This document shows, piece by piece, positions 1 through 64,000 of a DNA stretch of 64,000 nt. Source of the stretch: Sphingobium sp. 66-54 (GTDB lineage Bacteria; Pseudomonadota; Alphaproteobacteria; Sphingomonadales; Sphingomonadaceae). Below the pieces are notes generated by a model. The model worked only from the letters and a program-made list of their open reading frames with translations. It made no database searches and was not told the origin of the DNA. Each line of letters starts with the position of its first letter. Within the stretch, counting starts at the first letter, position 1. Both the position numbers and the translations under genes were made by a program. The stretch is from NCBI GenBank assembly GCA_001899715.1, contig MKWI01000006.1:310001-374000 (forward strand), given 5' to 3'.

Positions 1-291
1 GCGTGGCGAGGCGACCGGATCGGCAGCGGGACATACAGCCTCGGCCTGCCGGACCAACTCCGGCGCAGGGAGATCGCGGCTGGCGAACAAAGGACGGCGC
101 GGCGGCGCATCGGGATGACGGTCCCGCCGGCGGCGCGGGAGAGCTTCGGCCGCAGCTTGCGCCGTGGCGGCATCGCGGAACCGACGGACCAGCGCGAGCC
201 AGTCTCCCGCCACACTGTGCAGCATCCGCAGAGCCGGTGGCCGTTCCCACCGAGTCTCCCCGCTCGCTTCCGTCATCGCTCTGGCGCTCAT
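1..291 (-). CDS. Hypothetical protein, 3' end truncated by window edge
   Basis: Reverse strand is open from ATG at 291 to the window edge (MSARAMTEASGETRWERPPALRMLHSVAGDWLALVRRF...); no recognised family. Confidence 0.45.
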   Translation of the reverse strand, partial: MSARAMTEASGETRWERPPALRMLHSVAGDWLALVRRFRDAATAQAAAEALPRRRRDRHPDAPPRRPLFASRDLPAPELVRQAEAVCPAADPVASPR

Positions 292-435
292 TATGTCCCC
301 CAAATGCGTGCAACACCGATTCGCTAGCAGCATTTGGTAAACAGGATCGTAACGACCCTCTGCGCTGCTCACGCCCGCCGATTGACGCGCCTCGCACGCC
401 ATGCGACGCCTCCTCCGCCCGAGAGGAGGCATGTC

Positions 436-1398
436 ATGGCGATACCCGATCAATTGGCCCGAGGCCTGCGGTTGCCGGCGATCGGCGCACCGATGTTCAT
501 CGTCTCCAACCCGACGCTGGTGATCGCCCAGTGCACCGCCGGCATCATCGGCGCTTTCCCCTCGCTCAATCCGCGCGCGCCCGAGCGGCTGGACGGCTGG
601 TTGAAGGAGATCACGCAAGCGCTCGCCGCGCATGACACCGCCCACCCGGAGCAGCCGGCCGCACCCTATGCGGTCAACCTCATCGTCCACCGCTCCAATC
701 CGCACCTGATGGAGGATCTGGCGACCTGCGCACGCTTCAAGGTGCCACTGGTCATCACGTCGCTCGGCGCCAATGCGGAGGTAAACGACGCGGTTCACGG
801 CTGGGGCGGGCTGGTTTTTCATGACGTCATCAACCAGCGCTTCGCCCGCAAGGCGGTGGAGAAAGGCGCGGACGGGCTGATCCTCGTCGCCGCCGGGGCG
901 GGCGGCCACGCGGGGGCCCAATCGCCCTTCGCGCTGGTCGCCGAGACGCGGACCTGGTTCGACGGGCCGGTCGCCGTTTCCGGCGCAATCGCCACCGGCG
1001 CGGGTATTCTCGCCGCGCGGGCGATGGGTGGAGACTTCGCCTATATCGGTTCGCCCTTCATCGCGACGGACGAGGCGCGCGCCAGCGACGCCTACAAGCA
1101 GGGCATCGTCGCCGGCAGCGCGGCCGATATCATCTACTCCAGTTATTTCACCGGCGTTCGCGGCAACTATCTGCGCGCTTCGATCCTCGCTCAAGGGCTC
1201 GATCCTGACGCCCTGCCTGAGAGCGATCCTTCCGCAATGGACTTCGCCAAAGCCAGCGGCGCCAAAGCGTGGCGCGACATCTGGGGTGCCGGGCAAGGCA
1301 TCGGCTCGGTGACGGAGATCGCGCCTGCCGCCCGGCTGATCGGGCGACTCGCGAGCGAGTATGCGGCTGCACGGGCAAGATTGTGCAGCGAGGCGTAG
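436..1398 (+). CDS. Nitronate monooxygenase / 2-nitropropane dioxygenase family
   Basis: MAIPDQLARGLRLPAIGAPMFIVSNPTLVIAQCTAGIIGAFPSLN..., GAGGHAGAQSPF and GGDFAYIGSPF motifs; start placed at internal ATG 436. Confidence 0.9.
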   Translation: MAIPDQLARGLRLPAIGAPMFIVSNPTLVIAQCTAGIIGAFPSLNPRAPERLDGWLKEITQALAAHDTAHPEQPAAPYAVNLIVHRSNPHLMEDLATCARFKVPLVITSLGANAEVNDAVHGWGGLVFHDVINQRFARKAVEKGADGLILVAAGAGGHAGAQSPFALVAETRTWFDGPVAVSGAIATGAGILAARAMGGDFAYIGSPFIATDEARASDAYKQGIVAGSAADIIYSSYFTGVRGNYLRASILAQGLDPDALPESDPSAMDFAKASGAKAWRDIWGAGQGIGSVTEIAPAARLIGRLASEYAAARARLCSEA

Positions 1399-1553
1399 AG
1401 CTGGGTTTCTGCCGATGAATACGCTCGGGCGTAAGCGCGCTGCAAGGCTTTGCAAGACGGGCGACCGTCTCTCAGGCGGATCATCCTGCTGCTGCTCCAA
1501 CTTCGGGGAGCGCGAGGATACGGAGATATGAACGGCTTACCCCGAGGCAGGCC

Positions 1554-2483
1554 CTACAGATCCGCCAGCCCGTGTTTGGCCACATCCTCCTGCCCCAGCG
1601 TCACAAACTGATCGCGCAGCCAGCAGGCGGCAGGGCCGGGCGGGGTATCGCGCCGCCAGATGGCGGAGAAGCGGTAGATGCCGCCGGGATGATCCGGCAT
1701 GGCGAGGCGGAGCAACGTTCCCGCCGCCAGATCACCCTGGACCAGCGGCAACGGCATGTTGCCCCAGCCGATCCCCTCACGCAGCAGCGCGTGCTTGGCG
1801 CTGAGATCGGCGAGGCGCCAGCTATGGGGGCTGAGCACCGCGAAATCACGCCCTTCGGTGAAACGCGAGCGGTCGCTGAGGACGAGTTGGATATGGTTGC
1901 GCCCCTCGCCCGGCGGGATGGCGGCCATACGCGCGAGCCGATGGTCGGGCGCCGCCACCGGCACCATCACCACCGATCCGGCATCGACCCAGTCCACCCC
2001 CTCCACGCCGGCGACCAACGGCCCGGAGATACCGACCACCGCCTTGCGATCCAGCACCAGCGCCGCCACCGCGCCGAGCGCCTCGACATGCAGGCGCAAC
2101 GAGACGGTGGGGAAGCGTTCGCGGAAGGCACGCAGCACCCGGCCGACCCTCTCGCCCGGCAGCATGACGTCGACGGCGAGATCGACCTCGCTCTCCAACC
2201 CCTCCAGCAACCCTTTCACCTTGGCGCGCAGCCCGGCGACGCCATTGGCGAGCAGACGCGCCTCGGCGAGCACCGCGCGCCCGGCCGCGGTGAGCGTGGG
2301 TTTACGGGTACCTTGCCGTTCGAACAGGGTGAGGCCAAGCTGCGCCTCCAGATTGGCGATGGTATAGCTGACAACCGAGACGGCCCGGTTGAGCCGCCGC
2401 CCAGCCGCCGCGAAGCTGCCGCAATCCACCACGGCGAGGAACACGCGGAGCTGCTCGAACGTGGGAGTGCCAGGATCACTCAC
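1554..2483 (-). CDS. LysR-family transcriptional regulator
   Basis: N-terminal HTH typical of LysR (FEQLRVFLAVVDCGSFAAAGRRLNRAVSVVSYTIANLEAQLGLTLFER). Confidence 0.92.
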   Translation of the reverse strand: MSDPGTPTFEQLRVFLAVVDCGSFAAAGRRLNRAVSVVSYTIANLEAQLGLTLFERQGTRKPTLTAAGRAVLAEARLLANGVAGLRAKVKGLLEGLESEVDLAVDVMLPGERVGRVLRAFRERFPTVSLRLHVEALGAVAALVLDRKAVVGISGPLVAGVEGVDWVDAGSVVMVPVAAPDHRLARMAAIPPGEGRNHIQLVLSDRSRFTEGRDFAVLSPHSWRLADLSAKHALLREGIGWGNMPLPLVQGDLAAGTLLRLAMPDHPGGIYRFSAIWRRDTPPGPAACWLRDQFVTLGQEDVAKHGLADL

Positions 2484-2606
2484 TTTTCAACTTTCTGGAA
2501 CTATTTAGTCGATATTATCCCGGTTTTCCGCAAAGCCTGCAAGCGCCATATGAGCGTCCGTAACGGGCTGGCGCCCCGACGGCGCCGCCCTTTGAGGAGA
2601 CCGCTC

Positions 2607-3305
2607 ATGATCGAACTGCGCCCCCTCGCCGGCCTTGGCGGCGACAATCTCGGCTGGCTGGACACCAAGCACCATTTCAGCTTCGCCAACTACCATGACC
2701 CCGAGCGGATGCACTGGGGCAATCTGCGCGTCTGGAACGACGACGCGATCCAGCCCGGCACCGGCTTCCCCCCGCACCCGCACCGCGACATGGAGATCAT
2801 CACCTATGTCCGCGAAGGCGCGATCACGCACGAGGACAATCTCGGTAACAAGGGCCGCACCGTGGCGGGGGACGTGCAGGTGATGAGCGCCGGCACCGGC
2901 ATCGCCCACTCGGAATATAACCGCGAGGAGGGGATCACCCGGATCTTCCAGATCTGGATCCTGCCGACCCGCACCGGCGAGAAGCCGAGCTGGGGCACGC
3001 GCACCTTCCCCAAGGGCGAGCGCGGCGGCCGTTTCATCACGCTGGCCTCCGGCTACGCCAATGACGACGACGCCCTGCCGATCCGCACCGATGCGCGGGT
3101 GGTCGGCGCCACCCTCAAGGCTGGCGAGACGGCGACCTATCCGCTCGGCAAGGCCCGCAAGGGCTATCTGGTGCCCGCCAGCGGCGCGGTCGAGATCGAC
3201 GGCGTGCGCGTCAATGCGCGCGATGGCGCGGCGATCGCCGACATGGAGACGCTGACCGTCACTGCGCTTGAGGACAGCGAGATCGTCCTGGTCGACGCCG
3301 CCTGA
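2607..3305 (+). CDS. Pirin family protein
   Basis: [28 protein letters not shown]...[16 protein letters not shown]; start at internal ATG of ORF 1572-3305. Confidence 0.93.
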
Positions 3306-3381
3306 TCCAGAACACCGGCCCCGGAGCGCTCCAAAGCGCCTCCGGGACCTCCCCCATTCCAAACCCCAGGAGATCCAGAAA

Positions 3382-3981
3382 ATGGCAAAGGTTCTTGTGC
3401 TGTATTATTCCGCCTACGGGCACATCGAGCAGATGGCGCAGGCCGTCGCGCAAGGCGCGCAGGCGGCCGGGGCCGAGGTCGATATCCGCCGCGTGCCCGA
3501 ACTCGTGCCCGAGGAGGTGGCGCGTAACAGCCATTACAAGCTCGACCAGCAGGCCCCCGTCGCCACCATCGCCGAACTGGAGAATTACGACGCGATCGTG
3601 GTCGGCACCGGCACGCGCTTCGGCCGCCTCTCGTCGCAGATGGCGAACTTCCTCGATCAGGCCGGCGGCCTGTGGGCGCGCGGTGCCTTGAACGGCAAGG
3701 TCGGCGCCGCGTTCACCTCCACCGCCTCACAGCATGGCGGGCAGGAGACGACCCTGTTCTCGATCATCACCAACCTGCTGCACTTCGGCATGACGGTGGT
3801 GGGGCTCGACTATGGCTTCGCCGGGCAACTGGGGCATGACGAGGTCAGGGGCGGCGCCCCTTATGGCGCAACGACCATTGCCGGCGGCGACGGCAGCCGC
3901 CAGCCCGCCGAGAATGAGCTGGAAGGCGCCCGCTATCTCGGCCGCCGCGTGGCGGAGACGGCAGCCAAACTATTCGCTTGA
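3382..3981 (+). CDS. wrbA: NAD(P)H:quinone oxidoreductase, WrbA type
   Basis: [26 protein letters not shown]...[24 protein letters not shown]...[12 protein letters not shown]. Confidence 0.93.
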
Positions 3982-4117
3982 GATATGGAACGCGCGGGCC
4001 GGCGGTCCCGCGAGTTCTCATAAACGAGTGGGAGGCCGGGGGACGGGCCCCCATCCACCGACGCCAGCATAACCATATAGTTCCTCGCCGCCTTCGCTCC
4101 TGCCTGCCAACCCCGCC

Positions 4118-4606
4118 TCACCCCACCCTGCGCAGCACCTCCGCCTCGATTTCGACCGGCATGTCGTGCGGCAGCGCAGCCACGCCCACCGCCGTGCGGG
4201 CATGGGCGCCGATCTCGGGCCCGAACACATCCAGGATCAGATCGGTGAAGCCGTTGAGAACGGCTGGCGTTTGCGTGAATCCCGGTGCGCAGTTGATCAT
4301 GCCATGAACGCGGCACCAGCCGGAAATGCGGTCCAGGCTGCCGAGCGCACGCTTGAGACTGGCGAGCATCGAGAGCGCAGTGAGGCGGGCGGCCTCATAG
4401 CCTTGCTCGACCGATACCGCCTCGCCCAGCCGGCCGAATGGTCCGGCAACCGATCCATCAGGCATTTGCGGGCCATGGCCAGAGACATAAGCGCGCTCGC
4501 CGCGCACGTTCACCCACGGAAAGCGCAGTGTCACGCCCGGCGGCAGCGCAAGCGGCGCGGGCAGGATGAGACCCAGTTCGGCGAGCTTTTGGTCAGGACC
4601 GGACAT
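4118..4606 (-). CDS. RidA/YjgF family protein
   Basis: VRGERAYVSGHGPQMPDGS...GFTQTPAVLNGFTDLILDVFG...HARTAVGVAALPHDMPVEIEAEV. Confidence 0.85.
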   Translation of the reverse strand: MSGPDQKLAELGLILPAPLALPPGVTLRFPWVNVRGERAYVSGHGPQMPDGSVAGPFGRLGEAVSVEQGYEAARLTALSMLASLKRALGSLDRISGWCRVHGMINCAPGFTQTPAVLNGFTDLILDVFGPEIGAHARTAVGVAALPHDMPVEIEAEVLRRVG

Positions 4607-4656
4607 GCCTGCTCCTCGTCAGTGAACAGCCACTATCCCGTCCGTCTGAACACGGG

Positions 4657-5580
4657 TCAAGCGCGGCCCCGCGCCCGCTGAACGGCATGCACGATCGTCA
4701 CCACCACCAGCCCGAGCAGCAGGCCGAAAACGGCGGAGAACAGCGCCCCGATCACCCAGCCCAGCACCGCATTGTGCGTCACCGCCTCGCTTGCCGCATG
4801 GATCGCATGGGGCAACGCGCCCAGCACCGTGCCGTCCAGCCCGTGCACGATAATGCCGCCGCCCACCCACAGCATCGCGATCATGCCGATAATCTCCAGC
4901 GCGTTGAGGATAACAGGCATAGCACGCACCAGCCCCCGACCCAGCCGATAGAGCGCCGGCGAGCCGGTGCTCGCGAAGTGCAGGCCGATATCGTCCAGCT
5001 TCACGATCAACGCCACTACGCCGTAGACGCCGGCCGTGACGAGCAGGCTGACGATGACCAGCGCGGCAGCCTGGGTAGCGACCGGGCGGCTCGCCACATC
5101 CGACAGTGCGATCGCCATGATCTCGGCGGAGAGGATGAGGTCGGTGCGGATGGCGCCGGAGACCTTGGCCTGTTCAAGCTGCGCGGGGTCGCCTTCGTCG
5201 TCCGCCCCCTCCTCGCCATGGCCGCCGCGCAGCCATTCGAGGATCTTTTCCGCGCCCTCGAAGCAGAGGAAGGTGCCGCCGATCATCAGCAGCGGCGTGA
5301 TCGCCGCCGGCAGGAAGGCACTCAGCAGCAGCGCCACCGGGAGCAGAATGAGCAGCTTGTTGCGCAGCGAGCCGAGCGCGATGCGCCCGATCATCGGCAG
5401 TTCGCGCTGGGGCGAGAAGCCGGTCACATAAGTCGGCGTCACCGCGGTATCATCCACCACCACGCCGGCCGCCTTCATGCTCGCCTTGCTGGCAGCGGCG
5501 GACACATCGTCGAGCGAGGCGGCAGCGAGTCGTGCGATAGCGGCGACATCATCGAGCAGGGCGGCAAGGCCGGAAGCCAT
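4657..5580 (-). CDS. DUF808/YedI-type membrane protein
   Basis: MASGLAALLDDVAAIARLAAASLDDVSAAASKASMKAAGVVVDDTAVTPTYVTGFSPQRELPMIGRIALGSLRNKLLILLP is characteristic of the family. Confidence 0.88.
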   Translation of the reverse strand: MASGLAALLDDVAAIARLAAASLDDVSAAASKASMKAAGVVVDDTAVTPTYVTGFSPQRELPMIGRIALGSLRNKLLILLPVALLLSAFLPAAITPLLMIGGTFLCFEGAEKILEWLRGGHGEEGADDEGDPAQLEQAKVSGAIRTDLILSAEIMAIALSDVASRPVATQAAALVIVSLLVTAGVYGVVALIVKLDDIGLHFASTGSPALYRLGRGLVRAMPVILNALEIIGMIAMLWVGGGIIVHGLDGTVLGALPHAIHAASEAVTHNAVLGWVIGALFSAVFGLLLGLVVVTIVHAVQRARGRA

Positions 5581-5724
5581 GGGCAGCGTTCTCCTTCCAG
5601 GAGGTGGAGCCCTTTCATGGCGGAAATCGCGGGCGCCGGAAAGTTTCCGCCTTTGTGAAGGCAAGGGCACGCCCCGTTGCCCTTTATCGCCCTGGGCTCC
5701 TGCCTTCGGAGGAGCGCGTTGCTC

Positions 5725-6450
5725 TCAAGCGGCCGCGTCCGGCAGCGCCCAATCGATCGCGCCGCGCCCGTTTTCGGTGAGAAACGCGTTCGCCCGCGAG
5801 AAATGCCGGCAGCCGAAGAAGCCGTTATGCGCGGAAAGCGGCGAGGGGTGCGGCGCGCGCAGCACGAGGTGACGACCACCTTGCGCCACGTCGCGGATGA
5901 AGCCGGCTTTCTTCTGCGCATAGGAGCCCCAGAGCAGGAAGGCGACCGGCGCCTCCTGCTCGGCCACGCGCGCAATCACCGCATCGGTGAACCGTTCCCA
6001 GCCGCGATTGGCGTGGGCGCCGGCCTTGCCCATCTCGACGGTCAGCACGCTGTTGAGCAACAGCACGCCCTGCCGCGCCCAATGATCGAGATGGCCGTGG
6101 CGCGGGCGCGACAAGCCGAGGTCGCCGTGCAATTCCTTGAAGATGTTGACGAGGCTGGGCGGCGGCGGAACGCCGGGCAGCACGGAGAAACACAGGCCAT
6201 GCGCCTGGCCGGGGCCATGATAGGGGTCTTGCCCGAGCACCACTGCGCGCACCGCCGGCAGCGGCGTCAAGGTCAGCGCGTTGAACCAGTCGGCCCCGCG
6301 TGGGAAGATGCGCGCGCCCGCCTCCTTGCGATCGACGAGGAAGCGCTTGAGATCGGCCATGTAGGGCGCGGCGAACTCATCGGCGAGCGCATCGCGCCAG
6401 CTCGCGTCGAGCGCGGCGGGGATGGTGGGCGGAGCGGCGGTAGCGGCCAT
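5725..6450 (-). CDS. ung: Uracil-DNA glycosylase
   Basis: [21 protein letters not shown]...[10 protein letters not shown]...[21 protein letters not shown]. Confidence 0.95.
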
Positions 6451-6523
6451 GGCCGTTGCCTATCCCGCCCGGTCTCCACTGCCAAGGAGGAAGTGGGCGC
6501 CGTCCATCCGGCGCGCCGGTGGG

Positions 6524-6913
6524 TCAGCCGATCCGGCCCCAGGCGTCGGCGATGTCGGCGATGAACTGGCGCGCCTGCTCCATCGGCTCGGCGCGATGCT
6601 GCGCCGTGGCCTCCAGCACGCGCTTGCGGGCCTCGCGATAGATGACCGCGAGGTTGACCGCGATCTCGCCGCCGCGCCCGAAGTCCAGACTGGTCTCCAG
6701 CGCATGGAGAATGGCGAGAGCACGGGTCTGCCGATCGAGGCACTGGGCGCGGTCTCCGCCACGCAGCGCCAGCGCGGCGGCGTCGAGCGAGAGCAGCAAC
6801 TCGTCGAACAACATCTTCACCAACTGGTGCGGGTTCGCCCCTTCGGCGCGGCTGCCGGTATCGACCGCCGCATAGTGCCGGAGCGCCTTGGCGGGATGCT
6901 GACCCATATACAT
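6524..6913 (-). CDS. fliS: Flagellar export chaperone FliS
   Basis: NPHQLVKMLFDELLLSLDAA...; immediately downstream of fliD. Confidence 0.85.
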   Translation of the reverse strand: MYMGQHPAKALRHYAAVDTGSRAEGANPHQLVKMLFDELLLSLDAAALALRGGDRAQCLDRQTRALAILHALETSLDFGRGGEIAVNLAVIYREARKRVLEATAQHRAEPMEQARQFIADIADAWGRIG

Positions 6914-6956
6914 CTATCGTACCCTCGTTTCTGTTGTCGTTGGGGAAAAGCGGGGC

Positions 6957-8348
6957 TTAGTCCTTGCTGCCGTTCCAGACCTTGATCTGCTGCTCCAGAT
7001 AGGACTGTGTCGCCTTGAACGCGGTCAGCTTGGCCTGCATCGTGGAATAGGTCTTGGTGAGCTGTGCCGAATAATCGGTGCGCTGCTGGTCGAGCTTGTC
7101 GAGCTGCTTGGCGAGGCTGTCGCGCATCTTCTCATAGCTCGCCTGCGAAGCGGCCAGCGGCCCGTCGATGCCGTTGACATAATCGGTGACACTCTTGAGT
7201 GCGCCGGCGACGCCCGGATGATCGGCATCCTTGACCGCCGGGTTGAGCATCTGCGTCACCGCCTCGGGATCGGCCGCGAGCACGGCGTTGAGCCGGTTAG
7301 TGTCGAGGCTCAATGTGCCGTCGCGCTCGGTGCGCACGCCGATATCCGCCAGCGTCCGGTAAGGGCCGGTCGCCGAAAGCTGGGTGGAGACCAGGCCGGC
7401 AAGGCGGCGGGACATGTCGCGCACGCCGGAGTCGGAGGAGAGCAGGCCCGCGGTGTCGCTCCCCGAACCGGCGGCCGTCGCGCTGTTCAACGCCCGCTTG
7501 AGGTCGTTGTAGGCGCTGACGAATTCCTTGACGAGGTCGCTCATCGACGTTGTCGGCTGGTCGGTGGCAAGGGTGACGGTGGTGCCCGGTGCTGCCTTGT
7601 TAAGGTCGATACGCACGAAGGGGATCGCCCCCGTCACTTCGTTGGAGGCATATTCCATATCGACATTGTCGATGCGGATCAGCGCGTTCTGTGCGCTTTG
7701 GCTGATCGCCATGCCCCCCGCCGCACCGTCCCACGTGAAGCGCTGGAGATCCGCATCCGCGCCGGCGTCAGCCGTGAGGGTGAACGCCTTGTCCACGCCG
7801 GTTTCACCCTTGAGCACCAGCCGCGCACCGGACTGGTCGGTCACGATCGACGCGGTGACGCCGGCATTGGCCACGTTGATCGCGCTGGCAAGGTCGGTGA
7901 GCGTGTTGGCCGGCGCATCCAGCGTGATCGTCGTGCTGGTCGTACCCACGGTCAGCGTCAGGCTGCCGGTGCCGGCCACGTCCGTCGCCGCGCCGAGCGG
8001 CGCCGATTGCAGCACCTGGCTGCGGGCGAGCTGGAGCACTTCGATCTGCGCCGGCAAGCCCTTGGGCACGCCGCCCGCGATCAGGCTGACCGAGGCGATG
8101 GACGGATCGTTGGAAACGGGCTGGCCGTTATAGGCGCTGCTCTGGAGCAGCTCGGTCAGCGCCGTGGAGAAAGTGGTGAGCGAGCTTTTGGCCGAAGCCA
8201 GCGCCGAGATCCGCGCATTGTTGGTGCTCACGCGATCGTTGACCACGCTCTCCTTGGGCAGGAAGGTCGCGTTCACCAGATCCGAGACGAGCTGGGTTGT
8301 GTTGAGCCCCGAGCCGATCCCCAATGCACTTGCGATGTCGATTGCCAT
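6957..8348 (-). CDS. fliD: Flagellar filament capping protein FliD
   Basis: Hook-associated protein 2 features: IGSGLNTTQLVSDLVNATFLPK..., long Ser/Thr/Ala-rich body and C-terminal coiled coil; context with fliS. Confidence 0.9.
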   Translation of the reverse strand: MAIDIASALGIGSGLNTTQLVSDLVNATFLPKESVVNDRVSTNNARISALASAKSSLTTFSTALTELLQSSAYNGQPVSNDPSIASVSLIAGGVPKGLPAQIEVLQLARSQVLQSAPLGAATDVAGTGSLTLTVGTTSTTITLDAPANTLTDLASAINVANAGVTASIVTDQSGARLVLKGETGVDKAFTLTADAGADADLQRFTWDGAAGGMAISQSAQNALIRIDNVDMEYASNEVTGAIPFVRIDLNKAAPGTTVTLATDQPTTSMSDLVKEFVSAYNDLKRALNSATAAGSGSDTAGLLSSDSGVRDMSRRLAGLVSTQLSATGPYRTLADIGVRTERDGTLSLDTNRLNAVLAADPEAVTQMLNPAVKDADHPGVAGALKSVTDYVNGIDGPLAASQASYEKMRDSLAKQLDKLDQQRTDYSAQLTKTYSTMQAKLTAFKATQSYLEQQIKVWNGSKD

Positions 8349-8371
8349 GCACCTTGTCCCTTCAGGGGCTT

Positions 8372-8398
8372 ATAACGGCGCCACGACGGCCGGCTTTA
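8372..8398 (-). promoter_or_regulatory. Putative sigma-28 (FliA) promoter for fliD
   Basis: Minus strand reads TAAA-N15-GCCGTTAT, ending 24 bp upstream of the fliD ATG; resembles the class III flagellar consensus TAAA-N15-GCCGATAA. Confidence 0.5.
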
Positions 8399-8445
8399 GG
8401 AGACGATCCGGCAAAAACGACCCGGCAATCCATCCGGCCGGATGC

Positions 8446-8880
8446 TCACTGGAGGACGGCTTCCACGCTGACATGCGGCGCGTTGGCCTGCGCGGCGCGC
8501 GCCTGCGCGGCCTTCTGCGCGAGCGACTGGGCGACCTGCGCGACGAAGGCGAGCATCTGCGGATCGGTCGGCGGCATGGGCAGCACGATCACGGGCTGCG
8601 GCATCAGCCCCATCAGCGCCGAATCCGCATGCGCGACCTGCTCATCGGCAGGCCGGCGGCGGGGCTGGAGATCGGCCAGCACATTGGCGATATCGGCGCG
8701 CAACCGCGCATAGGTCGCCGAAATGGCAGACCGCTCCGCCGCGTGCGGATCGACCTGGACATGGGCTTGCGCTTGTGCCTGCGCCGACCCGGCGCCCGAC
8801 GCGGCCTGCACGACGAGGCGGTGGTCCGCCACGCGGGACACCGAAGGCACCGGATCCGTCCGGGACAGAAACTCGTTCAT
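8446..8880 (-). CDS. Hypothetical protein encoded between flhB and fliD
   Basis: 144-aa Ala/Gln-rich ORF collinear with the flagellar operon; family not recognised. Confidence 0.65.
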   Translation of the reverse strand: MNEFLSRTDPVPSVSRVADHRLVVQAASGAGSAQAQAQAHVQVDPHAAERSAISATYARLRADIANVLADLQPRRRPADEQVAHADSALMGLMPQPVIVLPMPPTDPQMLAFVAQVAQSLAQKAAQARAAQANAPHVSVEAVLQ

Positions 8881-8936
8881 GACGCATCATCCTGATAGCG
8901 TCCCCTGAACAAAGAACGGACGAGTGCAACTAAGCT

Positions 8937-10082
8937 TTAATTCATGATGTTCTTGCCGTCCGAATCGAACCGCATCGCATCCGGCAGGTCGATATGCGGA
9001 CGGTCCATCTCGCTCGCCATGCGGTTCTCGATGCGGAACACGAAGGCAAGCACCGTCGCCACCGCCATGAACAATCGCTCGTCGATTTCCCGCCCGGCGC
9101 GCGAGGTGAAGTAGATGGCGCGGGTCAGCTCGGGATATTGCAGCACCGGCACGCCCTTGTCGTGCGCCAGCTCGCGGATCGCGGCAGCGATCTCGTCCGC
9201 GCCACGCGCCAGCACCACCGGGGCGAGGTCGCGGCCGGGGCGGTAGCGCAGCGCCACCGCGAAATGGGTGGGGTTGGTGAGGATGACCGAGGCTTCCTCC
9301 ACCGCCTTGCGCACCGACCCATGCAGCGTTTCATATTGCCGGCGGCGGATGGCGGCCTTGAGTTCGGGTGAACCGTCGCTCTGCTTGTGCTCCTCCTTCA
9401 CCTCCTGCTTGGTCATGTTGAGGCGGCGGGTGCGCTGGAGCATCTGCGCCGGCACGTCGATGCCGGCGATGAGGAACAGCGACCCCGCCAGCGCCAGCGC
9501 GACGAGGATGAAGATGGAGCCGAGCGCGCTGCTTGCCGGTTCCACGCCGGTCTTGGCCATGGCACGGATCGCGTCGGTATGCGTCCACAGCAGATAGAAG
9601 CCGATCGAGCCGAGCAGCAGGATCTTGGCGAGCGATTTCACCAGCTCGATGAGGCCCTGCAAACCGAAGATGCGCTTGATGCCGTTGAGCGGGTTCATCT
9701 TCTCAGGCTTGGGCTGAAACGCCTGCGGCCGGAAACCGAGCGAGCCGAGGAGTGCCGGTGCGGCGATGGCGGCGACGAGCGTGGCAAACAGCACCCCGCC
9801 GAGCGGCAGCGCGATGGTGCCGAGCAGATGGGTAGCGCGGTCATCCGGCTCGAAGCCGGCAATGTCGGCGCGGTCGAAGCGCAGCCCTTCGGCGAGCATC
9901 TGGCGGATCGCGCCGATCAGCGCCGGCCCGGCCACCGCCAGCCAGCCCACGCCGGCCATCACCACCAGCGCGGTGGAGAGTTCGCGCGACTGGAGGATGT
10001 CACCTTTCTTGGCGGCATCAGCCAGCTTCTTGGGTGTCGGTTTCTCGGTCTTTTCGCCGCCGCCCGGGCTCTCCTGCGCCAC
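8937..10082 (-). CDS. flhB: Flagellar export switch protein FlhB
   Basis: GEKTEKPTPKKLADAAKKGDILQSRE..., autocleavage NPTH motif (VILTNPTHFAVALRY). Confidence 0.96.
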   Translation of the reverse strand: MAQESPGGGEKTEKPTPKKLADAAKKGDILQSRELSTALVVMAGVGWLAVAGPALIGAIRQMLAEGLRFDRADIAGFEPDDRATHLLGTIALPLGGVLFATLVAAIAAPALLGSLGFRPQAFQPKPEKMNPLNGIKRIFGLQGLIELVKSLAKILLLGSIGFYLLWTHTDAIRAMAKTGVEPASSALGSIFILVALALAGSLFLIAGIDVPAQMLQRTRRLNMTKQEVKEEHKQSDGSPELKAAIRRRQYETLHGSVRKAVEEASVILTNPTHFAVALRYRPGRDLAPVVLARGADEIAAAIRELAHDKGVPVLQYPELTRAIYFTSRAGREIDERLFMAVATVLAFVFRIENRMASEMDRPHIDLPDAMRFDSDGKNIMN

Positions 10083-10085
10083 GGC

Positions 10086-10865
10086 TCAGCCCCCCGCCAG
10101 CGCCTGCGCGAGATCGAGGCTGGCCCGCAGCGCATCCTCGATCGCCTCGCCCATCACCGGCGCGCCGATGGCGAGCAGGGCAAGGCCGGCCAGCAAAGCG
10201 GCGGGCATGCCGACCGCGAACAGGTTGAGCGAGGGCGCGGTGCGCGCCAGCATCGCCATGACGAGCTGGACGAGGATGAGGGTGAAGGTGACAGGCAGGG
10301 CGATGGTCACGCCCGCCGAGAACATCGCCCCGCCGAACGCGGCGATGCTCTCGAACGCGCCGGCCGGCATCAGCCCGCCGCCCGGCGGCAGCGCCTGATA
10401 GCTGGCGACGATGAAGCGCACCAGCATCAGGTGCCCGTCCATCACCAGCAGCAGGAAGGTGGCGACGAGCGAGAGGAACTGGCCGACCACGGCGGTGGAA
10501 TTGCCGGTCAGCGGGTCGATCATCGAGGAGAAGCCGAGCCCCATGGCGTTGGCAATCGTCTCCCCCGCGACAAAGGCGGCGGCATAGCCGATCTGCAAGG
10601 CGAAGCCGAGCGCGAGGCCGGCGATCACCTCGCCCCCCACCAGCGCGATGCCGGCCACGCTGGCAAGGCCGCCCTCGGGCAGCACGAACGGCACGCTGCC
10701 CTGCGCGGCAATGCCGATGGCGAGCGCGAGGATGATGCGCAGTTGCAGCGGCACCGCCGCCGCGCCGAACACCGGCGCCGCGACGAAGGCCGCGCCGGGG
10801 CGGATCATCGCGAGCAGCCACAGCCAGAGCTGCGCCTCGACCCCGGCGAAGCCCGGTGCGATCAT
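10086..10865 (-). CDS. fliR: Flagellar export apparatus protein FliR
   Basis: Hydrophobic FliR-type protein from ATG 10865 (MIAPGFAGVEAQLWLWLLAMIRPGAAFVAAPVFG...); between fliQ and flhB. Confidence 0.92.
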   Translation of the reverse strand: MIAPGFAGVEAQLWLWLLAMIRPGAAFVAAPVFGAAAVPLQLRIILALAIGIAAQGSVPFVLPEGGLASVAGIALVGGEVIAGLALGFALQIGYAAAFVAGETIANAMGLGFSSMIDPLTGNSTAVVGQFLSLVATFLLLVMDGHLMLVRFIVASYQALPPGGGLMPAGAFESIAAFGGAMFSAGVTIALPVTFTLILVQLVMAMLARTAPSLNLFAVGMPAALLAGLALLAIGAPVMGEAIEDALRASLDLAQALAGG

Positions 10866-11134
10866 GTGAGGATGTCCGGAATCCGGTCGTAGATTTCGCG
10901 GGTGAAATCGACGAGCAGCATCATGATGGAGGCGCCGAACAGCGCCAGCATCACCGCCACGATGATGAGCTTGGGCACGAAGGAGAGCGTCGCCTCGTTG
11001 ATCGAGGTGGCCGCCTGGATCATGCCGATAATAAGGCCACAGACCAGCGCCGGCAGCAGGATCGGCGCGGTGGCGAGCGCCGCCACCCACAGCGCCTGCT
11101 GGGCGATGCCGATGAAGAAATCCGCATTGTCCAT
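10862..11134 (-). CDS. fliQ: Flagellar export apparatus protein FliQ
   Basis: 90-aa two-TM protein: MDNADFFIGIAQQALWVAALATAPILLPALVCGLIIGMIQAATSINEATLSFVPKLI. Confidence 0.95.
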   Translation of the reverse strand: MDNADFFIGIAQQALWVAALATAPILLPALVCGLIIGMIQAATSINEATLSFVPKLIIVAVMLALFGASIMMLLVDFTREIYDRIPDILT

Positions 11135-11151
11135 CGCTCAGCGCCTTCCCG

Positions 11152-11991
11152 TCATGTCGCGAACGATCCCGCCAGCGACCCCATGGTCAGCGCCCAGCCG
11201 TCCACCAGCACGAACAGCAGCAGCTTGAACGGCATGGAGATGATCGTCGGCGAGAGCATCATCATGCCGAGCGCCATCAGCGTCGAGGCGACGACGAGGT
11301 CGATAATGAGAAATGGCAGGAAGATCATGAAGCCGATCTGGAAGGCAGTCTTGAGTTCGCTGGTGACGAAGGCGGGCAGCAGGATGGAGAAAGGAATGTC
11401 GTCGGTCGAGCGGAAGGCCGGCGCCTTGGCCAGCCCCTGGAACAGCGCAAGGTCGTTCTGCCGCGTCTGCTTGGCCATGAAGCCGTGCAGCACCTTGGCC
11501 GAGCGGCCCACCGCCTCCTCGATGCTGATCTGGCCCTGCCCGTAGGGCGTGTAGGCGGTCGCCGTGATCTGGTCGATTGCCGGGCGCATCACGAACAGCG
11601 AGAGGAACAAGGCGAGGCCGACCAGCACCTGATTGGGCGGCGTCTGCGCGAGGCCCAGCGCTTGCCGCAGCAGCGAGAGCACAATGATGATGCGGGTAAA
11701 GCTCGTCATCATCAGCACCAGCGACGGCAGCACCGTCAGCAGGCTCATCAGTACGAGGATCTGGAGCGAGAGCGACAGAGGGCGGCCGTCGCCCGAGACA
11801 TCGTCCAGCGCCTTGGTCAGCGCGCCGGAAGCGTCAGCCACCGCCGGTGTAACCGGTCCTGTTCCCAACGCAGGCGGTGCGGCCTGCGCCGCCGGGGCGG
11901 GCACGGCTTGCGCCTGCGCCGGGCCGGCGGTGGTCAGGGCAGCCAGTCCCAGCAGCAGCGCGAACCACAGCGCGCGCAGCATGTCAGCCAT
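11152..11991 (-). CDS. fliP: Flagellar export apparatus protein FliP
   Basis: [62 protein letters not shown], with signal peptide. Confidence 0.96.
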
Positions 11992-12253
11992 TGCGGGGGT
12001 CGCTTTCGCCGATTTTCTCGATCTTGGACCGTGTGACGGCGAGCAACAGCCGCTGTCCCTCGAACTCGACCACGGCCAGCTTGCCGAAGGTGCCCATGGG
12101 CATCGCTTCGAGCAGCTTGATACGGCGGTCCGCCTGGCCGCCGAGCATGCCGGGCTGATATTTGCGCCACAGCCAGAGCGCGCCATAAGCCATGCCGCCG
12201 ACCAGCGGCAGCAGGATGAGCAGCTTGAGGAAATACCAGCCGAGCGCGCTCAT
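11984..12253 (-). CDS. fliO: Flagellar biosynthetic protein FliO
   Basis: Single-TM small protein between fliN and fli[30 protein letters not shown]. Confidence 0.85.
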
Positions 12254-12579
12254 ACCCTGCGCTCGATCCCCGGAAAGCGCGCGTCGGTCGCCGCGACCTC
12301 AGACACGCGAATGCCGTAGCGGCCGTTCACGGTGACGACCTCACCACGGGCGACCAGCGTGCCGTTGACCATGATATCCAGCAATTCGTCGGCCTGCCGG
12401 TCGAGCTGAACGACGCTGCCCTCGCCCAGCGCCATGATGTCGGCGAGGCGAAGCTGCGTCGAGCCGACCTCTACCGACATGCGCACGGGAATATCCGCCA
12501 GCATCCGCATGTTGCGCTCCACCCCCGCCTCGGGCGGCGCGCCGGGTTCCAGTCTCGGTGCTTCGCTCATATCGCTCAT
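12250..12579 (-). CDS. fliN: Flagellar motor switch protein FliN
   Basis: SpoA domain: MLADIPVRMSVEVGSTQLRLADIMALGEGSVVQLDRQADELLDIMVNGTLVARGEVVTVNGRYGIRV. Confidence 0.95.
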   Translation of the reverse strand: MSDMSEAPRLEPGAPPEAGVERNMRMLADIPVRMSVEVGSTQLRLADIMALGEGSVVQLDRQADELLDIMVNGTLVARGEVVTVNGRYGIRVSEVAATDARFPGIERRV

Positions 12580-12597
12580 CGTTCGTCCCCGAGGCCC

Positions 12598-13485
12598 TCA
12601 GGCCAGTTTTTCGATCATGAAGGCCACGCTGCCGTCCTGCTCACCCACCGTGCCGTGCGCAAAAACGCGCTCGCCGACGAGCAGCGGCAGGTGCCGCGCG
12701 ATGTGGATTGGAATCACGTCGCCGGGTTGCAGCGCCAGCAATTCGGACATTTTGAGGTTGGGCCGCGCCAGCACGGTGCGCGCGGGCAGACGCACGTCAT
12801 CGAGCCGCGCGGCGAGACCGGTCTGCCACACCGGATCGGGCGGCAGCAGCTCCGCGCGCGGAGCTGCGCCCTTGTCGCTTCCGCCGGCACCATGGGACTC
12901 GAGCCCCGCGAACCCGGCCTTGGGATAGACGATCTCGATCAGCCGCGAGTCCTTCTCGCCCAGATTGACGCTGAACCCCTGAACGACCACCTCGGCCTCG
13001 CCGGCCATGACCTCCGCCCGGCCGACATTGGTCTCGCGTGCGAGCAGCACCGGCTCGACCGGGGCGATCTCCGCCCAGCATTCCGCCAGCGCGGCGATGA
13101 TCTGGCCGGAGAGGCGCCCGACGAGGCGATGCTCGGTCGGCGTGAACTCGCGGCGGGCGGCGACAATGCGCGGGCCATGGCCGCCGTAAAAGCGGTCGAC
13201 CAGCAGCGAGACGAGATCGGCGTCGATGCGCAGCACCGCCGTGCCCTTGATCGGGTGCAGGCGGTAGAGCGACAGGCTGACGAAAGCGGGGACGCTGGCG
13301 TCCCACATCATGAACAGGCTGTCCTCGATCGGCCGCGCCGTCACCGCCGGGCGGCAGCCGCCATAAGGCTCGATGATCGCGCGCAACCGGCGCGCCAGCC
13401 GGTCGCCCAGCTTCTCCAGCCCCGCCAACGGCGCGGCCGGCGGAGCGGCGCCGCCACCAAACACATAGGGTTGCACGTCGTTCAT
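12598..13485 (-). CDS. fliM: Flagellar motor switch protein FliM
   Basis: FliM-like body plus C-terminal SpoA domain; adjacent to fliN and fliL. Confidence 0.9.
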   Translation of the reverse strand: MNDVQPYVFGGGAAPPAAPLAGLEKLGDRLARRLRAIIEPYGGCRPAVTARPIEDSLFMMWDASVPAFVSLSLYRLHPIKGTAVLRIDADLVSLLVDRFYGGHGPRIVAARREFTPTEHRLVGRLSGQIIAALAECWAEIAPVEPVLLARETNVGRAEVMAGEAEVVVQGFSVNLGEKDSRLIEIVYPKAGFAGLESHGAGGSDKGAAPRAELLPPDPVWQTGLAARLDDVRLPARTVLARPNLKMSELLALQPGDVIPIHIARHLPLLVGERVFAHGTVGEQDGSVAFMIEKLA

Positions 13486-13524
13486 GTGATGTCAGTCCCC
13501 ATCCGACCCCGGTCGGACACGGCG

Positions 13525-14163
13525 CTATTGAATAACGAAATTGGTAAAATAAACGTTATCAACACCGCCGAAGCCCGTTTTCTCCTTGAGTACATCGTTA
13601 ACGATATGGAGCAGCTTGGCCTGCAACGCCTCCTTGCCGCGCGGCTCGGAGAGCGCGACGACCTGCTCCTGCGCCATCATCATGAGGATCGCCGAGCGGA
13701 TCGCCGTCTCGTGCGTTTGCACCGCCTGAATGACGCGATTGTCATAATAAGTGGACACCGCGATTGACACCTGCACGAAGGAATCGCTGTCGCTGAGGTT
13801 CGACGTAAACGGCGCCGGAATCTGGAAATAGGTTGCCTGATAAGCGGCGGGATTGGCCGGGCGGGGCAGATCCAGCCCCTTGCCCTTGCCGACCGCCGGC
13901 GCGCCCTCGGTGCCTGCCTTCTGGGCCTTGGCGATCCACTGGTTGGCGATCTCCTCGGCGTTCTCGCCCTTGAGCACGAGCTGCGGCCGGTTGGGGTCCT
14001 CGCGCGGCCCCTCCGCCTTGTGCATAGAGCCGGCGGCATAGAAGCCCCCCGCCGCGCCGCCACCGCCGAGCAACGCCACGCCGCCGATCAGCAGGATCAG
14101 CTTCTTCTTGCCGCCGCCCTTCTTCTTGGCGGTGTCCTCGGTTTCAGGTGTATCGCTCATCAA
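13525..14163 (-). CDS. fliL: Flagellar basal-body-associated protein FliL
   Basis: N-terminal Lys-rich segment plus TM (KKKLILLIGGVALLGGGGAAGGFY), FVIQ C-terminus, position next to fliM. Confidence 0.88.
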   Translation of the reverse strand: MMSDTPETEDTAKKKGGGKKKLILLIGGVALLGGGGAAGGFYAAGSMHKAEGPREDPNRPQLVLKGENAEEIANQWIAKAQKAGTEGAPAVGKGKGLDLPRPANPAAYQATYFQIPAPFTSNLSDSDSFVQVSIAVSTYYDNRVIQAVQTHETAIRSAILMMMAQEQVVALSEPRGKEALQAKLLHIVNDVLKEKTGFGGVDNVYFTNFVIQ

Positions 14164-14172
14164 ATTGCTCCC

Positions 14173-15636
14173 TTAAGCGAATCGCACATGGTCGCCGGCG
14201 GTCTGCCGGCCGGCGGCGCCCGGCGATGGCTCGCCCTGCTGGTTCTGCTGGTCACGGAAGGATCGGCCCGCCCAATCGCCCTGCGGTTGGCCGGTGCCGG
14301 CGCGTGCATGATCCTGGCTCTGACCCTGTCCTTGCCCCTGCCCCGCCATCTGCTGCTGCATCTGGCCGGACGGCTGGCCGCCCGCGCGGTGGCCCGATTC
14401 CTGCGGCGCGGCCGCCTTCTCGACGGTGATGCTGCCCAGGTTGATCGCCGCCATGCGGGCGTCGGCCTGCAAGGCGCTGCGACCCTCGTTCAGACGCCGC
14501 GCGGCTTCGTCCGTCTCGGCGACCAGCCGTACGCCGGTCATGTCCGGCCCTTGCCAGAGGTCGACCTGCAAGCGGCCGAGATGCGGCGGGTTGAGCGTGA
14601 ACCGGCTATGCCCGTTCCCCTCGGCCAGTGCCGTGATCTCGCGCGCCATACGGTCGATCCACTGGCCGGAGACGCCCATGTCGATCACCTGCTCGCCAAG
14701 CTGCGCGCCGGCCGACGGGCCACTCACAGTCGCGACGCCGCCGGCCGCAAGGGTGGATTGCACCACCGGCGGCAGCGATTCGACGATCATCCGCAGCGGC
14801 ATAGCGCCGCCGGGCGCCGGTGCACTCGTGCCAATGCTCGCACCTTGCGCCGATTCGCTTGTACGGCCCGAAGCGGTCGTGGAAACTCCGGTCGATCCGT
14901 CGCCGTCCGTGCCGGCCATATCGGCGAGGATCGGCGCGGGGACGGTGGGTTGGGCCGCGGCCTTGACGCCCGCCTTGGGCCGTGCCTCGCCCGCCGGCAT
15001 GATCTGCGCGACGGTGGCGACGGACGTTTCCGCCGTCACAGTCGGTGCTGCCGTGGAGGGAACGGGATCCGCCGTCTGTTGCGCGGTCCATGGCGCAAGC
15101 ACAGCGGTAGCCGCCGCGCCGGACGGAACGGTAAAGACCTGTGCAGCCGCCGGAGCCGGCACGTTTTCGTCCACCTTGGGACTCTCCGCTGCGGGGACTA
15201 CATCGCCCGCCTGTTCGCCCGACGCCGCAATGACCACGGGTTCGCTGCCCGGCATCCCATCTGCCGGCGCCTGGAGAGGGTTGCCCTGCCCAGCCGCGAC
15301 CGGCTCGCCCGACGTGGCGTGCGGACGCACAAACTGCGCCCGCAGTGCCTCTTGCAGGGGCGTCGTAGCGGACGCATCCGAACCCGGCACCGTCACGGCA
15401 CCTTCACCGATCAGCGCGGCGGCTCCATCGGGCAGCGTGGCGCCGTTGTCTACGATCAGGCGCAATTCGCCCTGCGCCGGGCGCGGACCACCCTGTGCGG
15501 CGAACGCGACCAACGCGGCGAACGTGCCGCCGATCGCAACGCCCGTCTCGCCGGCGGCAACCGGCGCGCCGGGCGGCATGCCGCCTTCTGCTCCCTTGCC
15601 TGCAATGCGACCCATGATGGCGGAGAGGTTTATCAT
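14173..15636 (-). CDS. fliK: Flagellar hook-length control protein FliK
   Basis: Low-complexity N-terminus and Flg_hook-type C-terminus (SRFTLNPPHLGRLQVDLWQGPDMTGVRLVAETDEAARRLNEGRSALQADARMAAINLGSITVE). Confidence 0.85.
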   Translation of the reverse strand: MINLSAIMGRIAGKGAEGGMPPGAPVAAGETGVAIGGTFAALVAFAAQGGPRPAQGELRLIVDNGATLPDGAAALIGEGAVTVPGSDASATTPLQEALRAQFVRPHATSGEPVAAGQGNPLQAPADGMPGSEPVVIAASGEQAGDVVPAAESPKVDENVPAPAAAQVFTVPSGAAATAVLAPWTAQQTADPVPSTAAPTVTAETSVATVAQIMPAGEARPKAGVKAAAQPTVPAPILADMAGTDGDGSTGVSTTASGRTSESAQGASIGTSAPAPGGAMPLRMIVESLPPVVQSTLAAGGVATVSGPSAGAQLGEQVIDMGVSGQWIDRMAREITALAEGNGHSRFTLNPPHLGRLQVDLWQGPDMTGVRLVAETDEAARRLNEGRSALQADARMAAINLGSITVEKAAAPQESGHRAGGQPSGQMQQQMAGQGQGQGQSQDHARAGTGQPQGDWAGRSFRDQQNQQGEPSPGAAGRQTAGDHVRFA

Positions 15637-16061
15637 TCTTCTGGTCCCCTGCTCTGCATGCGGCGGTAGCGCGGCAGCGCTGCCAGCCTGGCCTCCCGCC
15701 GCGCCTCGCGCGCGGCATGGGCCTTGTCCTTCAACCGCTCGGCGATCTCACGGTCGCGGTTGGCGTGGATTCGCTCGGCATCGCGCTGGTCGGCGCGCCG
15801 TTCGGCATCGTAGAGCGCCCCGTCGAGCTGGCGCCCCGCCCGCTCCAGCCGGCTCGCCAGCTCCCGGCGGGCGGCAAGCAACGCGCCGTGGGTGAGGCCG
15901 TCACCGCCGAACAATTCCTCGCGCACGCGGGCGATGCGCGTGGCGTTGTCGGCGATCTGGCTGACCTCGTCGCGCGCGCGAATCAGCGCGCCAACCGCCT
16001 GGTTATGCTGGACATGCCGCACCCGCAGCAGCCGCTTGCGCGAGGCGATGAGCCCGCTCAT
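15633..16061 (-). CDS. fliJ: Flagellar FliJ-like protein
   Basis: Arg/Ala-rich coiled-coil 142-aa ORF between fliI and fliK. Confidence 0.75.
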   Translation of the reverse strand: MSGLIASRKRLLRVRHVQHNQAVGALIRARDEVSQIADNATRIARVREELFGGDGLTHGALLAARRELASRLERAGRQLDGALYDAERRADQRDAERIHANRDREIAERLKDKAHAAREARREARLAALPRYRRMQSRGPEE

Positions 16062-17386
16062 GCGCCGAACGCCCCGACCAGCGCGGCGATGCTGTCATCG
16101 GCACTGATAGTCGAGCGGCTGCTCTGCCGCAGGAAGTCGAGCAACTGCCCGCGCCGCTCCACCGCCTCGTCGATGGTGGGATCGTTGCCGGGGCGGTAGG
16201 CGCCCATCAGGATGAGGTCGCGATTCTCCTCATAGGCCGCCCACAGCCGGCGATAATTGGCGGCGGCGGCGAGATGCTGGTCGGTCACGATGTCCGCCAT
16301 CACGCGCGAGAGCGAGCGGCCCACGTCGATCGCCGGGAAGATGCTCTGCTCGGACAGCTGGCGGGACAGCACGATATGCCCGTCGACAATAGCACGGGCG
16401 GTATCGACGATCGGGTCGTCATTGTCGTCGCCGTCGGCCAGCACCGTGTAGATGGCGGTGATCGAGCCGCCCGAGCGGCTGTCCACCCCGGCGCGCTCGA
16501 CAAGGCGCGGGATGAAGGCCAGCGCCGAGGGCGGGTAGCCCTTCATCGCCGGCGGCTCGCCGAGCGACAGGCCGATCTCGCGCTGGGCATGGGCGCAACG
16601 GGTGAGGCTATCGAGCAGCAGCAGCACCTGCTTGCCGCGCGCCCGGAAATATTCGGCGATGGCGGTGGCCCGCGCGGCGGCGCGCAGGCGCAGCACCGGC
16701 GGATGGTCGGCCGGCACGGCGACGACGACGCTCTTGTGCATCTGCCCGGCCAGCTTGGTTTCGAGGAAGTCGCTCACCTCGCGGCCGCGCTCGCCGATCA
16801 GGCCGACGACGATCACATCGGCTTCCGCGCCCGCGATCATCTGCCCCATCAGCACCGATTTGCCGACGCCCGAACCGGCCATGATCGCGATGCGCTGGCC
16901 ACGCCCGGCGGTGAGCAAGGCGTTGATCGCGCGTACGCCGACATCGAACCGGCGCAGCACACGACCGCGATCCAGCACATTGCCTTTGACGCCGTTCAAT
17001 GGCCATTGACCGTTGGCGAGCACCGGCCCCTTGCGGTCGAGCGGTTGGCCCATGGCGTCGACCACACGGCCGATCAGCCCTTCGCCGACCTGGACCATAT
17101 TAGCGGCGCTGTCCGGCTCGACGCGAGCGCCGTTTTCCAGCGGCGCATCCTGATCGAGCGGCACCAGTACTGCGCGGCTGCCGCGAAAGCCGACCACCTC
17201 CGCGCGGATATGCTGCCCATCGGATGTCCGCACCTGCGCGCCCGCGCCGATCGGGCGGGGAAAGCCGGTCACTTCCAGCATGCCGCCGTCATGGCCGATC
17301 AGGCGGCCGACCTGGCGCGGCGCCTGGCTCGTCACCTGCATATGGGCAAAGAGCTTGGCCGCCTGGCTGAGCTGGGCCTGCCTCAC
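16058..17386 (-). CDS. fliI: Flagellum-specific ATP synthase FliI
   Basis: Walker A GSGVGKSVLMGQM, GLIGERGREVSDF, LLLLDSLTRCAHAQREIGLSLGEPPAMKGYPPS. Confidence 0.97.
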   Translation of the reverse strand: MRQAQLSQAAKLFAHMQVTSQAPRQVGRLIGHDGGMLEVTGFPRPIGAGAQVRTSDGQHIRAEVVGFRGSRAVLVPLDQDAPLENGARVEPDSAANMVQVGEGLIGRVVDAMGQPLDRKGPVLANGQWPLNGVKGNVLDRGRVLRRFDVGVRAINALLTAGRGQRIAIMAGSGVGKSVLMGQMIAGAEADVIVVGLIGERGREVSDFLETKLAGQMHKSVVVAVPADHPPVLRLRAAARATAIAEYFRARGKQVLLLLDSLTRCAHAQREIGLSLGEPPAMKGYPPSALAFIPRLVERAGVDSRSGGSITAIYTVLADGDDNDDPIVDTARAIVDGHIVLSRQLSEQSIFPAIDVGRSLSRVMADIVTDQHLAAAANYRRLWAAYEENRDLILMGAYRPGNDPTIDEAVERRGQLLDFLRQSSRSTISADDSIAALVGAFGA

Positions 17387-18048
17387 AGCCGGCCCTCCAT
17401 GTCGTCCATCAGCGCCTGCAAGCGGGCGAGGCGTACGTCCGGGCCATCCTCCACCCAGCCGTCGGCGGTAGCGAGACGCACCGATCCGCGCGGCAGGTCC
17501 GGGTTGGCGGCCAGCGCAACCGCCATCGCCTCCGCCTCCAGCAGCGGCATATCCTCGGGATTGACCTCCAGCACGGCGCGCGTCTCGTCGCTGTCGATGC
17601 AGGCGGCGACCGCATCGCAGCGCGCCTTGAGCACCGCCGGGTCGATCGGCACCTCGCCGATGATCTGCGCAACCAGCCGGATGACCGCCTGCGAGAGCAG
17701 CCGCGCCAGTTCGCCCTCGCCGGCCTGGGCGATCTGGCCGATGCTGGCGGCCAGCTCGGCGCGCGCGTCATTGTCACGCTCGGCCGCCTCGCGGGTCAGC
17801 CGCTCGCCTTCCTGGAACCCTTGCAGAAACGCCTCCTGCGCCGCCTGCTCGATGGGGTCGACCGGCTCGCCGACGCTCTCGTCATGGGTCGGCTCGGTAG
17901 GGTGGGTGACGTTCCACGGCCGGCTGCCCTGCTCGGCTGCATAGAGATTGCGGAACGCGGCACCGTTGCGGCCGATGCTGCCGAACGTACCCCAGCCCCC
18001 CAGCGCGGTGGCGTCCGCCATTGTCTTGCCGGACCAGAGCCTAGACAT
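17383..18048 (-). CDS. fliH: Flagellar assembly protein FliH
   Basis: FliH-like coiled-coil protein between fliG and fliI. Confidence 0.82.
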   Translation of the reverse strand: MSRLWSGKTMADATALGGWGTFGSIGRNGAAFRNLYAAEQGSRPWNVTHPTEPTHDESVGEPVDPIEQAAQEAFLQGFQEGERLTREAAERDNDARAELAASIGQIAQAGEGELARLLSQAVIRLVAQIIGEVPIDPAVLKARCDAVAACIDSDETRAVLEVNPEDMPLLEAEAMAVALAANPDLPRGSVRLATADGWVEDGPDVRLARLQALMDDMEGRL

Positions 18049-19048
18049 AGTCGTCGCCCTTTCCGCCCAGCATGATGGTGCCTTCCTCGCCCATGCGGCG
18101 AGCCTCGGCGATCACTTCCTTCTGCGACTCCAGCACCTCGGCGAGGCGCATCGGGCCGCGCTCGCCCATCTCGTCCTCGATCGACTGGGCGGCGCGCTGC
18201 GACATGCAGCCGAGGATGCGGGTGCGCAGCTCGTCGCTGGCGCCCTTGAGCGCCACCACCAGCACAGCGCTGTCCACCGCGCGCATGAGCGTGCCGAGAT
18301 CCTTGTCGGAGAGACCGAGCAGATTCTCGAAGATGAACATCTCGTCCTCGATGGACTGCGCCACCGCGCGGTCCCGCTTGGTCAGCGCCTTGATGATCCG
18401 CTGCTCGTGATCCTTGCGAATGTTGTTCATGATCGCCGCGGCCTCGCTGGTGCCGCCGCGCTTGGTGGTGGGGCCGCCGGCGCGCGCCTGCTGTGGGCGG
18501 CTCTGGAAAAGCTGCTCCAGATCGTCGATCGCCTCCGCGCTCACCGGGCCGAGCGTGGCGACGCGATAGACCACGTCGTCCTGCACCTCGGCCGGCAGCA
18601 GTTGCAGCACGGCGGCGGCGGCGGCGGGGTCGAGATGCGCCAGCACGATCGCCATGATCTGCGGATGCTCCAGCTCGATGATCGCGGCGATCTCGCCCGG
18701 CTCCATCCACTTGAGCATGGAGAGCTTGTTGGAGCGGGTCGGCGGCGTGATCTTGGCGAGGATGGTATCGGCCCGGTCCGGCCCCAGCGCCTTGTGCATC
18801 GCGCCGCGGATATGCTGGCTCGCGCCATAGCCGATGGCGGTGCGCCCCTTGGCCTTGGTGACGAACTGGTCGAGCGCGAGATTGACCTCGTCCACCTCCA
18901 CATCGGCCACGTCATACATGGCGTAGCCGAGTTGGCGGACCTCGTCCGGTTCCAGCCGCGAGAGGATCTGCGCGGCCTCGTCCTCATCGAACAGCATCAG
19001 CAGCACGGCGGCAGCGGCGCTGCCGGTCAACGGTGCGACCTCAGGCAT
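18041..19048 (-). CDS. fliG: Flagellar motor switch protein FliG
   Basis: EHPQIMAIVLAHLDP...LPAEVQDDVVYRVATLGPVS...MFIFENLLGLSDKDLGTLMRAVDSAVLVVALKGA. Confidence 0.97.
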   Translation of the reverse strand: MPEVAPLTGSAAAAVLLMLFDEDEAAQILSRLEPDEVRQLGYAMYDVADVEVDEVNLALDQFVTKAKGRTAIGYGASQHIRGAMHKALGPDRADTILAKITPPTRSNKLSMLKWMEPGEIAAIIELEHPQIMAIVLAHLDPAAAAAVLQLLPAEVQDDVVYRVATLGPVSAEAIDDLEQLFQSRPQQARAGGPTTKRGGTSEAAAIMNNIRKDHEQRIIKALTKRDRAVAQSIEDEMFIFENLLGLSDKDLGTLMRAVDSAVLVVALKGASDELRTRILGCMSQRAAQSIEDEMGERGPMRLAEVLESQKEVIAEARRMGEEGTIMLGGKGDDYV

Positions 19049-20795
19049 CGGCCTTCACTCCATCCTTGAGGAGATCGCGCACGACGAGCGCGGCACGATC
19101 CGGGTCCTGTTTCACGAAATTGCGGATCAGCGTGGCGCGGTCGCTATAGTCCGGCGTCGCGCTGATCATGTCGATCGTCACCGGCCGGTCCGGATCATGC
19201 GTGGAGCGGCCCAGCTCGGCCTTGATCTCCTGGCCGAGCTGCCGGCTCTGCGCCGTGTCGAGTGCGGCAAGGCCGGGCGCGCTTTTCGCCGCCGACCAGC
19301 GCTTGAGCAGCGGCCGGCCGATGCCGATGAGCAGGATCAGTGTCACCAGCACGGCGGAGACGTTGCGCGCCAGCAGCGAGACCCAGCCCTGCTCATACCA
19401 GGGCGTCACCGCCTCGGCCGCATCGGGCTGCGCGAACTTGCGCGAGGAGAGGGCGACGACATCGCCGCGCGTCTGATCGAAGCCGATGGCGCCCTTGACC
19501 AGCGCCTCCAGCGCCGCGATCTCCTGCGCCGAGCGCGGCTTGCCGTCCGGCCCGTTGTCGAGCGCGACGGCGATCGACAGGCGCTTGACGGTGCCCACCG
19601 CATCGCGCGTCACCGAGACTTCGCGGCCCAGCTCGAAGCTGCGGTTGAACGTCTCGGCGGTCTTGAACGGCGGCATGCCCGGTTCGGCCGGCGCCGCGGC
19701 GGTCTGGCCGGCAGCCGTCTGCCCATTGAGCGGCGGCGGCGGGGCGCCGGGCGCGGCCGGGTTGACCGGCGGATTGGGTTGCAGCGCGCCGGGGATGCCA
19801 CCGGGCGTGGCGCCCGCCCCGTTCTGCGCCTCGGTATTCCAGCTCCCGGTCTCGGCGCGCAGCCGCGCCTCGTCCTGCGGATAGGTCTCGCGCGTCGCCT
19901 GCCGCTCGTCGAAATTGACCTCGGCATGGACCTCCGTGGAGAATTTTCCTGATCCGACGATCGGCGTCAGCAGCGCGGTCACGGCCTGACGATAGCGCTC
20001 CTCGATCCGCCCCTGCACCTGCAACTGGCGGTCCGTTTCGGCGCCGCTGCCGCTGGTCTGACTGAGCAGCCGGCCGTTCTGGTCGACCACGGAGACCGAT
20101 TCCGGCGCCATGTCCGCCACAGACGAGGCGACGAGGTGGACGATCGCCTCGACCTGGCTCTCGGAGAGGGTCCGCCCGTTGACGAGCTGGAGCATGACCG
20201 AGGCGGTCGGCCGGCTGCGCTCGCGCAGGAAGATGCTCGGCGGATCGACCGCCAGATGCACACGCGCCCGCGTCACAACGTCGATCGCCTCGATGGTGCG
20301 GGCAAGGTCCAACTCGCGCGCGGTGCGCAGCTTCTCGCCCTCGACCGCACGGCTGGCGCCCATCGGCATTGCGTTCAGCAGCGAATCGCCATCGGGCGCG
20401 CTCTTGGGCAGCCCCTCGGCGGCAAGCTTCATCTTGGCGTTGAAATAGTCATCTTCAGCGACCGTAATCGCACCCGTCGACCGGTCGAAATCATAGGTGA
20501 TATTGTTCTTGGTCAGCACGTCCGCCACCGCCGCCTGATCGGCATCGGGCAGGCCGCGGAACAGGTCGCGCTGCGGCGGTTCGCGCAGGGCGAGCCATGC
20601 GGCGCCGGCCAGCACGACGAGGGCGAGCAGCCCCACCATCGGCAGGCTGCGCTGCACCGCCGGCTGGGCGAGGAAGCCGGTCATGCGCAGCCGCATCCCC
20701 TCAACACCGCCGCCCGGCAGACGGCCGGCAAGCGCGGGAAGGGCCGGCTGGGCAGTCTGGCTGCCCGTTGTGGTCATGATGTTCGCGTCGCTCAT
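19041..20795 (-). CDS. fliF: Flagellar M-ring protein FliF
   Basis: LFRGLPDADQAAVADVLTKNNITYDFD...GEKLRTARELDLARTIEAIDVVTRARVHLAVDPPSIF. Confidence 0.96.
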   Translation of the reverse strand: MSDANIMTTTGSQTAQPALPALAGRLPGGGVEGMRLRMTGFLAQPAVQRSLPMVGLLALVVLAGAAWLALREPPQRDLFRGLPDADQAAVADVLTKNNITYDFDRSTGAITVAEDDYFNAKMKLAAEGLPKSAPDGDSLLNAMPMGASRAVEGEKLRTARELDLARTIEAIDVVTRARVHLAVDPPSIFLRERSRPTASVMLQLVNGRTLSESQVEAIVHLVASSVADMAPESVSVVDQNGRLLSQTSGSGAETDRQLQVQGRIEERYRQAVTALLTPIVGSGKFSTEVHAEVNFDERQATRETYPQDEARLRAETGSWNTEAQNGAGATPGGIPGALQPNPPVNPAAPGAPPPPLNGQTAAGQTAAAPAEPGMPPFKTAETFNRSFELGREVSVTRDAVGTVKRLSIAVALDNGPDGKPRSAQEIAALEALVKGAIGFDQTRGDVVALSSRKFAQPDAAEAVTPWYEQGWVSLLARNVSAVLVTLILLIGIGRPLLKRWSAAKSAPGLAALDTAQSRQLGQEIKAELGRSTHDPDRPVTIDMISATPDYSDRATLIRNFVKQDPDRAALVVRDLLKDGVKADA

Positions 20796-20799
20796 CTGG

Positions 20800-21147
20800 T
20801 TACACCGGCATGCTCATGATGTCCTTGTAGGCGGACAGCAGTTTGTTGCGGACTTGCAGGGTCGTCTCGAAACCGATCGACGCCTGCTGCTTGGCCATCA
20901 TCACCGCGGCGATATCCGTGGTGTCTCCCCGCTCGAAGGCGGCGGCAGCCTCGTTGGCATTAGACTGGAGACCGTTGACCTCGTTGATCGCGCTCTTGAG
21001 CGCGGAGGTAAAATCGGCGCCGCCGGCCTTGCCGGAAGCGTCGGTCGCGGCAGCCGCGCCACCGCCCGAGACGTCCTTGAGCGCGGCGTTGCGCTGAAGG
21101 ATGCTCTGGCGCAGCGCCATGACGCTATCGACGGACAAGCCTGCCAT
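20800..21147 (-). CDS. fliE: Flagellar hook-basal body complex protein FliE
   Basis: FTSALKSAINEVNGLQSNANEAAAAFERGDTTDIAAVMMAKQQASIGFETTLQVRNKLLSAYKDIMSMPV. Confidence 0.95.
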   Translation of the reverse strand: MAGLSVDSVMALRQSILQRNAALKDVSGGGAAAATDASGKAGGADFTSALKSAINEVNGLQSNANEAAAAFERGDTTDIAAVMMAKQQASIGFETTLQVRNKLLSAYKDIMSMPV

Positions 21148-21164
21148 GACTGCGTCTCCCCGCC

Positions 21165-22433
21165 TCAGCCGGCCATCGCCAGGTCACGCATCTCGGCAAG
21201 CCGATAGCGCAGCGTGCGCTCGGAGATGCCGAGCAGCCGGGCGGCGTGGGCGCGGTGCCCGCCGGTATCGCGCAGCGCCGCGCGGATCGCGTCCATGGCG
21301 GAGGCGCGGGCGACGTCATGCAGCCGGGCGGGCGCCGGGCGGCGCAGCACCGGCGCAGCGGACGGCGCCGGAACGGAGCCCATGATCGCGAGATCGGTCG
21401 CCTCGATCCGCTCGCCCTCGCGCAGCACGATGGCGCGCTGGAGGACATTGCCCAGCTCGCGGGCGTTGCCCGGCCAGCTATGGGCGGCGAGGCGCTCCAT
21501 CGCGGCCAGCGTCGGCCAGGCGAAGGAGGCGGCTAGCGGCGTGCCCGGCGCCTGATGGCGCAGCAGGAATGCGGCGGCGATGGCGGCGATGTCGCCCGAG
21601 CGCGCCTTGAGCGGCTGGAGCTGGAGCGGCATGACATTGAGCCGCCAGTAAAGGTCCGGGCGGAAGCGGCCGGCTTCCGCCTCCGCCGCGAGATCGCGGT
21701 TGCCGGCGGCGATAACGCGCACGTCGACCGGCACCGGATGAGTCGCGCCCACCGGCAGCACCTCACCCTCCTGCAACGCGCGCAGCAGCTTGGCCTGCAA
21801 GGCGAGCGGCAGCTCGGTGATTTCGTCCAGGAACAAGGTGCCGCCATCGGCAGCGAGGAACAGGCCGTCCGACGAGGCGGCGGCACCGGTGAAGCTGCCC
21901 TTGCGGTGGCCGAACAGCATGGCCTCCATCATCGTCTCGGGCAGCGCGGCACAGTTGACCGCAATGAAATCCTTGTCAGCGCGGGGCGAGCGGTCGTGGA
22001 GGAAGCGGGCGATGCCCTCCTTGCCGGTGCCGGTCGCACCCTGAATGAGCACGGTGGCGTCGCTCGCGGCGATGCGGGCGGCAAGACGCATCAGCACTGC
22101 GCTGCGCTCGTCGCCCACAGCCGGCATATGCGCCGGGCGGAGCAGCTCGGCGATAAGAGCGAAGGCCATGGCGCGGTCGGTCGGTCCGAACGCGATTCGC
22201 GCTGGATAGCCGTCTGCCGCCGGCATCAGCCGGGGCGCTCCGTCGCGCCACTCGATCAGGATGTCGCGGCAGGTCGCGTGCGCAATCTCCTCGGCCAGCA
22301 AGATGCGCTGCGTGGACCTGCCACGCGGTGCCTCGGCCGCAACGGTGCGCACATTATAGCAGGCAGTATCCAGCCACGCGGCCAGGTCCGGCAAATGCCG
22401 GTGGACGCGCTGGCTCATGTCGACAGGCAACAT
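21165..22433 (-). CDS. Sigma-54-dependent flagellar transcriptional activator (FlbD/FleQ-like)
   Basis: AAA+ EBP domain (GATGTGKEGIARFLHDRS, GSFTGA loop, GGTLFLDEITELPLALQAKLLRALQ) plus Fis-type HTH C-terminus (GGHRAHAARLLGISERTLRYRL); no recognisable CheY-like receiver. Confidence 0.9.
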   Translation of the reverse strand: MLPVDMSQRVHRHLPDLAAWLDTACYNVRTVAAEAPRGRSTQRILLAEEIAHATCRDILIEWRDGAPRLMPAADGYPARIAFGPTDRAMAFALIAELLRPAHMPAVGDERSAVLMRLAARIAASDATVLIQGATGTGKEGIARFLHDRSPRADKDFIAVNCAALPETMMEAMLFGHRKGSFTGAAASSDGLFLAADGGTLFLDEITELPLALQAKLLRALQEGEVLPVGATHPVPVDVRVIAAGNRDLAAEAEAGRFRPDLYWRLNVMPLQLQPLKARSGDIAAIAAAFLLRHQAPGTPLAASFAWPTLAAMERLAAHSWPGNARELGNVLQRAIVLREGERIEATDLAIMGSVPAPSAAPVLRRPAPARLHDVARASAMDAIRAALRDTGGHRAHAARLLGISERTLRYRLAEMRDLAMAG

Positions 22434-22727
22434 GCGTCAGTCCCCAAATATTTCGGTCCGAACTCCCCCGAGCCGAACCGTCCTCCGATGGGACTCACTC
22501 TTGCCAAAAATGCTTATCATCCCGTTAATCTCGGCCAAGGCTTGCCGGAGGGCGGCAAATCTCTGCCGGATCGCGCTTGGGCGACGGGCCCCTCAGCGGG
22601 GACTCGCGCGAGTCTGCCGGAGTCCGCGTGCCTGCCCGCCTTCATAAGAAGAATCCCCGCGCGCGAGTCGCAGGCCGGTCCGCGTCAGGCGGGGCAGCAC
22701 GGCGCAAAATTTTTCGTGGGCGCTGCT

Positions 22728-22753
22728 TAAATTTCCCGCACCGAGTCCGTTCT
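22728..22753 (+). promoter_or_regulatory. Weak putative sigma-28-like promoter for flagellin gene
   Basis: TAAA-N14-TCCGTTCT about 65 bp upstream of the flagellin ATG; same layout as the better fliD match. Confidence 0.3.
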
Positions 22754-22818
22754 GCTGGTTCGAGGCCGCATCCGCCGCGTGGCAGCGACCCAAACGAGAG
22801 CGGGAAAGGAAAACCCAC

Positions 22819-23616
22819 ATGACTGTTATCGCTTCCAACGTTTCTGCCCTTCGCGCGCAGAATGCTTCGAACGTCGCCAACAAGGGTCTGTCCCAGGCGA
22901 TGGAGCGCCTGTCCACCGGCAAGCGCATCAACAGCGCGAAGGACGACGCCGCCGGCCTCGCCATCGCCACCAAGATGACCGCCGAGGTCCGTGGCCTCTC
23001 GGCAGCGCGCCGCAATGCCAATGACGGCATCTCGCTGACGCAGACCGCCGAAGGTGCGCTGGGCGACATCTCCAACATGCTGCAGCGCATGAAGGAACTG
23101 GCCATCCAGGCTGCCAACGGCACCAACGACACCGCGTCGAAAGCGAACATCAAGGAAGAGGGCGACGCCCTGATCGCCCAGATCGGCAAAGTCGCCGCCA
23201 CTAAGTATAACGGTGTCGATCTGTTCAGCGCGACCGCGACCAACATCCAGGTTGGCACCGGTGCGACGGATCAGGTGTCCATCACCACCGGCGCGATGGA
23301 CACGACGACGCTCACCATCAACGCCCTCGACATTTCGGCTGGCACGGCGTCGTTCGGCGCGATCGACACCGCGCTCGGCACGGTGACAACCGCCCGCGCC
23401 AAGATGGGCGCCATGCAGAGCCGCCTCGACTCGGCGGTCAGCAACCTGACTTCGACGATCACCAATCTCTCCGACGCGCGCTCGCGCATCGAGGATGCCG
23501 ACTTCTCGGAAGAGTCGACCGCGCTGGCCAAGAACCAGATCCTCAGCCAGGCCTCTACGGCGATGCTCGCTCAGGCGAACCAGAGCCAGCAGGGCGTGCT
23601 GAGCCTGCTCCGCTAA
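22819..23616 (+). CDS. fliC: Flagellin
   Basis: Conserved N-terminus (LSQAMERLSTGKRINSAKDDAAGLAIATKMTAEVRGLSAARRNANDGISLTQTAEGAL) and C-terminus (IEDADFSEESTALAKNQILSQASTAMLAQANQSQQGVLSLLR). Confidence 0.97.
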   Translation: MTVIASNVSALRAQNASNVANKGLSQAMERLSTGKRINSAKDDAAGLAIATKMTAEVRGLSAARRNANDGISLTQTAEGALGDISNMLQRMKELAIQAANGTNDTASKANIKEEGDALIAQIGKVAATKYNGVDLFSATATNIQVGTGATDQVSITTGAMDTTTLTINALDISAGTASFGAIDTALGTVTTARAKMGAMQSRLDSAVSNLTSTITNLSDARSRIEDADFSEESTALAKNQILSQASTAMLAQANQSQQGVLSLLR

Positions 23617-23672
23617 GCGGCGCAACCCCATCGGGTCGGCGAAGGGACTGGTCCACCGACGCCGCCCCGCTA

Positions 23673-23713
23673 GACCCCCGGCACCACATGAGTCCCCATC
23701 GGTGCCGGGGGTC
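23673..23713. other. Perfect 13-bp stem hairpin downstream of flagellin
   Basis: GACCCCCGGCACC-(15 nt)-GGTGCCGGGGGTC. Confidence 0.8.
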
Positions 23714-23739
23714 CAGACCTTCGATACGGACCGCAACCC

Positions 23740-23777
23740 GAAAACCCTCGCTCCCCCGGGCGGGGGTTTTCTTTTTT
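23740..23777 (+). terminator. Rho-independent terminator downstream of flagellin
   Basis: aaaaccctcgctCCCCCGGGCGGGGGttttctttttt: GC-rich hairpin followed by T-tract. Confidence 0.8.
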
Positions 23778-23834
23778 GGGCGATTGGCGTTTGCGAGCAG
23801 GGCGAGAAAGCTCATCCTAGTTCGTTTTGAGCGT

Positions 23835-23886
23835 GTCGAAGGATCGTCCTTCTTTCCAGCGACGAAGAAGATAGCGGTCCTTCGAC
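23835..23886. repeat. REP-like inverted repeat
   Basis: GTCGAAGGA (23835-23843) and TCCTTCGAC (23878-23886) inverted, flanked by GTTCGT.../...GACGAAC; intergenic. Confidence 0.5.
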
Positions 23887-24022
23887 GAACGGGAGATTGG
23901 AGGCGCGCCCCCAGCGCAAATGGTCATGAGGCATGCACGCGAGACCGACGCCCGGTCTCACACCAACGTGCCCCAGCGCAGATCGGAGTCCAGGAGCCAA
24001 CCACACTCCCGCACCACCCTTA

Positions 24023-24042
24023 GTTCCTGCCTGCGCAGGAAC
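24023..24042. repeat. REP-like palindrome of the CCTGCGCAGG family
   Basis: GTTCCTGCCTGCGCAGGAAC; related copies near 5690, 48351 and 62627. Confidence 0.6.
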
Positions 24043-24082
24043 ACGGCGTTTCATGCGAGGTAAGAGCCCCGCGCCTTGTGTC

Positions 24083-25492
24083 TCAGCCTTCGAGCTGCTT
24101 CTGCAAGGCGCGGATATCCGCGTCCATCTCGGGATTGTCGAGGCGCATCGCCTCGATGGTGCGGACGGCGTGGATCACCGTCGAATGATCGCGGCCGCCG
24201 AAGACCCGGCCGATCTCCGGCAGCGAGCGCGGCGTCAGCTTCTTGGCGAGATACATGGCGATCTGGCGCGGGCGCGCGACCGCGCGAGCGCGACGGTGCG
24301 AGCGCATCTCCGAGGCGTCGATGCGGTAATGCGCGGCGCACAGCTTCTGGATTTCGTCGATGGTGATGCGGCGCACGCTGGCACGCAACGCCTCGGCCAG
24401 CATGGTCTGGGCAAGATCGACCGTGATCGCCTTGTCGACGAGCTGGGCATAAGCGACCAGCTTGTTGAAGGCGCCCTCCAGTTCGCGGATGCTGGTGCGG
24501 ATCGAGCGGGCGAGCAGCGCGATCACATCGTCCGGCACCGCGATCGGCGCCACGGCGGCGCGGCGCGCGTTGAGGATTTTGAGCCGCAGGTCGAGGCTCG
24601 CCGGCTGGATATCGGCGACGAGCCCGCCGGCGAGGCGCGAAAGGATGCGCGGATCGACCGCGCTCAACTGCTGTGGCGGCCGGTCGGCGGCGATGGCGAT
24701 ACGCGCGCCCGAATCGATGAGGTCGTTGAGGGTGTGGAGGAACTCCTCCTGCGTCGGTCCCTTGCCGGCGATGAACTGGATATCGTCGATCAGCAGCATG
24801 CGGGCGGCGCGCAGCCGGGCTTTGAAGCTGAACGTATCGTTGGCGCGGATAGCGCCGACGAATTCGTTCATGAACCGCTCGGCGGACATATAGAGGATCG
24901 CGCCGCTCCCCGCTCCCTCGCCCAGCGTCGCGCCATAGGCGGCGGCGATGGCGTGGAGCAGATGGGTCTTGCCGAAGCCGGTCGGCCCATGGATGAACAG
25001 GGGATTGAAGCGCGGTTTGTCGGGCGCGGCCATGGCCTGCGCCGCCGAACAGGCGAGCATGTTGCTCTCGTCGGTCATGAAGCCGGCAAAATCATGGCGC
25101 GGCGCGAACCGGCTGGAGCGCGGAGCGGCCTCGGCCGGGCGGCCGGCAGTCTGCTCCAGCGGGGCGGGGCCGCGCGGCCGCACCGCGACGCTTTCCATGG
25201 CCTCGCGCGCCCGCACCACACGGATATCGCGTACCTCGCCGGGAGCGGCGCGCCAGGCCAGCGCGAGCCGCGTGGCGAAATTGCTGGCGACATAGCTGGC
25301 GGAGAATTCGGACGGAGCTTCCAGGTCCAGCGTGCCGGAAAGGGTGCAATAAGCGCCCAGCGTCAACGGCCGGATCCATTGATCGAACTGGCGCACACCG
25401 ATCACCCGGCGCACGCCGGCGCGCACGTCGGACCACGCCGCCTCCAGCGCCGCGCGATCACTCGCCTGTTGTGGCGCCGCCGCGCTGTCCAT
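24083..25492 (-). CDS. dnaA: Chromosomal replication initiator protein DnaA
   Basis: [48 protein letters not shown]-terminal [16 protein letters not shown]; start at ATG 25492 ([24 protein letters not shown]). Confidence 0.96.
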
Positions 25493-26036
25493 CGCCTCCG
25501 TCCCTGCTGCTGATTGCCTATATCGTTGCTGGCCCACTTCTCGCCCCATGTCCCTGCCGCGATCCCCCACAAGCTCCGTCGCTCCCGCGTATCGTCCTGC
25601 CGGACGCCGACCACATGGCAGCCCATCACGGGAAGCACCTTCCCATGCCTGTCGGTCGATCGCGATCGCTGTGACAGGGGCGGTGATTCGAGCCCTGCCG
25701 AGCGATAGTTGTGGCAGCCCCCCCAAGGGGGATCAAGGCCAGCGGGCGTCAAAAATCTGAAATAAAGAACTTGACCACGGATTCCCGGCCAGATCATCAC
25801 AATCTTATTTTATCACATTGTTATTACTTGCATTATTACGGCACGGCAAGACCATCGCGGCGGCTGCACGGAGTGCGAATCGTCGCGAATCCGGCCTTAC
25901 CGCCGAGTCCCTGCGCACCTGCGCAAAAATGTCACAAAGCCGGTGCACGCAGGAACCGTAACAGGCGCGGGCAACTTTATGTCGCCCCCGGTCTCGACTC
26001 GAGGATCGCCATGGTCTCGCGCGTAGCCGGAGCCGA

Positions 26037-26213
26037 TCAGCCCTCGCTCGCGCCGGCCGAATCGCTGTGCCCAGGACCTTCGTCGGTGTGGGGATCGCTC
26101 TTGACATCCCGCGCGCGCGCCTGGTTCTTGCGGCGGCGCAGATTGGCGCGCAACGCTGCGGCCAGTCGCTCCGCCCGCGCATCCGTCTCCCGCGCCTCTT
26201 TCTCATGGACCAT
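26037..26213 (-). CDS. Small conserved-looking hypothetical protein
   Basis: MVHEKEARETDARAERLAAALRANLRRRKNQARARDVKSDPHTDE...; short Arg-rich ORF upstream of dnaA, before the tRNA gene. Confidence 0.55.
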   Translation of the reverse strand: MVHEKEARETDARAERLAAALRANLRRRKNQARARDVKSDPHTDEGPGHSDSAGASEG

Positions 26214-26302
26214 GCCGTCCTCCTGTGCCGCTCCTCTTTGCCCAGCCACAACGGCCCGGTGCAAGTCCTCTACCGGCCGCGAGGCCGGGCGAGGCGGGAA
26301 AA

Positions 26303-26377
<75 letters not shown>

Positions 26378-26774
26378 ACGGCGTTCGCGGGGAGCTAGCC
26401 CCGCGTGGACGAGGCCGGGCCTATGGCCTTGCCCCACGGGATTTGTCAAGGCGCGTTAGGCCGCGCGAGGGCGGATTTCCACGGATAGGGCCACCTCGCA
26501 CGCCATGTCCGATCGGCGCGAGCTTTTCGGCTCCGTTCATCTCACCATAACCCCGCCTCCTGTCCCGAAGAAGCGCTTACGGCAAGCCCATCCAGCCTCC
26601 TGCCCACAGGCAGGCGAACGCATAAGCGCTTCTATCCATTGGGGGATCATGTGAGGAATCATGCGCCACCAGCATCGACCCACCCCGACCGATGAACGGC
26701 TGATCGCCCATAGTTTGTCATCGAGTCCGGCAAACCTAGCTTTGACCGACGGTCTCCAACAGGAAGAAAGGTCC

Positions 26775-27200
26775 ATGATGAAGTATCCGGTTTATGCTGC
26801 CGCCACGGTGGCCCTCCTCATGGCTGGCACGACGTTGCGCGCCCAGGCCCCGGAGACGGCGGCTCCCGCCGACACGCAAGCCGCCCCGCCCGCCGCAAGC
26901 GCTCCGGCAACCGCCGCACAGAGCTTTAGCGACGAGGATCTCAAGGCCTTCGCGCGTGCCGCGATCGCCGCCAGCAAGATCCAACAGGACACGACCGTTA
27001 CCGATGCCGAAAAGCAGCCGAAGATGCTCGCAGCCGTACAGGCCGAGGGGCTCGATCCGGTGAAGTTCAACAGCATCGCCCAGGCCTCGCAGGCCGATCC
27101 GGACCTGCACAAGCGCATCCAGACGCTGGCCAATGAAGACGCCGCCACGCGCCAGTCCGCCGCAGCGCCGGCACCGGGCGCGACCACCGCCAACCCCTGA
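26775..27200 (+). CDS. DUF4168-like secreted protein
   Basis: Signal peptide; FSDEDLKAFARAAIAASKIQQDTTVTDAEKQPKMLAAVQAEGLDPVKFNSIAQASQADPDLHKRIQ. Confidence 0.75.
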   Translation: MMKYPVYAAATVALLMAGTTLRAQAPETAAPADTQAAPPAASAPATAAQSFSDEDLKAFARAAIAASKIQQDTTVTDAEKQPKMLAAVQAEGLDPVKFNSIAQASQADPDLHKRIQTLANEDAATRQSAAAPAPGATTANP

Positions 27201-27446
27201 TGCGCCGGGGCGCCGGCCGATGCCGCGCCCCGTCCGCCCTGCGCTGGCCGGCCGGTGCCGCTGCCATTCACCCGCGGTGGCTCTCCATGCGCAACATTCC
27301 GCACCGCGTTGCAGACATGCGCTGATCGGATAGGTCGATCAGCCTGTCCGCCGCTATCCATTCGCCAAACCTGCTGACGCGTGGCATAGATTGCCGGCAT
27401 TCCGGGCCGATAGGCCCGTGGCAGACCATAGCCATTGGAGGTGATC

Positions 27447-27938
27447 ATGACAGACAAGGCGCTCAAGACCCCGACCGATCTCAAGGCGAACGCGACCAAG
27501 GCCGTTGCCGAGGCGCTGAACGGCCTGCTGGCGGATAGCTACGCGCTTTTCCTCAAGACCAAGAATTTCCACTGGCACGTCTCCGGTCCGCATTTCCGCG
27601 ACTATCACCTGATGTTCGACGAGCAGGCGGCGGCGATCATGGCGACGACCGATCTCATCGCCGAGCGTGTCCGCAAGACGGGCAACACGACGCTGCGGTC
27701 GATCGGCGACATCGCACGCCGCCAGAGCGTCAAGGACAATGATGCCGATTTCGTCAGCCCTGCCGACATGCTGGCCGAGTTGCGCGCCGACAATCTCGCT
27801 TTCGTCGAGTCGCTGCGCGCCGCCAAGGAGGTCGCGGGTGCGGCGGGTGACAATGCCACCGATAGCCTGATCGACGACTGGACCGACGAGGCCGAGCAGC
27901 GCGCCTGGTTCCTGTTCGAAGCCAGCCGGGCCGTCTGA
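27447..27938 (+). CDS. dps: Dps/ferritin-like DNA-protection protein
   Basis: LLADSYALFLKTKNFHWHVSGPHFRDYHLMFDEQAAAIMATTDLIAERVRKTGNTTLRS. Confidence 0.93.
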   Translation: MTDKALKTPTDLKANATKAVAEALNGLLADSYALFLKTKNFHWHVSGPHFRDYHLMFDEQAAAIMATTDLIAERVRKTGNTTLRSIGDIARRQSVKDNDADFVSPADMLAELRADNLAFVESLRAAKEVAGAAGDNATDSLIDDWTDEAEQRAWFLFEASRAV

Positions 27939-27952
27939 GCGCAGACGAGACC

Positions 27953-27998
27953 AAAGGAAAACGGGCCGGAAGCGCTGCTTCCGGCCCGTTTTCCTTTG
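27953..27998 (+). terminator. Rho-independent terminator after dps, probably bidirectional
   Basis: aaaggaaaACGGGCCGGAAGcgctGCTTCCGGCCCGTtttccttt: long perfect stem with A/T flanks. Confidence 0.88.
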
Positions 27999-28025
27999 CC
28001 GGTCCCGAAGACTCGGCCCGTGCGA

Positions 28026-28799
28026 TCAATCCGCCTTGGGCTGGAGATTGACGGCGGCATATTTGCCGCGCCGGTCCACTTCCAGCTCGAAGTCCAGCCG
28101 GTCGCCTTCCTGCAGCGAGCCCATGCCTGCGCGCTCGACGGCGCTGATATGCACGAAGGCATCGGGCTGCCCATCGTCGCGCTGGATGAAGCCGAAGCCC
28201 TTCATGGCATTGAAGAACTTGACCGTGCCGCTGGCGCGCTCACCGGTGAGCTGGCGCATCGGCCCGCGCTCGCCGCGATCCGCGCCCCCACGATCCTCAC
28301 GCTCCGGCACCGGAAGCGGCTCGCCCTCGATCTGCAACTCGGTCGCAGAGATCTTGCCGCCGCGATCGACCAGCGTGAACTTGAGCGGCTGCCCTTCGGC
28401 GAGGCCGGTCAGGCCGGCCTGCTCGACCGCACTGATGTGAACGAACACATCCTCGCCGCCATCGTCACGGACGATGAAGCCGAAACCCTTCTGGCCGTTG
28501 AAGAACTTGACGATGCCGGAACCCTCGCCGACGACCTGCGCCGGCATGCCGCCGCGCGCTCCACCACCGCCGCCGCCGCGGAAACCGCCACCGCCGCCGC
28601 CGCTGCGGAAGCCACCGCCACCGCCGCCACCGAAACCACCGCGATCGCCAAAGCCGCCACGATCACCACCAAATCCGCCGCGCGGGGCACCGTAGCCGCC
28701 ACCGCCGCCGCCGAACTCGGAATATCCGTCAAACTGGGGGTCTCCGAAGCCGTCTCGCTTGTCCTTGCCGCGTCCGCGGCGCCCTCTGTCAAAACTCAT
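28026..28799 (-). CDS. Double cold-shock-domain protein with Gly/Arg-rich N-terminus
   Basis: Two CSDs (GIVKFFNGQKGFGFIVRDDGGEDVFVHIS and GTVKFFNAMKGFGFIQRDDGQPDAFVHIS) after an about 80-aa RGG/GGGG-rich segment. Confidence 0.92.
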   Translation of the reverse strand: MSFDRGRRGRGKDKRDGFGDPQFDGYSEFGGGGGGYGAPRGGFGGDRGGFGDRGGFGGGGGGGFRSGGGGGGFRGGGGGGARGGMPAQVVGEGSGIVKFFNGQKGFGFIVRDDGGEDVFVHISAVEQAGLTGLAEGQPLKFTLVDRGGKISATELQIEGEPLPVPEREDRGGADRGERGPMRQLTGERASGTVKFFNAMKGFGFIQRDDGQPDAFVHISAVERAGMGSLQEGDRLDFELEVDRRGKYAAVNLQPKAD

Positions 28800-28910
28800 G
28801 CCCTGTTAATCACCTTCGCTCGTCCCAGATATAATCACTCACCCATGCTGGACGACAGGCACAGGGACTCGGCTGGAGCCAAAACACAACCGCACCTCAG
28901 TATAGCGATA

Positions 28911-28919
28911 ATTATCCAC
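28911..28919 (+). promoter_or_regulatory. Single perfect DnaA-box sequence TTATCCACA
   Basis: Exact 9-mer in the divergent intergenic region between the CSD gene and the RNase D gene. Confidence 0.45.
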
Positions 28920-29070
28920 AAGCGCGAACGATTTTGGCGGTGTCCGCAAGGTGCTCCCTTTCCAGGGCGAACAGGCGCGCGCCACGTGCCGCGCCGGCTC
29001 TCCCGGCGGCATGCCCGGCAGGGCGCAGGGATGGTTTCCCTCGGCGTCCCATTCGGTTTAAGGAGGCGCG

Positions 29071-29688
29071 ATGAGCGTTTATCTGCATGAAGAAGACCTG
29101 CCCGCCGGCGTGCTCGGCGACGGGCCGGTCGCCATCGACACCGAGACCATGGGTCTCATCACCCCGCGCGACCGGCTCTGCCTCGTCCAGATCAGCGACG
29201 GGGGCGGCGACGAACATCTCGTTCGCTTCGCGCCGGGCAGCAATTACGCCGCGCCGAACCTGCGCGGGATTCTTGCCGACCCGGCGCGGCTCAAGCTCTT
29301 TCACTTTGGCCGATTCGATATCGCCGCGCTGCATCATTATCTCGGCGTGCTGACGGCGCCGGTCTATTGCACCAAGATCGCCTCGCGCCTCGTGCGGACC
29401 TACACCGACCGGCATGGCCTCAAGGAGCTGGTGCGCGATCTGATCGGGCAGGAGATCAGCAAGCAGCAGCAAAGCTCGGACTGGGGCGGGCTGGTGCTGA
29501 GCGAGGCGCAGAAGGACTATGCCGCCTCCGACGTGCGCTATCTGCACCGCCTCAGGACGGAACTGGACATCCGGCTCGCACGCGAGGGGCGCACGGCGCT
29601 GGCGCAGGCTTGCTTCGACTTCCTGCCGCACCGCGCCCTGCTCGATCTGGCGGGCTGGCCGGAGGTCGATATCTTCGCCCATGCCTAG
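29071..29688 (+). CDS. Ribonuclease D-type 3'-5' exonuclease
   Basis: VAIDTETMGLITPRDRLCLVQIS...LFHFGRFDIAAL...QQSSDWGGLVLSEAQKDYAASDVRYLHRL. Confidence 0.92.
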   Translation: MSVYLHEEDLPAGVLGDGPVAIDTETMGLITPRDRLCLVQISDGGGDEHLVRFAPGSNYAAPNLRGILADPARLKLFHFGRFDIAALHHYLGVLTAPVYCTKIASRLVRTYTDRHGLKELVRDLIGQEISKQQQSSDWGGLVLSEAQKDYAASDVRYLHRLRTELDIRLAREGRTALAQACFDFLPHRALLDLAGWPEVDIFAHA

Positions 29689-29725
29689 GCGCGAAGGCCA
29701 TATATTGACCGGCGAGGAGCTGGTC

Positions 29726-30370
29726 ATGTCCGCGCAGGCGACGGCGCAGCGCGACGCCCGCCGGGTCTGGGCCACGCCCGGCGGCAGCCTGGACCGGCTG
29801 ATCCGGCCGCTCAAGAAGCTGCTACCCGTGCTGGTCGGCCTGCTCGGGACTTTCCTGCTGACCGCACCCTTCACCCATCAGGCCGAGGTCAGCTTCGTGC
29901 TCGACAAGAACAAGGTCGACATGGCCGGTGAGCGGCTGAAGGTGGTTGAAGCGCTGTATCGCGGCGAGGATTCGCGCGGTCGCCCCTTCTCGCTGCGCGC
30001 CGGCTCCGCGCTCCAGCGCACCTCGCGCGATCCGATCGTGGAACTGAACGATCTGGAAGCGCGGATGCAGATGGAGCAGGGCGGCGCGGTGGTGAACGCG
30101 CGGCGCGGCACTTACAATATGGACAAGGAAACGGTCGCCATCGAAGGGCCGATCCAGTTTCAGAGCGCCAACGGCTACCGACTGACCACACGCGACGTCG
30201 ATATCCAGCTCGAACAGCGCCGGCTCCACAGCCGGGGCAGCGTGGAGGGGCGCATCCCCGCCGGCACCTTCCGGGCGGACAATCTCAGCGCCGATCTGGA
30301 GGCGCGGACCGTGACGCTGGAGGGCAACGCCCGCTTGCGCATGGAGCAAATTGATCGCAAAGGGCGCTGA
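29726..30370 (+). CDS. lptC: LPS export ABC transporter periplasmic protein LptC
   Basis: N-terminal TM, OstA-like beta repeats, overlaps lptA start; MSAQATAQRDARRVWATPGGSLDRL. Confidence 0.88.
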   Translation: MSAQATAQRDARRVWATPGGSLDRLIRPLKKLLPVLVGLLGTFLLTAPFTHQAEVSFVLDKNKVDMAGERLKVVEALYRGEDSRGRPFSLRAGSALQRTSRDPIVELNDLEARMQMEQGGAVVNARRGTYNMDKETVAIEGPIQFQSANGYRLTTRDVDIQLEQRRLHSRGSVEGRIPAGTFRADNLSADLEARTVTLEGNARLRMEQIDRKGR

Positions 30371-30921
30371 TGCTGCGTAAGTCGCTCATTCTGCTGGCCA
30401 GTTCCGCCGGGATCGCGCTCGCGGCCGGCGCCCTGATCGAGGGGGGCGCCGGCGCACAGGTGCTGCGCGGCCACAATACCAGCGCCCCGGTCGATTTCTC
30501 GGCCGACCGCATCGAGGTGCAGGACCGCGCCGACCGGGTGGTCGTCTCCGGCAACGTCCAGGTCAGCCAGGCCGGCCTCACCATGACGGCGCAGCGGCTC
30601 ACCGTGGCTTATCATGACCGCGACGGTATCGAGATCGACCGGCTCGACGCGTCCGGCGGCGTGGTGGTGACGCGCGGCAACGAGCGGGCGAGCGGCTCGG
30701 TCGCCATTTACGATCTCAACCGCAAGCTCATCACCCTGATCGGCGGGGTCCAGCTCACGCAAGGGGCCAACCGCCTGTCCGGCCAGCGGCTGGTGATCGA
30801 CCTCACTACCGGCCGCTCGACGGTGGACGGCTCGGCCGCCGGGGCGCCGCCCGGCACGACCACGACGCCCAGCGGCCGCGTTTCCGGCACCTTCAAGGTG
30901 CGCCAGTCCGGCGAGCGCTAG
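30370..30921 (+). CDS. lptA: LptA/OstA family LPS transport periplasmic protein
   Basis: VDFSADRIEVQDRADRVVVSGNVQVSQAGLTMTAQRLTVAYHD...GSVAIYDLNRKLITLIGGVQLTQGANRLSGQRLVIDL. Confidence 0.93.
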   Translation: MLRKSLILLASSAGIALAAGALIEGGAGAQVLRGHNTSAPVDFSADRIEVQDRADRVVVSGNVQVSQAGLTMTAQRLTVAYHDRDGIEIDRLDASGGVVVTRGNERASGSVAIYDLNRKLITLIGGVQLTQGANRLSGQRLVIDLTTGRSTVDGSAAGAPPGTTTTPSGRVSGTFKVRQSGER

Positions 30922-31083
30922 GCGGCGCCGATCGCGAACCCGCCCGATAAATGCGATGGCATGCGCCCGCCGGCTTCATCCATGCAAATTCCCTGCCAAT
31001 CCGAGATTGCGAAGCGCGCCGGATCATGCCAGCACGCACCGCATGGGCATGACGGAACGGCGTGCAATGACGAGGACCTGTTC

Positions 31084-31857
31084 ATGAACGAGCTTGCGGC
31101 CCCCCGCCATACGGACGTGGAGCAAGACGCAGGCGCGCATCGCTTGCAGGTGATCTCGATCGCCAAAAGCTACGACAAGCGTACCGTGCTGGCCGATGTG
31201 AGCCTGGAAGTGGGCCATGGCGAGGTGGTCGGCCTGCTCGGCCCCAACGGCGCGGGCAAGACCACCTGCTTCTATTCGATCATGGGGTTGGTGAAGCCCG
31301 ATTCGGGCCGCATCATCCTGGAAGGCGTCGATATCACCGGCCTGCCCATGTATCGCCGCGCGATCCTGGGCCTGGGCTATCTGCCGCAGGAGACCTCCAT
31401 CTTCCGGGGTATGACGGTAGAGCAGAACATCCTGAGCGTGCTGGAGCTGGCCGAGCCGGACAAGGCGGCGCGTGCCGAGAAGCTGGAGACGCTGCTTGAG
31501 GAATTTGGCCTCGTGCGGCTGCGCACCAGTTCCGCCATGGCGCTCTCCGGCGGCGAGCGGCGGCGTTGCGAGATCGCCCGCGCGCTGGCCGCCAATCCCT
31601 CCATCGTGCTGCTCGACGAGCCGTTTGCCGGTATCGACCCGCTCTCCATCGCCGATATTCGCGATCTGGTGAAGGACCTCAAGACGCGCGGTATCGGCGT
31701 GCTCATCACCGATCACAATGTGCGCGAGACGCTGGAAATCGTCGACCGCGCCTGCATCATCTACGGGGGCAAGGTGCTGTTCGCCGGCAGCCCCGAGGAA
31801 CTGGTCTCGAATGCCGAAGTGCGCCGCCTCTATCTCGGCGAAAGCTTCTCGCTGTGA
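31084..31857 (+). CDS. lptB: LPS export ABC transporter ATP-binding protein LptB
   Basis: GLLGPNGAGKTTCFYSIMGLVKPDSG, LSGGERRRCEIARALAANPSIVLLDEPFAGIDPLS, VLITDHNVRETLEIVDRA. Confidence 0.97.
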   Translation: MNELAAPRHTDVEQDAGAHRLQVISIAKSYDKRTVLADVSLEVGHGEVVGLLGPNGAGKTTCFYSIMGLVKPDSGRIILEGVDITGLPMYRRAILGLGYLPQETSIFRGMTVEQNILSVLELAEPDKAARAEKLETLLEEFGLVRLRTSSAMALSGGERRRCEIARALAANPSIVLLDEPFAGIDPLSIADIRDLVKDLKTRGIGVLITDHNVRETLEIVDRACIIYGGKVLFAGSPEELVSNAEVRRLYLGESFSL

Positions 31858-31903
31858 CGCCGCCGGGCGCGGCGCCCGCGCGCTGAACGGCGCGGCCTGA
31901 CCC

Positions 31904-33418
31904 ATGGCGCTCGCGCCCCGCCTCGACCTGCGGCAGAGCCAGTCGCTGGTGATGACGCCGCAGCTCCAGCAGGCTATCAAGCTGCTGGCGCTCTCCAATC
32001 TGGAACTTGAGGCGTTCATCGGCAGCGAACTGGAGCGCAACCCACTGCTCGAAGCGGGCGATGCGATCGCCCTGCCGGCCCGCGAGGAAGTCGAGCCGGT
32101 CGAAGGCGCCGAGCCACGCACCGGGCCGGAGGCAAGCGCGGATACTCTGATCGCACGCGGCGCCGGCGCGGCCGATTCGCCGCTCGACGTCGATTATACC
32201 GCCGAGACCTTCATCGACGATGCCCCTGCCGACGGCGGCGCTACGTTGCGCCCGGCCGGCAGCGATCTCATGGCCTCACACGGTCTGTCGTCCCACGGCA
32301 GCGAGGACGGGCCGGATTTCGACAGCTTCGCCGCGCCCGAGATCGGCCTGCACGAGCATCTCATGCAGCAGGCCGGCGCCGCGCTCTCCGGCATGCGGCT
32401 GGTCATCGCCGGCCAGCTCATCGGCCAGATCGACGACGCCGGCTATCTGGAGGCGGACCTGCTGGACCTTGCCTATCGGCTTGACGTGCCGCTGGCGGAG
32501 GTGGAGGCAGTGCTCGCCGTCATCCACGGCTTCGAGCCCGCCGGCGTGGGCGCGCGCGGCCTTGCCGAATGCATCGCCATCCAGGCGCGCGAGGCGGACC
32601 GCTACGACCCGGCCATGGCCTGCCTTATCGCCAATCTCGACCTGCTTGCGCGCGGCCAGATCGCGCATCTGCGGCGCATCTGCGGCGTGGACGAAGAGGA
32701 CATGACGGACATGATCCGCGAGCTACGCGGCTACGACCCCAAACCCGGCCTGCGCTATGGTGGCGACCGGCCAGCGGCAGTGACGCCGGATGTGTTCGTG
32801 ACGCCGAGCGGCGCAGGCTGGGTCATCGAGATCAACGGCGCAACGTTGCCGCGCCTGCTCGTCAACCGCCGTTATCAGGCGCATCTGGCGGGCAGCGCGC
32901 GCGACAAGGCGGCGCGACTCTGGCTCTCCGACTGCCTCGCCAGCGCCAACTGGCTCATCAAGGCGCTCGACCAGCGGCAGCGCACCATCCTCAAGGTGAC
33001 GGAGGAGATCGTGCGGCACCAGGAAGGTTTCTTCCGCCATGGCGTCACCCATTTGCGGCCGCTCACCCTGCGGGCGGTGGCCGAGGCGGTGGAGTTGCAC
33101 GAATCGACGATCAGCCGCGTCACCAGCAACAAATATCTCGCCTGCCCGCGCGGCACCTTCGAACTCAAATATTTCTTCACCAGCGCCATCCAATCGGCTG
33201 ATGGCGGCGAGGCGGCCTCGGCCGAGGCGGTCAAGAGCCACATCCGCACATTGATCGCCGAGGAGAAGCCGGACGCGATCCTCAGCGACGATACGCTGGT
33301 AGACCTGCTGCGCGCGCGCGGTTTCGACATCGCCCGGCGCACCGTCGCCAAATATCGCGAGGCGATCGGCCTCGGTTCATCGGTGCAGCGGCGGCGGCAG
33401 AAAGCGATGCTGCGCTGA
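31904..33418 (+). CDS. rpoN: RNA polymerase sigma-54 factor
   Basis: LRQSQSLVMTPQLQQAIKLLALSNLELEAFI N-terminus; LHESTISRVTSNKYLACPRGTFELKYFF; RpoN box ARRTVAKYREAIGL. Confidence 0.97.
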   Translation: MALAPRLDLRQSQSLVMTPQLQQAIKLLALSNLELEAFIGSELERNPLLEAGDAIALPAREEVEPVEGAEPRTGPEASADTLIARGAGAADSPLDVDYTAETFIDDAPADGGATLRPAGSDLMASHGLSSHGSEDGPDFDSFAAPEIGLHEHLMQQAGAALSGMRLVIAGQLIGQIDDAGYLEADLLDLAYRLDVPLAEVEAVLAVIHGFEPAGVGARGLAECIAIQAREADRYDPAMACLIANLDLLARGQIAHLRRICGVDEEDMTDMIRELRGYDPKPGLRYGGDRPAAVTPDVFVTPSGAGWVIEINGATLPRLLVNRRYQAHLAGSARDKAARLWLSDCLASANWLIKALDQRQRTILKVTEEIVRHQEGFFRHGVTHLRPLTLRAVAEAVELHESTISRVTSNKYLACPRGTFELKYFFTSAIQSADGGEAASAEAVKSHIRTLIAEEKPDAILSDDTLVDLLRARGFDIARRTVAKYREAIGLGSSVQRRRQKAMLR

Positions 33419-33444
33419 GCGCGTCCGTGTGCGCTTAACCGTCG

Positions 33445-33630
33445 TCAGTCGATCGCTTTGGAAATCCTTTTGCCGGCGAGCAGGCCGAGCACAAGAAAGA
33501 TCGCGAACAGTGCGATCGCCGCGAAGAACAGGATCTTGGCGAGGCCGACAAAAGCGCCGGCGACGCCACCGAACCCCAACAGCGCCGCGACCAGCGCGAT
33601 AACGAGGCAGAGGATGGCAAGGCGAATCAT
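33445..33630 (-). CDS. DUF1328-type small membrane protein
   Basis: [61 protein letters not shown]. Confidence 0.85.
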
Positions 33631-33809
33631 GCGTCACTCCCTTTGAAGCGTGCCGTCTCAACGATCCGGCGAGCCTCCGGGTTCCCAGCCACCGGCAGCA
33701 GGACGGATTGCCCAACCTTTCTGCTCACCACCGGGAACTCAGGCGCCGCGACACCGAACCTTGCGAAACGCCCCAAGGCCCGCTAGGGCGCGCAATCTCC
33801 AGAGCATGC

Positions 33810-33900
33810 GGAGCGGTGGCCGAGTGGTCGAAGGCGCTCGCCTGGAAAGTGAGTATACGGCAAAACCGTATCGAGGGTTCGAATCCCTCCCGCTCCGCCA
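33810..33900 (+). tRNA. tRNA-Ser (anticodon GGA)
   Basis: GGAGCGGTGGCCGAGTGGTCGAAGGCGCTCGCCTGGAAAGTGAGTATACGGCAAAACCGTATCGAGGGTTCGAATCCCTCCCGCTCCGCCA: class II tRNA with long variable arm; anticodon loop CTGGAAA. Confidence 0.95.
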
Positions 33901-33903
33901 TTT
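33887..33903 (+). repeat. att direct repeat, left, inside tRNA-Ser 3' end
   Basis: CTCCCGCTCCGCCATTT, identical to 41195-41211. Confidence 0.9.
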
Positions 33904-33954
33904 ACTTCCATAAGTATCTGATTTTTATAGGAAAAATATAAGGCCGTCATTTCT

Positions 33955-33978
33955 GGCCAACATAACGGCCATCATAAA
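33955..33978 (+). repeat. Paired 12-bp repeat, left end
   Basis: GGCCAACATAAC + GGCCATCATAAA; matching pairs at 37581-37604 and 41054-41077. Confidence 0.75.
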
Positions 33979-34080
33979 CCTGATGAAGATTGGGCTTGGT
34001 CGCCCCTGTTGCACGGGCTGTCGACAGATGACGGTCTGTCAGGTTACAGAGACGTAGTGAGTTTGTGGGGAGGGGATTAG

Positions 34081-35244
34081 GTGGAGCTTTCACCGATTAG
34101 GCTGCTTCGCGACGATGTAGCGGTTTGGCTTATCTACGCGGGTTACAACAGGCGCTTTCTAAGCGACTTTGCCGATAATAATCGGGTTTTCCTCAATATC
34201 CCGGGTTTCAACGCGACTCCTGCCGCATTGGAAGACGAAGTGCTGATGCGACGGCACCTCGCAATGTCCGACGCGGTTAATGAGGTTATCAGAGGGCATA
34301 CCAACACCGCGCCTTCACGTAATCCACTCGATTACAGCCCAACTCCTTATACTGCCAATACGCCTGATTCTCGACAGTTCTCTGCCGAGATTGGCAACAT
34401 TATCCGCCTTTATAAGAAGGCCAAAATTGGCGATATAATCATGTCGCCGGGTCACGGACAGTTTGACCCGTTTCTAATCGGGGAAATAACGAATAACTGG
34501 TCCAAAGCAGACGACCTTGTCGTGGCCCAGCTTGAGAATGAAATTGTTCCAGCGCGGCGCGTTCGCTGGATAAATGCCGTCGCGACTCGGCGCGACTTTG
34601 CGCCTCGCACTGCAAAGAGGCTTGTTAACAGGCACGCAATTACGTTAATAGACCGCCGGTTTTATCAGGATATTTTCGACAATATTTATCCAAGTTATTC
34701 TTGGGGTGAGAGATCGAAACTCGACCTGTTTGGCAATGGTTATGCCGGAAAAGACCCTCTTCAACCTTATGACGCCGCCAAGCTCTTAAAATATGTTATG
34801 TCAGCGGTCTTTGCCTATGAAGATAACAATTTTGCGGCCTTTCAGGCGCTTGATATAGATGCAGCAATTACCCAGTTCTATGATGAAAGCCGGGTAGCAG
34901 AGCTTGCTCAGAACTTCAATTCTCCGGGCAAGTTCACGATCATTGCGAAGAGCGGAATTGCCGCCATATTGATGGCGGGCGGTATCATGATGGCTACAGC
35001 CGATCCAAATGTAGGTTTCCCACAGCAGCGCGCTCAAGTTTCTGCGCAGATTGGCGGCGCGCTACAAGGGGCCGGACAGGTTGAAGCCAAAACCGAACTC
35101 GACAACTTTATTAACTCATTTGATAGCACAACGTGGAGCCCGGTTCAGTCATCTCTCGGAAAATCAGCAAAGAACACGCTAGATTTGACGTTAGATAACT
35201 CTGTGGAGGTTGCTCGCCATAAAGATGAGCTTAATGCCAAATAG
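34081..35244 (+). CDS. Unknown protein with Mrr-N/PUA-like N-terminal domain and hydrophobic C-terminal segment; candidate defence-cassette gene A
   Basis: GTG start after ggggagggg; pattern AVWLIYAGYNRRF...FSAEIGNIIRLYKKAKIGDIIMSP...FLIGEIT...ARRVRWINAVATRRDFAPRTAKRL resembles the N-terminal domain of Mrr-like restriction proteins; hydrophobic segment IIAKSGIAAILMAGGIMMATA; AT-richer than its surroundings. Confidence 0.75.
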   Translation: MELSPIRLLRDDVAVWLIYAGYNRRFLSDFADNNRVFLNIPGFNATPAALEDEVLMRRHLAMSDAVNEVIRGHTNTAPSRNPLDYSPTPYTANTPDSRQFSAEIGNIIRLYKKAKIGDIIMSPGHGQFDPFLIGEITNNWSKADDLVVAQLENEIVPARRVRWINAVATRRDFAPRTAKRLVNRHAITLIDRRFYQDIFDNIYPSYSWGERSKLDLFGNGYAGKDPLQPYDAAKLLKYVMSAVFAYEDNNFAAFQALDIDAAITQFYDESRVAELAQNFNSPGKFTIIAKSGIAAILMAGGIMMATADPNVGFPQQRAQVSAQIGGALQGAGQVEAKTELDNFINSFDSTTWSPVQSSLGKSAKNTLDLTLDNSVEVARHKDELNAK

Positions 35245-35764
35245 AATATCAAGCTGGCTTAAATCCAATTTCCCGGTTCTCTTTGATGAGAAGATGCCGG
35301 TATGGATGACCATTGCAGCAAGCATTGCCGCCGCTGGCCTGACATATTATTTTGCTCCAATGTATTCACGGCAGTTTCAGATCGAAGATGTGCGGAGCGC
35401 GCACCTTAAACAAACCACTGACCAACTTAATAGCGAGATTATAGAGCTTTCACAGAAGGTTCGTAGATTTGATTCGGCATTGGTCAATGAAAAAGATAGC
35501 TCGGTCGATCTAAGAGAGGATTGCTTAGACCTTATAACAAAACTCCAATGGAGATTGGTTGATCTAAGAGTTGTTCTTACCGAGCCGGAAGATGAGCGGT
35601 ATGTATCATCGCTTTCAAAAGCTTTAGAAGGTCTGCGTGTCAAACTTAACGCCCCGGTCACACCCACATACAGACAAGATGTCCGAGCGGCGATGGCAAG
35701 CCTCGGGTCCGCGACTACAGCGGTGTTAGGCCGACTCTATGCCAAGGCATCGTTGCAAGGCTAA
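35225..35764 (+). CDS. Unknown single-TM coiled-coil protein; candidate defence-cassette gene B
   Basis: Overlaps gene A by 20 bp from ATG 35225; TM segment VWMTIAASIAAAGLTYYFAPMY followed by a long helical region; same AT-rich composition. Confidence 0.75.
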   Translation: MSLMPNRISSWLKSNFPVLFDEKMPVWMTIAASIAAAGLTYYFAPMYSRQFQIEDVRSAHLKQTTDQLNSEIIELSQKVRRFDSALVNEKDSSVDLREDCLDLITKLQWRLVDLRVVLTEPEDERYVSSLSKALEGLRVKLNAPVTPTYRQDVRAAMASLGSATTAVLGRLYAKASLQG

Positions 35765-35773
35765 GCCTATAAA

Positions 35774-35807
35774 AACCCCCGGCCAAAGGGAGTAATGGCC
35801 GGGGGTT
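35774..35807. terminator. Hairpin terminator between convergent transcription units, probably bidirectional
   Basis: AACCCCCGGCCA-(10 nt)-TGGCCGGGGGTT, perfect 12-bp stem. Confidence 0.78.
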
Positions 35808-35850
35808 AGGTGCCGCCGGGCACTAATCGGCGGTAGCGCGTGAGATAATG

Positions 35851-36531
35851 CTAGACCTCAACCCGGCGGTTGGCTTGGCTGGCGAGTTCGCGGTTGTAGA
35901 AAAACAGGTGAACCTTGCTGATGGCCTCGGGGTATTTGGCCGCAAGCCCCGTCAACTCTTGGCTATGCTGGATTTTCGCCCAACCGTTCGGGGCAAACCG
36001 CTGGAACCCGTCCACGATGATTTTGTCTCGGGTGTCCGGCGAAAGCTCGGTGAGGAAATGAGGGGAGCCATAGAGGACGGCCACAACCTCGCTATGGCCT
36101 TTGGCCGCTTCCCGGATTTTCATAATCCCGTCCGGTTTGCTAACCTGTTCCCGTATCCAACCCCGCATTTCCGCGTGAATGACTTGGCGGTTCGGGTCCA
36201 ATGCAAAGGCATCGGCAATAAGCTGGTTGCCCTCGTTGCCGAGTTCGCGGGCCACCGCTTCAATACTGGCTTGGGATTGCTCAAGAACCGTGGAAACCTT
36301 CCCGGCAAGCTGGCGGGCGGCATGGTGCTGATCTACCGTGGTCCGGGTCGGGTCTTGGGCCAGCGCGATTACCTTGGGTATCGTCTCGGCAATGGCATTG
36401 TGGGCAAACCCGATGGCGTTGAAAGCGGCTCCGTTGAACTTGGCCTTGTCCCCGAGTGCAACCTTGCGGCCGGTGTCGGTAGCCATAAGTTCCATAAATC
36501 CGGCGGCATCCGGTGAATTGACGAGATACAT
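35851..36531 (-). CDS. Hypothetical protein of the integrative element
   Basis: 226-aa ORF, helical-looking, no recognised family; collinear with element genes. Confidence 0.65.
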   Translation of the reverse strand: MYLVNSPDAAGFMELMATDTGRKVALGDKAKFNGAAFNAIGFAHNAIAETIPKVIALAQDPTRTTVDQHHAARQLAGKVSTVLEQSQASIEAVARELGNEGNQLIADAFALDPNRQVIHAEMRGWIREQVSKPDGIMKIREAAKGHSEVVAVLYGSPHFLTELSPDTRDKIIVDGFQRFAPNGWAKIQHSQELTGLAAKYPEAISKVHLFFYNRELASQANRRVEV

Positions 36532-36556
36532 TGTCTTAATCCTTGTTTGAGTTGGG

Positions 36557-37081
36557 TTAGTATTTCTTCATTTCTTCAAGAGCGATTTCGACCTCCCTGT
36601 TCATCCTTCGCCGTTCCAAGAACTCTTGGATTTCTTCCCAAGTCATGTCCGAATAGTCGGGCTCGGTTTCGTGTTTGGTGATGAGTTCGCGCGGAACCAG
36701 TCCCCCAACCAGTTGCAGATATGCCGCCGGGTCTTTCTCCCGGAGCTTGGCCAAAGCCTCCGCGCCGTGCTCGGCAAAGTCGTCCGCGATCACGGTTAGG
36801 AACTGGTCGGTAAGGCGGTTGCGAGAACCCTTTTTGCGGCCCGGACCACCGTTAGAACCCGATACAAATTGGCCCTTGGCGTTGCGCTCGGAAGCCGCCA
36901 CGGGAGGACTGGCAGGCGCGGGCGAGGCCACGGGGAGGTTGGTGCCCACATTCACCGCCGAACGGCCCCACTGGTCGCCCTGGACGGCCGTGGGAGGTGC
37001 ATCACAAGGTTTTGCCGCCTCGGGCACCATTGGGGCGGGTGGCTGGCCCCACGCGCTGTCACGATAGCGCCGGTCAACCAT
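36557..37081 (-). CDS. DUF5681-like / putative small-terminase-like protein
   Basis: NAKGQFVSGSNGGPGRKKGSRNRLTDQFLTVIADDFAEHGAEALAKLREKDPAAYLQLVGGLVPRELITK resembles DUF5681 proteins found in phage packaging loci; start placed at ATG 37081. Confidence 0.65.
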   Translation of the reverse strand: MVDRRYRDSAWGQPPAPMVPEAAKPCDAPPTAVQGDQWGRSAVNVGTNLPVASPAPASPPVAASERNAKGQFVSGSNGGPGRKKGSRNRLTDQFLTVIADDFAEHGAEALAKLREKDPAAYLQLVGGLVPRELITKHETEPDYSDMTWEEIQEFLERRRMNREVEIALEEMKKY

Positions 37082-37562
37082 GACGGCCCCCTTGCCCGAG
37101 CAACAGGCCCGCATATTCGGTTTTCGGTGTAGCCCGGCCATCATGCGGCATGACGTTCCGGTAGAATTGCGGACAATCGGCTGGACCGTTGAAAGCCCGC
37201 CAAACCGCTTTCAGGAACCTATCTGGCAATAGGTCTTCAAACCGCTCCCATGTCGGCTTGTCGTCTATCAACGCCTTGAACAGAATGAGGCGGTCAACAA
37301 GGTTCCTCATCTCGGGGATGAGTTCGCTAACCTGTTTTTCGATCCTGCCGACTTCCTGCCATCGGGCTTTGATGTTGGCAGATACGGCAAGCATTTTGAT
37401 GACCCGGCCGATTTCCCAAGCATCGAACAGGATCGAACCAGCATAGTCATCCCGCATAAGAAACAGGATGGCTTGGGCGAAAATCATCCGCCTATCTTCA
37501 TCGGTTCGCCCGTCCGATAAGTGCGAGCCAAACTCATCTTCAATCTTTGCAAGCACGGTCAT
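37074..37562 (-). CDS. Hypothetical protein of the integrative element
   Basis: Start placed at ATG 37562 (MTVLAKIEDEFGSHLSDGRTDEDRRMIFAQAILFL...), leaving the paired repeat at 37581-37604 just upstream; the longer ORF runs to 37799. Confidence 0.6.
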   Translation of the reverse strand: MTVLAKIEDEFGSHLSDGRTDEDRRMIFAQAILFLMRDDYAGSILFDAWEIGRVIKMLAVSANIKARWQEVGRIEKQVSELIPEMRNLVDRLILFKALIDDKPTWERFEDLLPDRFLKAVWRAFNGPADCPQFYRNVMPHDGRATPKTEYAGLLLGQGGRHG

Positions 37563-37580
37563 AGGTTGGCCTTTCAACCC

Positions 37581-37604
37581 TTTATGTTGGCCGGTATGTT
37601 GGCC
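37581..37604 (-). repeat. Paired 12-bp repeat, internal
   Basis: Reverse strand GGCCAACATACC + GGCCAACATAAA; same paired layout as both ends of the element. Confidence 0.75.
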
Positions 37605-37795
37605 AATCTTGGAAACTCGGTAATTTGTTGAGTAAAACCGCCGAACACTGGCGGACTCTATCTCTGCCCACATACTCGGGGCTGAATAGTTCAAGGGGTT
37701 GGGGGTCATCGCCTCCCGGACAATCGGACATCCCCTAAAGGGAGATGTCCATGTCCGTCCGCTACCGAGGGTAGGGCGACACTGGACATGTCCGG

Positions 37796-39145
37796 TCATT
37801 GTCCACCCCCTGTCCGTTGTCCGGTGAGGATAGCGGCGATGACGGCATGGGTTGCCGAGGCGTTCAAACCGGCAAATCGGTAAATGTCGTTATCGACCGC
37901 AATATGCCCGTCAGCCGCCAAATCTTCGCGGGCACGGGCGAAAGCCTTGCGCTTCGCTTCCTTATTGTCGGCCGTGGAAATCCTTAAAAACTCGGCATAC
38001 CAGTCCGCGAAAGTCACACCGATGAACTCGCCATGCTCATTCAAGATGCCGTGGGAGCGGGCCGCATTTTCCAGCGCCGTGAAAGCAAGCTGGCGATTAC
38101 CCCTCAACGGTCGGGTGAATTGTTGGGTGGCCCCGCTGTCGGGTTCGATCACGCATGATGTAACCGGGTCGCCATCGGCATCGGTGCCAAGGTCAACGAC
38201 CTTCAACCGGAACCCATGTTCCTCCCCGTCCTTACCGTCTTTGGCCTTGTCGAGTTTCCAGCGGCGGGCATCACCATCCCGGCTAACCAGTATGGCGGCA
38301 TCAAGCGCGGCAAACAGGCTTGAGTGCCCGCGCAACCCTTTGGTGGAGTCCTTGCCACTGTGGGCAACAAGGATGACGAGCCCGGCGATTTTCCGTTGAA
38401 GGGTCTTTGCCCCCTCAATGACACCGCCCATGTCCTTGGAGCTATTCTCGTCCAAACCGGGAGCGGCACGGTTGAGCGTGTCGATAATGACGACACAACC
38501 CGGCGGGCATATATCGGCAAGGTCGGAAACGTCTTGCTGGTCGGTCAACCGGAAGGGTTGGAGCGAGAACCGGACAGCATCGGGCATGGCGCGGCCGTGA
38601 TGGCGCTCCCATGCCAATACCCGGCCACGAACCCCGGCTTCACCTTCAAGCCCGACATAGAGAACCGGCGCGGGTGTTGTGGGGTATCCGAAGAACTGCG
38701 CACCCTCGCCAATCGCGGCGGCGGCGGCAATGCACCAAAACGATTTGCCGTCTCGGGATGCGCCATAGACAACAACCATGCCCTCGGACGGGGCCACGCC
38801 CTTGATGCGATATTGCATCGGGGTCGGGTCGAGTTCGGCGGCGGTTTGAGGTTTGAACCGAGCTTTCCGGGACGCGGCGAATATATGCCGCTCCAATACC
38901 TCGGTCATAGCGTCCGGGTCGGGACGGGCCTTTGCCCACAATCCCTTGGCCTTGAACCGGCCGTAGGGTTTTGCCCAATCTAGGTAGAGTTCTTCATGCC
39001 TTATCCCCGCCGTCTTCAAGGCAGCGGCCACCATTTTCAGGTCTTCCGGGTTCTTGGCCGGGATGACCGAAAGCATATCCCGCAACTTGTCTTGCTCATC
39101 GGCAAGCGCGGGCGGTTCAAAGAATATGACCGGAGCGGACGCCAT
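37796..39145 (-). CDS. PriCT2/RepA-like AAA ATPase (replication protein)
   Basis: N-terminal DKLRDMLSVIPAKNPEDLKMVAAALKTAG...LYLDWAKPYGRFKAKGLW (PriCT_2-like), Walker A VYGASRDGKSFW, CVVIIDTLNRAAPGLDENSSKDMGGVIEGAKTLQRK typical of RepA-type helicases. Confidence 0.82.
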   Translation of the reverse strand: MASAPVIFFEPPALADEQDKLRDMLSVIPAKNPEDLKMVAAALKTAGIRHEELYLDWAKPYGRFKAKGLWAKARPDPDAMTEVLERHIFAASRKARFKPQTAAELDPTPMQYRIKGVAPSEGMVVVYGASRDGKSFWCIAAAAAIGEGAQFFGYPTTPAPVLYVGLEGEAGVRGRVLAWERHHGRAMPDAVRFSLQPFRLTDQQDVSDLADICPPGCVVIIDTLNRAAPGLDENSSKDMGGVIEGAKTLQRKIAGLVILVAHSGKDSTKGLRGHSSLFAALDAAILVSRDGDARRWKLDKAKDGKDGEEHGFRLKVVDLGTDADGDPVTSCVIEPDSGATQQFTRPLRGNRQLAFTALENAARSHGILNEHGEFIGVTFADWYAEFLRISTADNKEAKRKAFARAREDLAADGHIAVDNDIYRFAGLNASATHAVIAAILTGQRTGGGQ

Positions 39146-39150
39146 AGGGA

Positions 39151-39393
39151 TTACGCCGCAAGCTCCGAACGCTGGCGCTCAAGGCTTACAACGAGTTCCC
39201 GGATTTCATCGTCCGACTTGCCCGCGATCCGGGCGGCATTGATGGCGGCAACCTCGTTCTCGGGCCAAGCGGCCATGCGGGAACCGAGTTTGACGGGACG
39301 CGGGAATAGACCTTGTTTGGCGCGAAGATAGACGGTTGGCCGGGCGAGCCCGGTTCGCTCCATGACGGCGGGGAGGCGCAATAGGTTGTTCAT
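39151..39393 (-). CDS. AlpA-family transcriptional regulator
   Basis: LLRLPAVMERTGLARPTVYLRAKQGLFPRPVKLGSRMAAWPENEVAAI. Confidence 0.88.
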   Translation of the reverse strand: MNNLLRLPAVMERTGLARPTVYLRAKQGLFPRPVKLGSRMAAWPENEVAAINAARIAGKSDDEIRELVVSLERQRSELAA

Positions 39394-39484
39394 GGGTTAC
39401 TCCTGAACTTAACAAGTTTCAGGAGCCGTTTTTGACCTACCCAAGTCTAACTAGACAACTTGATTAAAATAAGTCTGGTAATTG

Positions 39485-39745
39485 TCAGTTTAATCTATCT
39501 AGTTCGGCAATTTTACTCGCAATATCTGTTTTTCGTCTTGCCTCTTGTTCGGAGGAAACCGCCGGTAGGTTCCGTGAATATTCCTCGTAAATCACGTCAA
39601 CTGCCTCAAGGTAGGTATTCAGCCCGGCGCGTTTCGCCGCCAATGCCTTCAACAGTAATGGCAATTTCTCCGGCGTATCCAGCCGCTTCCGGCCGCGTGT
39701 TTCGATAACCGGAATACCGTTATCCGGTGGACCATATCCATTCAT
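39485..39745 (-). CDS. Small hypothetical protein coupled to integrase
   Basis: MNGYGPPDNGIPVIETRGRKRLDTPEKLPLLLKALAAKRAGLNTYLEAVDVIYEEY...; ATGA overlap with the integrase stop. Confidence 0.6.
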   Translation of the reverse strand: MNGYGPPDNGIPVIETRGRKRLDTPEKLPLLLKALAAKRAGLNTYLEAVDVIYEEYSRNLPAVSSEQEARRKTDIASKIAELDRLN

Positions 39746-41040
39746 GCCGCCGAACCCTCCCGGATACCGACAACATTCCCGCCGGGTTTCTGGACGGTCC
39801 CCGCGTAAGTCGCCCAATCGGCCATGAGCTTGACCCGCTTAGGCAACAGGCTTCCCCGCTGGTATGCGGCTTCCGCCTTGTCGGCCAAACTGTGGGCAAG
39901 AGCATGTTCAATGACCTCACGCGGGTATGCGGTTGTCTCACCGGCCCATTCCCGGAAGGTGGACCGGAACCCGTGTTGCGTAAGCCCGGTGCGGTCCATA
40001 CGCTTGAGGACGGCCGTAAGCGCCATATCGCTCATTGCGCCGCCCCGAGGGGCCGGGAACACATATTCGGTGCCCTTGACCCTCGGGAGCGTCTTGAGCA
40101 ACGCAACGGCCGCGTCGGACAGGGGGACGCGATGTTCCTTGCCAGCTTTCATACGGTCGGCCGGGATTACCCACATTTGGGCGTCTAGGTCGATTTCCGC
40201 CCATGTCGCGTTGCGGACCTCACCCGAGCGGGCGACGGTGAGAATAGCGAACTCAAGGGCGCGGGCCGAAATGCCATCGCGCTTGCGAAGGTCCACCATG
40301 AACGAACCGAGTTCGGCATAGGGCAATGCCGCATGGTGGCCCCGTGTCAGGCGTTGGCGCTTGGCAAGGGAGTGTTCAAGGTTGCCCTTCCATGCCGCCG
40401 GGTTCTCGCCATCCCTGTAGCCGTTGACCTTCGCCCAATTCAGCACGGTTTCAATCCGGCCGCGAAGGCGGGAAGCGGTTTCGCTCTTGGTCGCCCAAAT
40501 CGGGCGGAGAACGTCCAATATCAATCCGCGATCAACGGACGATACCGGGAGCTTGCCGAGTTTCGGATAGGCGTAGGTTTCAAGCGTGGCGCTCCATTGC
40601 TTGACGTGCTTGTCATTCTTCCATTCGCCAGACTTGTCCGCGATGCACAATTCCGCACATTCCTTGAAGGTTTTGGACTTGGCGGTTTCAATGTGGGCAG
40701 CTTGCTTTTGGACCCGTTTTTCCTCGATTGGATCAATCCCGCTCCGAACCTTCGCCCGGATTTCGCGGGCTTTGTCCCGAGCTTCGGCCAGTGACAAACC
40801 TTCCTCCCGAACCGATTGCTCAAGGGTAAGGCCGATTTTGCCGTTATAACGGCCAAGGCCAATATCGCGGCGGCGCTCACCGATCTTAAGGCGGAGTGCC
40901 CACACTTTGGTCCCGCCTTCCAACCGGAGGTGCAAACCCTCGCACCGATCACCACCAACCATGACCCGGTGATTGGTCTTTCCGTCCGCCTTCAACCTCT
41001 CAACCGCCGGTGCGGTCAACGCCTTTGCCACCTTCGGCAT
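39742..41040 (-). CDS. int: Tyrosine-type site-specific integrase (P4/CP4-57 type)
   Basis: N-terminal LTAPAVERLKADGKTNHRVMVGGDRCEGLHLRL; catalytic region ILTVARSGEVRNATWAEIDL...HGFRSTFREWAGETTAYPREVIEHALAHSLADKAEAAYQR. Confidence 0.96.
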   Translation of the reverse strand: MPKVAKALTAPAVERLKADGKTNHRVMVGGDRCEGLHLRLEGGTKVWALRLKIGERRRDIGLGRYNGKIGLTLEQSVREEGLSLAEARDKAREIRAKVRSGIDPIEEKRVQKQAAHIETAKSKTFKECAELCIADKSGEWKNDKHVKQWSATLETYAYPKLGKLPVSSVDRGLILDVLRPIWATKSETASRLRGRIETVLNWAKVNGYRDGENPAAWKGNLEHSLAKRQRLTRGHHAALPYAELGSFMVDLRKRDGISARALEFAILTVARSGEVRNATWAEIDLDAQMWVIPADRMKAGKEHRVPLSDAAVALLKTLPRVKGTEYVFPAPRGGAMSDMALTAVLKRMDRTGLTQHGFRSTFREWAGETTAYPREVIEHALAHSLADKAEAAYQRGSLLPKRVKLMADWATYAGTVQKPGGNVVGIREGSAA

Positions 41041-41053
41041 ACCAGAACCCCTT

Positions 41054-41077
41054 GGCCAACAATCCGGCCAACATAAA
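41054..41077 (+). repeat. Paired 12-bp repeat upstream of int
   Basis: GGCCAACAATCC + GGCCAACATAAA, starting 14 bp upstream of the int start codon. Confidence 0.75.
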
Positions 41078-41194
41078 AGCGCATATGAGGGTGGCCGTCA
41101 ATAGACTACGGTAGCCGTCATCCCTCATTAACTATTTATATTCAAATGGAAAAATTGGATGCCAGTAGATGCCGCTAGACTCTGATAGAGCGGA

Positions 41195-41211
41195 CTCCCG
41201 CTCCGCCATTT
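41195..41211 (+). repeat. att direct repeat, right
   Basis: CTCCCGCTCCGCCATTT, identical to 33887-33903. Confidence 0.9.
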
Positions 41212-41524
41212 TACCAAAAAATCAATATCTTATTCTGGCACTATTGCCACGCCAAAAAGCGCCGGTAGCCGCTCATCACACCAGCGCGGAGGCCATTGCC
41301 GAAATCCCAGATGCAGCCCTCGGGATTGGCCCCGCGCCGATCGCAGGGGCGGCTGTGGCACAGAATGTGCCGCTATGCTGGCGGTGGAGAATGCATCAGT
41401 GCTTCGGCAGCTTGTCCGGGCTTCTGCACTTGGGGTGCCTTGTTCCCCCTCCTATCCGCGCCCGATGCTCCATGTCCGCCCGCATTCAGTGGACATTCAA
41501 CCCGGCATCTCTATCCCTCCAGCC

Positions 41525-42187
41525 ATGACGATCACCTTCCCTCGCCTCGCCCGCGCACTGACCATCGGTGCCGCGTTCGCCCTGCCTCTGGTCGCGCACG
41601 CGCCGGTGGCGGCCGCGCCGGCCCATGCCGCCGACAGTGACGATCTCGCCGCGGTCAACCGCACCATTCGCGGGATCACCACGCTCAGCGCGGACTTCAC
41701 CCAGACGGACCGCAACGGCCAGATCGCCAACGGCAAGCTGCTGCTCAAGCAGCCCGGCCATGTCCGTTTCGACTATGGCAAAGGCAACGATCTGCTGATC
41801 GTGGCGGACGGCAAGTCGCTCTACATGATCGACTATCAGGTGAACCAGCAACAGCGCTGGCCGATCCGCAACTCGCCGCTCGGCGCGCTGCTCGATCCGT
41901 CGCGCGATCTCACCCGCTTCGGCAAGGTCGTGCCCTCGGGCGATCCGCGTGTCGTCTCGGTCGATGTGCGCGATCCGGCCCATCCGGAATATGGCGTGCT
42001 CAACCTCGTCTTCCTGCGCAATTCCGCGACCGCCTCGGGCCTCGATCTCTACGGCTGGGTCGCCAAGGATGCGCAGGGCAACCGCACGACCATCCGGCTC
42101 ACCAACATCAAATACGGGGTGACGATCGCGGATTCGGCCTTCCGCTGGCGCGATCCGCGCCCCAACCGGGTCGGCCCCCGGCGATAA
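41525..42187 (+). CDS. lolA: LolA-like outer-membrane lipoprotein carrier protein
   Basis: Signal peptide; LAAVNRTIRGITTLSADFTQTDRNGQIANGKLLLKQPGHVRFDYGKGNDLLIVADGKSLYMID. Confidence 0.9.
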   Translation: MTITFPRLARALTIGAAFALPLVAHAPVAAAPAHAADSDDLAAVNRTIRGITTLSADFTQTDRNGQIANGKLLLKQPGHVRFDYGKGNDLLIVADGKSLYMIDYQVNQQQRWPIRNSPLGALLDPSRDLTRFGKVVPSGDPRVVSVDVRDPAHPEYGVLNLVFLRNSATASGLDLYGWVAKDAQGNRTTIRLTNIKYGVTIADSAFRWRDPRPNRVGPRR

Positions 42188-42350
42188 AGCGCGTTGGACG
42201 CGCGATGGTCACGGTCCTGACAGATTTCATTCATCCAGCGCTCATCTGAACGGCGATATCTAGAGGGCGTGGCGTCGGCAACGCAGCCGGGATTCCCCCC
42301 TGTTGCTCGGCTCGTCCGGCGCCACAAGCGGCGCCGAGACGCGCTCACGA

Positions 42351-42386
42351 GACCCCCGTTCCACGCCCCCCGGAGCGGGGGTTTTC
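42351..42386 (+). terminator. Putative rho-independent terminator
   Basis: gaCCCCCGttccacgccccccggagCGGGGGttttcg between lolA and xth. Confidence 0.55.
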
Positions 42387-42478
42387 GTCGCCTTGAGCAT
42401 AGCGGGCCGTCCTGCTGGCCAGCAATTTTTTGCTCCCGCTGCTTGGGTTTGCGGCCAAGGGCGGTTAGGGACAGCGCC

Positions 42479-43285
42479 ATGTCCACAAAAGCCAAGCAAA
42501 CGCTCAAGGTCGCTTCCTGGAATATCAACAGCGTCCGTGCCCGGCTCGATATCGTCGAGCGCTTCCTGACCGAATATGCCCCTGATATCCTGTGCCTGCA
42601 GGAGACCAAGGTGATGAACGACGTGTTCCCCGAGGGGCTGTTCCGCCGCCACGGCTACAATCACCTCGCCCTGCACGGCCAGCGCATGCACCATGGCGTG
42701 GCAATCGCCAGCAAGGTGCCAATCCGCGACGACGACCGGCTCGACTGGCAGGCTAATGGCGAGGCGCGGCATGTCGGCGTGCGGCTCGATAACGGGCTGC
42801 GCATCGAGAATGTCTACGTGCCCGCCGGCGGCGAGGAACCGGACCGCACGATCAACCCAAAATTCGGCCAGAAGCTCGATTTCTTCGAGCGGATGATCGA
42901 CTGGTCGTCGAAACTCGACGTGCCGACGCTGCTGGTCGGCGATTTCAACGTCGCCCCGCTTGAGTGCGACGTGTGGAGCCACAAGCAGCTCATCAACGTG
43001 GTCAGCCACACGGCCATTGAGTGCGCGCTGATGGACCGGCTGCAAAAAGCCCATGACTGGGTCGACCTCGGCCGCCATTTCGTGCCGCCGCCCGGCCGGC
43101 TGTTCACCTGGTGGAGCTACCGTGCGCACGACTGGGCCAAGTCGGATCGCGGCCGGCGGCTCGACCATATGTGGGCAAGCCCGGAAGTCGCCGCCAAGGC
43201 CGTCTCGCATGTCGTCGCCGAGCCGGTGCGCAGTTGGGCGCGCCCGTCCGACCATGCGGCGCTCATCACGGAATTCGCGTTCTGA
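42479..43285 (+). CDS. xth: Exodeoxyribonuclease III
   Basis: LKVASWNINSVRARLDIVERFL...ILCLQETKV...LVGDFNVAP...RGRRLDHMWAS...SDHAALITEF. Confidence 0.94.
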   Translation: MSTKAKQTLKVASWNINSVRARLDIVERFLTEYAPDILCLQETKVMNDVFPEGLFRRHGYNHLALHGQRMHHGVAIASKVPIRDDDRLDWQANGEARHVGVRLDNGLRIENVYVPAGGEEPDRTINPKFGQKLDFFERMIDWSSKLDVPTLLVGDFNVAPLECDVWSHKQLINVVSHTAIECALMDRLQKAHDWVDLGRHFVPPPGRLFTWWSYRAHDWAKSDRGRRLDHMWASPEVAAKAVSHVVAEPVRSWARPSDHAALITEFAF

Positions 43286-44349
43286 TGGACGCGCGCGCCG
43301 CCGCCCGCGCGATCGACGCGCTGCGGCGCGGCTGGCCGATTCGCGTGACCGGCGGCGACGGGCCGCTAGGGCTGCTGCCCATCGAGGGCGCGACGGCGCC
43401 GAGCCTCGCCGCGTTCGATCCGCGGGGGCAGGCTCCGTTGCTGCTCTCGGCGGCGCGCGGCGCGACGCTCAAGCTCGCCAACCAGCGCGCAGCGGCGGAT
43501 CCACACGCTCCCGTCCTGATCGCACGCGAACCGTGGATCGACGGGCCGGCGGCCGCGATGGCGGTCGCGGACCCGGTCAGCGACCTCGCGACGCCGCTCA
43601 AGGGGCCATTCCGCGCACTGCCGATCGTGCAGGCCGAGGCGGCCGCGCAGGCGCTCGTCCTTGCGCGGCTGGCAGGGCTGCTGCCGGCCTATTTCGTGGG
43701 GGCCACGGATGCTCCCGCCGAAGTGGAGGTCACGGCCGGCGCTATCGCCGCTTACGCCGACCCGGCACGCCTCATCATCGCCGCACGAGCGCGCCTGCCG
43801 GTGGAAGCGCGCGAGGACACCGAGATTGTCGCCTTCCGCTCCACCGATGATCCACGCGAGCATATCGCGCTCATCGTCGGCCAGCCGGACGGCAACCCGC
43901 CGGTTGTGCGGCTGCACAGCGAATGCCTGACCGGCGACGTGCTCGGCAGCCTCAAATGCGATTGCGGCCCGCAGCTCCATGCCGCGCTGCACCAGATCGC
44001 CGACGGGCGCTGGGGGGTGCTACTCTATCTGCGGCAGGAGGGGCGCGGCATCGGCCTCATCAACAAGCTGCGCGCCTATGAGTTGCAGGACCAGGGCTTC
44101 GACACGGTGGACGCCAACGTCCGGCTGGGCTTCGCCATCGACGCGCGCGATTTCGGCGTGGCGGCGCGGATGCTCGGCCTGCTCGGCATCAAGGCGGTGC
44201 GGCTGCTCACCAACAACCTCGCCAAGGTCGCCGGGCTGGAGGCGGCGGGCATCACCGTGACCGAGCGGCTGCCGCTCGCGCTGCCGAGCAACCCGCACAA
44301 CGAACGCTATCTCGCCACCAAGCGCGACCGCACCGGCCACGATCTCTGA
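43285..44349 (+). CDS. ribA: GTP cyclohydrolase II
   Basis: VRLHSECLTGDVLGSLKCDCGPQLHAAL...YLRQEGRGIGLINKLRAYELQDQGFDTVDAN; TGATG overlap with xth. Confidence 0.95.
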   Translation: MDARAAARAIDALRRGWPIRVTGGDGPLGLLPIEGATAPSLAAFDPRGQAPLLLSAARGATLKLANQRAAADPHAPVLIAREPWIDGPAAAMAVADPVSDLATPLKGPFRALPIVQAEAAAQALVLARLAGLLPAYFVGATDAPAEVEVTAGAIAAYADPARLIIAARARLPVEAREDTEIVAFRSTDDPREHIALIVGQPDGNPPVVRLHSECLTGDVLGSLKCDCGPQLHAALHQIADGRWGVLLYLRQEGRGIGLINKLRAYELQDQGFDTVDANVRLGFAIDARDFGVAARMLGLLGIKAVRLLTNNLAKVAGLEAAGITVTERLPLALPSNPHNERYLATKRDRTGHDL

Positions 44350-44873
44350 TGCCGGACACCATCCTCGTCGATGGCAAGGCCGGCACGCTGACGCTGGGCG
44401 ACTGGATCCGCCCCTGCGTTATCGGCAAAGGCGGCCTGATCGCTGCCACCGACAAGCGCGAGGGCGACGACGCCACCCCATGCGGCGATTGGCCGATTCG
44501 CGCTGTGCTGCTCCGTCCCGGCCGCATTGAGACGGAATATGCGCCCGCCGTGCCATGGCGCTGGATCAGGGAAAGCGACGGCTGGTGCGACGATGCGGCC
44601 GATCCCGCCTATAACCGCCCCGTCCACCTGCCGCGCGCGACCAGTCACGAGGTGCTGGCGCGCGACGATCAGGCCTATGATGTCATCGTCGTGCTCGGCC
44701 ATAACGATGCGCCACCCGTGCCCGGCCTCGGCAGCGCCATCTTCCTCCACCAATGGGTAATCGGCGCAGACGGCGCGCCCAAAGCGACCGAAGGCTGCGT
44801 CGCCATCGCGCCGGAGAGCATGCGCACGCTCCTCCTGCGCCTTGCGCCGGGCATGATCCTGCGCATCATCTAG
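44349..44873 (+). CDS. L,D-transpeptidase (YkuD) family protein
   Basis: KREGDDATPCGDWPIR...GSAIFLHQW...ATEGCVAIAPESMRTLL. Confidence 0.87.
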   Translation: MPDTILVDGKAGTLTLGDWIRPCVIGKGGLIAATDKREGDDATPCGDWPIRAVLLRPGRIETEYAPAVPWRWIRESDGWCDDAADPAYNRPVHLPRATSHEVLARDDQAYDVIVVLGHNDAPPVPGLGSAIFLHQWVIGADGAPKATEGCVAIAPESMRTLLLRLAPGMILRII

Positions 44874-44919
44874 GGCAGATCGGCGCGGCGATGCGAAGCG
44901 CACCGCCGCGCCCGAGCGC

Positions 44920-45369
44920 TCATTTCAGAATCTGCTCCTGCAGGAACTCGCTGCCGACGACCTTGCGGAAGGCGGCGCGATTGCCGTTTTCCTTGTTGAG
45001 CTGGTCCAGCGATTTCGTCTGCCAGTCCATATACGCCTTGCGCTGGTCGAGCATGGCTTTGGCATTGGGGAAGTCGCCGTAGATCGTCACCAGATACAGG
45101 TCGGCCTCGCCCTGGCGCGGATAGAGGTTGGACAGAACATGATAGGATTTGATCCAGCCCTTGGACTTGGCGAACTCCTGCTCCTTCTTCCACTCCGATG
45201 CGATCCATTGCAGATATTGGAGATCGCCGCCGTCGAGCATGTCGATGCCGGTGACATCCCAGAAGTCGCCGGGGTCGGTGGGATAGCTTTGTGCGACTGC
45301 GGGCGCGGCAGGCAAGAAGATCACGGGCGCGCAGGCGAGCGTTATGGCCTTCAGAAGCACGTTTTTCAT
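44920..45369 (-). CDS. Hypothetical secreted protein
   Basis: Signal peptide MKNVLLKAITLACAPVIFLPAAPAVAQ; no family recognised. Confidence 0.7.
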   Translation of the reverse strand: MKNVLLKAITLACAPVIFLPAAPAVAQSYPTDPGDFWDVTGIDMLDGGDLQYLQWIASEWKKEQEFAKSKGWIKSYHVLSNLYPRQGEADLYLVTIYGDFPNAKAMLDQRKAYMDWQTKSLDQLNKENGNRAAFRKVVGSEFLQEQILK

Positions 45370-45544
45370 GGTTAGTCCCCTCGGATCATGGCTGGGTGAG
45401 CCATTCTCGTCGATCATGCGCCGGGAGTACCTGATGCAGCCCCGGCCAATCGTGCTGCGTCCCTATTGAGTCGCGATCGTGATCGCGCGGATTATCGCAC
45501 GATACACGCCATTAACGAAAGGAATTGGCGGCCCGCCTTTGCTG

Positions 45545-47383
45545 TTACTCCGCCGCATCCTCCAGCGCCCGGGCGTCCGCCTCCGGGTTCATCCGCTCGG
45601 CCGCCTGCCGCGCCCACATCTGCGCATAGGTGCCGCCCAGCGCCAGCAGGTCCGCATGGTTGCCCTGCTCGATGATGCGGCCATCCTCCAGCACGATGAT
45701 CCGGTCGGCATGGACGATGGTGGAGAGACGGTGGGCGACGATAAGCGTGGTGCGCCGCGCGGCGATATCGCCGAGCACGCTCTGGATCGCCGCCTCGGTG
45801 CGGCTGTCGAGCGCGCTGGTCGCCTCATCGAGGATGAGGATTGGCGGGTCCTTAACCAGCGTGCGGGCAATGGCGACGCGCTGCTTCTCGCCGCCCGAGA
45901 GCTTGAGGCCGCGCTCGCCCACCCGCGTCTCGTAACCCAATGGCTGCGCCTCGATGAAGCGGTCGATCGCCGCGCCCTTCGCCGCCGCCTCGATCTCCGC
46001 CTGCGTGGCGCCATCGCGCCCGTAGCCGATATTGTAGCCGATGGTATCGTTGAACAGCACCATGTCCTGCGGCACGATGCCGATGACATGGCGCAGCGAG
46101 GCCTGCTGCACCTGCGCGATATTCTGCCCGTCGATCAGGATGCGGCCGCCCTGAATATCGTAGAAGCGGTAGAGCAGCCGCGCGATGGTCGATTTGCCCG
46201 CGCCGGAATGGCCGACAATGGCGAGCGTGCTGCCCGGCGCCACGGTGAAGCTGATGCCCTTGAGGATCGTCCGCTCCGGCTCGTAGCCGAACACGACATC
46301 CTCGAAGCGCACCTCGCCGGCCGTCACCCGCAGCAGCGGCGCATTAGGCTTGTCGACAATCTCCGACGGCGTGTCGATCAGACCGAACATTGCCTCCATG
46401 TCGATCAGCCCCTGCCGGATCGTGCGATAGACCATGCCGAGCAGGTCGAGCGGGCGGAAAAGCTGCATCAGCAGCGCGTTGACCAGCACCACGTCGCCGG
46501 GCGTGAAGCGCCCCTTGCTCCAGCCCCACACGGTGAAGGCCATCGCCCCGCCCATCATCGCATTGGTGATGAGCGCCTGGCCGATATTGAGCATGGCGAG
46601 GCTGTTGTTGCTCTTGGTCGCGGCATCCATGTAGCGCCGCTGCGCCTGGCCGTAGCGCGCCGCCTCGCGCTCCTCGGCGCTGAAATATTTCACCGTCTCG
46701 AAGTTGAGCAGGCTGTCCACCGCATGGGCGACGGCGCCGGTATCGAGGTCCACCATCTCGCGGCGCAGATGGTTGCGCCACTCCGTCACCTTCTGGGTGA
46801 ACCAGATATAGACGCCGACCATCACCAGCGTCGCCGCGACGAGGCCGCTGCCGAACTTGAGCTGGAAGATGACGCAAACCGCCAGCAGCTCGATCGCGGT
46901 GGGCGCGATGTTGAACAGCAGGAAATGGAGCATCGTCTCGATGGTGGTGGTGCCGCGCTCCACCACCCGCGTGACGGCACCGGTCTTGCGGTTGAGGTGG
47001 AAGCGCAGCGAAAGATTGTGCAGGTGGCGCAGCACCTGCTCTGCCATCAGCCGCTGGGCGTTGCGCCCGACCCGCTCGAAGGCGACGCTGCGCAGATTGT
47101 CCGACAACACACCGCCGAACCGCGCGCCGGCATAAGCCAACACCAACGCCGATGCGAGGGTGACGCCGGCCTCCATGCCCGGCCCCATCGCATCGATAAT
47201 GCCCTTGTAGGCAAAGGGCATGATGAGCGTGATCGCCTTGCCGGCCAGCACCAGCACCAGCGCGACGACGATGCGCATGCGCAGCTTCGGCTCGCCCGCA
47301 GGCCAGAGATAGGGCAGGAAGCGCCGGAGCGTCGCCCAGCCCGAAGGGGCCTTGCTCGCCCGCACATGCTCGTTTCCTGTCAT
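45545..47383 (-). CDS. ABC transporter, fused permease and ATP-binding domains, ATM1/HMT1-like
   Basis: VGHSGAGKSTIARLLYRFYD...GIVPQDMVLFNDTIGYNIGYGRDGA...LSGGEKQRVAIARTLVKDPPILILDEATSALDS. Confidence 0.93.
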   Translation of the reverse strand: MTGNEHVRASKAPSGWATLRRFLPYLWPAGEPKLRMRIVVALVLVLAGKAITLIMPFAYKGIIDAMGPGMEAGVTLASALVLAYAGARFGGVLSDNLRSVAFERVGRNAQRLMAEQVLRHLHNLSLRFHLNRKTGAVTRVVERGTTTIETMLHFLLFNIAPTAIELLAVCVIFQLKFGSGLVAATLVMVGVYIWFTQKVTEWRNHLRREMVDLDTGAVAHAVDSLLNFETVKYFSAEEREAARYGQAQRRYMDAATKSNNSLAMLNIGQALITNAMMGGAMAFTVWGWSKGRFTPGDVVLVNALLMQLFRPLDLLGMVYRTIRQGLIDMEAMFGLIDTPSEIVDKPNAPLLRVTAGEVRFEDVVFGYEPERTILKGISFTVAPGSTLAIVGHSGAGKSTIARLLYRFYDIQGGRILIDGQNIAQVQQASLRHVIGIVPQDMVLFNDTIGYNIGYGRDGATQAEIEAAAKGAAIDRFIEAQPLGYETRVGERGLKLSGGEKQRVAIARTLVKDPPILILDEATSALDSRTEAAIQSVLGDIAARRTTLIVAHRLSTIVHADRIIVLEDGRIIEQGNHADLLALGGTYAQMWARQAAERMNPEADARALEDAAE

Positions 47384-47437
47384 CGGCACCGAGTTAGGAG
47401 CCGCGCACCCGCTTGCCAAGGGCGGCGGACCCGGCGC

Positions 47438-48250
47438 TCAGGCAAGCGCGATGCGGCCTTGCGCGGCATAGCGGCCCCGCCCTTGCCCGGTAACGGCGAG
47501 CGTCATGGCGGCCAGTTCGGCCGGGTTGTTGTCCGCGAACACATAATCGCGCGCCAGCGAGAAGCGCGCGAAGCTCCCGGCGGAACCCGGATAGGCGGCG
47601 GCATCGGCATAGGCCACACGCGCCATTTCCGCCGGAATGATGAGCTGCGAGGTGAGTAGCGCGTCCCGCCCGGTTAGCACCGCGTCCAGTCCGGCGAACA
47701 CCTGCACATGAATATGCGGATAGCGCCCGGCGTAACAGCCCGGCACGATGGTGGTGAAGCGCACGCGCCCCGCCGCGTCCGTCCGCTGCACCCCACGCAG
47801 ATAGCTCTCCTCCGGTGCACTGTAGAGCGAGTAAAGTCCCTCCGCATCGCTCTGCCAGACATAGACGGCGCGTCCGGCAAGCGGCGCACAACCCCTGGCA
47901 TCGACCAGCGTCAGCGTGAGGTCGAGCGGCAGGCCCGCCGCCACGCGCGTGGAGCCAATGAAGCTGGCGCGGATATCGCTGCGCACGATACCGGGCGCAG
48001 CCAACGCGTTGCTGCTGGAGCCAGGCGCCCGGTTGGTGCCGTCGGCCGGAAAAGGCCCGGCGGTCTCAGCGGGCGCGGCGAGACAGATGGCAGCCTGCTC
48101 CTCCGCCGCCCGACTACGGCTGGCGGCCGGAAGCAGTGCCAGCACGCCCGCGCCGCCGATCCAGCCGAGCGCATCCCGCCGGCCAAGCGCATCGAGCGCC
48201 GCCAGATCGCGGGCAAGGCCGCCCTCATGAGCTGGGTCGCGCGGGATCAT
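47438..48250 (-). CDS. Intradiol ring-cleavage dioxygenase-like protein with exported N-terminus
   Basis: AETAGPFPADGTNR..., VYVWQSDAEGLYS...TTIVPGCYAGRYPHIHVQVF; N-terminal RR plus hydrophobic segment. Confidence 0.85.
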   Translation of the reverse strand: MIPRDPAHEGGLARDLAALDALGRRDALGWIGGAGVLALLPAASRSRAAEEQAAICLAAPAETAGPFPADGTNRAPGSSSNALAAPGIVRSDIRASFIGSTRVAAGLPLDLTLTLVDARGCAPLAGRAVYVWQSDAEGLYSLYSAPEESYLRGVQRTDAAGRVRFTTIVPGCYAGRYPHIHVQVFAGLDAVLTGRDALLTSQLIIPAEMARVAYADAAAYPGSAGSFARFSLARDYVFADNNPAELAAMTLAVTGQGRGRYAAQGRIALA

Positions 48251-48350
48251 CGGCCTCTCCTTGTCGGAGCCGCCGGAGTCTGATCCAGATTGCCCGTTTA
48301 CGCAAGCTGGCCGTTAGAGCGCGTCTGCTTCAGGTTGAACCACGTCGCCC

Positions 48351-48424
48351 TTCTGCGCAGGCAGGAGCCCAAGGCGCATGCGCGGTTCTTGTCCATCTTG
48401 GAAGCTTACCTGCGCAGGAGCACT
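48351..48424. repeat. REP-like inverted pair of the CCTGCGCAGG family
   Basis: TTCTGCGCAGGCAGGAGCCC at left and ACCTGCGCAGGAGCAC at right, inverted. Confidence 0.55.
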
Positions 48425-48444
48425 ATCCCCCCCGTGCGAACACG

Positions 48445-49266
48445 CTATGGAATCGCAAACGGCGCCCCCTTGCGCCCCATCGCCCACCAGACGCGGTGCG
48501 GCACCGCAAGCGGCTCCTGCGGAAAGCGCTCCGCCAGCAGCGCGGCGAGATCGGCATCGAAGCGCGCCACCGCGGCCGCATCGAGGCTGGCCTTTACCGG
48601 CGCGCTGGCGCGCAGACGACCGCGCCAACCCTCATGGCTGTAGGGCTGGGCCACGTCGAACGAGGCGGTCTCGAGGGCGCCAAACCCTGCACCGCTCATG
48701 TCCGTCAGCCACTGCGGATAGAGACCGGTGCCGCGCCCCAGCGTCCAGTCCGGGCTGTAGGTGCGGATCAAATCCTCGCTCACCTCGACGAGATTGCCCG
48801 GCAACGGCAGCCAGTCGAAATGGGCGATGACCAGCGCCCCGCCGGACCGCAGCACCCGAGCCGCCTCGCGCGCCGCCACCGGCCGGTCGAACCAGTGCCA
48901 GCACTGGCCGGCCAGCACGACATCGAACGCGCCGTCCGCGAACGGCAGCGCCTCGGCCGTGCCGGTGCGATAGGCGACCGCCACGCCCGCTTCCTCATCC
49001 AGCCGCCGCGCCTGCACGATCAGCGCGTCGCTCGGGTCGATGGCCGTCACCGCCAGACCGCACCGCGCCAGGCCACGTGCAATCGTCCCCGTGCCAGTGC
49101 CCAGATCGAGCACCCGCTGCCCCGCCGTCAGGCCCAGTTGCGCAACGATGCACTCGAAAAAACGCTCGGGAAAGCCGGCGCGATAGGTGCCATAATCCGC
49201 CGCCGCCCGCCCGAAATCGACCCTGCTACCGAAGGCGCGGGCCTGCTCGACCTGCTGCTCAGCCAT
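48445..49266 (-). CDS. Class I SAM-dependent methyltransferase
   Basis: VLDLGTGTGTIARGLARCGLAVTAIDPSDALI...ALPFADGAFDVVLAGQCWHWFD. Confidence 0.92.
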   Translation of the reverse strand: MAEQQVEQARAFGSRVDFGRAAADYGTYRAGFPERFFECIVAQLGLTAGQRVLDLGTGTGTIARGLARCGLAVTAIDPSDALIVQARRLDEEAGVAVAYRTGTAEALPFADGAFDVVLAGQCWHWFDRPVAAREAARVLRSGGALVIAHFDWLPLPGNLVEVSEDLIRTYSPDWTLGRGTGLYPQWLTDMSGAGFGALETASFDVAQPYSHEGWRGRLRASAPVKASLDAAAVARFDADLAALLAERFPQEPLAVPHRVWWAMGRKGAPFAIP

Positions 49267-50587
49267 CGCCCTCTCCCGCGATGGCGAAATCTTCCGCCCG
49301 GCTGGTGCTGGCAATCACCTGCGCGGCGACCAGATCGCCGATCACGTTGAGCGCGGTGCGGCACATGTCGAGGAAGCGGTCGACGCCGAGGACGAGGCCG
49401 ATGCCCTCCGGCGGCACGCCCACGGTGCCGAGGATCAGCGCGATCACCGGCAGCGATCCTGCCGGCACGCCCGCCGTGCCGATACCGCCGAGGATGCAGA
49501 TCAGCATCACCACGAGCTGCTGCCCCAGCGTCAGGTCGATGCCGAAGAACTGCGCGAGGAAGATCACCGTCACCCCCTCGAACATCGCCGTGCCGTTCTG
49601 GTTGGCGGTGGCGCCGATAGTGAGGACGAAGCGGGCGATAGGCCGGGGCAGCTTGAGTTCGGTATCCGCCACCCGCAGCGAGGTGGGCAGCGTCGCGTTG
49701 GACGAGGCGGTGGAGAAGGCCATCAGCATCGCCTCCTGCGTCTCGCGGAAGAAGGCGACCGGGTTCTTGCGCGCAATCAGCGCGAGGATCAGCGAAAAGA
49801 CGCCGAACATCTGCAACGCCAGCGCCACCAGCACCACGAATACATAGGCGGAGAGGCGCCCGATCAGGTCCCAGCCGAACTGCGCGGCGAGGTTGAACAT
49901 GAAGCAGAAGATAGCGAGCGGCGCGAGCTTGATGACAAGGCCGATGAGGCGCATCGACACCTCGAACACGCCCTCCACCCCAGCCTTCAGCACCGCTGTC
50001 TTCGCCGGATCGACCAGCAGGAAGCCGATGCCGAAGAACAGGGCGAAGAACATCACCGCGAGGATGTCGTTGCTGCTCATAGCCGCCACGAAGTTGGAGG
50101 GCACGACCGCCACCAGCGCCTCGATCCCGGTCTTGGAGGCGCCGGCCTGCTCGACGATGGAGGCGGCACCTTGTGCCGACGCGTCGATCATGTCGCGCGC
50201 CAGCCGCGGGTCGACGCCGCCGCCGGGCTGGAACAGATTGACCATGGCAAGGCTGATCGCGACCGCAATGGAGGAGACGATCACCGTGTAGAGCAACGTG
50301 CGCAACCCCACCGTCCGCAGGTGCCGCGCCTCGCCCATGTCCGCCACGCCGACGATCAGCGCCGAGACCAGCAGCGGAATGACCAGCATGAACAGCAGCC
50401 GCAGGAAAATCTGGCCGATCGGCTGGGTGATGTAGGTCGTCACCGCATGGACCCAGGCCGCGTCGGCGGCAACGGCATGGACGATCAGCCCCAGCGCCAG
50501 CCCAGCCAGAAAACCGCCGAGCATCCAATATTGCAGGCGCTGGCTGCCATGGCCGCCGGCCTTTCCCTCTGCGGTCTGTGCGGTCAT
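49259..50587 (-). CDS. Dicarboxylate/amino acid:cation symporter (DAACS family)
   Basis: FMLVIPLLVSALIVGVADMGEARHLRTVGLRT...AFSTASSNATLPTSLRVADTEL...ATANQNGTAMFEGVTVIFLAQ. Confidence 0.94.
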   Translation of the reverse strand: MTAQTAEGKAGGHGSQRLQYWMLGGFLAGLALGLIVHAVAADAAWVHAVTTYITQPIGQIFLRLLFMLVIPLLVSALIVGVADMGEARHLRTVGLRTLLYTVIVSSIAVAISLAMVNLFQPGGGVDPRLARDMIDASAQGAASIVEQAGASKTGIEALVAVVPSNFVAAMSSNDILAVMFFALFFGIGFLLVDPAKTAVLKAGVEGVFEVSMRLIGLVIKLAPLAIFCFMFNLAAQFGWDLIGRLSAYVFVVLVALALQMFGVFSLILALIARKNPVAFFRETQEAMLMAFSTASSNATLPTSLRVADTELKLPRPIARFVLTIGATANQNGTAMFEGVTVIFLAQFFGIDLTLGQQLVVMLICILGGIGTAGVPAGSLPVIALILGTVGVPPEGIGLVLGVDRFLDMCRTALNVIGDLVAAQVIASTSRAEDFAIAGEGDG

Positions 50588-50665
50588 ATGTGCTGCGTCC
50601 CTGTGGCCTTCACGGCAGGCTAACAGTGCCAGGAAGGCTGCGCAAACGCTCCACGCAGGAAAAAA

Positions 50666-50698
50666 TGGGGGCTCCGCGGTCGCAAAACGGAACCCCCA
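50666..50698 (-). terminator. Putative minus-direction terminator
   Basis: Reverse strand TGGGGGTTCCG...CGGAGCCCCCA followed by TTTTT. Confidence 0.55.
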
Positions 50699-50764
50699 AG
50701 GCGATACCGGAAACCGGGACTGATGGCACGGTATCGGAGTCGTCGGTTCAAGGATGCCGTTAGG

Positions 50765-50903
50765 CCGGATTGCCGTTCAGTTCAGGTCGAGCGGAAGATG
50801 GCGCTTTTCCGTGATCCGGAGCGCCATCTACTTAGAGCAGGTGAGCACCGGAAGCGGGGAGCAGCGCCATTTGCTGGCCGACATGGGCTGAATGGCAATC
50901 CGC
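50765..50903. repeat. Structured palindromic intergenic element
   Basis: Outer inverted repeat CCGGATTGCCGTTCAG / CTGAATGGCAATCCGC (14/16) enclosing a perfect 9-bp stem GATGGCGCT...AGCGCCATC (50797-50828). Confidence 0.5.
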
Positions 50904-51045
50904 CCCAGGCCTCACATGATCCGCGCGCTCTAAGGCACAATATCGTCCATCAAGCCAAGGCCACCGCCCCGCTGCCGGCGCGGCTCCTGCACGGCTCACC
51001 GGAGGCGTTTGACAAAGCGAGATGAAAGGGCGGCGAACCGCGTGC

Positions 51046-51471
51046 TCAGGCGCCGAGCAGATGCAGCGCGATCTCGCGGTGATGCGGCGCGCGGCGATGC
51101 TCCACCAGATAGAGGCCCTGCCATGTGCCCAGCGCCAGCCGCCCGCCGATCAGCGGTATGGAGAGCGTGACGCCGGTCAGCATCGCGCGGATATGCGCGG
51201 GCATATCGTCCGGTCCCTCGTCGTCATGGCGGTAGTGGCCATCCTCCGGCGCGATGCGTACCAGCCAGGCGAGTAGGTCGCACTGCACCGCCGGGGCGGC
51301 ATTCTCCTGAATGGTGAGCGAGGCGGAGGTATGGCGGCAAAGCAGGGTCAACAGCCCTTCGTCCATACCCTGCGCGGCGACCCAGCGGGCCACGTCGCGG
51401 CCGATCTCGACCAGCGCCTGCCCCGGCGTTTCGACACGCAGCAGCCCGGTCGCCTGCCGCAATTCAGCCAT
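51046..51471 (-). CDS. YjbQ family protein
   Basis: LLTLLCRHTSASLTIQENAAPAVQCDLLAWL...DMPAHIRAMLTGVTLSIPLIGGRLALGTWQGLYLVEHR. Confidence 0.92.
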   Translation of the reverse strand: MAELRQATGLLRVETPGQALVEIGRDVARWVAAQGMDEGLLTLLCRHTSASLTIQENAAPAVQCDLLAWLVRIAPEDGHYRHDDEGPDDMPAHIRAMLTGVTLSIPLIGGRLALGTWQGLYLVEHRRAPHHREIALHLLGA

Positions 51472-51477
51472 GGCGCA

Positions 51478-52548
51478 TCAGCCGCATTGCGCCCGATGGA
51501 GCAGCGCCTGATCGGCCAGCACCAGCGCCACCATCGCCTCGACCACCGGCACGCCGCGAATGCCCACGCATGGGTCGTGCCGGCCCCTGGTCATGATCTC
51601 GCTCGCCTCGCCGGTGCGCGTCACCGTCTCCACCGGGATGAGGATCGAGCTGGTCGGCTTGAACGCCACCCGCAGCCGGATCGGCTGGCCGGTCGCGATG
51701 CCGCCCGCGATGCCGCCGGCATGATTGGCGAGGAAGTCCGGCCGCCCGTCCGCGCCGGGGCGCATCGGGTCGGCATTCTGCTCGCCGCGCAGCCGCGCAG
51801 CCGCGAACCCCTCACCGACCTCGATGCCCTTCACCGCGTTTATGCTCATGCAGGCCGCCGCCAGTTCGCTGTCCAGCTTGGCGTAGAGCGGCGCGCCCCA
51901 GCCGGCCGGCGCGCCGGTCGCGACGCACTCGACCACCGCGCCGAGCGACGAGCCGTCCTTGCGGGCCTCGTCCACCAGTGTCTCCCAGCGCGCTGCCGCC
52001 GCAGCATCCGGGCAGAAAAAGGGATTGTTGCCGATCTCGGCTTCGTCGAAATTAGCCGGGTCGATAGCGTCGCCGCCGATTTCGCTCACATAGCCAAGGA
52101 TGCACACCTGCGGAATGACCAGCCGTGCCACCGCGCCCGCCGCCACGCGCGACGCCGTCTCGCGCGCCGAGGAACGCCCGCCGCCACGATAATCGCGGAA
52201 GCCGTATTTGGCGTCATAGGCATAATCGGCGTGGCCGGGGCGGTACGCCTTGGCAACCTCCGAATAATCCTTGGAGCGCTGGTCGACATTCTCGATCATC
52301 AGGCTGATCGGCGTGCCGGTGGTCTTGCCCTCGAACACGCCGGAGAGGATGCGCACTTCGTCCGGCTCGCGCCGCTGGGTGGTGAAGCGCGAGGTGCCGG
52401 GGCGCCGCTTGTCGAGCCAGGGCTGGATATCCGCCTCGCTCAACGCCAGCCCCGGAGGGCAGCCGTCCACCACCGCGCCGATGGCGGGGCCATGGCTCTC
52501 GCCCCAGGTGGTGAAGCGGAAGACCCGCCCGAATGTGTTGAAGCTCAT
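51478..52548 (-). CDS. aroC: Chorismate synthase
   Basis: [34 protein letters not shown]...[22 protein letters not shown]. Confidence 0.97.
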
Positions 52549-52551
52549 GGA

Positions 52552-53100
52552 TCAGGCCAATCGTGAAAAAGCCGGTGGATGACGCGCCTCGCCCCTTTGC
52601 GGTCTCGGCGGCGCGCTGTCCAGCCCGTGGGCCATGAAGAACGGCCCGGCATAGGGGCTGGCGAAGGGCCGGGCGAGGGCCGCATCGTAGCCGAAGCGCT
52701 CATAATAGGCCGGATCGCCCAGCACGAAGGCCATGCGCACGCCCAGTGCCGCCAGCCGCTCATGTCCGGCACGGATCAGGGCAGCGGCAATACCCTGCCG
52801 GCGATGTGCAGGCAGCACGGCGACAGGCGCCAACGCGGCGGCGGACAGCGCGAGCCCATCCGCCTCCACGGCCATGCGGCTGAACAGCACATGGCCGATC
52901 AAGCCGTCTACCACCCACGCGCCAAGACCCACAAGAACGTCGCCGTCCGCTACCAGCGCACGGACCAAATCCGCCTCGCCATGATGGCCGTGGGGCGAGG
53001 CGGCGAACGCCTCGGCATGCAGCGCGGCGACCGCCTCGATCTCATCCGGCCCGGTCGGCCGGATCGCGCTGCGATCAGCTAAGCGCAATGTCCGGCGCAT
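52552..53100 (-). CDS. GNAT family N-acetyltransferase
   Basis: ALAPVAVLPAHRRQGIAAALIRAGHERLAALGVRMAFVLGDPAYYERFGYDAA. Confidence 0.9.
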   Translation of the reverse strand: MRRTLRLADRSAIRPTGPDEIEAVAALHAEAFAASPHGHHGEADLVRALVADGDVLVGLGAWVVDGLIGHVLFSRMAVEADGLALSAAALAPVAVLPAHRRQGIAAALIRAGHERLAALGVRMAFVLGDPAYYERFGYDAALARPFASPYAGPFFMAHGLDSAPPRPQRGEARHPPAFSRLA

Positions 53101-53878
53101 CCTCGGCCTTCATGCCGATGGCGTTGTAGCCGGCATCGACATGGTGGATCTCGCCGGTGACGCCAGAGGCCAGATCGGACAGCAGGTAGAGCCCCGCGCC
53201 GCCGACATCCTCGATGGTTACGTTGCGGCGCAGCGGACTGTTCAGCTCGTTCCACTTCAGGATGTAACGGAAATCGCCGATACCCGAGGCGGCGAGCGTC
53301 TTGATCGGCCCGGCCGAGACGGCGTTGACGCGGATATTCTCCGGCCCAAGATCGACCGCGAGATATCTGACGCTGGTCTCCAGCGCGGCCTTGGCGACAC
53401 CCATGACGTTGTAGTGCGGGATCACCTTCTCCGCGCCGTAATAAGTGAGCGTGAGGATCGAGCCGCCATGGCCCATCAGCGGCCGCGCCGCGCGCGTTAC
53501 GGCAACGAGGCTGTAGGCCGAGACGTTCATCGTCATCAGGAAATTGTCGAGGCTGGTGTCGACATATTTGCCGCGCAGTTCGTTCTTGTCGGAAAAGCCG
53601 ATGGCGTGGACGAGAAAGTCGATGGTCGGCCAGCGCGCGGCCAGCTCCGCGAAGCAGGCGTCGATCGAGGCCATGTCGCTCACGTCGCAGGAGAGGAGAA
53701 AGTCCGAATCCAGCTCCTCGGCGAGCGGGCGCACGCGCTTCTCCAGCGCCTCGCCTATATAGGAGAAGGCCAGCTCGGCGCCCTGCGCATGCAGTGCCTT
53801 GGCGATCCCCCAGGCGAGTGATTTATCGTTGGCAAGGCCCATGATGAGCCCCCTCTTGCCTGCCATAAGGCCAGTCAT
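53075..53878 (-). CDS. fabI: Enoyl-[acyl-carrier-protein] reductase (NADH)
   Basis: GLIMGLANDKSLAWGIAKALHAQGAELAFSYIGEAL...FSDKNELRGKYVDTSLDNF...YGAEKVIPHYNVMGVAKAALE. Confidence 0.97.
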   Translation of the reverse strand: MTGLMAGKRGLIMGLANDKSLAWGIAKALHAQGAELAFSYIGEALEKRVRPLAEELDSDFLLSCDVSDMASIDACFAELAARWPTIDFLVHAIGFSDKNELRGKYVDTSLDNFLMTMNVSAYSLVAVTRAARPLMGHGGSILTLTYYGAEKVIPHYNVMGVAKAALETSVRYLAVDLGPENIRVNAVSAGPIKTLAASGIGDFRYILKWNELNSPLRRNVTIEDVGGAGLYLLSDLASGVTGEIHHVDAGYNAIGMKAEDAPDIALS

Positions 53879-54831
53879 GTCGGATGATCCTCCGTCTCTT
53901 CCGCTGGCTCCCCGTCATCGGGAAACTCGGCCAGCGCCGCATTGAGTTCGGCGCCAATTACCATGCCAAGTCCGATCACGAAGAAAAAAATGAGGGTTAT
54001 CATCGCGCCCGCCAGACCGCCATAGGTGAGGTTGTAATTGGCGAGATTGGCGAGGAAGACCGGCAGCAGCCAGGTCGTGCCGTACCACCAGAGCGCAGTG
54101 AAGAGCGCGCCCGGCCATTTGGGGAAGAGCGCCCCGCGATAACGGCTGGGAGTGAGCGCCACGAACAGGAAGTAAAGCGCGCAGAACAGGATGGCGGTCG
54201 GCACGAACCGCGTCGCCGCCAATATCCCCAGCGCGACATCGGCAAAGGGAAGGAACCGTGCGATCAGCGCCTCGGCCGTCACCAGCAGTACCTGGAGCGA
54301 GAGCGCGACCAGCGCACCGAGCACGCTCACGATGATGAGCCCCATCGCGCGCAGCCGGTAGTGCCAGAAGGGCTGGGTCGATTTCGTCCCATAGGCGCGG
54401 CGCAAGATGTCGCGGATCGTCTCGATCAGGCTGCCCACCGTCCACAGCCCGACCAGCGCGCCGATCCACAGGAGGTTGCCGGTACGCGCGGTCAGCACGT
54501 CGGTGATGGCCGGGCGCAGCACATTGGCGACACCCGGCGGCACGGTGAGCAGGAAGCCGTTGACCGCCTCCAGCCCCGCCTGCGTCTGGCCGAGCAACTG
54601 CGCGGCGGCGGCGGCGAGGATGAAGAAGGGAAAGAGCGAAACCAGCGTCAGATAAGCGAGATTGCCGGCGTGGATGAACCCGTCCGAATAGACGCCCACC
54701 GCCACGCGCCGGACCACGGTGAGCGCCCGCATGCCGATCCGGCTGCGTTCGATCTCCGCTTGCAGCCGCGCGCGCCGGTCCCTGAGCCGATGGCGCCGCG
54801 CTTCGGGCGTTTCGGGGGACGAACGGAGCAT
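53875..54831 (-). CDS. YihY/BrkB family inner membrane protein
   Basis: Multi-TM; YSDGFIHAGNLAYLTLVSLFPFFILAAAAAQLLG...LPVFLANLANYNLTYGGLAGAMITLIFFFVIGLGMVIGAELNAAL. Confidence 0.9.
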   Translation of the reverse strand: MLRSSPETPEARRHRLRDRRARLQAEIERSRIGMRALTVVRRVAVGVYSDGFIHAGNLAYLTLVSLFPFFILAAAAAQLLGQTQAGLEAVNGFLLTVPPGVANVLRPAITDVLTARTGNLLWIGALVGLWTVGSLIETIRDILRRAYGTKSTQPFWHYRLRAMGLIIVSVLGALVALSLQVLLVTAEALIARFLPFADVALGILAATRFVPTAILFCALYFLFVALTPSRYRGALFPKWPGALFTALWWYGTTWLLPVFLANLANYNLTYGGLAGAMITLIFFFVIGLGMVIGAELNAALAEFPDDGEPAEETEDHPT

Positions 54832-54888
54832 CGCCGCTACCCTAAAGGGGTTTCAGGCGTGAGGGAATCCCGCTTGCGGCGAGATCCC

Positions 54889-55911
54889 TCAGGGCTTGCG
54901 CGCGATCGTCAGCGAATAATAGCCGCAGGTCGCGTGCGCCTCGCAGTCGACGAAGCCGGCCTCGTCCAGGAGGGCCGCCAGCTCCGGCAGGGCACGTTGC
55001 TGTCCCTGCGTGCCGTAGAGCATCAGCAGGGAGAAGCTCGCCACCGTCGCCGGTCCATCGAGATTGTCGTTGACCAGCGCCTCGTGCAGCAGGATCCGCC
55101 CGCCCGGGGGCAGCGCCTCATACGCCTTGCGGGCGAGGAGCAGGCACGTCTCGTCGTTCCAGTCGTGGAACACGTTGGAGAAGAACAGCGCGTCGTAGCC
55201 GGTCGGCCAGGGTTGGCGGAACATGTCCACGGCCAGCGTATCCACCCGGTCCGCCACGCCGGCTTCGCGCACATAGTGCATCGCCGCGTCGCACATGGTG
55301 CCAAGGTCCATGATCGTGCCGCGCAGATGCGGCCAGCGCTGCGCCATGGCGATGGGGAACACCCCCGATCCGCCGCCGATGTCGAGCAGGCGTTTCACCT
55401 CCCCGAACACCGGATGCTGCGCCGCGCCGATCGCCGCCGCGCAGCTATGCGCATGCATGAATGCCGCGATGTGCCGCGCCCGCTCGGCGGGAATCTCGCC
55501 GGCCTCCCAGCCCTTGGCGTTCTCGCCGCCCTCGTGCTGCGCATCCGGCGCCAGCGCGGCGACGATCAGTTCGGTCGAGGGCGTCGCCTGACGGAAGCCC
55601 GCAAGCAGCGCCCCCCAATAGAAATCGCTGGTCTTGACCAGATAATGCCGGCTCACCGGCGTCAGCCCATAGCGCCCCTCCCGCCGCACCAGCAGCCCCA
55701 GCGCGCACAGCAGGCTGTTGACGATGCCCAGCGCGCGGGCGTTGACGTTGCAGCGCCCGGCCAGCGCTTCCACCGCCAACGGCCCATCCGCCAGCGCATC
55801 GAACAGGCCGACCTCGTCTGCCGCCAGCATCGTCGGCAGATTATGATAGCTCAGCCATGCGTCCCAGACCTGCCGATCATCGACCGGCGGCGACAGATAT
55901 TGTCCCTTCAC
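54889..55911 (-). CDS. O-methyltransferase-type SAM-dependent methyltransferase
   Basis: VFGEVKRLLDIGGGSGVFPIAMAQRWPHLRGTIMDL...FFSNVFHDWNDETCLLLARKAYEALPPGGRILLHE; GTG start 55911 inferred. Confidence 0.87.
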   Translation of the reverse strand: MKGQYLSPPVDDRQVWDAWLSYHNLPTMLAADEVGLFDALADGPLAVEALAGRCNVNARALGIVNSLLCALGLLVRREGRYGLTPVSRHYLVKTSDFYWGALLAGFRQATPSTELIVAALAPDAQHEGGENAKGWEAGEIPAERARHIAAFMHAHSCAAAIGAAQHPVFGEVKRLLDIGGGSGVFPIAMAQRWPHLRGTIMDLGTMCDAAMHYVREAGVADRVDTLAVDMFRQPWPTGYDALFFSNVFHDWNDETCLLLARKAYEALPPGGRILLHEALVNDNLDGPATVASFSLLMLYGTQGQQRALPELAALLDEAGFVDCEAHATCGYYSLTIARKP

Positions 55912-56026
55912 ATGCCCTCTCCTCGATCGAGCCTGCGGGTCCGCTTCTCCGGCGGCCGGGCCCAGCATGGGTTATAGGGGAAGCTGCGGCGCTGTCACGG
56001 GGCATGCTGCGGCTGGTGAGTCCGCC

Positions 56027-56956
56027 TCAAACGCCCAGATTGCTCCGCAGCGGCCGCATATCCTGCCAGCCTTCGACGAAGCTCTTCAGCGCGGCATCGT
56101 CGCCGGGCACGTCGATGAGCAAGGTGACGAGCTGGTCGCCGCGCCCGCCGCGCTTGCGGGTGAAACCCTTGCCCTTGAGGCGCAGCGTCTGGCCCGAGCG
56201 GGCGCCCGCCGGCACCGCCAGCATCACCGGCCCATCGACGGTGGGCACCTTGACCCGTCCGCCGGCCACCGCCTCGTTGAGGCTGATCGGCAGGTCGAGC
56301 CGCACATCGTCGCCGTCGCGCGTGTAGAAAGGATGCGCCGCCACTTCGATGGTGACGATGGCGTCGCCCGCACCGCCGGGGCCGGGCTGACCCTTGCCGC
56401 CGAGCTTCATCTGCGTGCCGCTCTCCACGCCGGCGGGCAGCTTGAGGTCGATCGTCTTGCCGTCCGCCAGCGTGATGCGCTGCGGCGCCAGCGTCGCGGC
56501 ATCGACGAAGGGGACGGAGAGGCGATAGCTGACATTGGCGCCGCGCTGGGGCGGCGGCGCACCGCGTCCGCCGAACCCGCCGAAACCCCCGCTGCGCCGG
56601 CCGCCGCCGAACAGCCCTTCGAAGATATCGCCGAAATCCGCGCCGCCGGCGTTGAACTCGAACCCGTCCGGCCCCGCGCCCGTGCCGGCATAGCCATGCC
56701 CGCCAGCCTGTCCGTAGCCGAAGGGGTGGGTCGGGTTGCCGTCCGCGTCGATCTCGCCGCGGTCATACTGCGCCCGCTTGTCCTTGTCGGAGAGCAGGTC
56801 GTAGGCGCGCGTTACCTCGCTGAAGCGCTCGCCCGCCTTGGGATTGTCCTTGTTCCGGTCCGGGTGAAGCTGCTTGGCGAGCTTGCGATAGGCAGACTTG
56901 ATCGCCGCCTCGTCCGCTCCACGCGGCACCCCCAGCAAAGAATAAGGATCAGCCAT
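56027..56956 (-). CDS. DnaJ-family chaperone (CbpA-like)
   Basis: J-domain [65 protein letters not shown] plus C-terminal substrate-binding domain. Confidence 0.94.
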
Positions 56957-57041
56957 GCCCCGTTGTCACCATCTGTTGGCGGCGCGCCCGCGCCGTGGCC
57001 TTCATCTGGCCATTCTGGCGCGCCGCCGCAAGTGTCTGCGG

Positions 57042-57755
57042 CTAACGGCTGGCGACGCGGCCTTCGGATGGCTCGGGGAAATGCGCGAACAAGGCGGCCG
57101 CGAGGCGCCCGGCGATGGCCTGGTCGGTCCACTTGGCATCGCCCTCGCGCGTGGCGATCTCGGCGCGGCCTTCCCACAGCGCCTTGCCGGTCGCCCGGTC
57201 GCGCAAGCGCGCCTCCAGCCGGGTGGAGACGAGCGCCTTCTTCGGCTTGCTGAGGTCGACGGCGATGGCCATGCCAGTCATCGTGCCGCGATTGGAGACA
57301 CCCATCATCGCTTCGCCGCTCACCGGCTTGCGCTTGGCCTCCTGCGGCACCAGCATTTCGCGGACGATGCGCAGCTCGGCCACCTGCCCGCCATCGGGGT
57401 CGGGCGTGGTCGTATCGTAGCCGGCCTTGACGAGTTGATCGACCACCGCCGCCTCGTAATATGCGCGCTCGCCCGGCGCCTGCGCGTCACCGCCCTCCTC
57501 CGGCGCCGCGACCACCGCAATCGGGCCATGGCCAAGCGCATCGCCGGCATCGTCCGCCACAAAATGCGCCGTATCGACCCGCCCTTCACGGCTGTCCTGT
57601 GCAGTGTTGCGCGGTTGCGCGCGCGAGGCACCCCAGCCCCCATACGCGGAGGAGCCCCAACCGGGGCGCCCCCAGCCGGGCTGGGCAAGAGCCGGCGCGG
57701 CCGAGGCAAGCGCGGCGATCAGCATGGCGGTGGCGGTCAGGCGGCAAACGGACAT
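57042..57755 (-). CDS. DUF4136-like secreted protein
   Basis: Signal peptide [26 protein letters not shown]-terminal [29 protein letters not shown]. Confidence 0.6.
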
Positions 57756-57878
57756 GGCGGCTCCTTCGGCATGGGTTTGATGCCACCCCACGCCCGCTTA
57801 GGCTCGTGGGCCTTGCCCGCGCATGAACGGCGGGTCCGGCGGTTCCGTGCGCGGCGAAAATGGTCTAGAGGAGCCGCC

Positions 57879-58499
57879 ATGACCACCCCGACCGATAGCA
57901 TCCCGCCCGCCACCACGACCACCGGCGATCCCTTCGCCCTGTTCGACACGTGGTTCGCGCAGGCCCGCGCCAGCGAGCCTCATGACGCCAACGCCGTGGC
58001 GCTCGCCACGGCGGACGCGCGCGGCCGCCCCTCGGTGCGCATGGTGCTGCTCAAGGGGCACGGGCCGGACGGGTTCATTTTCTACACCAATTTCGAGGGC
58101 CGCAAGGCGGGCGAGCTCCTCGCCAATCCGCACGCCGCCCTGCTGTTCCACTGGAAGTCGCTGCGCCGGCAGATCCGCATCGAGGGGCCGGTGAGCCGCG
58201 TCGACGATGCCACGGCGGACGCCTATTTCGCCACCCGCTCGCGCGATTCGCAGCTCGGCGCATGGGCGTCCGACCAGTCGCGCCCACTCGCCGACCGCGC
58301 GACTTTCGAGGCGCGCTTCGCTGAGGTCGTCGCCCGCTACGAGGGCCAGCCGGTGCCGCGCCCGCCGCACTGGTCCGGCTTCCGCGTGACGCCCCAACGC
58401 ATCGAGTTCTGGCTGGACCGCGCCCACCGCCTGCACGAGCGCACCGTCTATGAGGCGGACGGCGCGGGCGGCTGGCGCTCGGGCATGCTGTTCCCGTGA
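57879..58499 (+). CDS. pdxH: Pyridoxamine 5'-phosphate oxidase
   Basis: [63 protein letters not shown]...[15 protein letters not shown]. Confidence 0.96.
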
Positions 58500-59479
58500 C
58501 CCCGCCGCTAGCGCATGGGGATCGTCTGGCGCTGGCCGGCACGCTCAATCGCCGCGCCGCCATCGCCAGCGTCTGCGTCGCGCTGATCCTCTCCGCGCTC
58601 AAGAGCTACGCCGTCTGGCGCACCGGGTCGATCGCCATGCTCGGGTCGCTGGCGGATACCGGGCTGGATCTGGTCGCCAGCCTCGTCACGCTCGTCGCGG
58701 TGCGGGTCGCCGCGCACCCTGCCGATCATCACCACCGCTTCGGCCACGGCAAGGCGGAGGCGCTCGCCGCCTTGTTCCAGGTCTCGCTCATCAGCGTCGC
58801 CGCGCTCGGCATCATCGTGCGCTCGGCGCAGCGCGTCAGCGACGGGAGCGAGCCGACCGCGATCGAATATGGCGTCGGCGTCTCGCTGGTCGCCATGGTA
58901 CTGACGGTCGTGCTGGTCGCCTATCAGGCGCGCATCGTCCGGTTGACCGGCTCGGTCGCGATCAACGCGGACAATCTCCATTACCGCAGCGATCTGGCGC
59001 TCAACGCCTCGGTGATCGCGGCGCTGCTGCTCGAATCGCTGCTCCACCTGCACGGCGCGGATGCGCTGTTCGGTCTCGCCATCGGCGTCTGGCTGATGCT
59101 CAGCGCATGGCGCACCGCCACCCATGCCATCGGCCAGCTCATGGACAAGGAATGGCCGCTGGAGAAGCGCGAGCGCTTCCTCGCCGCCGCCGCCGGCCAT
59201 CCGGGCCGCGATCCCGGCTTCAGGGGCATCCACGATCTGCGCACGCGCAGCAGCGGCGCGCATGATTTCGCGCAGTTCCACATCTGGGTCGATCCCGCCA
59301 TGACCGTGGCGCAGGCGCACACCGTCATGGAAGCGCTGGAGGCGCGGCTGCACGCGGCCTTCCCCGGCGTGGAACTGCTCATCCACACCGACCCGGTCGG
59401 GCAGGTGGACAGCGACGACCCCATCGCCGAGCGCAATGTGCTCGCCGACCTCAAGACCGCACAGGAGCCCCGGCCATGA
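58496..59479 (+). CDS. Cation diffusion facilitator family transporter (FieF-like)
   Basis: [62 protein letters not shown]. Confidence 0.94.
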
Positions 59480-60270
59480 CGGACCTCCCCTTCACCCAGG
59501 TCGACGCCTTCGCGCACGCGCCGTTCACCGGCAATCCGGCGGCGGTGATGCCGCTCGACGTCTGGCTGCCGGATGTCGTGCTGCAAGCCATCGCGCAGGA
59601 GAACAACCTCGCCGAGACCGCCTTCACCGTGCCGCTGCCCGAGGGGGCCGGGGCGGACTACGAACTGCGCTGGTTCACGCCGACAGTCGAGGTCGCGCTG
59701 TGCGGCCACGCCACGCTGGCCAGCGGCCACGTGCTGATGGGCGGGGATCGCGATGCCGTCCACTTTCGCACCCGCCGGGCCGGCGACCTCGTCGTGCGCC
59801 GCGCGGACGATGGCTATGCGCTCGATCTCCCGGCATGGACGATGGAGCCAGCCGACCGCACCGAGATCGCCGCGCTGCTCGGCAACCCCGCACCGGTCGA
59901 GACACGCTGGCGCGAGGGCGGCTATCTGCTGTTCGTCTATGCCGATGAGGCTGCCGTCCGCGCCCTCGCGCCCGATTTCCCCGCGCTTGCCCGCGCAGGC
60001 AATGTGCTCACCATCGCCACCGCGCCGGGCGGAGAGACCGACATCGTCAGCCGCGTCTTCGCCCCCGCCGCCGGCATCGACGAAGACCCCGTCACCGGCT
60101 CGGCCCACTGCCTGCTCACGCCCTATTGGGCAGCCCGCCTCGGCCGCGACCGCTTCACCGCCTATCAGGCCAGCGCGCGCGGCGGTTCTATCGGCTGCCG
60201 GCTGGACGGCGACCGCGCCATCCTCTCCGGCCAGTGCCGCACAGTGATCGAGGGGCGGTTTCGGGTGTAG
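59476..60270 (+). CDS. PhzF family isomerase/epimerase
   Basis: FTQVDAFAHAPFTGNPAAVMPLD...ALCGHATLASGHVL...GIDEDPVTGSAHCLLTPYW. Confidence 0.94.
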   Translation: MTDLPFTQVDAFAHAPFTGNPAAVMPLDVWLPDVVLQAIAQENNLAETAFTVPLPEGAGADYELRWFTPTVEVALCGHATLASGHVLMGGDRDAVHFRTRRAGDLVVRRADDGYALDLPAWTMEPADRTEIAALLGNPAPVETRWREGGYLLFVYADEAAVRALAPDFPALARAGNVLTIATAPGGETDIVSRVFAPAAGIDEDPVTGSAHCLLTPYWAARLGRDRFTAYQASARGGSIGCRLDGDRAILSGQCRTVIEGRFRV

Positions 60271-60336
60271 AAGCCGACCGTAATATGGATCATGTAACCG
60301 ATACCCGCCATTTACCATTGTTAGCTATACAGAGGC

Positions 60337-60666
60337 ATGCCTCGGGACAGCAGCCCTCGACAGCATCGCAAGACATCTGCCCTCAACCTGTTGATAGGGG
60401 CTGGCATCGTGGGTGCCGCTGTCGGAATTGGCTCCATTGGGCCCACTTCTCAAGGGCATGGCAGCATGGCGGTCGTCATGCAGGACATGAGTGCCGCCAG
60501 TGGCATTGCTCGACGCAGGGCGCCACAAGCGGGGGATCACTGGAATGGGTGTAAAGATGCACGTGCAGCCGGTACGGCCCCTATCTATCGAGGTGAACCG
60601 GGTTATCGCAGCGGGATGGACGGCGATGGCGACGGAATCGCCTGCGAACCTTATTACGGCCCATAG
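60337..60666 (+). CDS. Excalibur calcium-binding domain protein
   Basis: HWNGCKDARAAGTAPIYRGEPGYRSGMDGDGDGIACEP; N-terminal TM. Confidence 0.87.
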   Translation: MPRDSSPRQHRKTSALNLLIGAGIVGAAVGIGSIGPTSQGHGSMAVVMQDMSAASGIARRRAPQAGDHWNGCKDARAAGTAPIYRGEPGYRSGMDGDGDGIACEPYYGP

Positions 60667-60716
60667 GCAGTTCTAGCGCACCTCAGCCAAAAACCTCAGT
60701 CCCCGCTCCCCTACAC

Positions 60717-61226
60717 TCACTGCGCCAGCCAGTCGGCCAGCGCCTGCGGCGTCATGTGCCGGGCGTCGGCGAGCGCGAAGAGATGGTCGCGGTTCAGCAG
60801 CTTGTTGCTCTTGGGATCGACCACCAGCAGCGCCGGCACACCCTTGAGGCTGGTCACGCCATAGGGCCGCACGACCTGCGCGTTCTTATCGAAATGGCCG
60901 ACATCGACCATGACCAGCACATAATGTTTGTCGATGAATGCGCGGACCTCCGGCAAGTGCAGCACGCCCGCCAGCACGCGGCAATCGGGGCACCAGTTGC
61001 CGCCCAGATCGAGGAGCAGCTTCTTGCCCTCCTTCGCCGCGCGCGCCTTGGCGGCGGCGACTTGCCGGTCGGCATTGGCCTTCTCGTCATAGGGGAGCGG
61101 CAGCGGCTGGGGCAGCTTGTCGAGGCTGGAAACGGACACGCGCGGCGCACGGACAGCGCCCGCCTGCGTCGCGACCGCGCACAGCGCCAGCGCGGCAAGG
61201 GCATTCAGAAGGAACCGGGGGGTCAT
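60717..61226 (-). CDS. Thioredoxin-family exported protein
   Basis: Signal peptide; LLLDLGGNWCPDCRVLAGVLHLPEVRAFIDKHYVLVMVDVGHFDKN. Confidence 0.88.
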   Translation of the reverse strand: MTPRFLLNALAALALCAVATQAGAVRAPRVSVSSLDKLPQPLPLPYDEKANADRQVAAAKARAAKEGKKLLLDLGGNWCPDCRVLAGVLHLPEVRAFIDKHYVLVMVDVGHFDKNAQVVRPYGVTSLKGVPALLVVDPKSNKLLNRDHLFALADARHMTPQALADWLAQ

Positions 61227-61319
61227 CGCACACTCCTGGTCGATAATGTCTGCATCTTACCGCCCCGCGCTCCACTGGAAAACGGAGACATTCTTTAGCC
61301 CCGCAAAGTCACCCGATGC

Positions 61320-62435
61320 TCAGCTCGGGAACCGCCGCACCAGCCGCGCCATGGCGCTGCGCAGCGCGCCCATATCCTCGTTGCGCGTCACGCCGAGGCG
61401 GACGACCACCAGCCCCTGTTCGGGCGAGATCAGCACATATTGGCCACGATGGCCCACAGCCGCCATCAGCGTGGGCAGGGCCTCGCCGGGGAACAGCACG
61501 GTCTGGTCGCTGGCGCGGTTGAGCCAGATGTGCATGCCGTAGGCCGGGTTGGCGGGCGAGGGCGCGGTCATCAGGTCGAACCATTTGTCCGAGACGATCT
61601 GCCGCCCGTCGAGATTGCCGCGCCGGCGAATGAACTCGCCGATCCGCGCATAATCGCGCGCGGTCATGTGCATCATCACCGCACCGAGCAGCGTGCCGCT
61701 CTCGTCATATTCAGGCACGAAGCTGGTCAGCCCGAGCGGCCCGGTGAAGCGTGCGGCGAGGAAGCGCGCCATCGCGTCGCGCCGCACTTGCGGGTCGCGG
61801 CTCGGCGTGAGCAGGTCGGTCATGATGCCGGCCAGGATCATGCTGGTGGCGCTGCTGTAGGCGAAGCGCTGGCCGCGCGGATAGACCAGCGGCTTGCCGA
61901 TGGCGAAGGCAGCCTGATCGCGTGCGCCATCACCCACCAGCATGTCGAGTGCGTCGGTCTGCACCGCCGGCTGCCACTGCTCCTCGTTGCGCAGGCCGGC
62001 GCGCATCTGGAGCAGCTCACGCAAGGTGATCGCCCCGCGCGGATCGCCCGGCTGATGCCAGGCGGGCACCGGCGCCGGATCATCGAGCGCCAGCCGCCCG
62101 TCCGAGACCATGATGCCGGCGAGCAGCCCCGTCACCGTCTTGGCGATCGACCAGGAGAGGAAGCGGCTCTGTGGCCCGTAGCCCGGCGCATAGCGCTCGG
62201 CGACGACTTCGCCATGGCGCAGAATGAGGAGCGCGCGCGTCTCGCCAGTGGCCGACTCCGCCTCCGCATCGAATAGGGGGTCGATCGCCTCGCGCAGCGC
62301 CTGCACGGAGACGCCGGGGCTCTCCGCCAGTACGGCATAGCGCGACGCCCCCGGCTGCTGCGATACGCTCGCTCCGGCGAGCAGGGCAGTGCCGGCGCAA
62401 ACGGCGAGCCAGCGGCAGAGCATGACGATCCTCAT
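61320..62435 (-). CDS. Serine hydrolase, beta-lactamase/class C family
   Basis: SRFLSWSIAKTVTGLLAGIMVSDGRLALDDP (SxxK), FAYSSATSMIL (YxS-like). Confidence 0.9.
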   Translation of the reverse strand: MRIVMLCRWLAVCAGTALLAGASVSQQPGASRYAVLAESPGVSVQALREAIDPLFDAEAESATGETRALLILRHGEVVAERYAPGYGPQSRFLSWSIAKTVTGLLAGIMVSDGRLALDDPAPVPAWHQPGDPRGAITLRELLQMRAGLRNEEQWQPAVQTDALDMLVGDGARDQAAFAIGKPLVYPRGQRFAYSSATSMILAGIMTDLLTPSRDPQVRRDAMARFLAARFTGPLGLTSFVPEYDESGTLLGAVMMHMTARDYARIGEFIRRRGNLDGRQIVSDKWFDLMTAPSPANPAYGMHIWLNRASDQTVLFPGEALPTLMAAVGHRGQYVLISPEQGLVVVRLGVTRNEDMGALRSAMARLVRRFPS

Positions 62436-62514
62436 CGTGCGCGCCCTAACATGCCCAGCGGCAAAGGGCACCCGGATCGTGCGGGAGGCAGCGGGCGCGG
62501 CCGGTTCGGCCCCT

Positions 62515-62589
62515 CCGTTCGTGTCGAGCGCCATCGAGGCACGCCAAGCACCTCACCCGATGTGCATCGACGACGCTCGACACGAACGG
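62515..62589. repeat. REP-like inverted repeat, GTTCGTGTCGAGCG family
   Basis: CCGTTCGTGTCGAGCG (62515-62530) and its exact reverse complement at 62574-62589. Confidence 0.7.
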
Positions 62590-62626
62590 GCAGGTGATCT
62601 CTGGCGGCCAGCTCGTCCACAGAAAA

Positions 62627-62710
62627 CGATGTGCTCCTGCGCAGGCAGGAGCCCAGGGCGGCAAGGCTACTTGGCTGGCTCCAGGCTCCTGCCTGCGCAG
62701 GAGCACATCG
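62627..62710. repeat. Large perfect inverted repeat, CCTGCGCAGG family
   Basis: 27-bp arms CGATGTGCTCCTGCGCAGGCAGGAGCC (62627-62653) and exact reverse complement (62684-62710). Confidence 0.88.
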
Positions 62711-62715
62711 CCGCG

Positions 62716-62868
62716 CTAAACCGGCGGCAGGAAGTGGTTGAGCACCGCCAGCGCGATCAGCATCACCACGCCGATGCCGAGGCTCCAGCCGATCAGCTTC
62801 TTCTCGATCGGCAGCAGCGGCTCGACCTCGGCCTTGTCCAGTTCCTCGCGCAGATTGGGTTCGCTCAT
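62716..62868 (-). CDS. 50-aa single-TM small protein
   Basis: MSEPNLREELDKAEVEPLLPIEKKLIGWSLGIGVVMLIALAVLNHFLPPV, read by hand; 15 bp downstream of the YeiH-family gene. Confidence 0.7.
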   Translation of the reverse strand: MSEPNLREELDKAEVEPLLPIEKKLIGWSLGIGVVMLIALAVLNHFLPPV

Positions 62869-62883
62869 GCCGGGTTCCTCGGG

Positions 62884-64000
62884 TCAGGCCACGATCGGCG
62901 GCTTGATGCCGCTGAAGAACAGCCAGGAAATGACCAGCCCGACCCAGATGACGAAGCCGAACAGGCACAGGAAATAGATGGCGGCCAGCTTGGCGAAACC
63001 GTCCTGCCAGAGCTTGCGGAAGTTGGAGAGCGCGCCGATCGAGAAGAAGGTGAGGATGAAGAAGATCACGCGGAAGGTGTTGGCCTCCGCGATGGCCGGC
63101 GTCATCCGCGCCCGCGTCTCCGGCCCCACGCTCACCGCGATGATGAAGCAGATGGCGAAGGTGACGACGAAGCCGATGATGAACTTGGGGAAACGCTCCC
63201 AGATCTCGCGCGCCTTGGCCCGCTCGCCGCCTTCCGCCACGTTGATGTGGTTGGTCCAGATATAGGCGAGGATGAAGGCCCACACGCCGATGAACACGTC
63301 GATGAACACCTTGACCGTCGCGGTCGTCCCAAGGATCCAGCCGGGCTCGTAATTGATGCCGGCCGCCGAATTCTTGGCGAGGATCAGCGCCTCGGTGATG
63401 CCGCCGGCCGCCACCGCACCGCCGTCCGTCTTGACCGCAAGGCCGACCCACGCCGCCGCCACCAGCGGCTCGTCGGCAAGGAAGGTCTGCGCGAGGAACG
63501 GCAGGATCAGCACCTCGACCACCGCGAAGATCACCACCAGCGAGGAGACCAGCACCGGGATCACCGGCCGCGCGCGGATCGCCCCGCCGGTCGCGATGGC
63601 GGCGGAGACGCCGCAGATCGAAATGCCCGAGGCGAGTGGCACCGCCCATTCGCGGTTGAAGCCGAACCATTTACGCGAGACGTAATAGACCACCGCCCAA
63701 TAGATCAGATAGGCCTCGATGATCGCCGCCGCGCCGCGCAGCATCAGCGTGCTGGCGAGCGCCAGCCGGCCGACCACCGTCACCGCCAGGAAGGCGCCGA
63801 GCACGACGATGGCGATCTTGATGTAGAGTTCCGGCCGGATCGCCTCGTGTAGCCATTCGGCAAGGCGCGGAAAGACATTGGCGACGATCAGCCCGGCGAT
63901 CAGCGCGACGATATAGCCGCCCTCGTTGGTCAGCTTGAGCGACCAGCCGATACCGAATTTCTCCTGTTCCGCCGGCGTCACCGCGGCCAGATGCGCATGG
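62884..64000 (-). CDS. YeiH-family putative sulfate exporter/transporter, 5' end beyond window
   Basis: Multi-TM; KIAIVVLGAFLAVTVVGRLALAS...AVPLASGISICGVSAAIATGGAI; frame stays open to the window edge upstream of the listed start. Confidence 0.88.
   Translation of the reverse strand, partial: HAHLAAVTPAEQEKFGIGWSLKLTNEGGYIVALIAGLIVANVFPRLAEWLHEAIRPELYIKIAIVVLGAFLAVTVVGRLALASTLMLRGAAAIIEAYLIYWAVVYYVSRKWFGFNREWAVPLASGISICGVSAAIATGGAIRARPVIPVLVSSLVVIFAVVEVLILPFLAQTFLADEPLVAAAWVGLAVKTDGGAVAAGGITEALILAKNSAAGINYEPGWILGTTATVKVFIDVFIGVWAFILAYIWTNHINVAEGGERAKAREIWERFPKFIIGFVVTFAICFIIAVSVGPETRARMTPAIAEANTFRVIFFILTFFSIGALSNFRKLWQDGFAKLAAIYFLCLFGFVIWVGLVISWLFFSGIKPPIVA

Follow-up and report, generated by a model that had tools for sequence, protein, structure and literature searches.

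Along the left edge of a tRNA-integrated island in Sphingobium sp. 66-54 lie two genes, A and B, whose base composition and direction set them apart from the remainder of the island. What such a pair does, for the cell or for the element that carries it, is the question raised by this locus. Analysis of the surrounding 64,000-nucleotide stretch of DNA (the window), of the two proteins and of their homologues makes it probable that A-B is an anti-phage defence module not described before.

Gene pair and host element

The element carrying A-B is a 7.3-kb tRNA-Ser island, and A is the first gene inside its left end (Table 1). The sequence-only reading had described two overlapping plus-strand genes that are richer in AT than the chromosome and the rest of the element, run opposite to the other element genes and are closed by a strong hairpin. 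All four features were borne out, except that B most likely starts at ATG 35234 and not at ATG 35225. The former agrees better with homologues in an alignment with the nearest relative, matches the position at which B begins in a close relative (L005) and gives an 11-nt overlap of A and B, found likewise in L005 and L020. GC content is 49.4% in A and 46.7% in B, compared with 58.3% elsewhere in the element and 67% in the 5-kb chromosomal flanks, and the likely element genes beyond the pair are all on the minus strand. The hairpin has a folding energy of -27.9 kcal/mol (z -3.9; 0 of 200 shuffles equally stable) and is likely a bidirectional terminator. A search of the region upstream of A gave no promoter of sigma-70 type.

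Both genes are conserved at the protein level. Relative to the counterparts returned by the first protein search from another genome of the genus, pN/pS is ~0.12 for A (84% identical) and ~0.16 for B (81% identical), and a second pair of loci gave dN/dS values of 0.03 (A) and 0.10 (B). These low ratios indicate that A and B are genuine genes rather than chance ORFs.

Elsewhere in the element, GGCCAACA repeats lie close to both ends (33955 and 41054-41073) and are likely integrase arm sites; an inverted double copy of GGCCAACA is located mid-element (37585-37604), inside ORF 37074-37799. A 110-aa minus-strand ORF (39485-39817), which overlaps the integrase gene at its 3' end and has no family match, may be spurious.

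Table 1. Positions in the window of A, B and the remaining features of the host element
Feature	Position	Strand	Basis or content
tRNA-Ser (GGA), integration site of element	33810..33900	+	ARAGORN
Left att core CTCCCGCTCCGCCATTT, 3' end of tRNA	33887..33903	.	17-bp exact repeat
Gene A, 387 aa, GTG start	34081..35244	+	N-terminal reader domain and putatively membrane-associated C-terminal domain
EVE/YTH-like (PUA superfamily) reader domain, A residues ~14-183	34120..34629	+	hhalign, PDC-S02, Foldseek
SPG turn of beta hairpin, A residues 281-283	34921..34929	+	Family alignment, AlphaFold
Weakly hydrophobic segment, candidate membrane helix, A residues 287-305	34939..34995	+	
Gene B, 176 aa (179 from ATG 35225)	35234..35764	+	N-terminal TM helix and four-helix bundle
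B transmembrane segment, residues 26-44 of 179-aa version	35300..35356	+	
Strong hairpin between convergent A-B unit and minus-strand genes	35765..35811	.	Folding energy
Rest of element	35851..41040	-	Pfam/PHROGs
Gene without assigned function, between hairpin and TerS-like gene		-	
TerS-like protein	36557-37144	-	By eye
Gene without assigned function, between TerS-like and AAA_25 genes		-	
AAA_25 primase/helicase-like protein	37796-39145	-	Pfam
AlpA	39151-39393	-	Pfam
Tyrosine integrase	39742-41040	-	Pfam
Right att core, copy of CTCCCGCTCCGCCATTT	41195..41211	.	17-bp exact repeat

Domain structure of A and B

The N-terminal half of A is homologous to the reader of Mrr-type (PDC-S02) and McrB-type restriction proteins, as the sequence-only reading had supposed for the Mrr type from the layout of the N terminus. 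Residues ~14-183 align with the Mrr-type proteins L056 and L059 over 133 columns (hhalign probability 95%, E 4e-8) and with the reader of the McrB-like L041 (E 6e-6; 7.6e-9 with a combined profile), whereas these Mrr- and McrB-like profiles pick up nothing in the C-terminal half. The PADLOC PDC-S02 model matches three A-family members (L006, L031 and L032) at 9.9e-5 to 7.4e-7, compared with 1.9e-128 and 1e-48 for the Mrr-type proteins themselves; matches in the A family are restricted to profile positions 17-192 of 346, and the A of the window falls below the PADLOC threshold for PDC-S02. PHROG 10226 also matches the reader region.

The AlphaFold model of A, built with 14 sequences, has a pLDDT of 79 and a pTM of 0.78. 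Foldseek matches to the PDB are headed by 2ar1, a Leishmania hypothetical protein that we take to be of EVE/PUA type, and by many YTH domains, with probabilities of 0.6-0.97 and weak E-values of 0.03-0.3. The likeness to EVE/YTH is one of fold only, and homology to the canonical housekeeping EVE domain (PF01878) was rejected at the sequence level: Pfam gave no match, and hhalign with the EVE proteins of relatives gave a probability of 0.4%. Given the lack of a sequence relation to canonical EVE and the weak Foldseek E-values, the ligand of A could be other than a modified base; that the reader binds nucleic acid is highly likely. YTH-like and EVE domains attached to McrB GTPases and PD-(D/E)XK nucleases are described as modified-base readers (PMC7641849).

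The C-terminal half of A contains no nuclease domain, as had also been noted from the sequence. There is no Pfam nuclease match in any A-family member, the family alignment lacks a conserved acidic/lysine set beyond residue 190, and profile positions 193-346 of PDC-S02 are matched by no A-family member. Positions conserved after residue 190 are mostly Y203, Y206, the SPG turn (S281 and G283 invariant in 18 homologues, P282 in 17 of them), a Cys pair (shared by 14 of the 18 members but absent from the clade of the window) and W352. Neither A nor B has an AAA or GTPase match in Pfam or PHROGs, and the sole ATPase of the element is the AAA_25 primase/helicase-like protein. A search of solved-structure sequences returned only ribosomal eL18 at an E-value of 0.07, a chance match.

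The hydrophobic stretch that had been pointed out in place of a nuclease is present but weak, with a Kyte-Doolittle maximum of 1.85 over 19 residues and a modelled helix of only 13 residues (294-306). Charges summed over the family are basic before the segment (net about +10) and acidic after it (-17), which fits an N terminus inside and a C terminus outside. Given the weakness of the helix, membrane insertion of A is uncertain.

B has a single N-terminal transmembrane segment and is otherwise helical, in line with the earlier description; the proposed long open tail is instead modelled as a compact four-helix bundle into which the transmembrane helix runs (pLDDT 83, pTM 0.66). Foldseek matches of B in the PDB are to chemoreceptor ligand-binding domains and FAT domains, none below an E-value of 0.001, and reflect the generic four-helix bundle. 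No column is invariant over 14 B sequences, which fits a structural or membrane role rather than an enzymatic one. Pfam, NCBIfam and PADLOC matches of the A and B of the window (such as TGase_elicitor, TraP and PhoU) are at chance level. It is likely that both proteins reside at the membrane.

Homologues, pairing and genomic settings

Protein and profile searches identified ~20 divergent A loci, with identity down to ~20%, and all confidently assigned homologues are from Alphaproteobacteria. The first protein search had also returned an A of 25% identity from a different family within the order and a homologue on a 6.3-kb Methylobacterium plasmid. Random samples gave A in 5 of 299 genomes from the order and in 4 of 385 from the class, counts that take in marginal or partial matches (L016 and L023); in the phylum sample, the only match outside the class was one McrB-type reader domain. 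Scans of genome and viral collections with single-protein patterns gave no matches; one alignment was too diverse for patterns, and patterns from subset alignments succeeded. Two candidates were removed from the family, a marginal match in genome G428 (L016, L024) and a match in G982 (L041) that is a McrB-type reader. The viral structure library held one full-length fold match, A0A8S5NVT7 of Myoviridae sp. ctEBR14 (Foldseek E 8.8e-15, 383 columns), which suggests that the architecture of A may extend beyond Alphaproteobacteria.

A check on co-occurrence, proposed with the sequence-only reading, showed an almost constant partnership. Each of the 19 intact pairs has a B-type gene (157-198 aa, helical, one N-terminal TM) downstream of A on the same strand and within 75 nt; the two genes overlap by up to 50 nt or lie as much as 73 nt apart. 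A crude rule combining size and TM, with thresholds drawn to include the known Bs, selected 6% of 307 neighbouring ORFs versus 19 of 19 partners. Distances among A and among B proteins are correlated (Spearman rho 0.40, 0 of 2000 permutations as high), weakly so among deep branches (0.14).

B is frameshifted beside an intact A in L019 (8960-9498) and L021 (about 8530-9130), both on long contigs of near-complete genomes, and the A of L023 is shortened and ends after the reader domain. No broken A with an intact B was seen among the loci found. This suggests that A without B is tolerated, although the cases are few and may be assembly errors. The occurrence of A without B and outside islands, which had been named as evidence against a cassette, is seen in part: the chromosomal copies L019, L020 and L021 lack recognisable integrase or phage genes, and two of them have the frameshifted B; we read these as decaying copies. 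L020 has an intact pair between tsf and pyrH on the chromosome, with no integrase or transposase nearby in that interval, and L021 is chromosomal, near rpsL and trxA, without element genes (gene names in both by eye).

Nearly all A-B loci are in prophages, tRNA sites, islands or plasmids. L019 occupies the same tRNA-Ser site as the window, and three loci (L027, L028 and L031) are at tRNA-Arg(CCG). Proviral contigs carry L017, L018, L032-L035 and L038, and plasmids carry L004 and L025. In the P2-like prophage of L005, the pair directly follows tail gene D (Pfam Phage_GPD) and is opposite in direction to the late operon; in L030 it follows a tape-measure-like protein (by eye), and in L006 it adjoins phage lysis-type genes in a region that also encodes an OLD-family ATPase (PADLOC Old, E 5.6e-19). 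Thioclava plasmid p5 (L025) has a nucleotidyltransferase and a SAVED-domain gene ~8-9 kb from A-B, a pair that is CBASS-like by annotation. The 23- to 45-kb region of p5 (L025/L060) forms a compact defence-type cluster that includes this nucleotidyltransferase/SAVED pair, A-B, an AAA plus M41-peptidase protein with an IetA-like ATPase domain and a Tox-REase-5/Imm52 pair. In L027, a 436-aa protein adjoining A-B (6432-7742), with MKVFWSWQSDTPGK near its start, looks like a nucleotide-binding/TIR-like protein and has no Pfam or PADLOC match below 1e-3.

The P2-like prophages of L005 and L038 are related (tail protein D 68% and XRE regulator 59% identical) and carry A-B pairs in the same cargo slot, but these pairs are only ~20% identical and look unrelated. 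Among 17 additional tail-gene-D regions taken from the genus of the window, the readable ones have varied cargo in the interval from tail gene D to the XRE regulator. In G080, this slot holds an ATPase that matches PtuA (positions 12-356 of 386; E 1.7e-13) next to what is by eye an HNH protein, a Septu-like pair. Other cargo of this hotspot (L086-L102), named by eye, includes an MBL-fold hydrolase set (L098), a 1420-aa protein of RHS size (L089), GSCFA-like and sulfotransferase-like genes (L088, L095) and, in addition, several genes without assigned function. P2-like phages and satellites bear hotspots of anti-phage cargo (PMC9122126). The tail gene D/XRE hotspot is worth mining for defence systems.

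Known systems and proposed function

The inability to match the pair to a named system, acknowledged when it was first described, persisted after searches of PADLOC, Pfam and NCBIfam, and the pair proved to be an almost obligate two-gene unit of mobile elements. PADLOC 2.0.0 (2023) has no model matching the A or B of the window, and A-family members matched only PDC-S02, in the reader part, and two models through weak single-member hits, GajB (0.0068) and PDC-S05 (0.0089). No named system of this composition was found in PADLOC 2.0.0, Pfam or NCBIfam, and no described two-gene system of reader plus membrane protein was found in open-access literature.

Known systems resemble A-B in part. Mrr-type/PDC-S02 proteins have a homologous reader in the same N-terminal position and a similar length (~340-390 aa), but carry an Mrr-type nuclease at the C terminus (by eye in L056 and L059), where A has the SPG domain and the hydrophobic helix. 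In type IV McrBC systems, the homologous reader is found inside McrB-like GTPases (L041, L057 and L058), whereas A-B has no GTPase and no McrC nuclease and has a membrane-type partner instead. RexAB of lambda, and the RexAB-type system of Pseudomonas putida, which consists of a sensor and a membrane protein (PMC12894663), share with A-B the two-gene prophage layout of sensor plus membrane protein, with A as a putative DNA-binding sensor. Homology to RexAB was looked for and rejected (hhalign probability 0.1% for the A family with lambda RexA and 0.2% for B with RexB); RexB-type proteins have four TM helices and B has one, and A, unlike its counterpart in RexAB, is itself predicted to be membrane associated. 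RexAB may be regarded as the nearest functional analogue, unrelated by homology. Two relatives have no assigned function: A0A8S5NVT7, with an A-like fold over its full length, and PHROG 10226, which resembles A in the reader region.

An anti-phage role for A-B is fairly likely. It is consistent with the defence-type setting, in which A-B and a Septu-like pair share a cargo slot and other defence genes lie near A-B loci. The fuller description, a nuclease-free anti-phage cassette of reader A and membrane partner B carried by temperate phages, satellite-like islands and plasmids of Alphaproteobacteria, has somewhat better than an even chance of being correct. Such a cassette would act in superinfection exclusion or abortive infection. 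A would read nucleic acid, most likely modified bases carried by an invading phage or element; its C-terminal domain would sit on or in the inner membrane, with the last part periplasmic, and A would work there with the single-pass, four-helix-bundle protein B. Binding by A would shift the A-B assembly into a state that compromises the membrane or keeps DNA from entering. A membrane lesion as the outcome is a tentative proposal. Less likely than not is a nuclease-free form of modification-dependent restriction, in which a reader at the inner membrane would bind marked foreign DNA and cause a lesion or an entry block through B.

Several other functions were considered. The pair could be a toxin-antitoxin-like or otherwise self-stabilising module, with a membrane-active toxin, an inhibitor and phage defence only as a secondary effect. 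Single-TM helical proteins are common membrane toxins, and the two genes are small, overlap and occur also on the 6.3-kb plasmid; yet a protein as large as A, with its restriction-type reader, would be an unusual antitoxin, and A is intact beside the frameshifted B of L019 and L021, so B is not needed as an antitoxin against a toxic A. The reverse arrangement, with B as toxin and A as neutraliser, is possible, but a toxin-antitoxin function as a whole is improbable. Service to the element itself, in phage lysis, morphogenesis, satellite packaging or regulation, would explain why A-B adjoins lysis or tail genes in L005, L006, L030 and L038. Against it, phage structural genes are absent where the pair lies on tRNA islands, on plasmids or between housekeeping genes (L004, L019, L020, L021 and L025), the direction of the pair is opposite to that of the late operon in L005 and of the other genes in the window, and closely related prophages hold unrelated cargo in the same slot. 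This function is very improbable.

Closer to the preferred reading is an entry or superinfection-exclusion apparatus, in which A captures incoming DNA at the membrane, transfer is blocked and the cell survives. Residence in prophages, satellite-like elements and plasmids is compatible with this, as is a reader fused to a putatively membrane-associated domain with no enzymatic signature, but the libraries searched contain no known exclusion protein homologous to A-B, and sequence does not distinguish exclusion from an abortive mechanism. As a separate explanation, exclusion is improbable; it is a sub-case of the anti-phage cassette, minus the membrane lesion.

Bacterial modified-base readers are known mainly as the aiming parts of nucleases and GTPase-nuclease complexes. 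A-B would be new in joining modification-type sensing to a different effector. If the anti-phage reading is true, A-B would show that a membrane response can be coupled to the recognition of modified phage DNA, and it would provide a compact, testable 1.7-kb system from Sphingomonadales, Rhizobiales and other Alphaproteobacteria, hosts that are little covered by defence screens.
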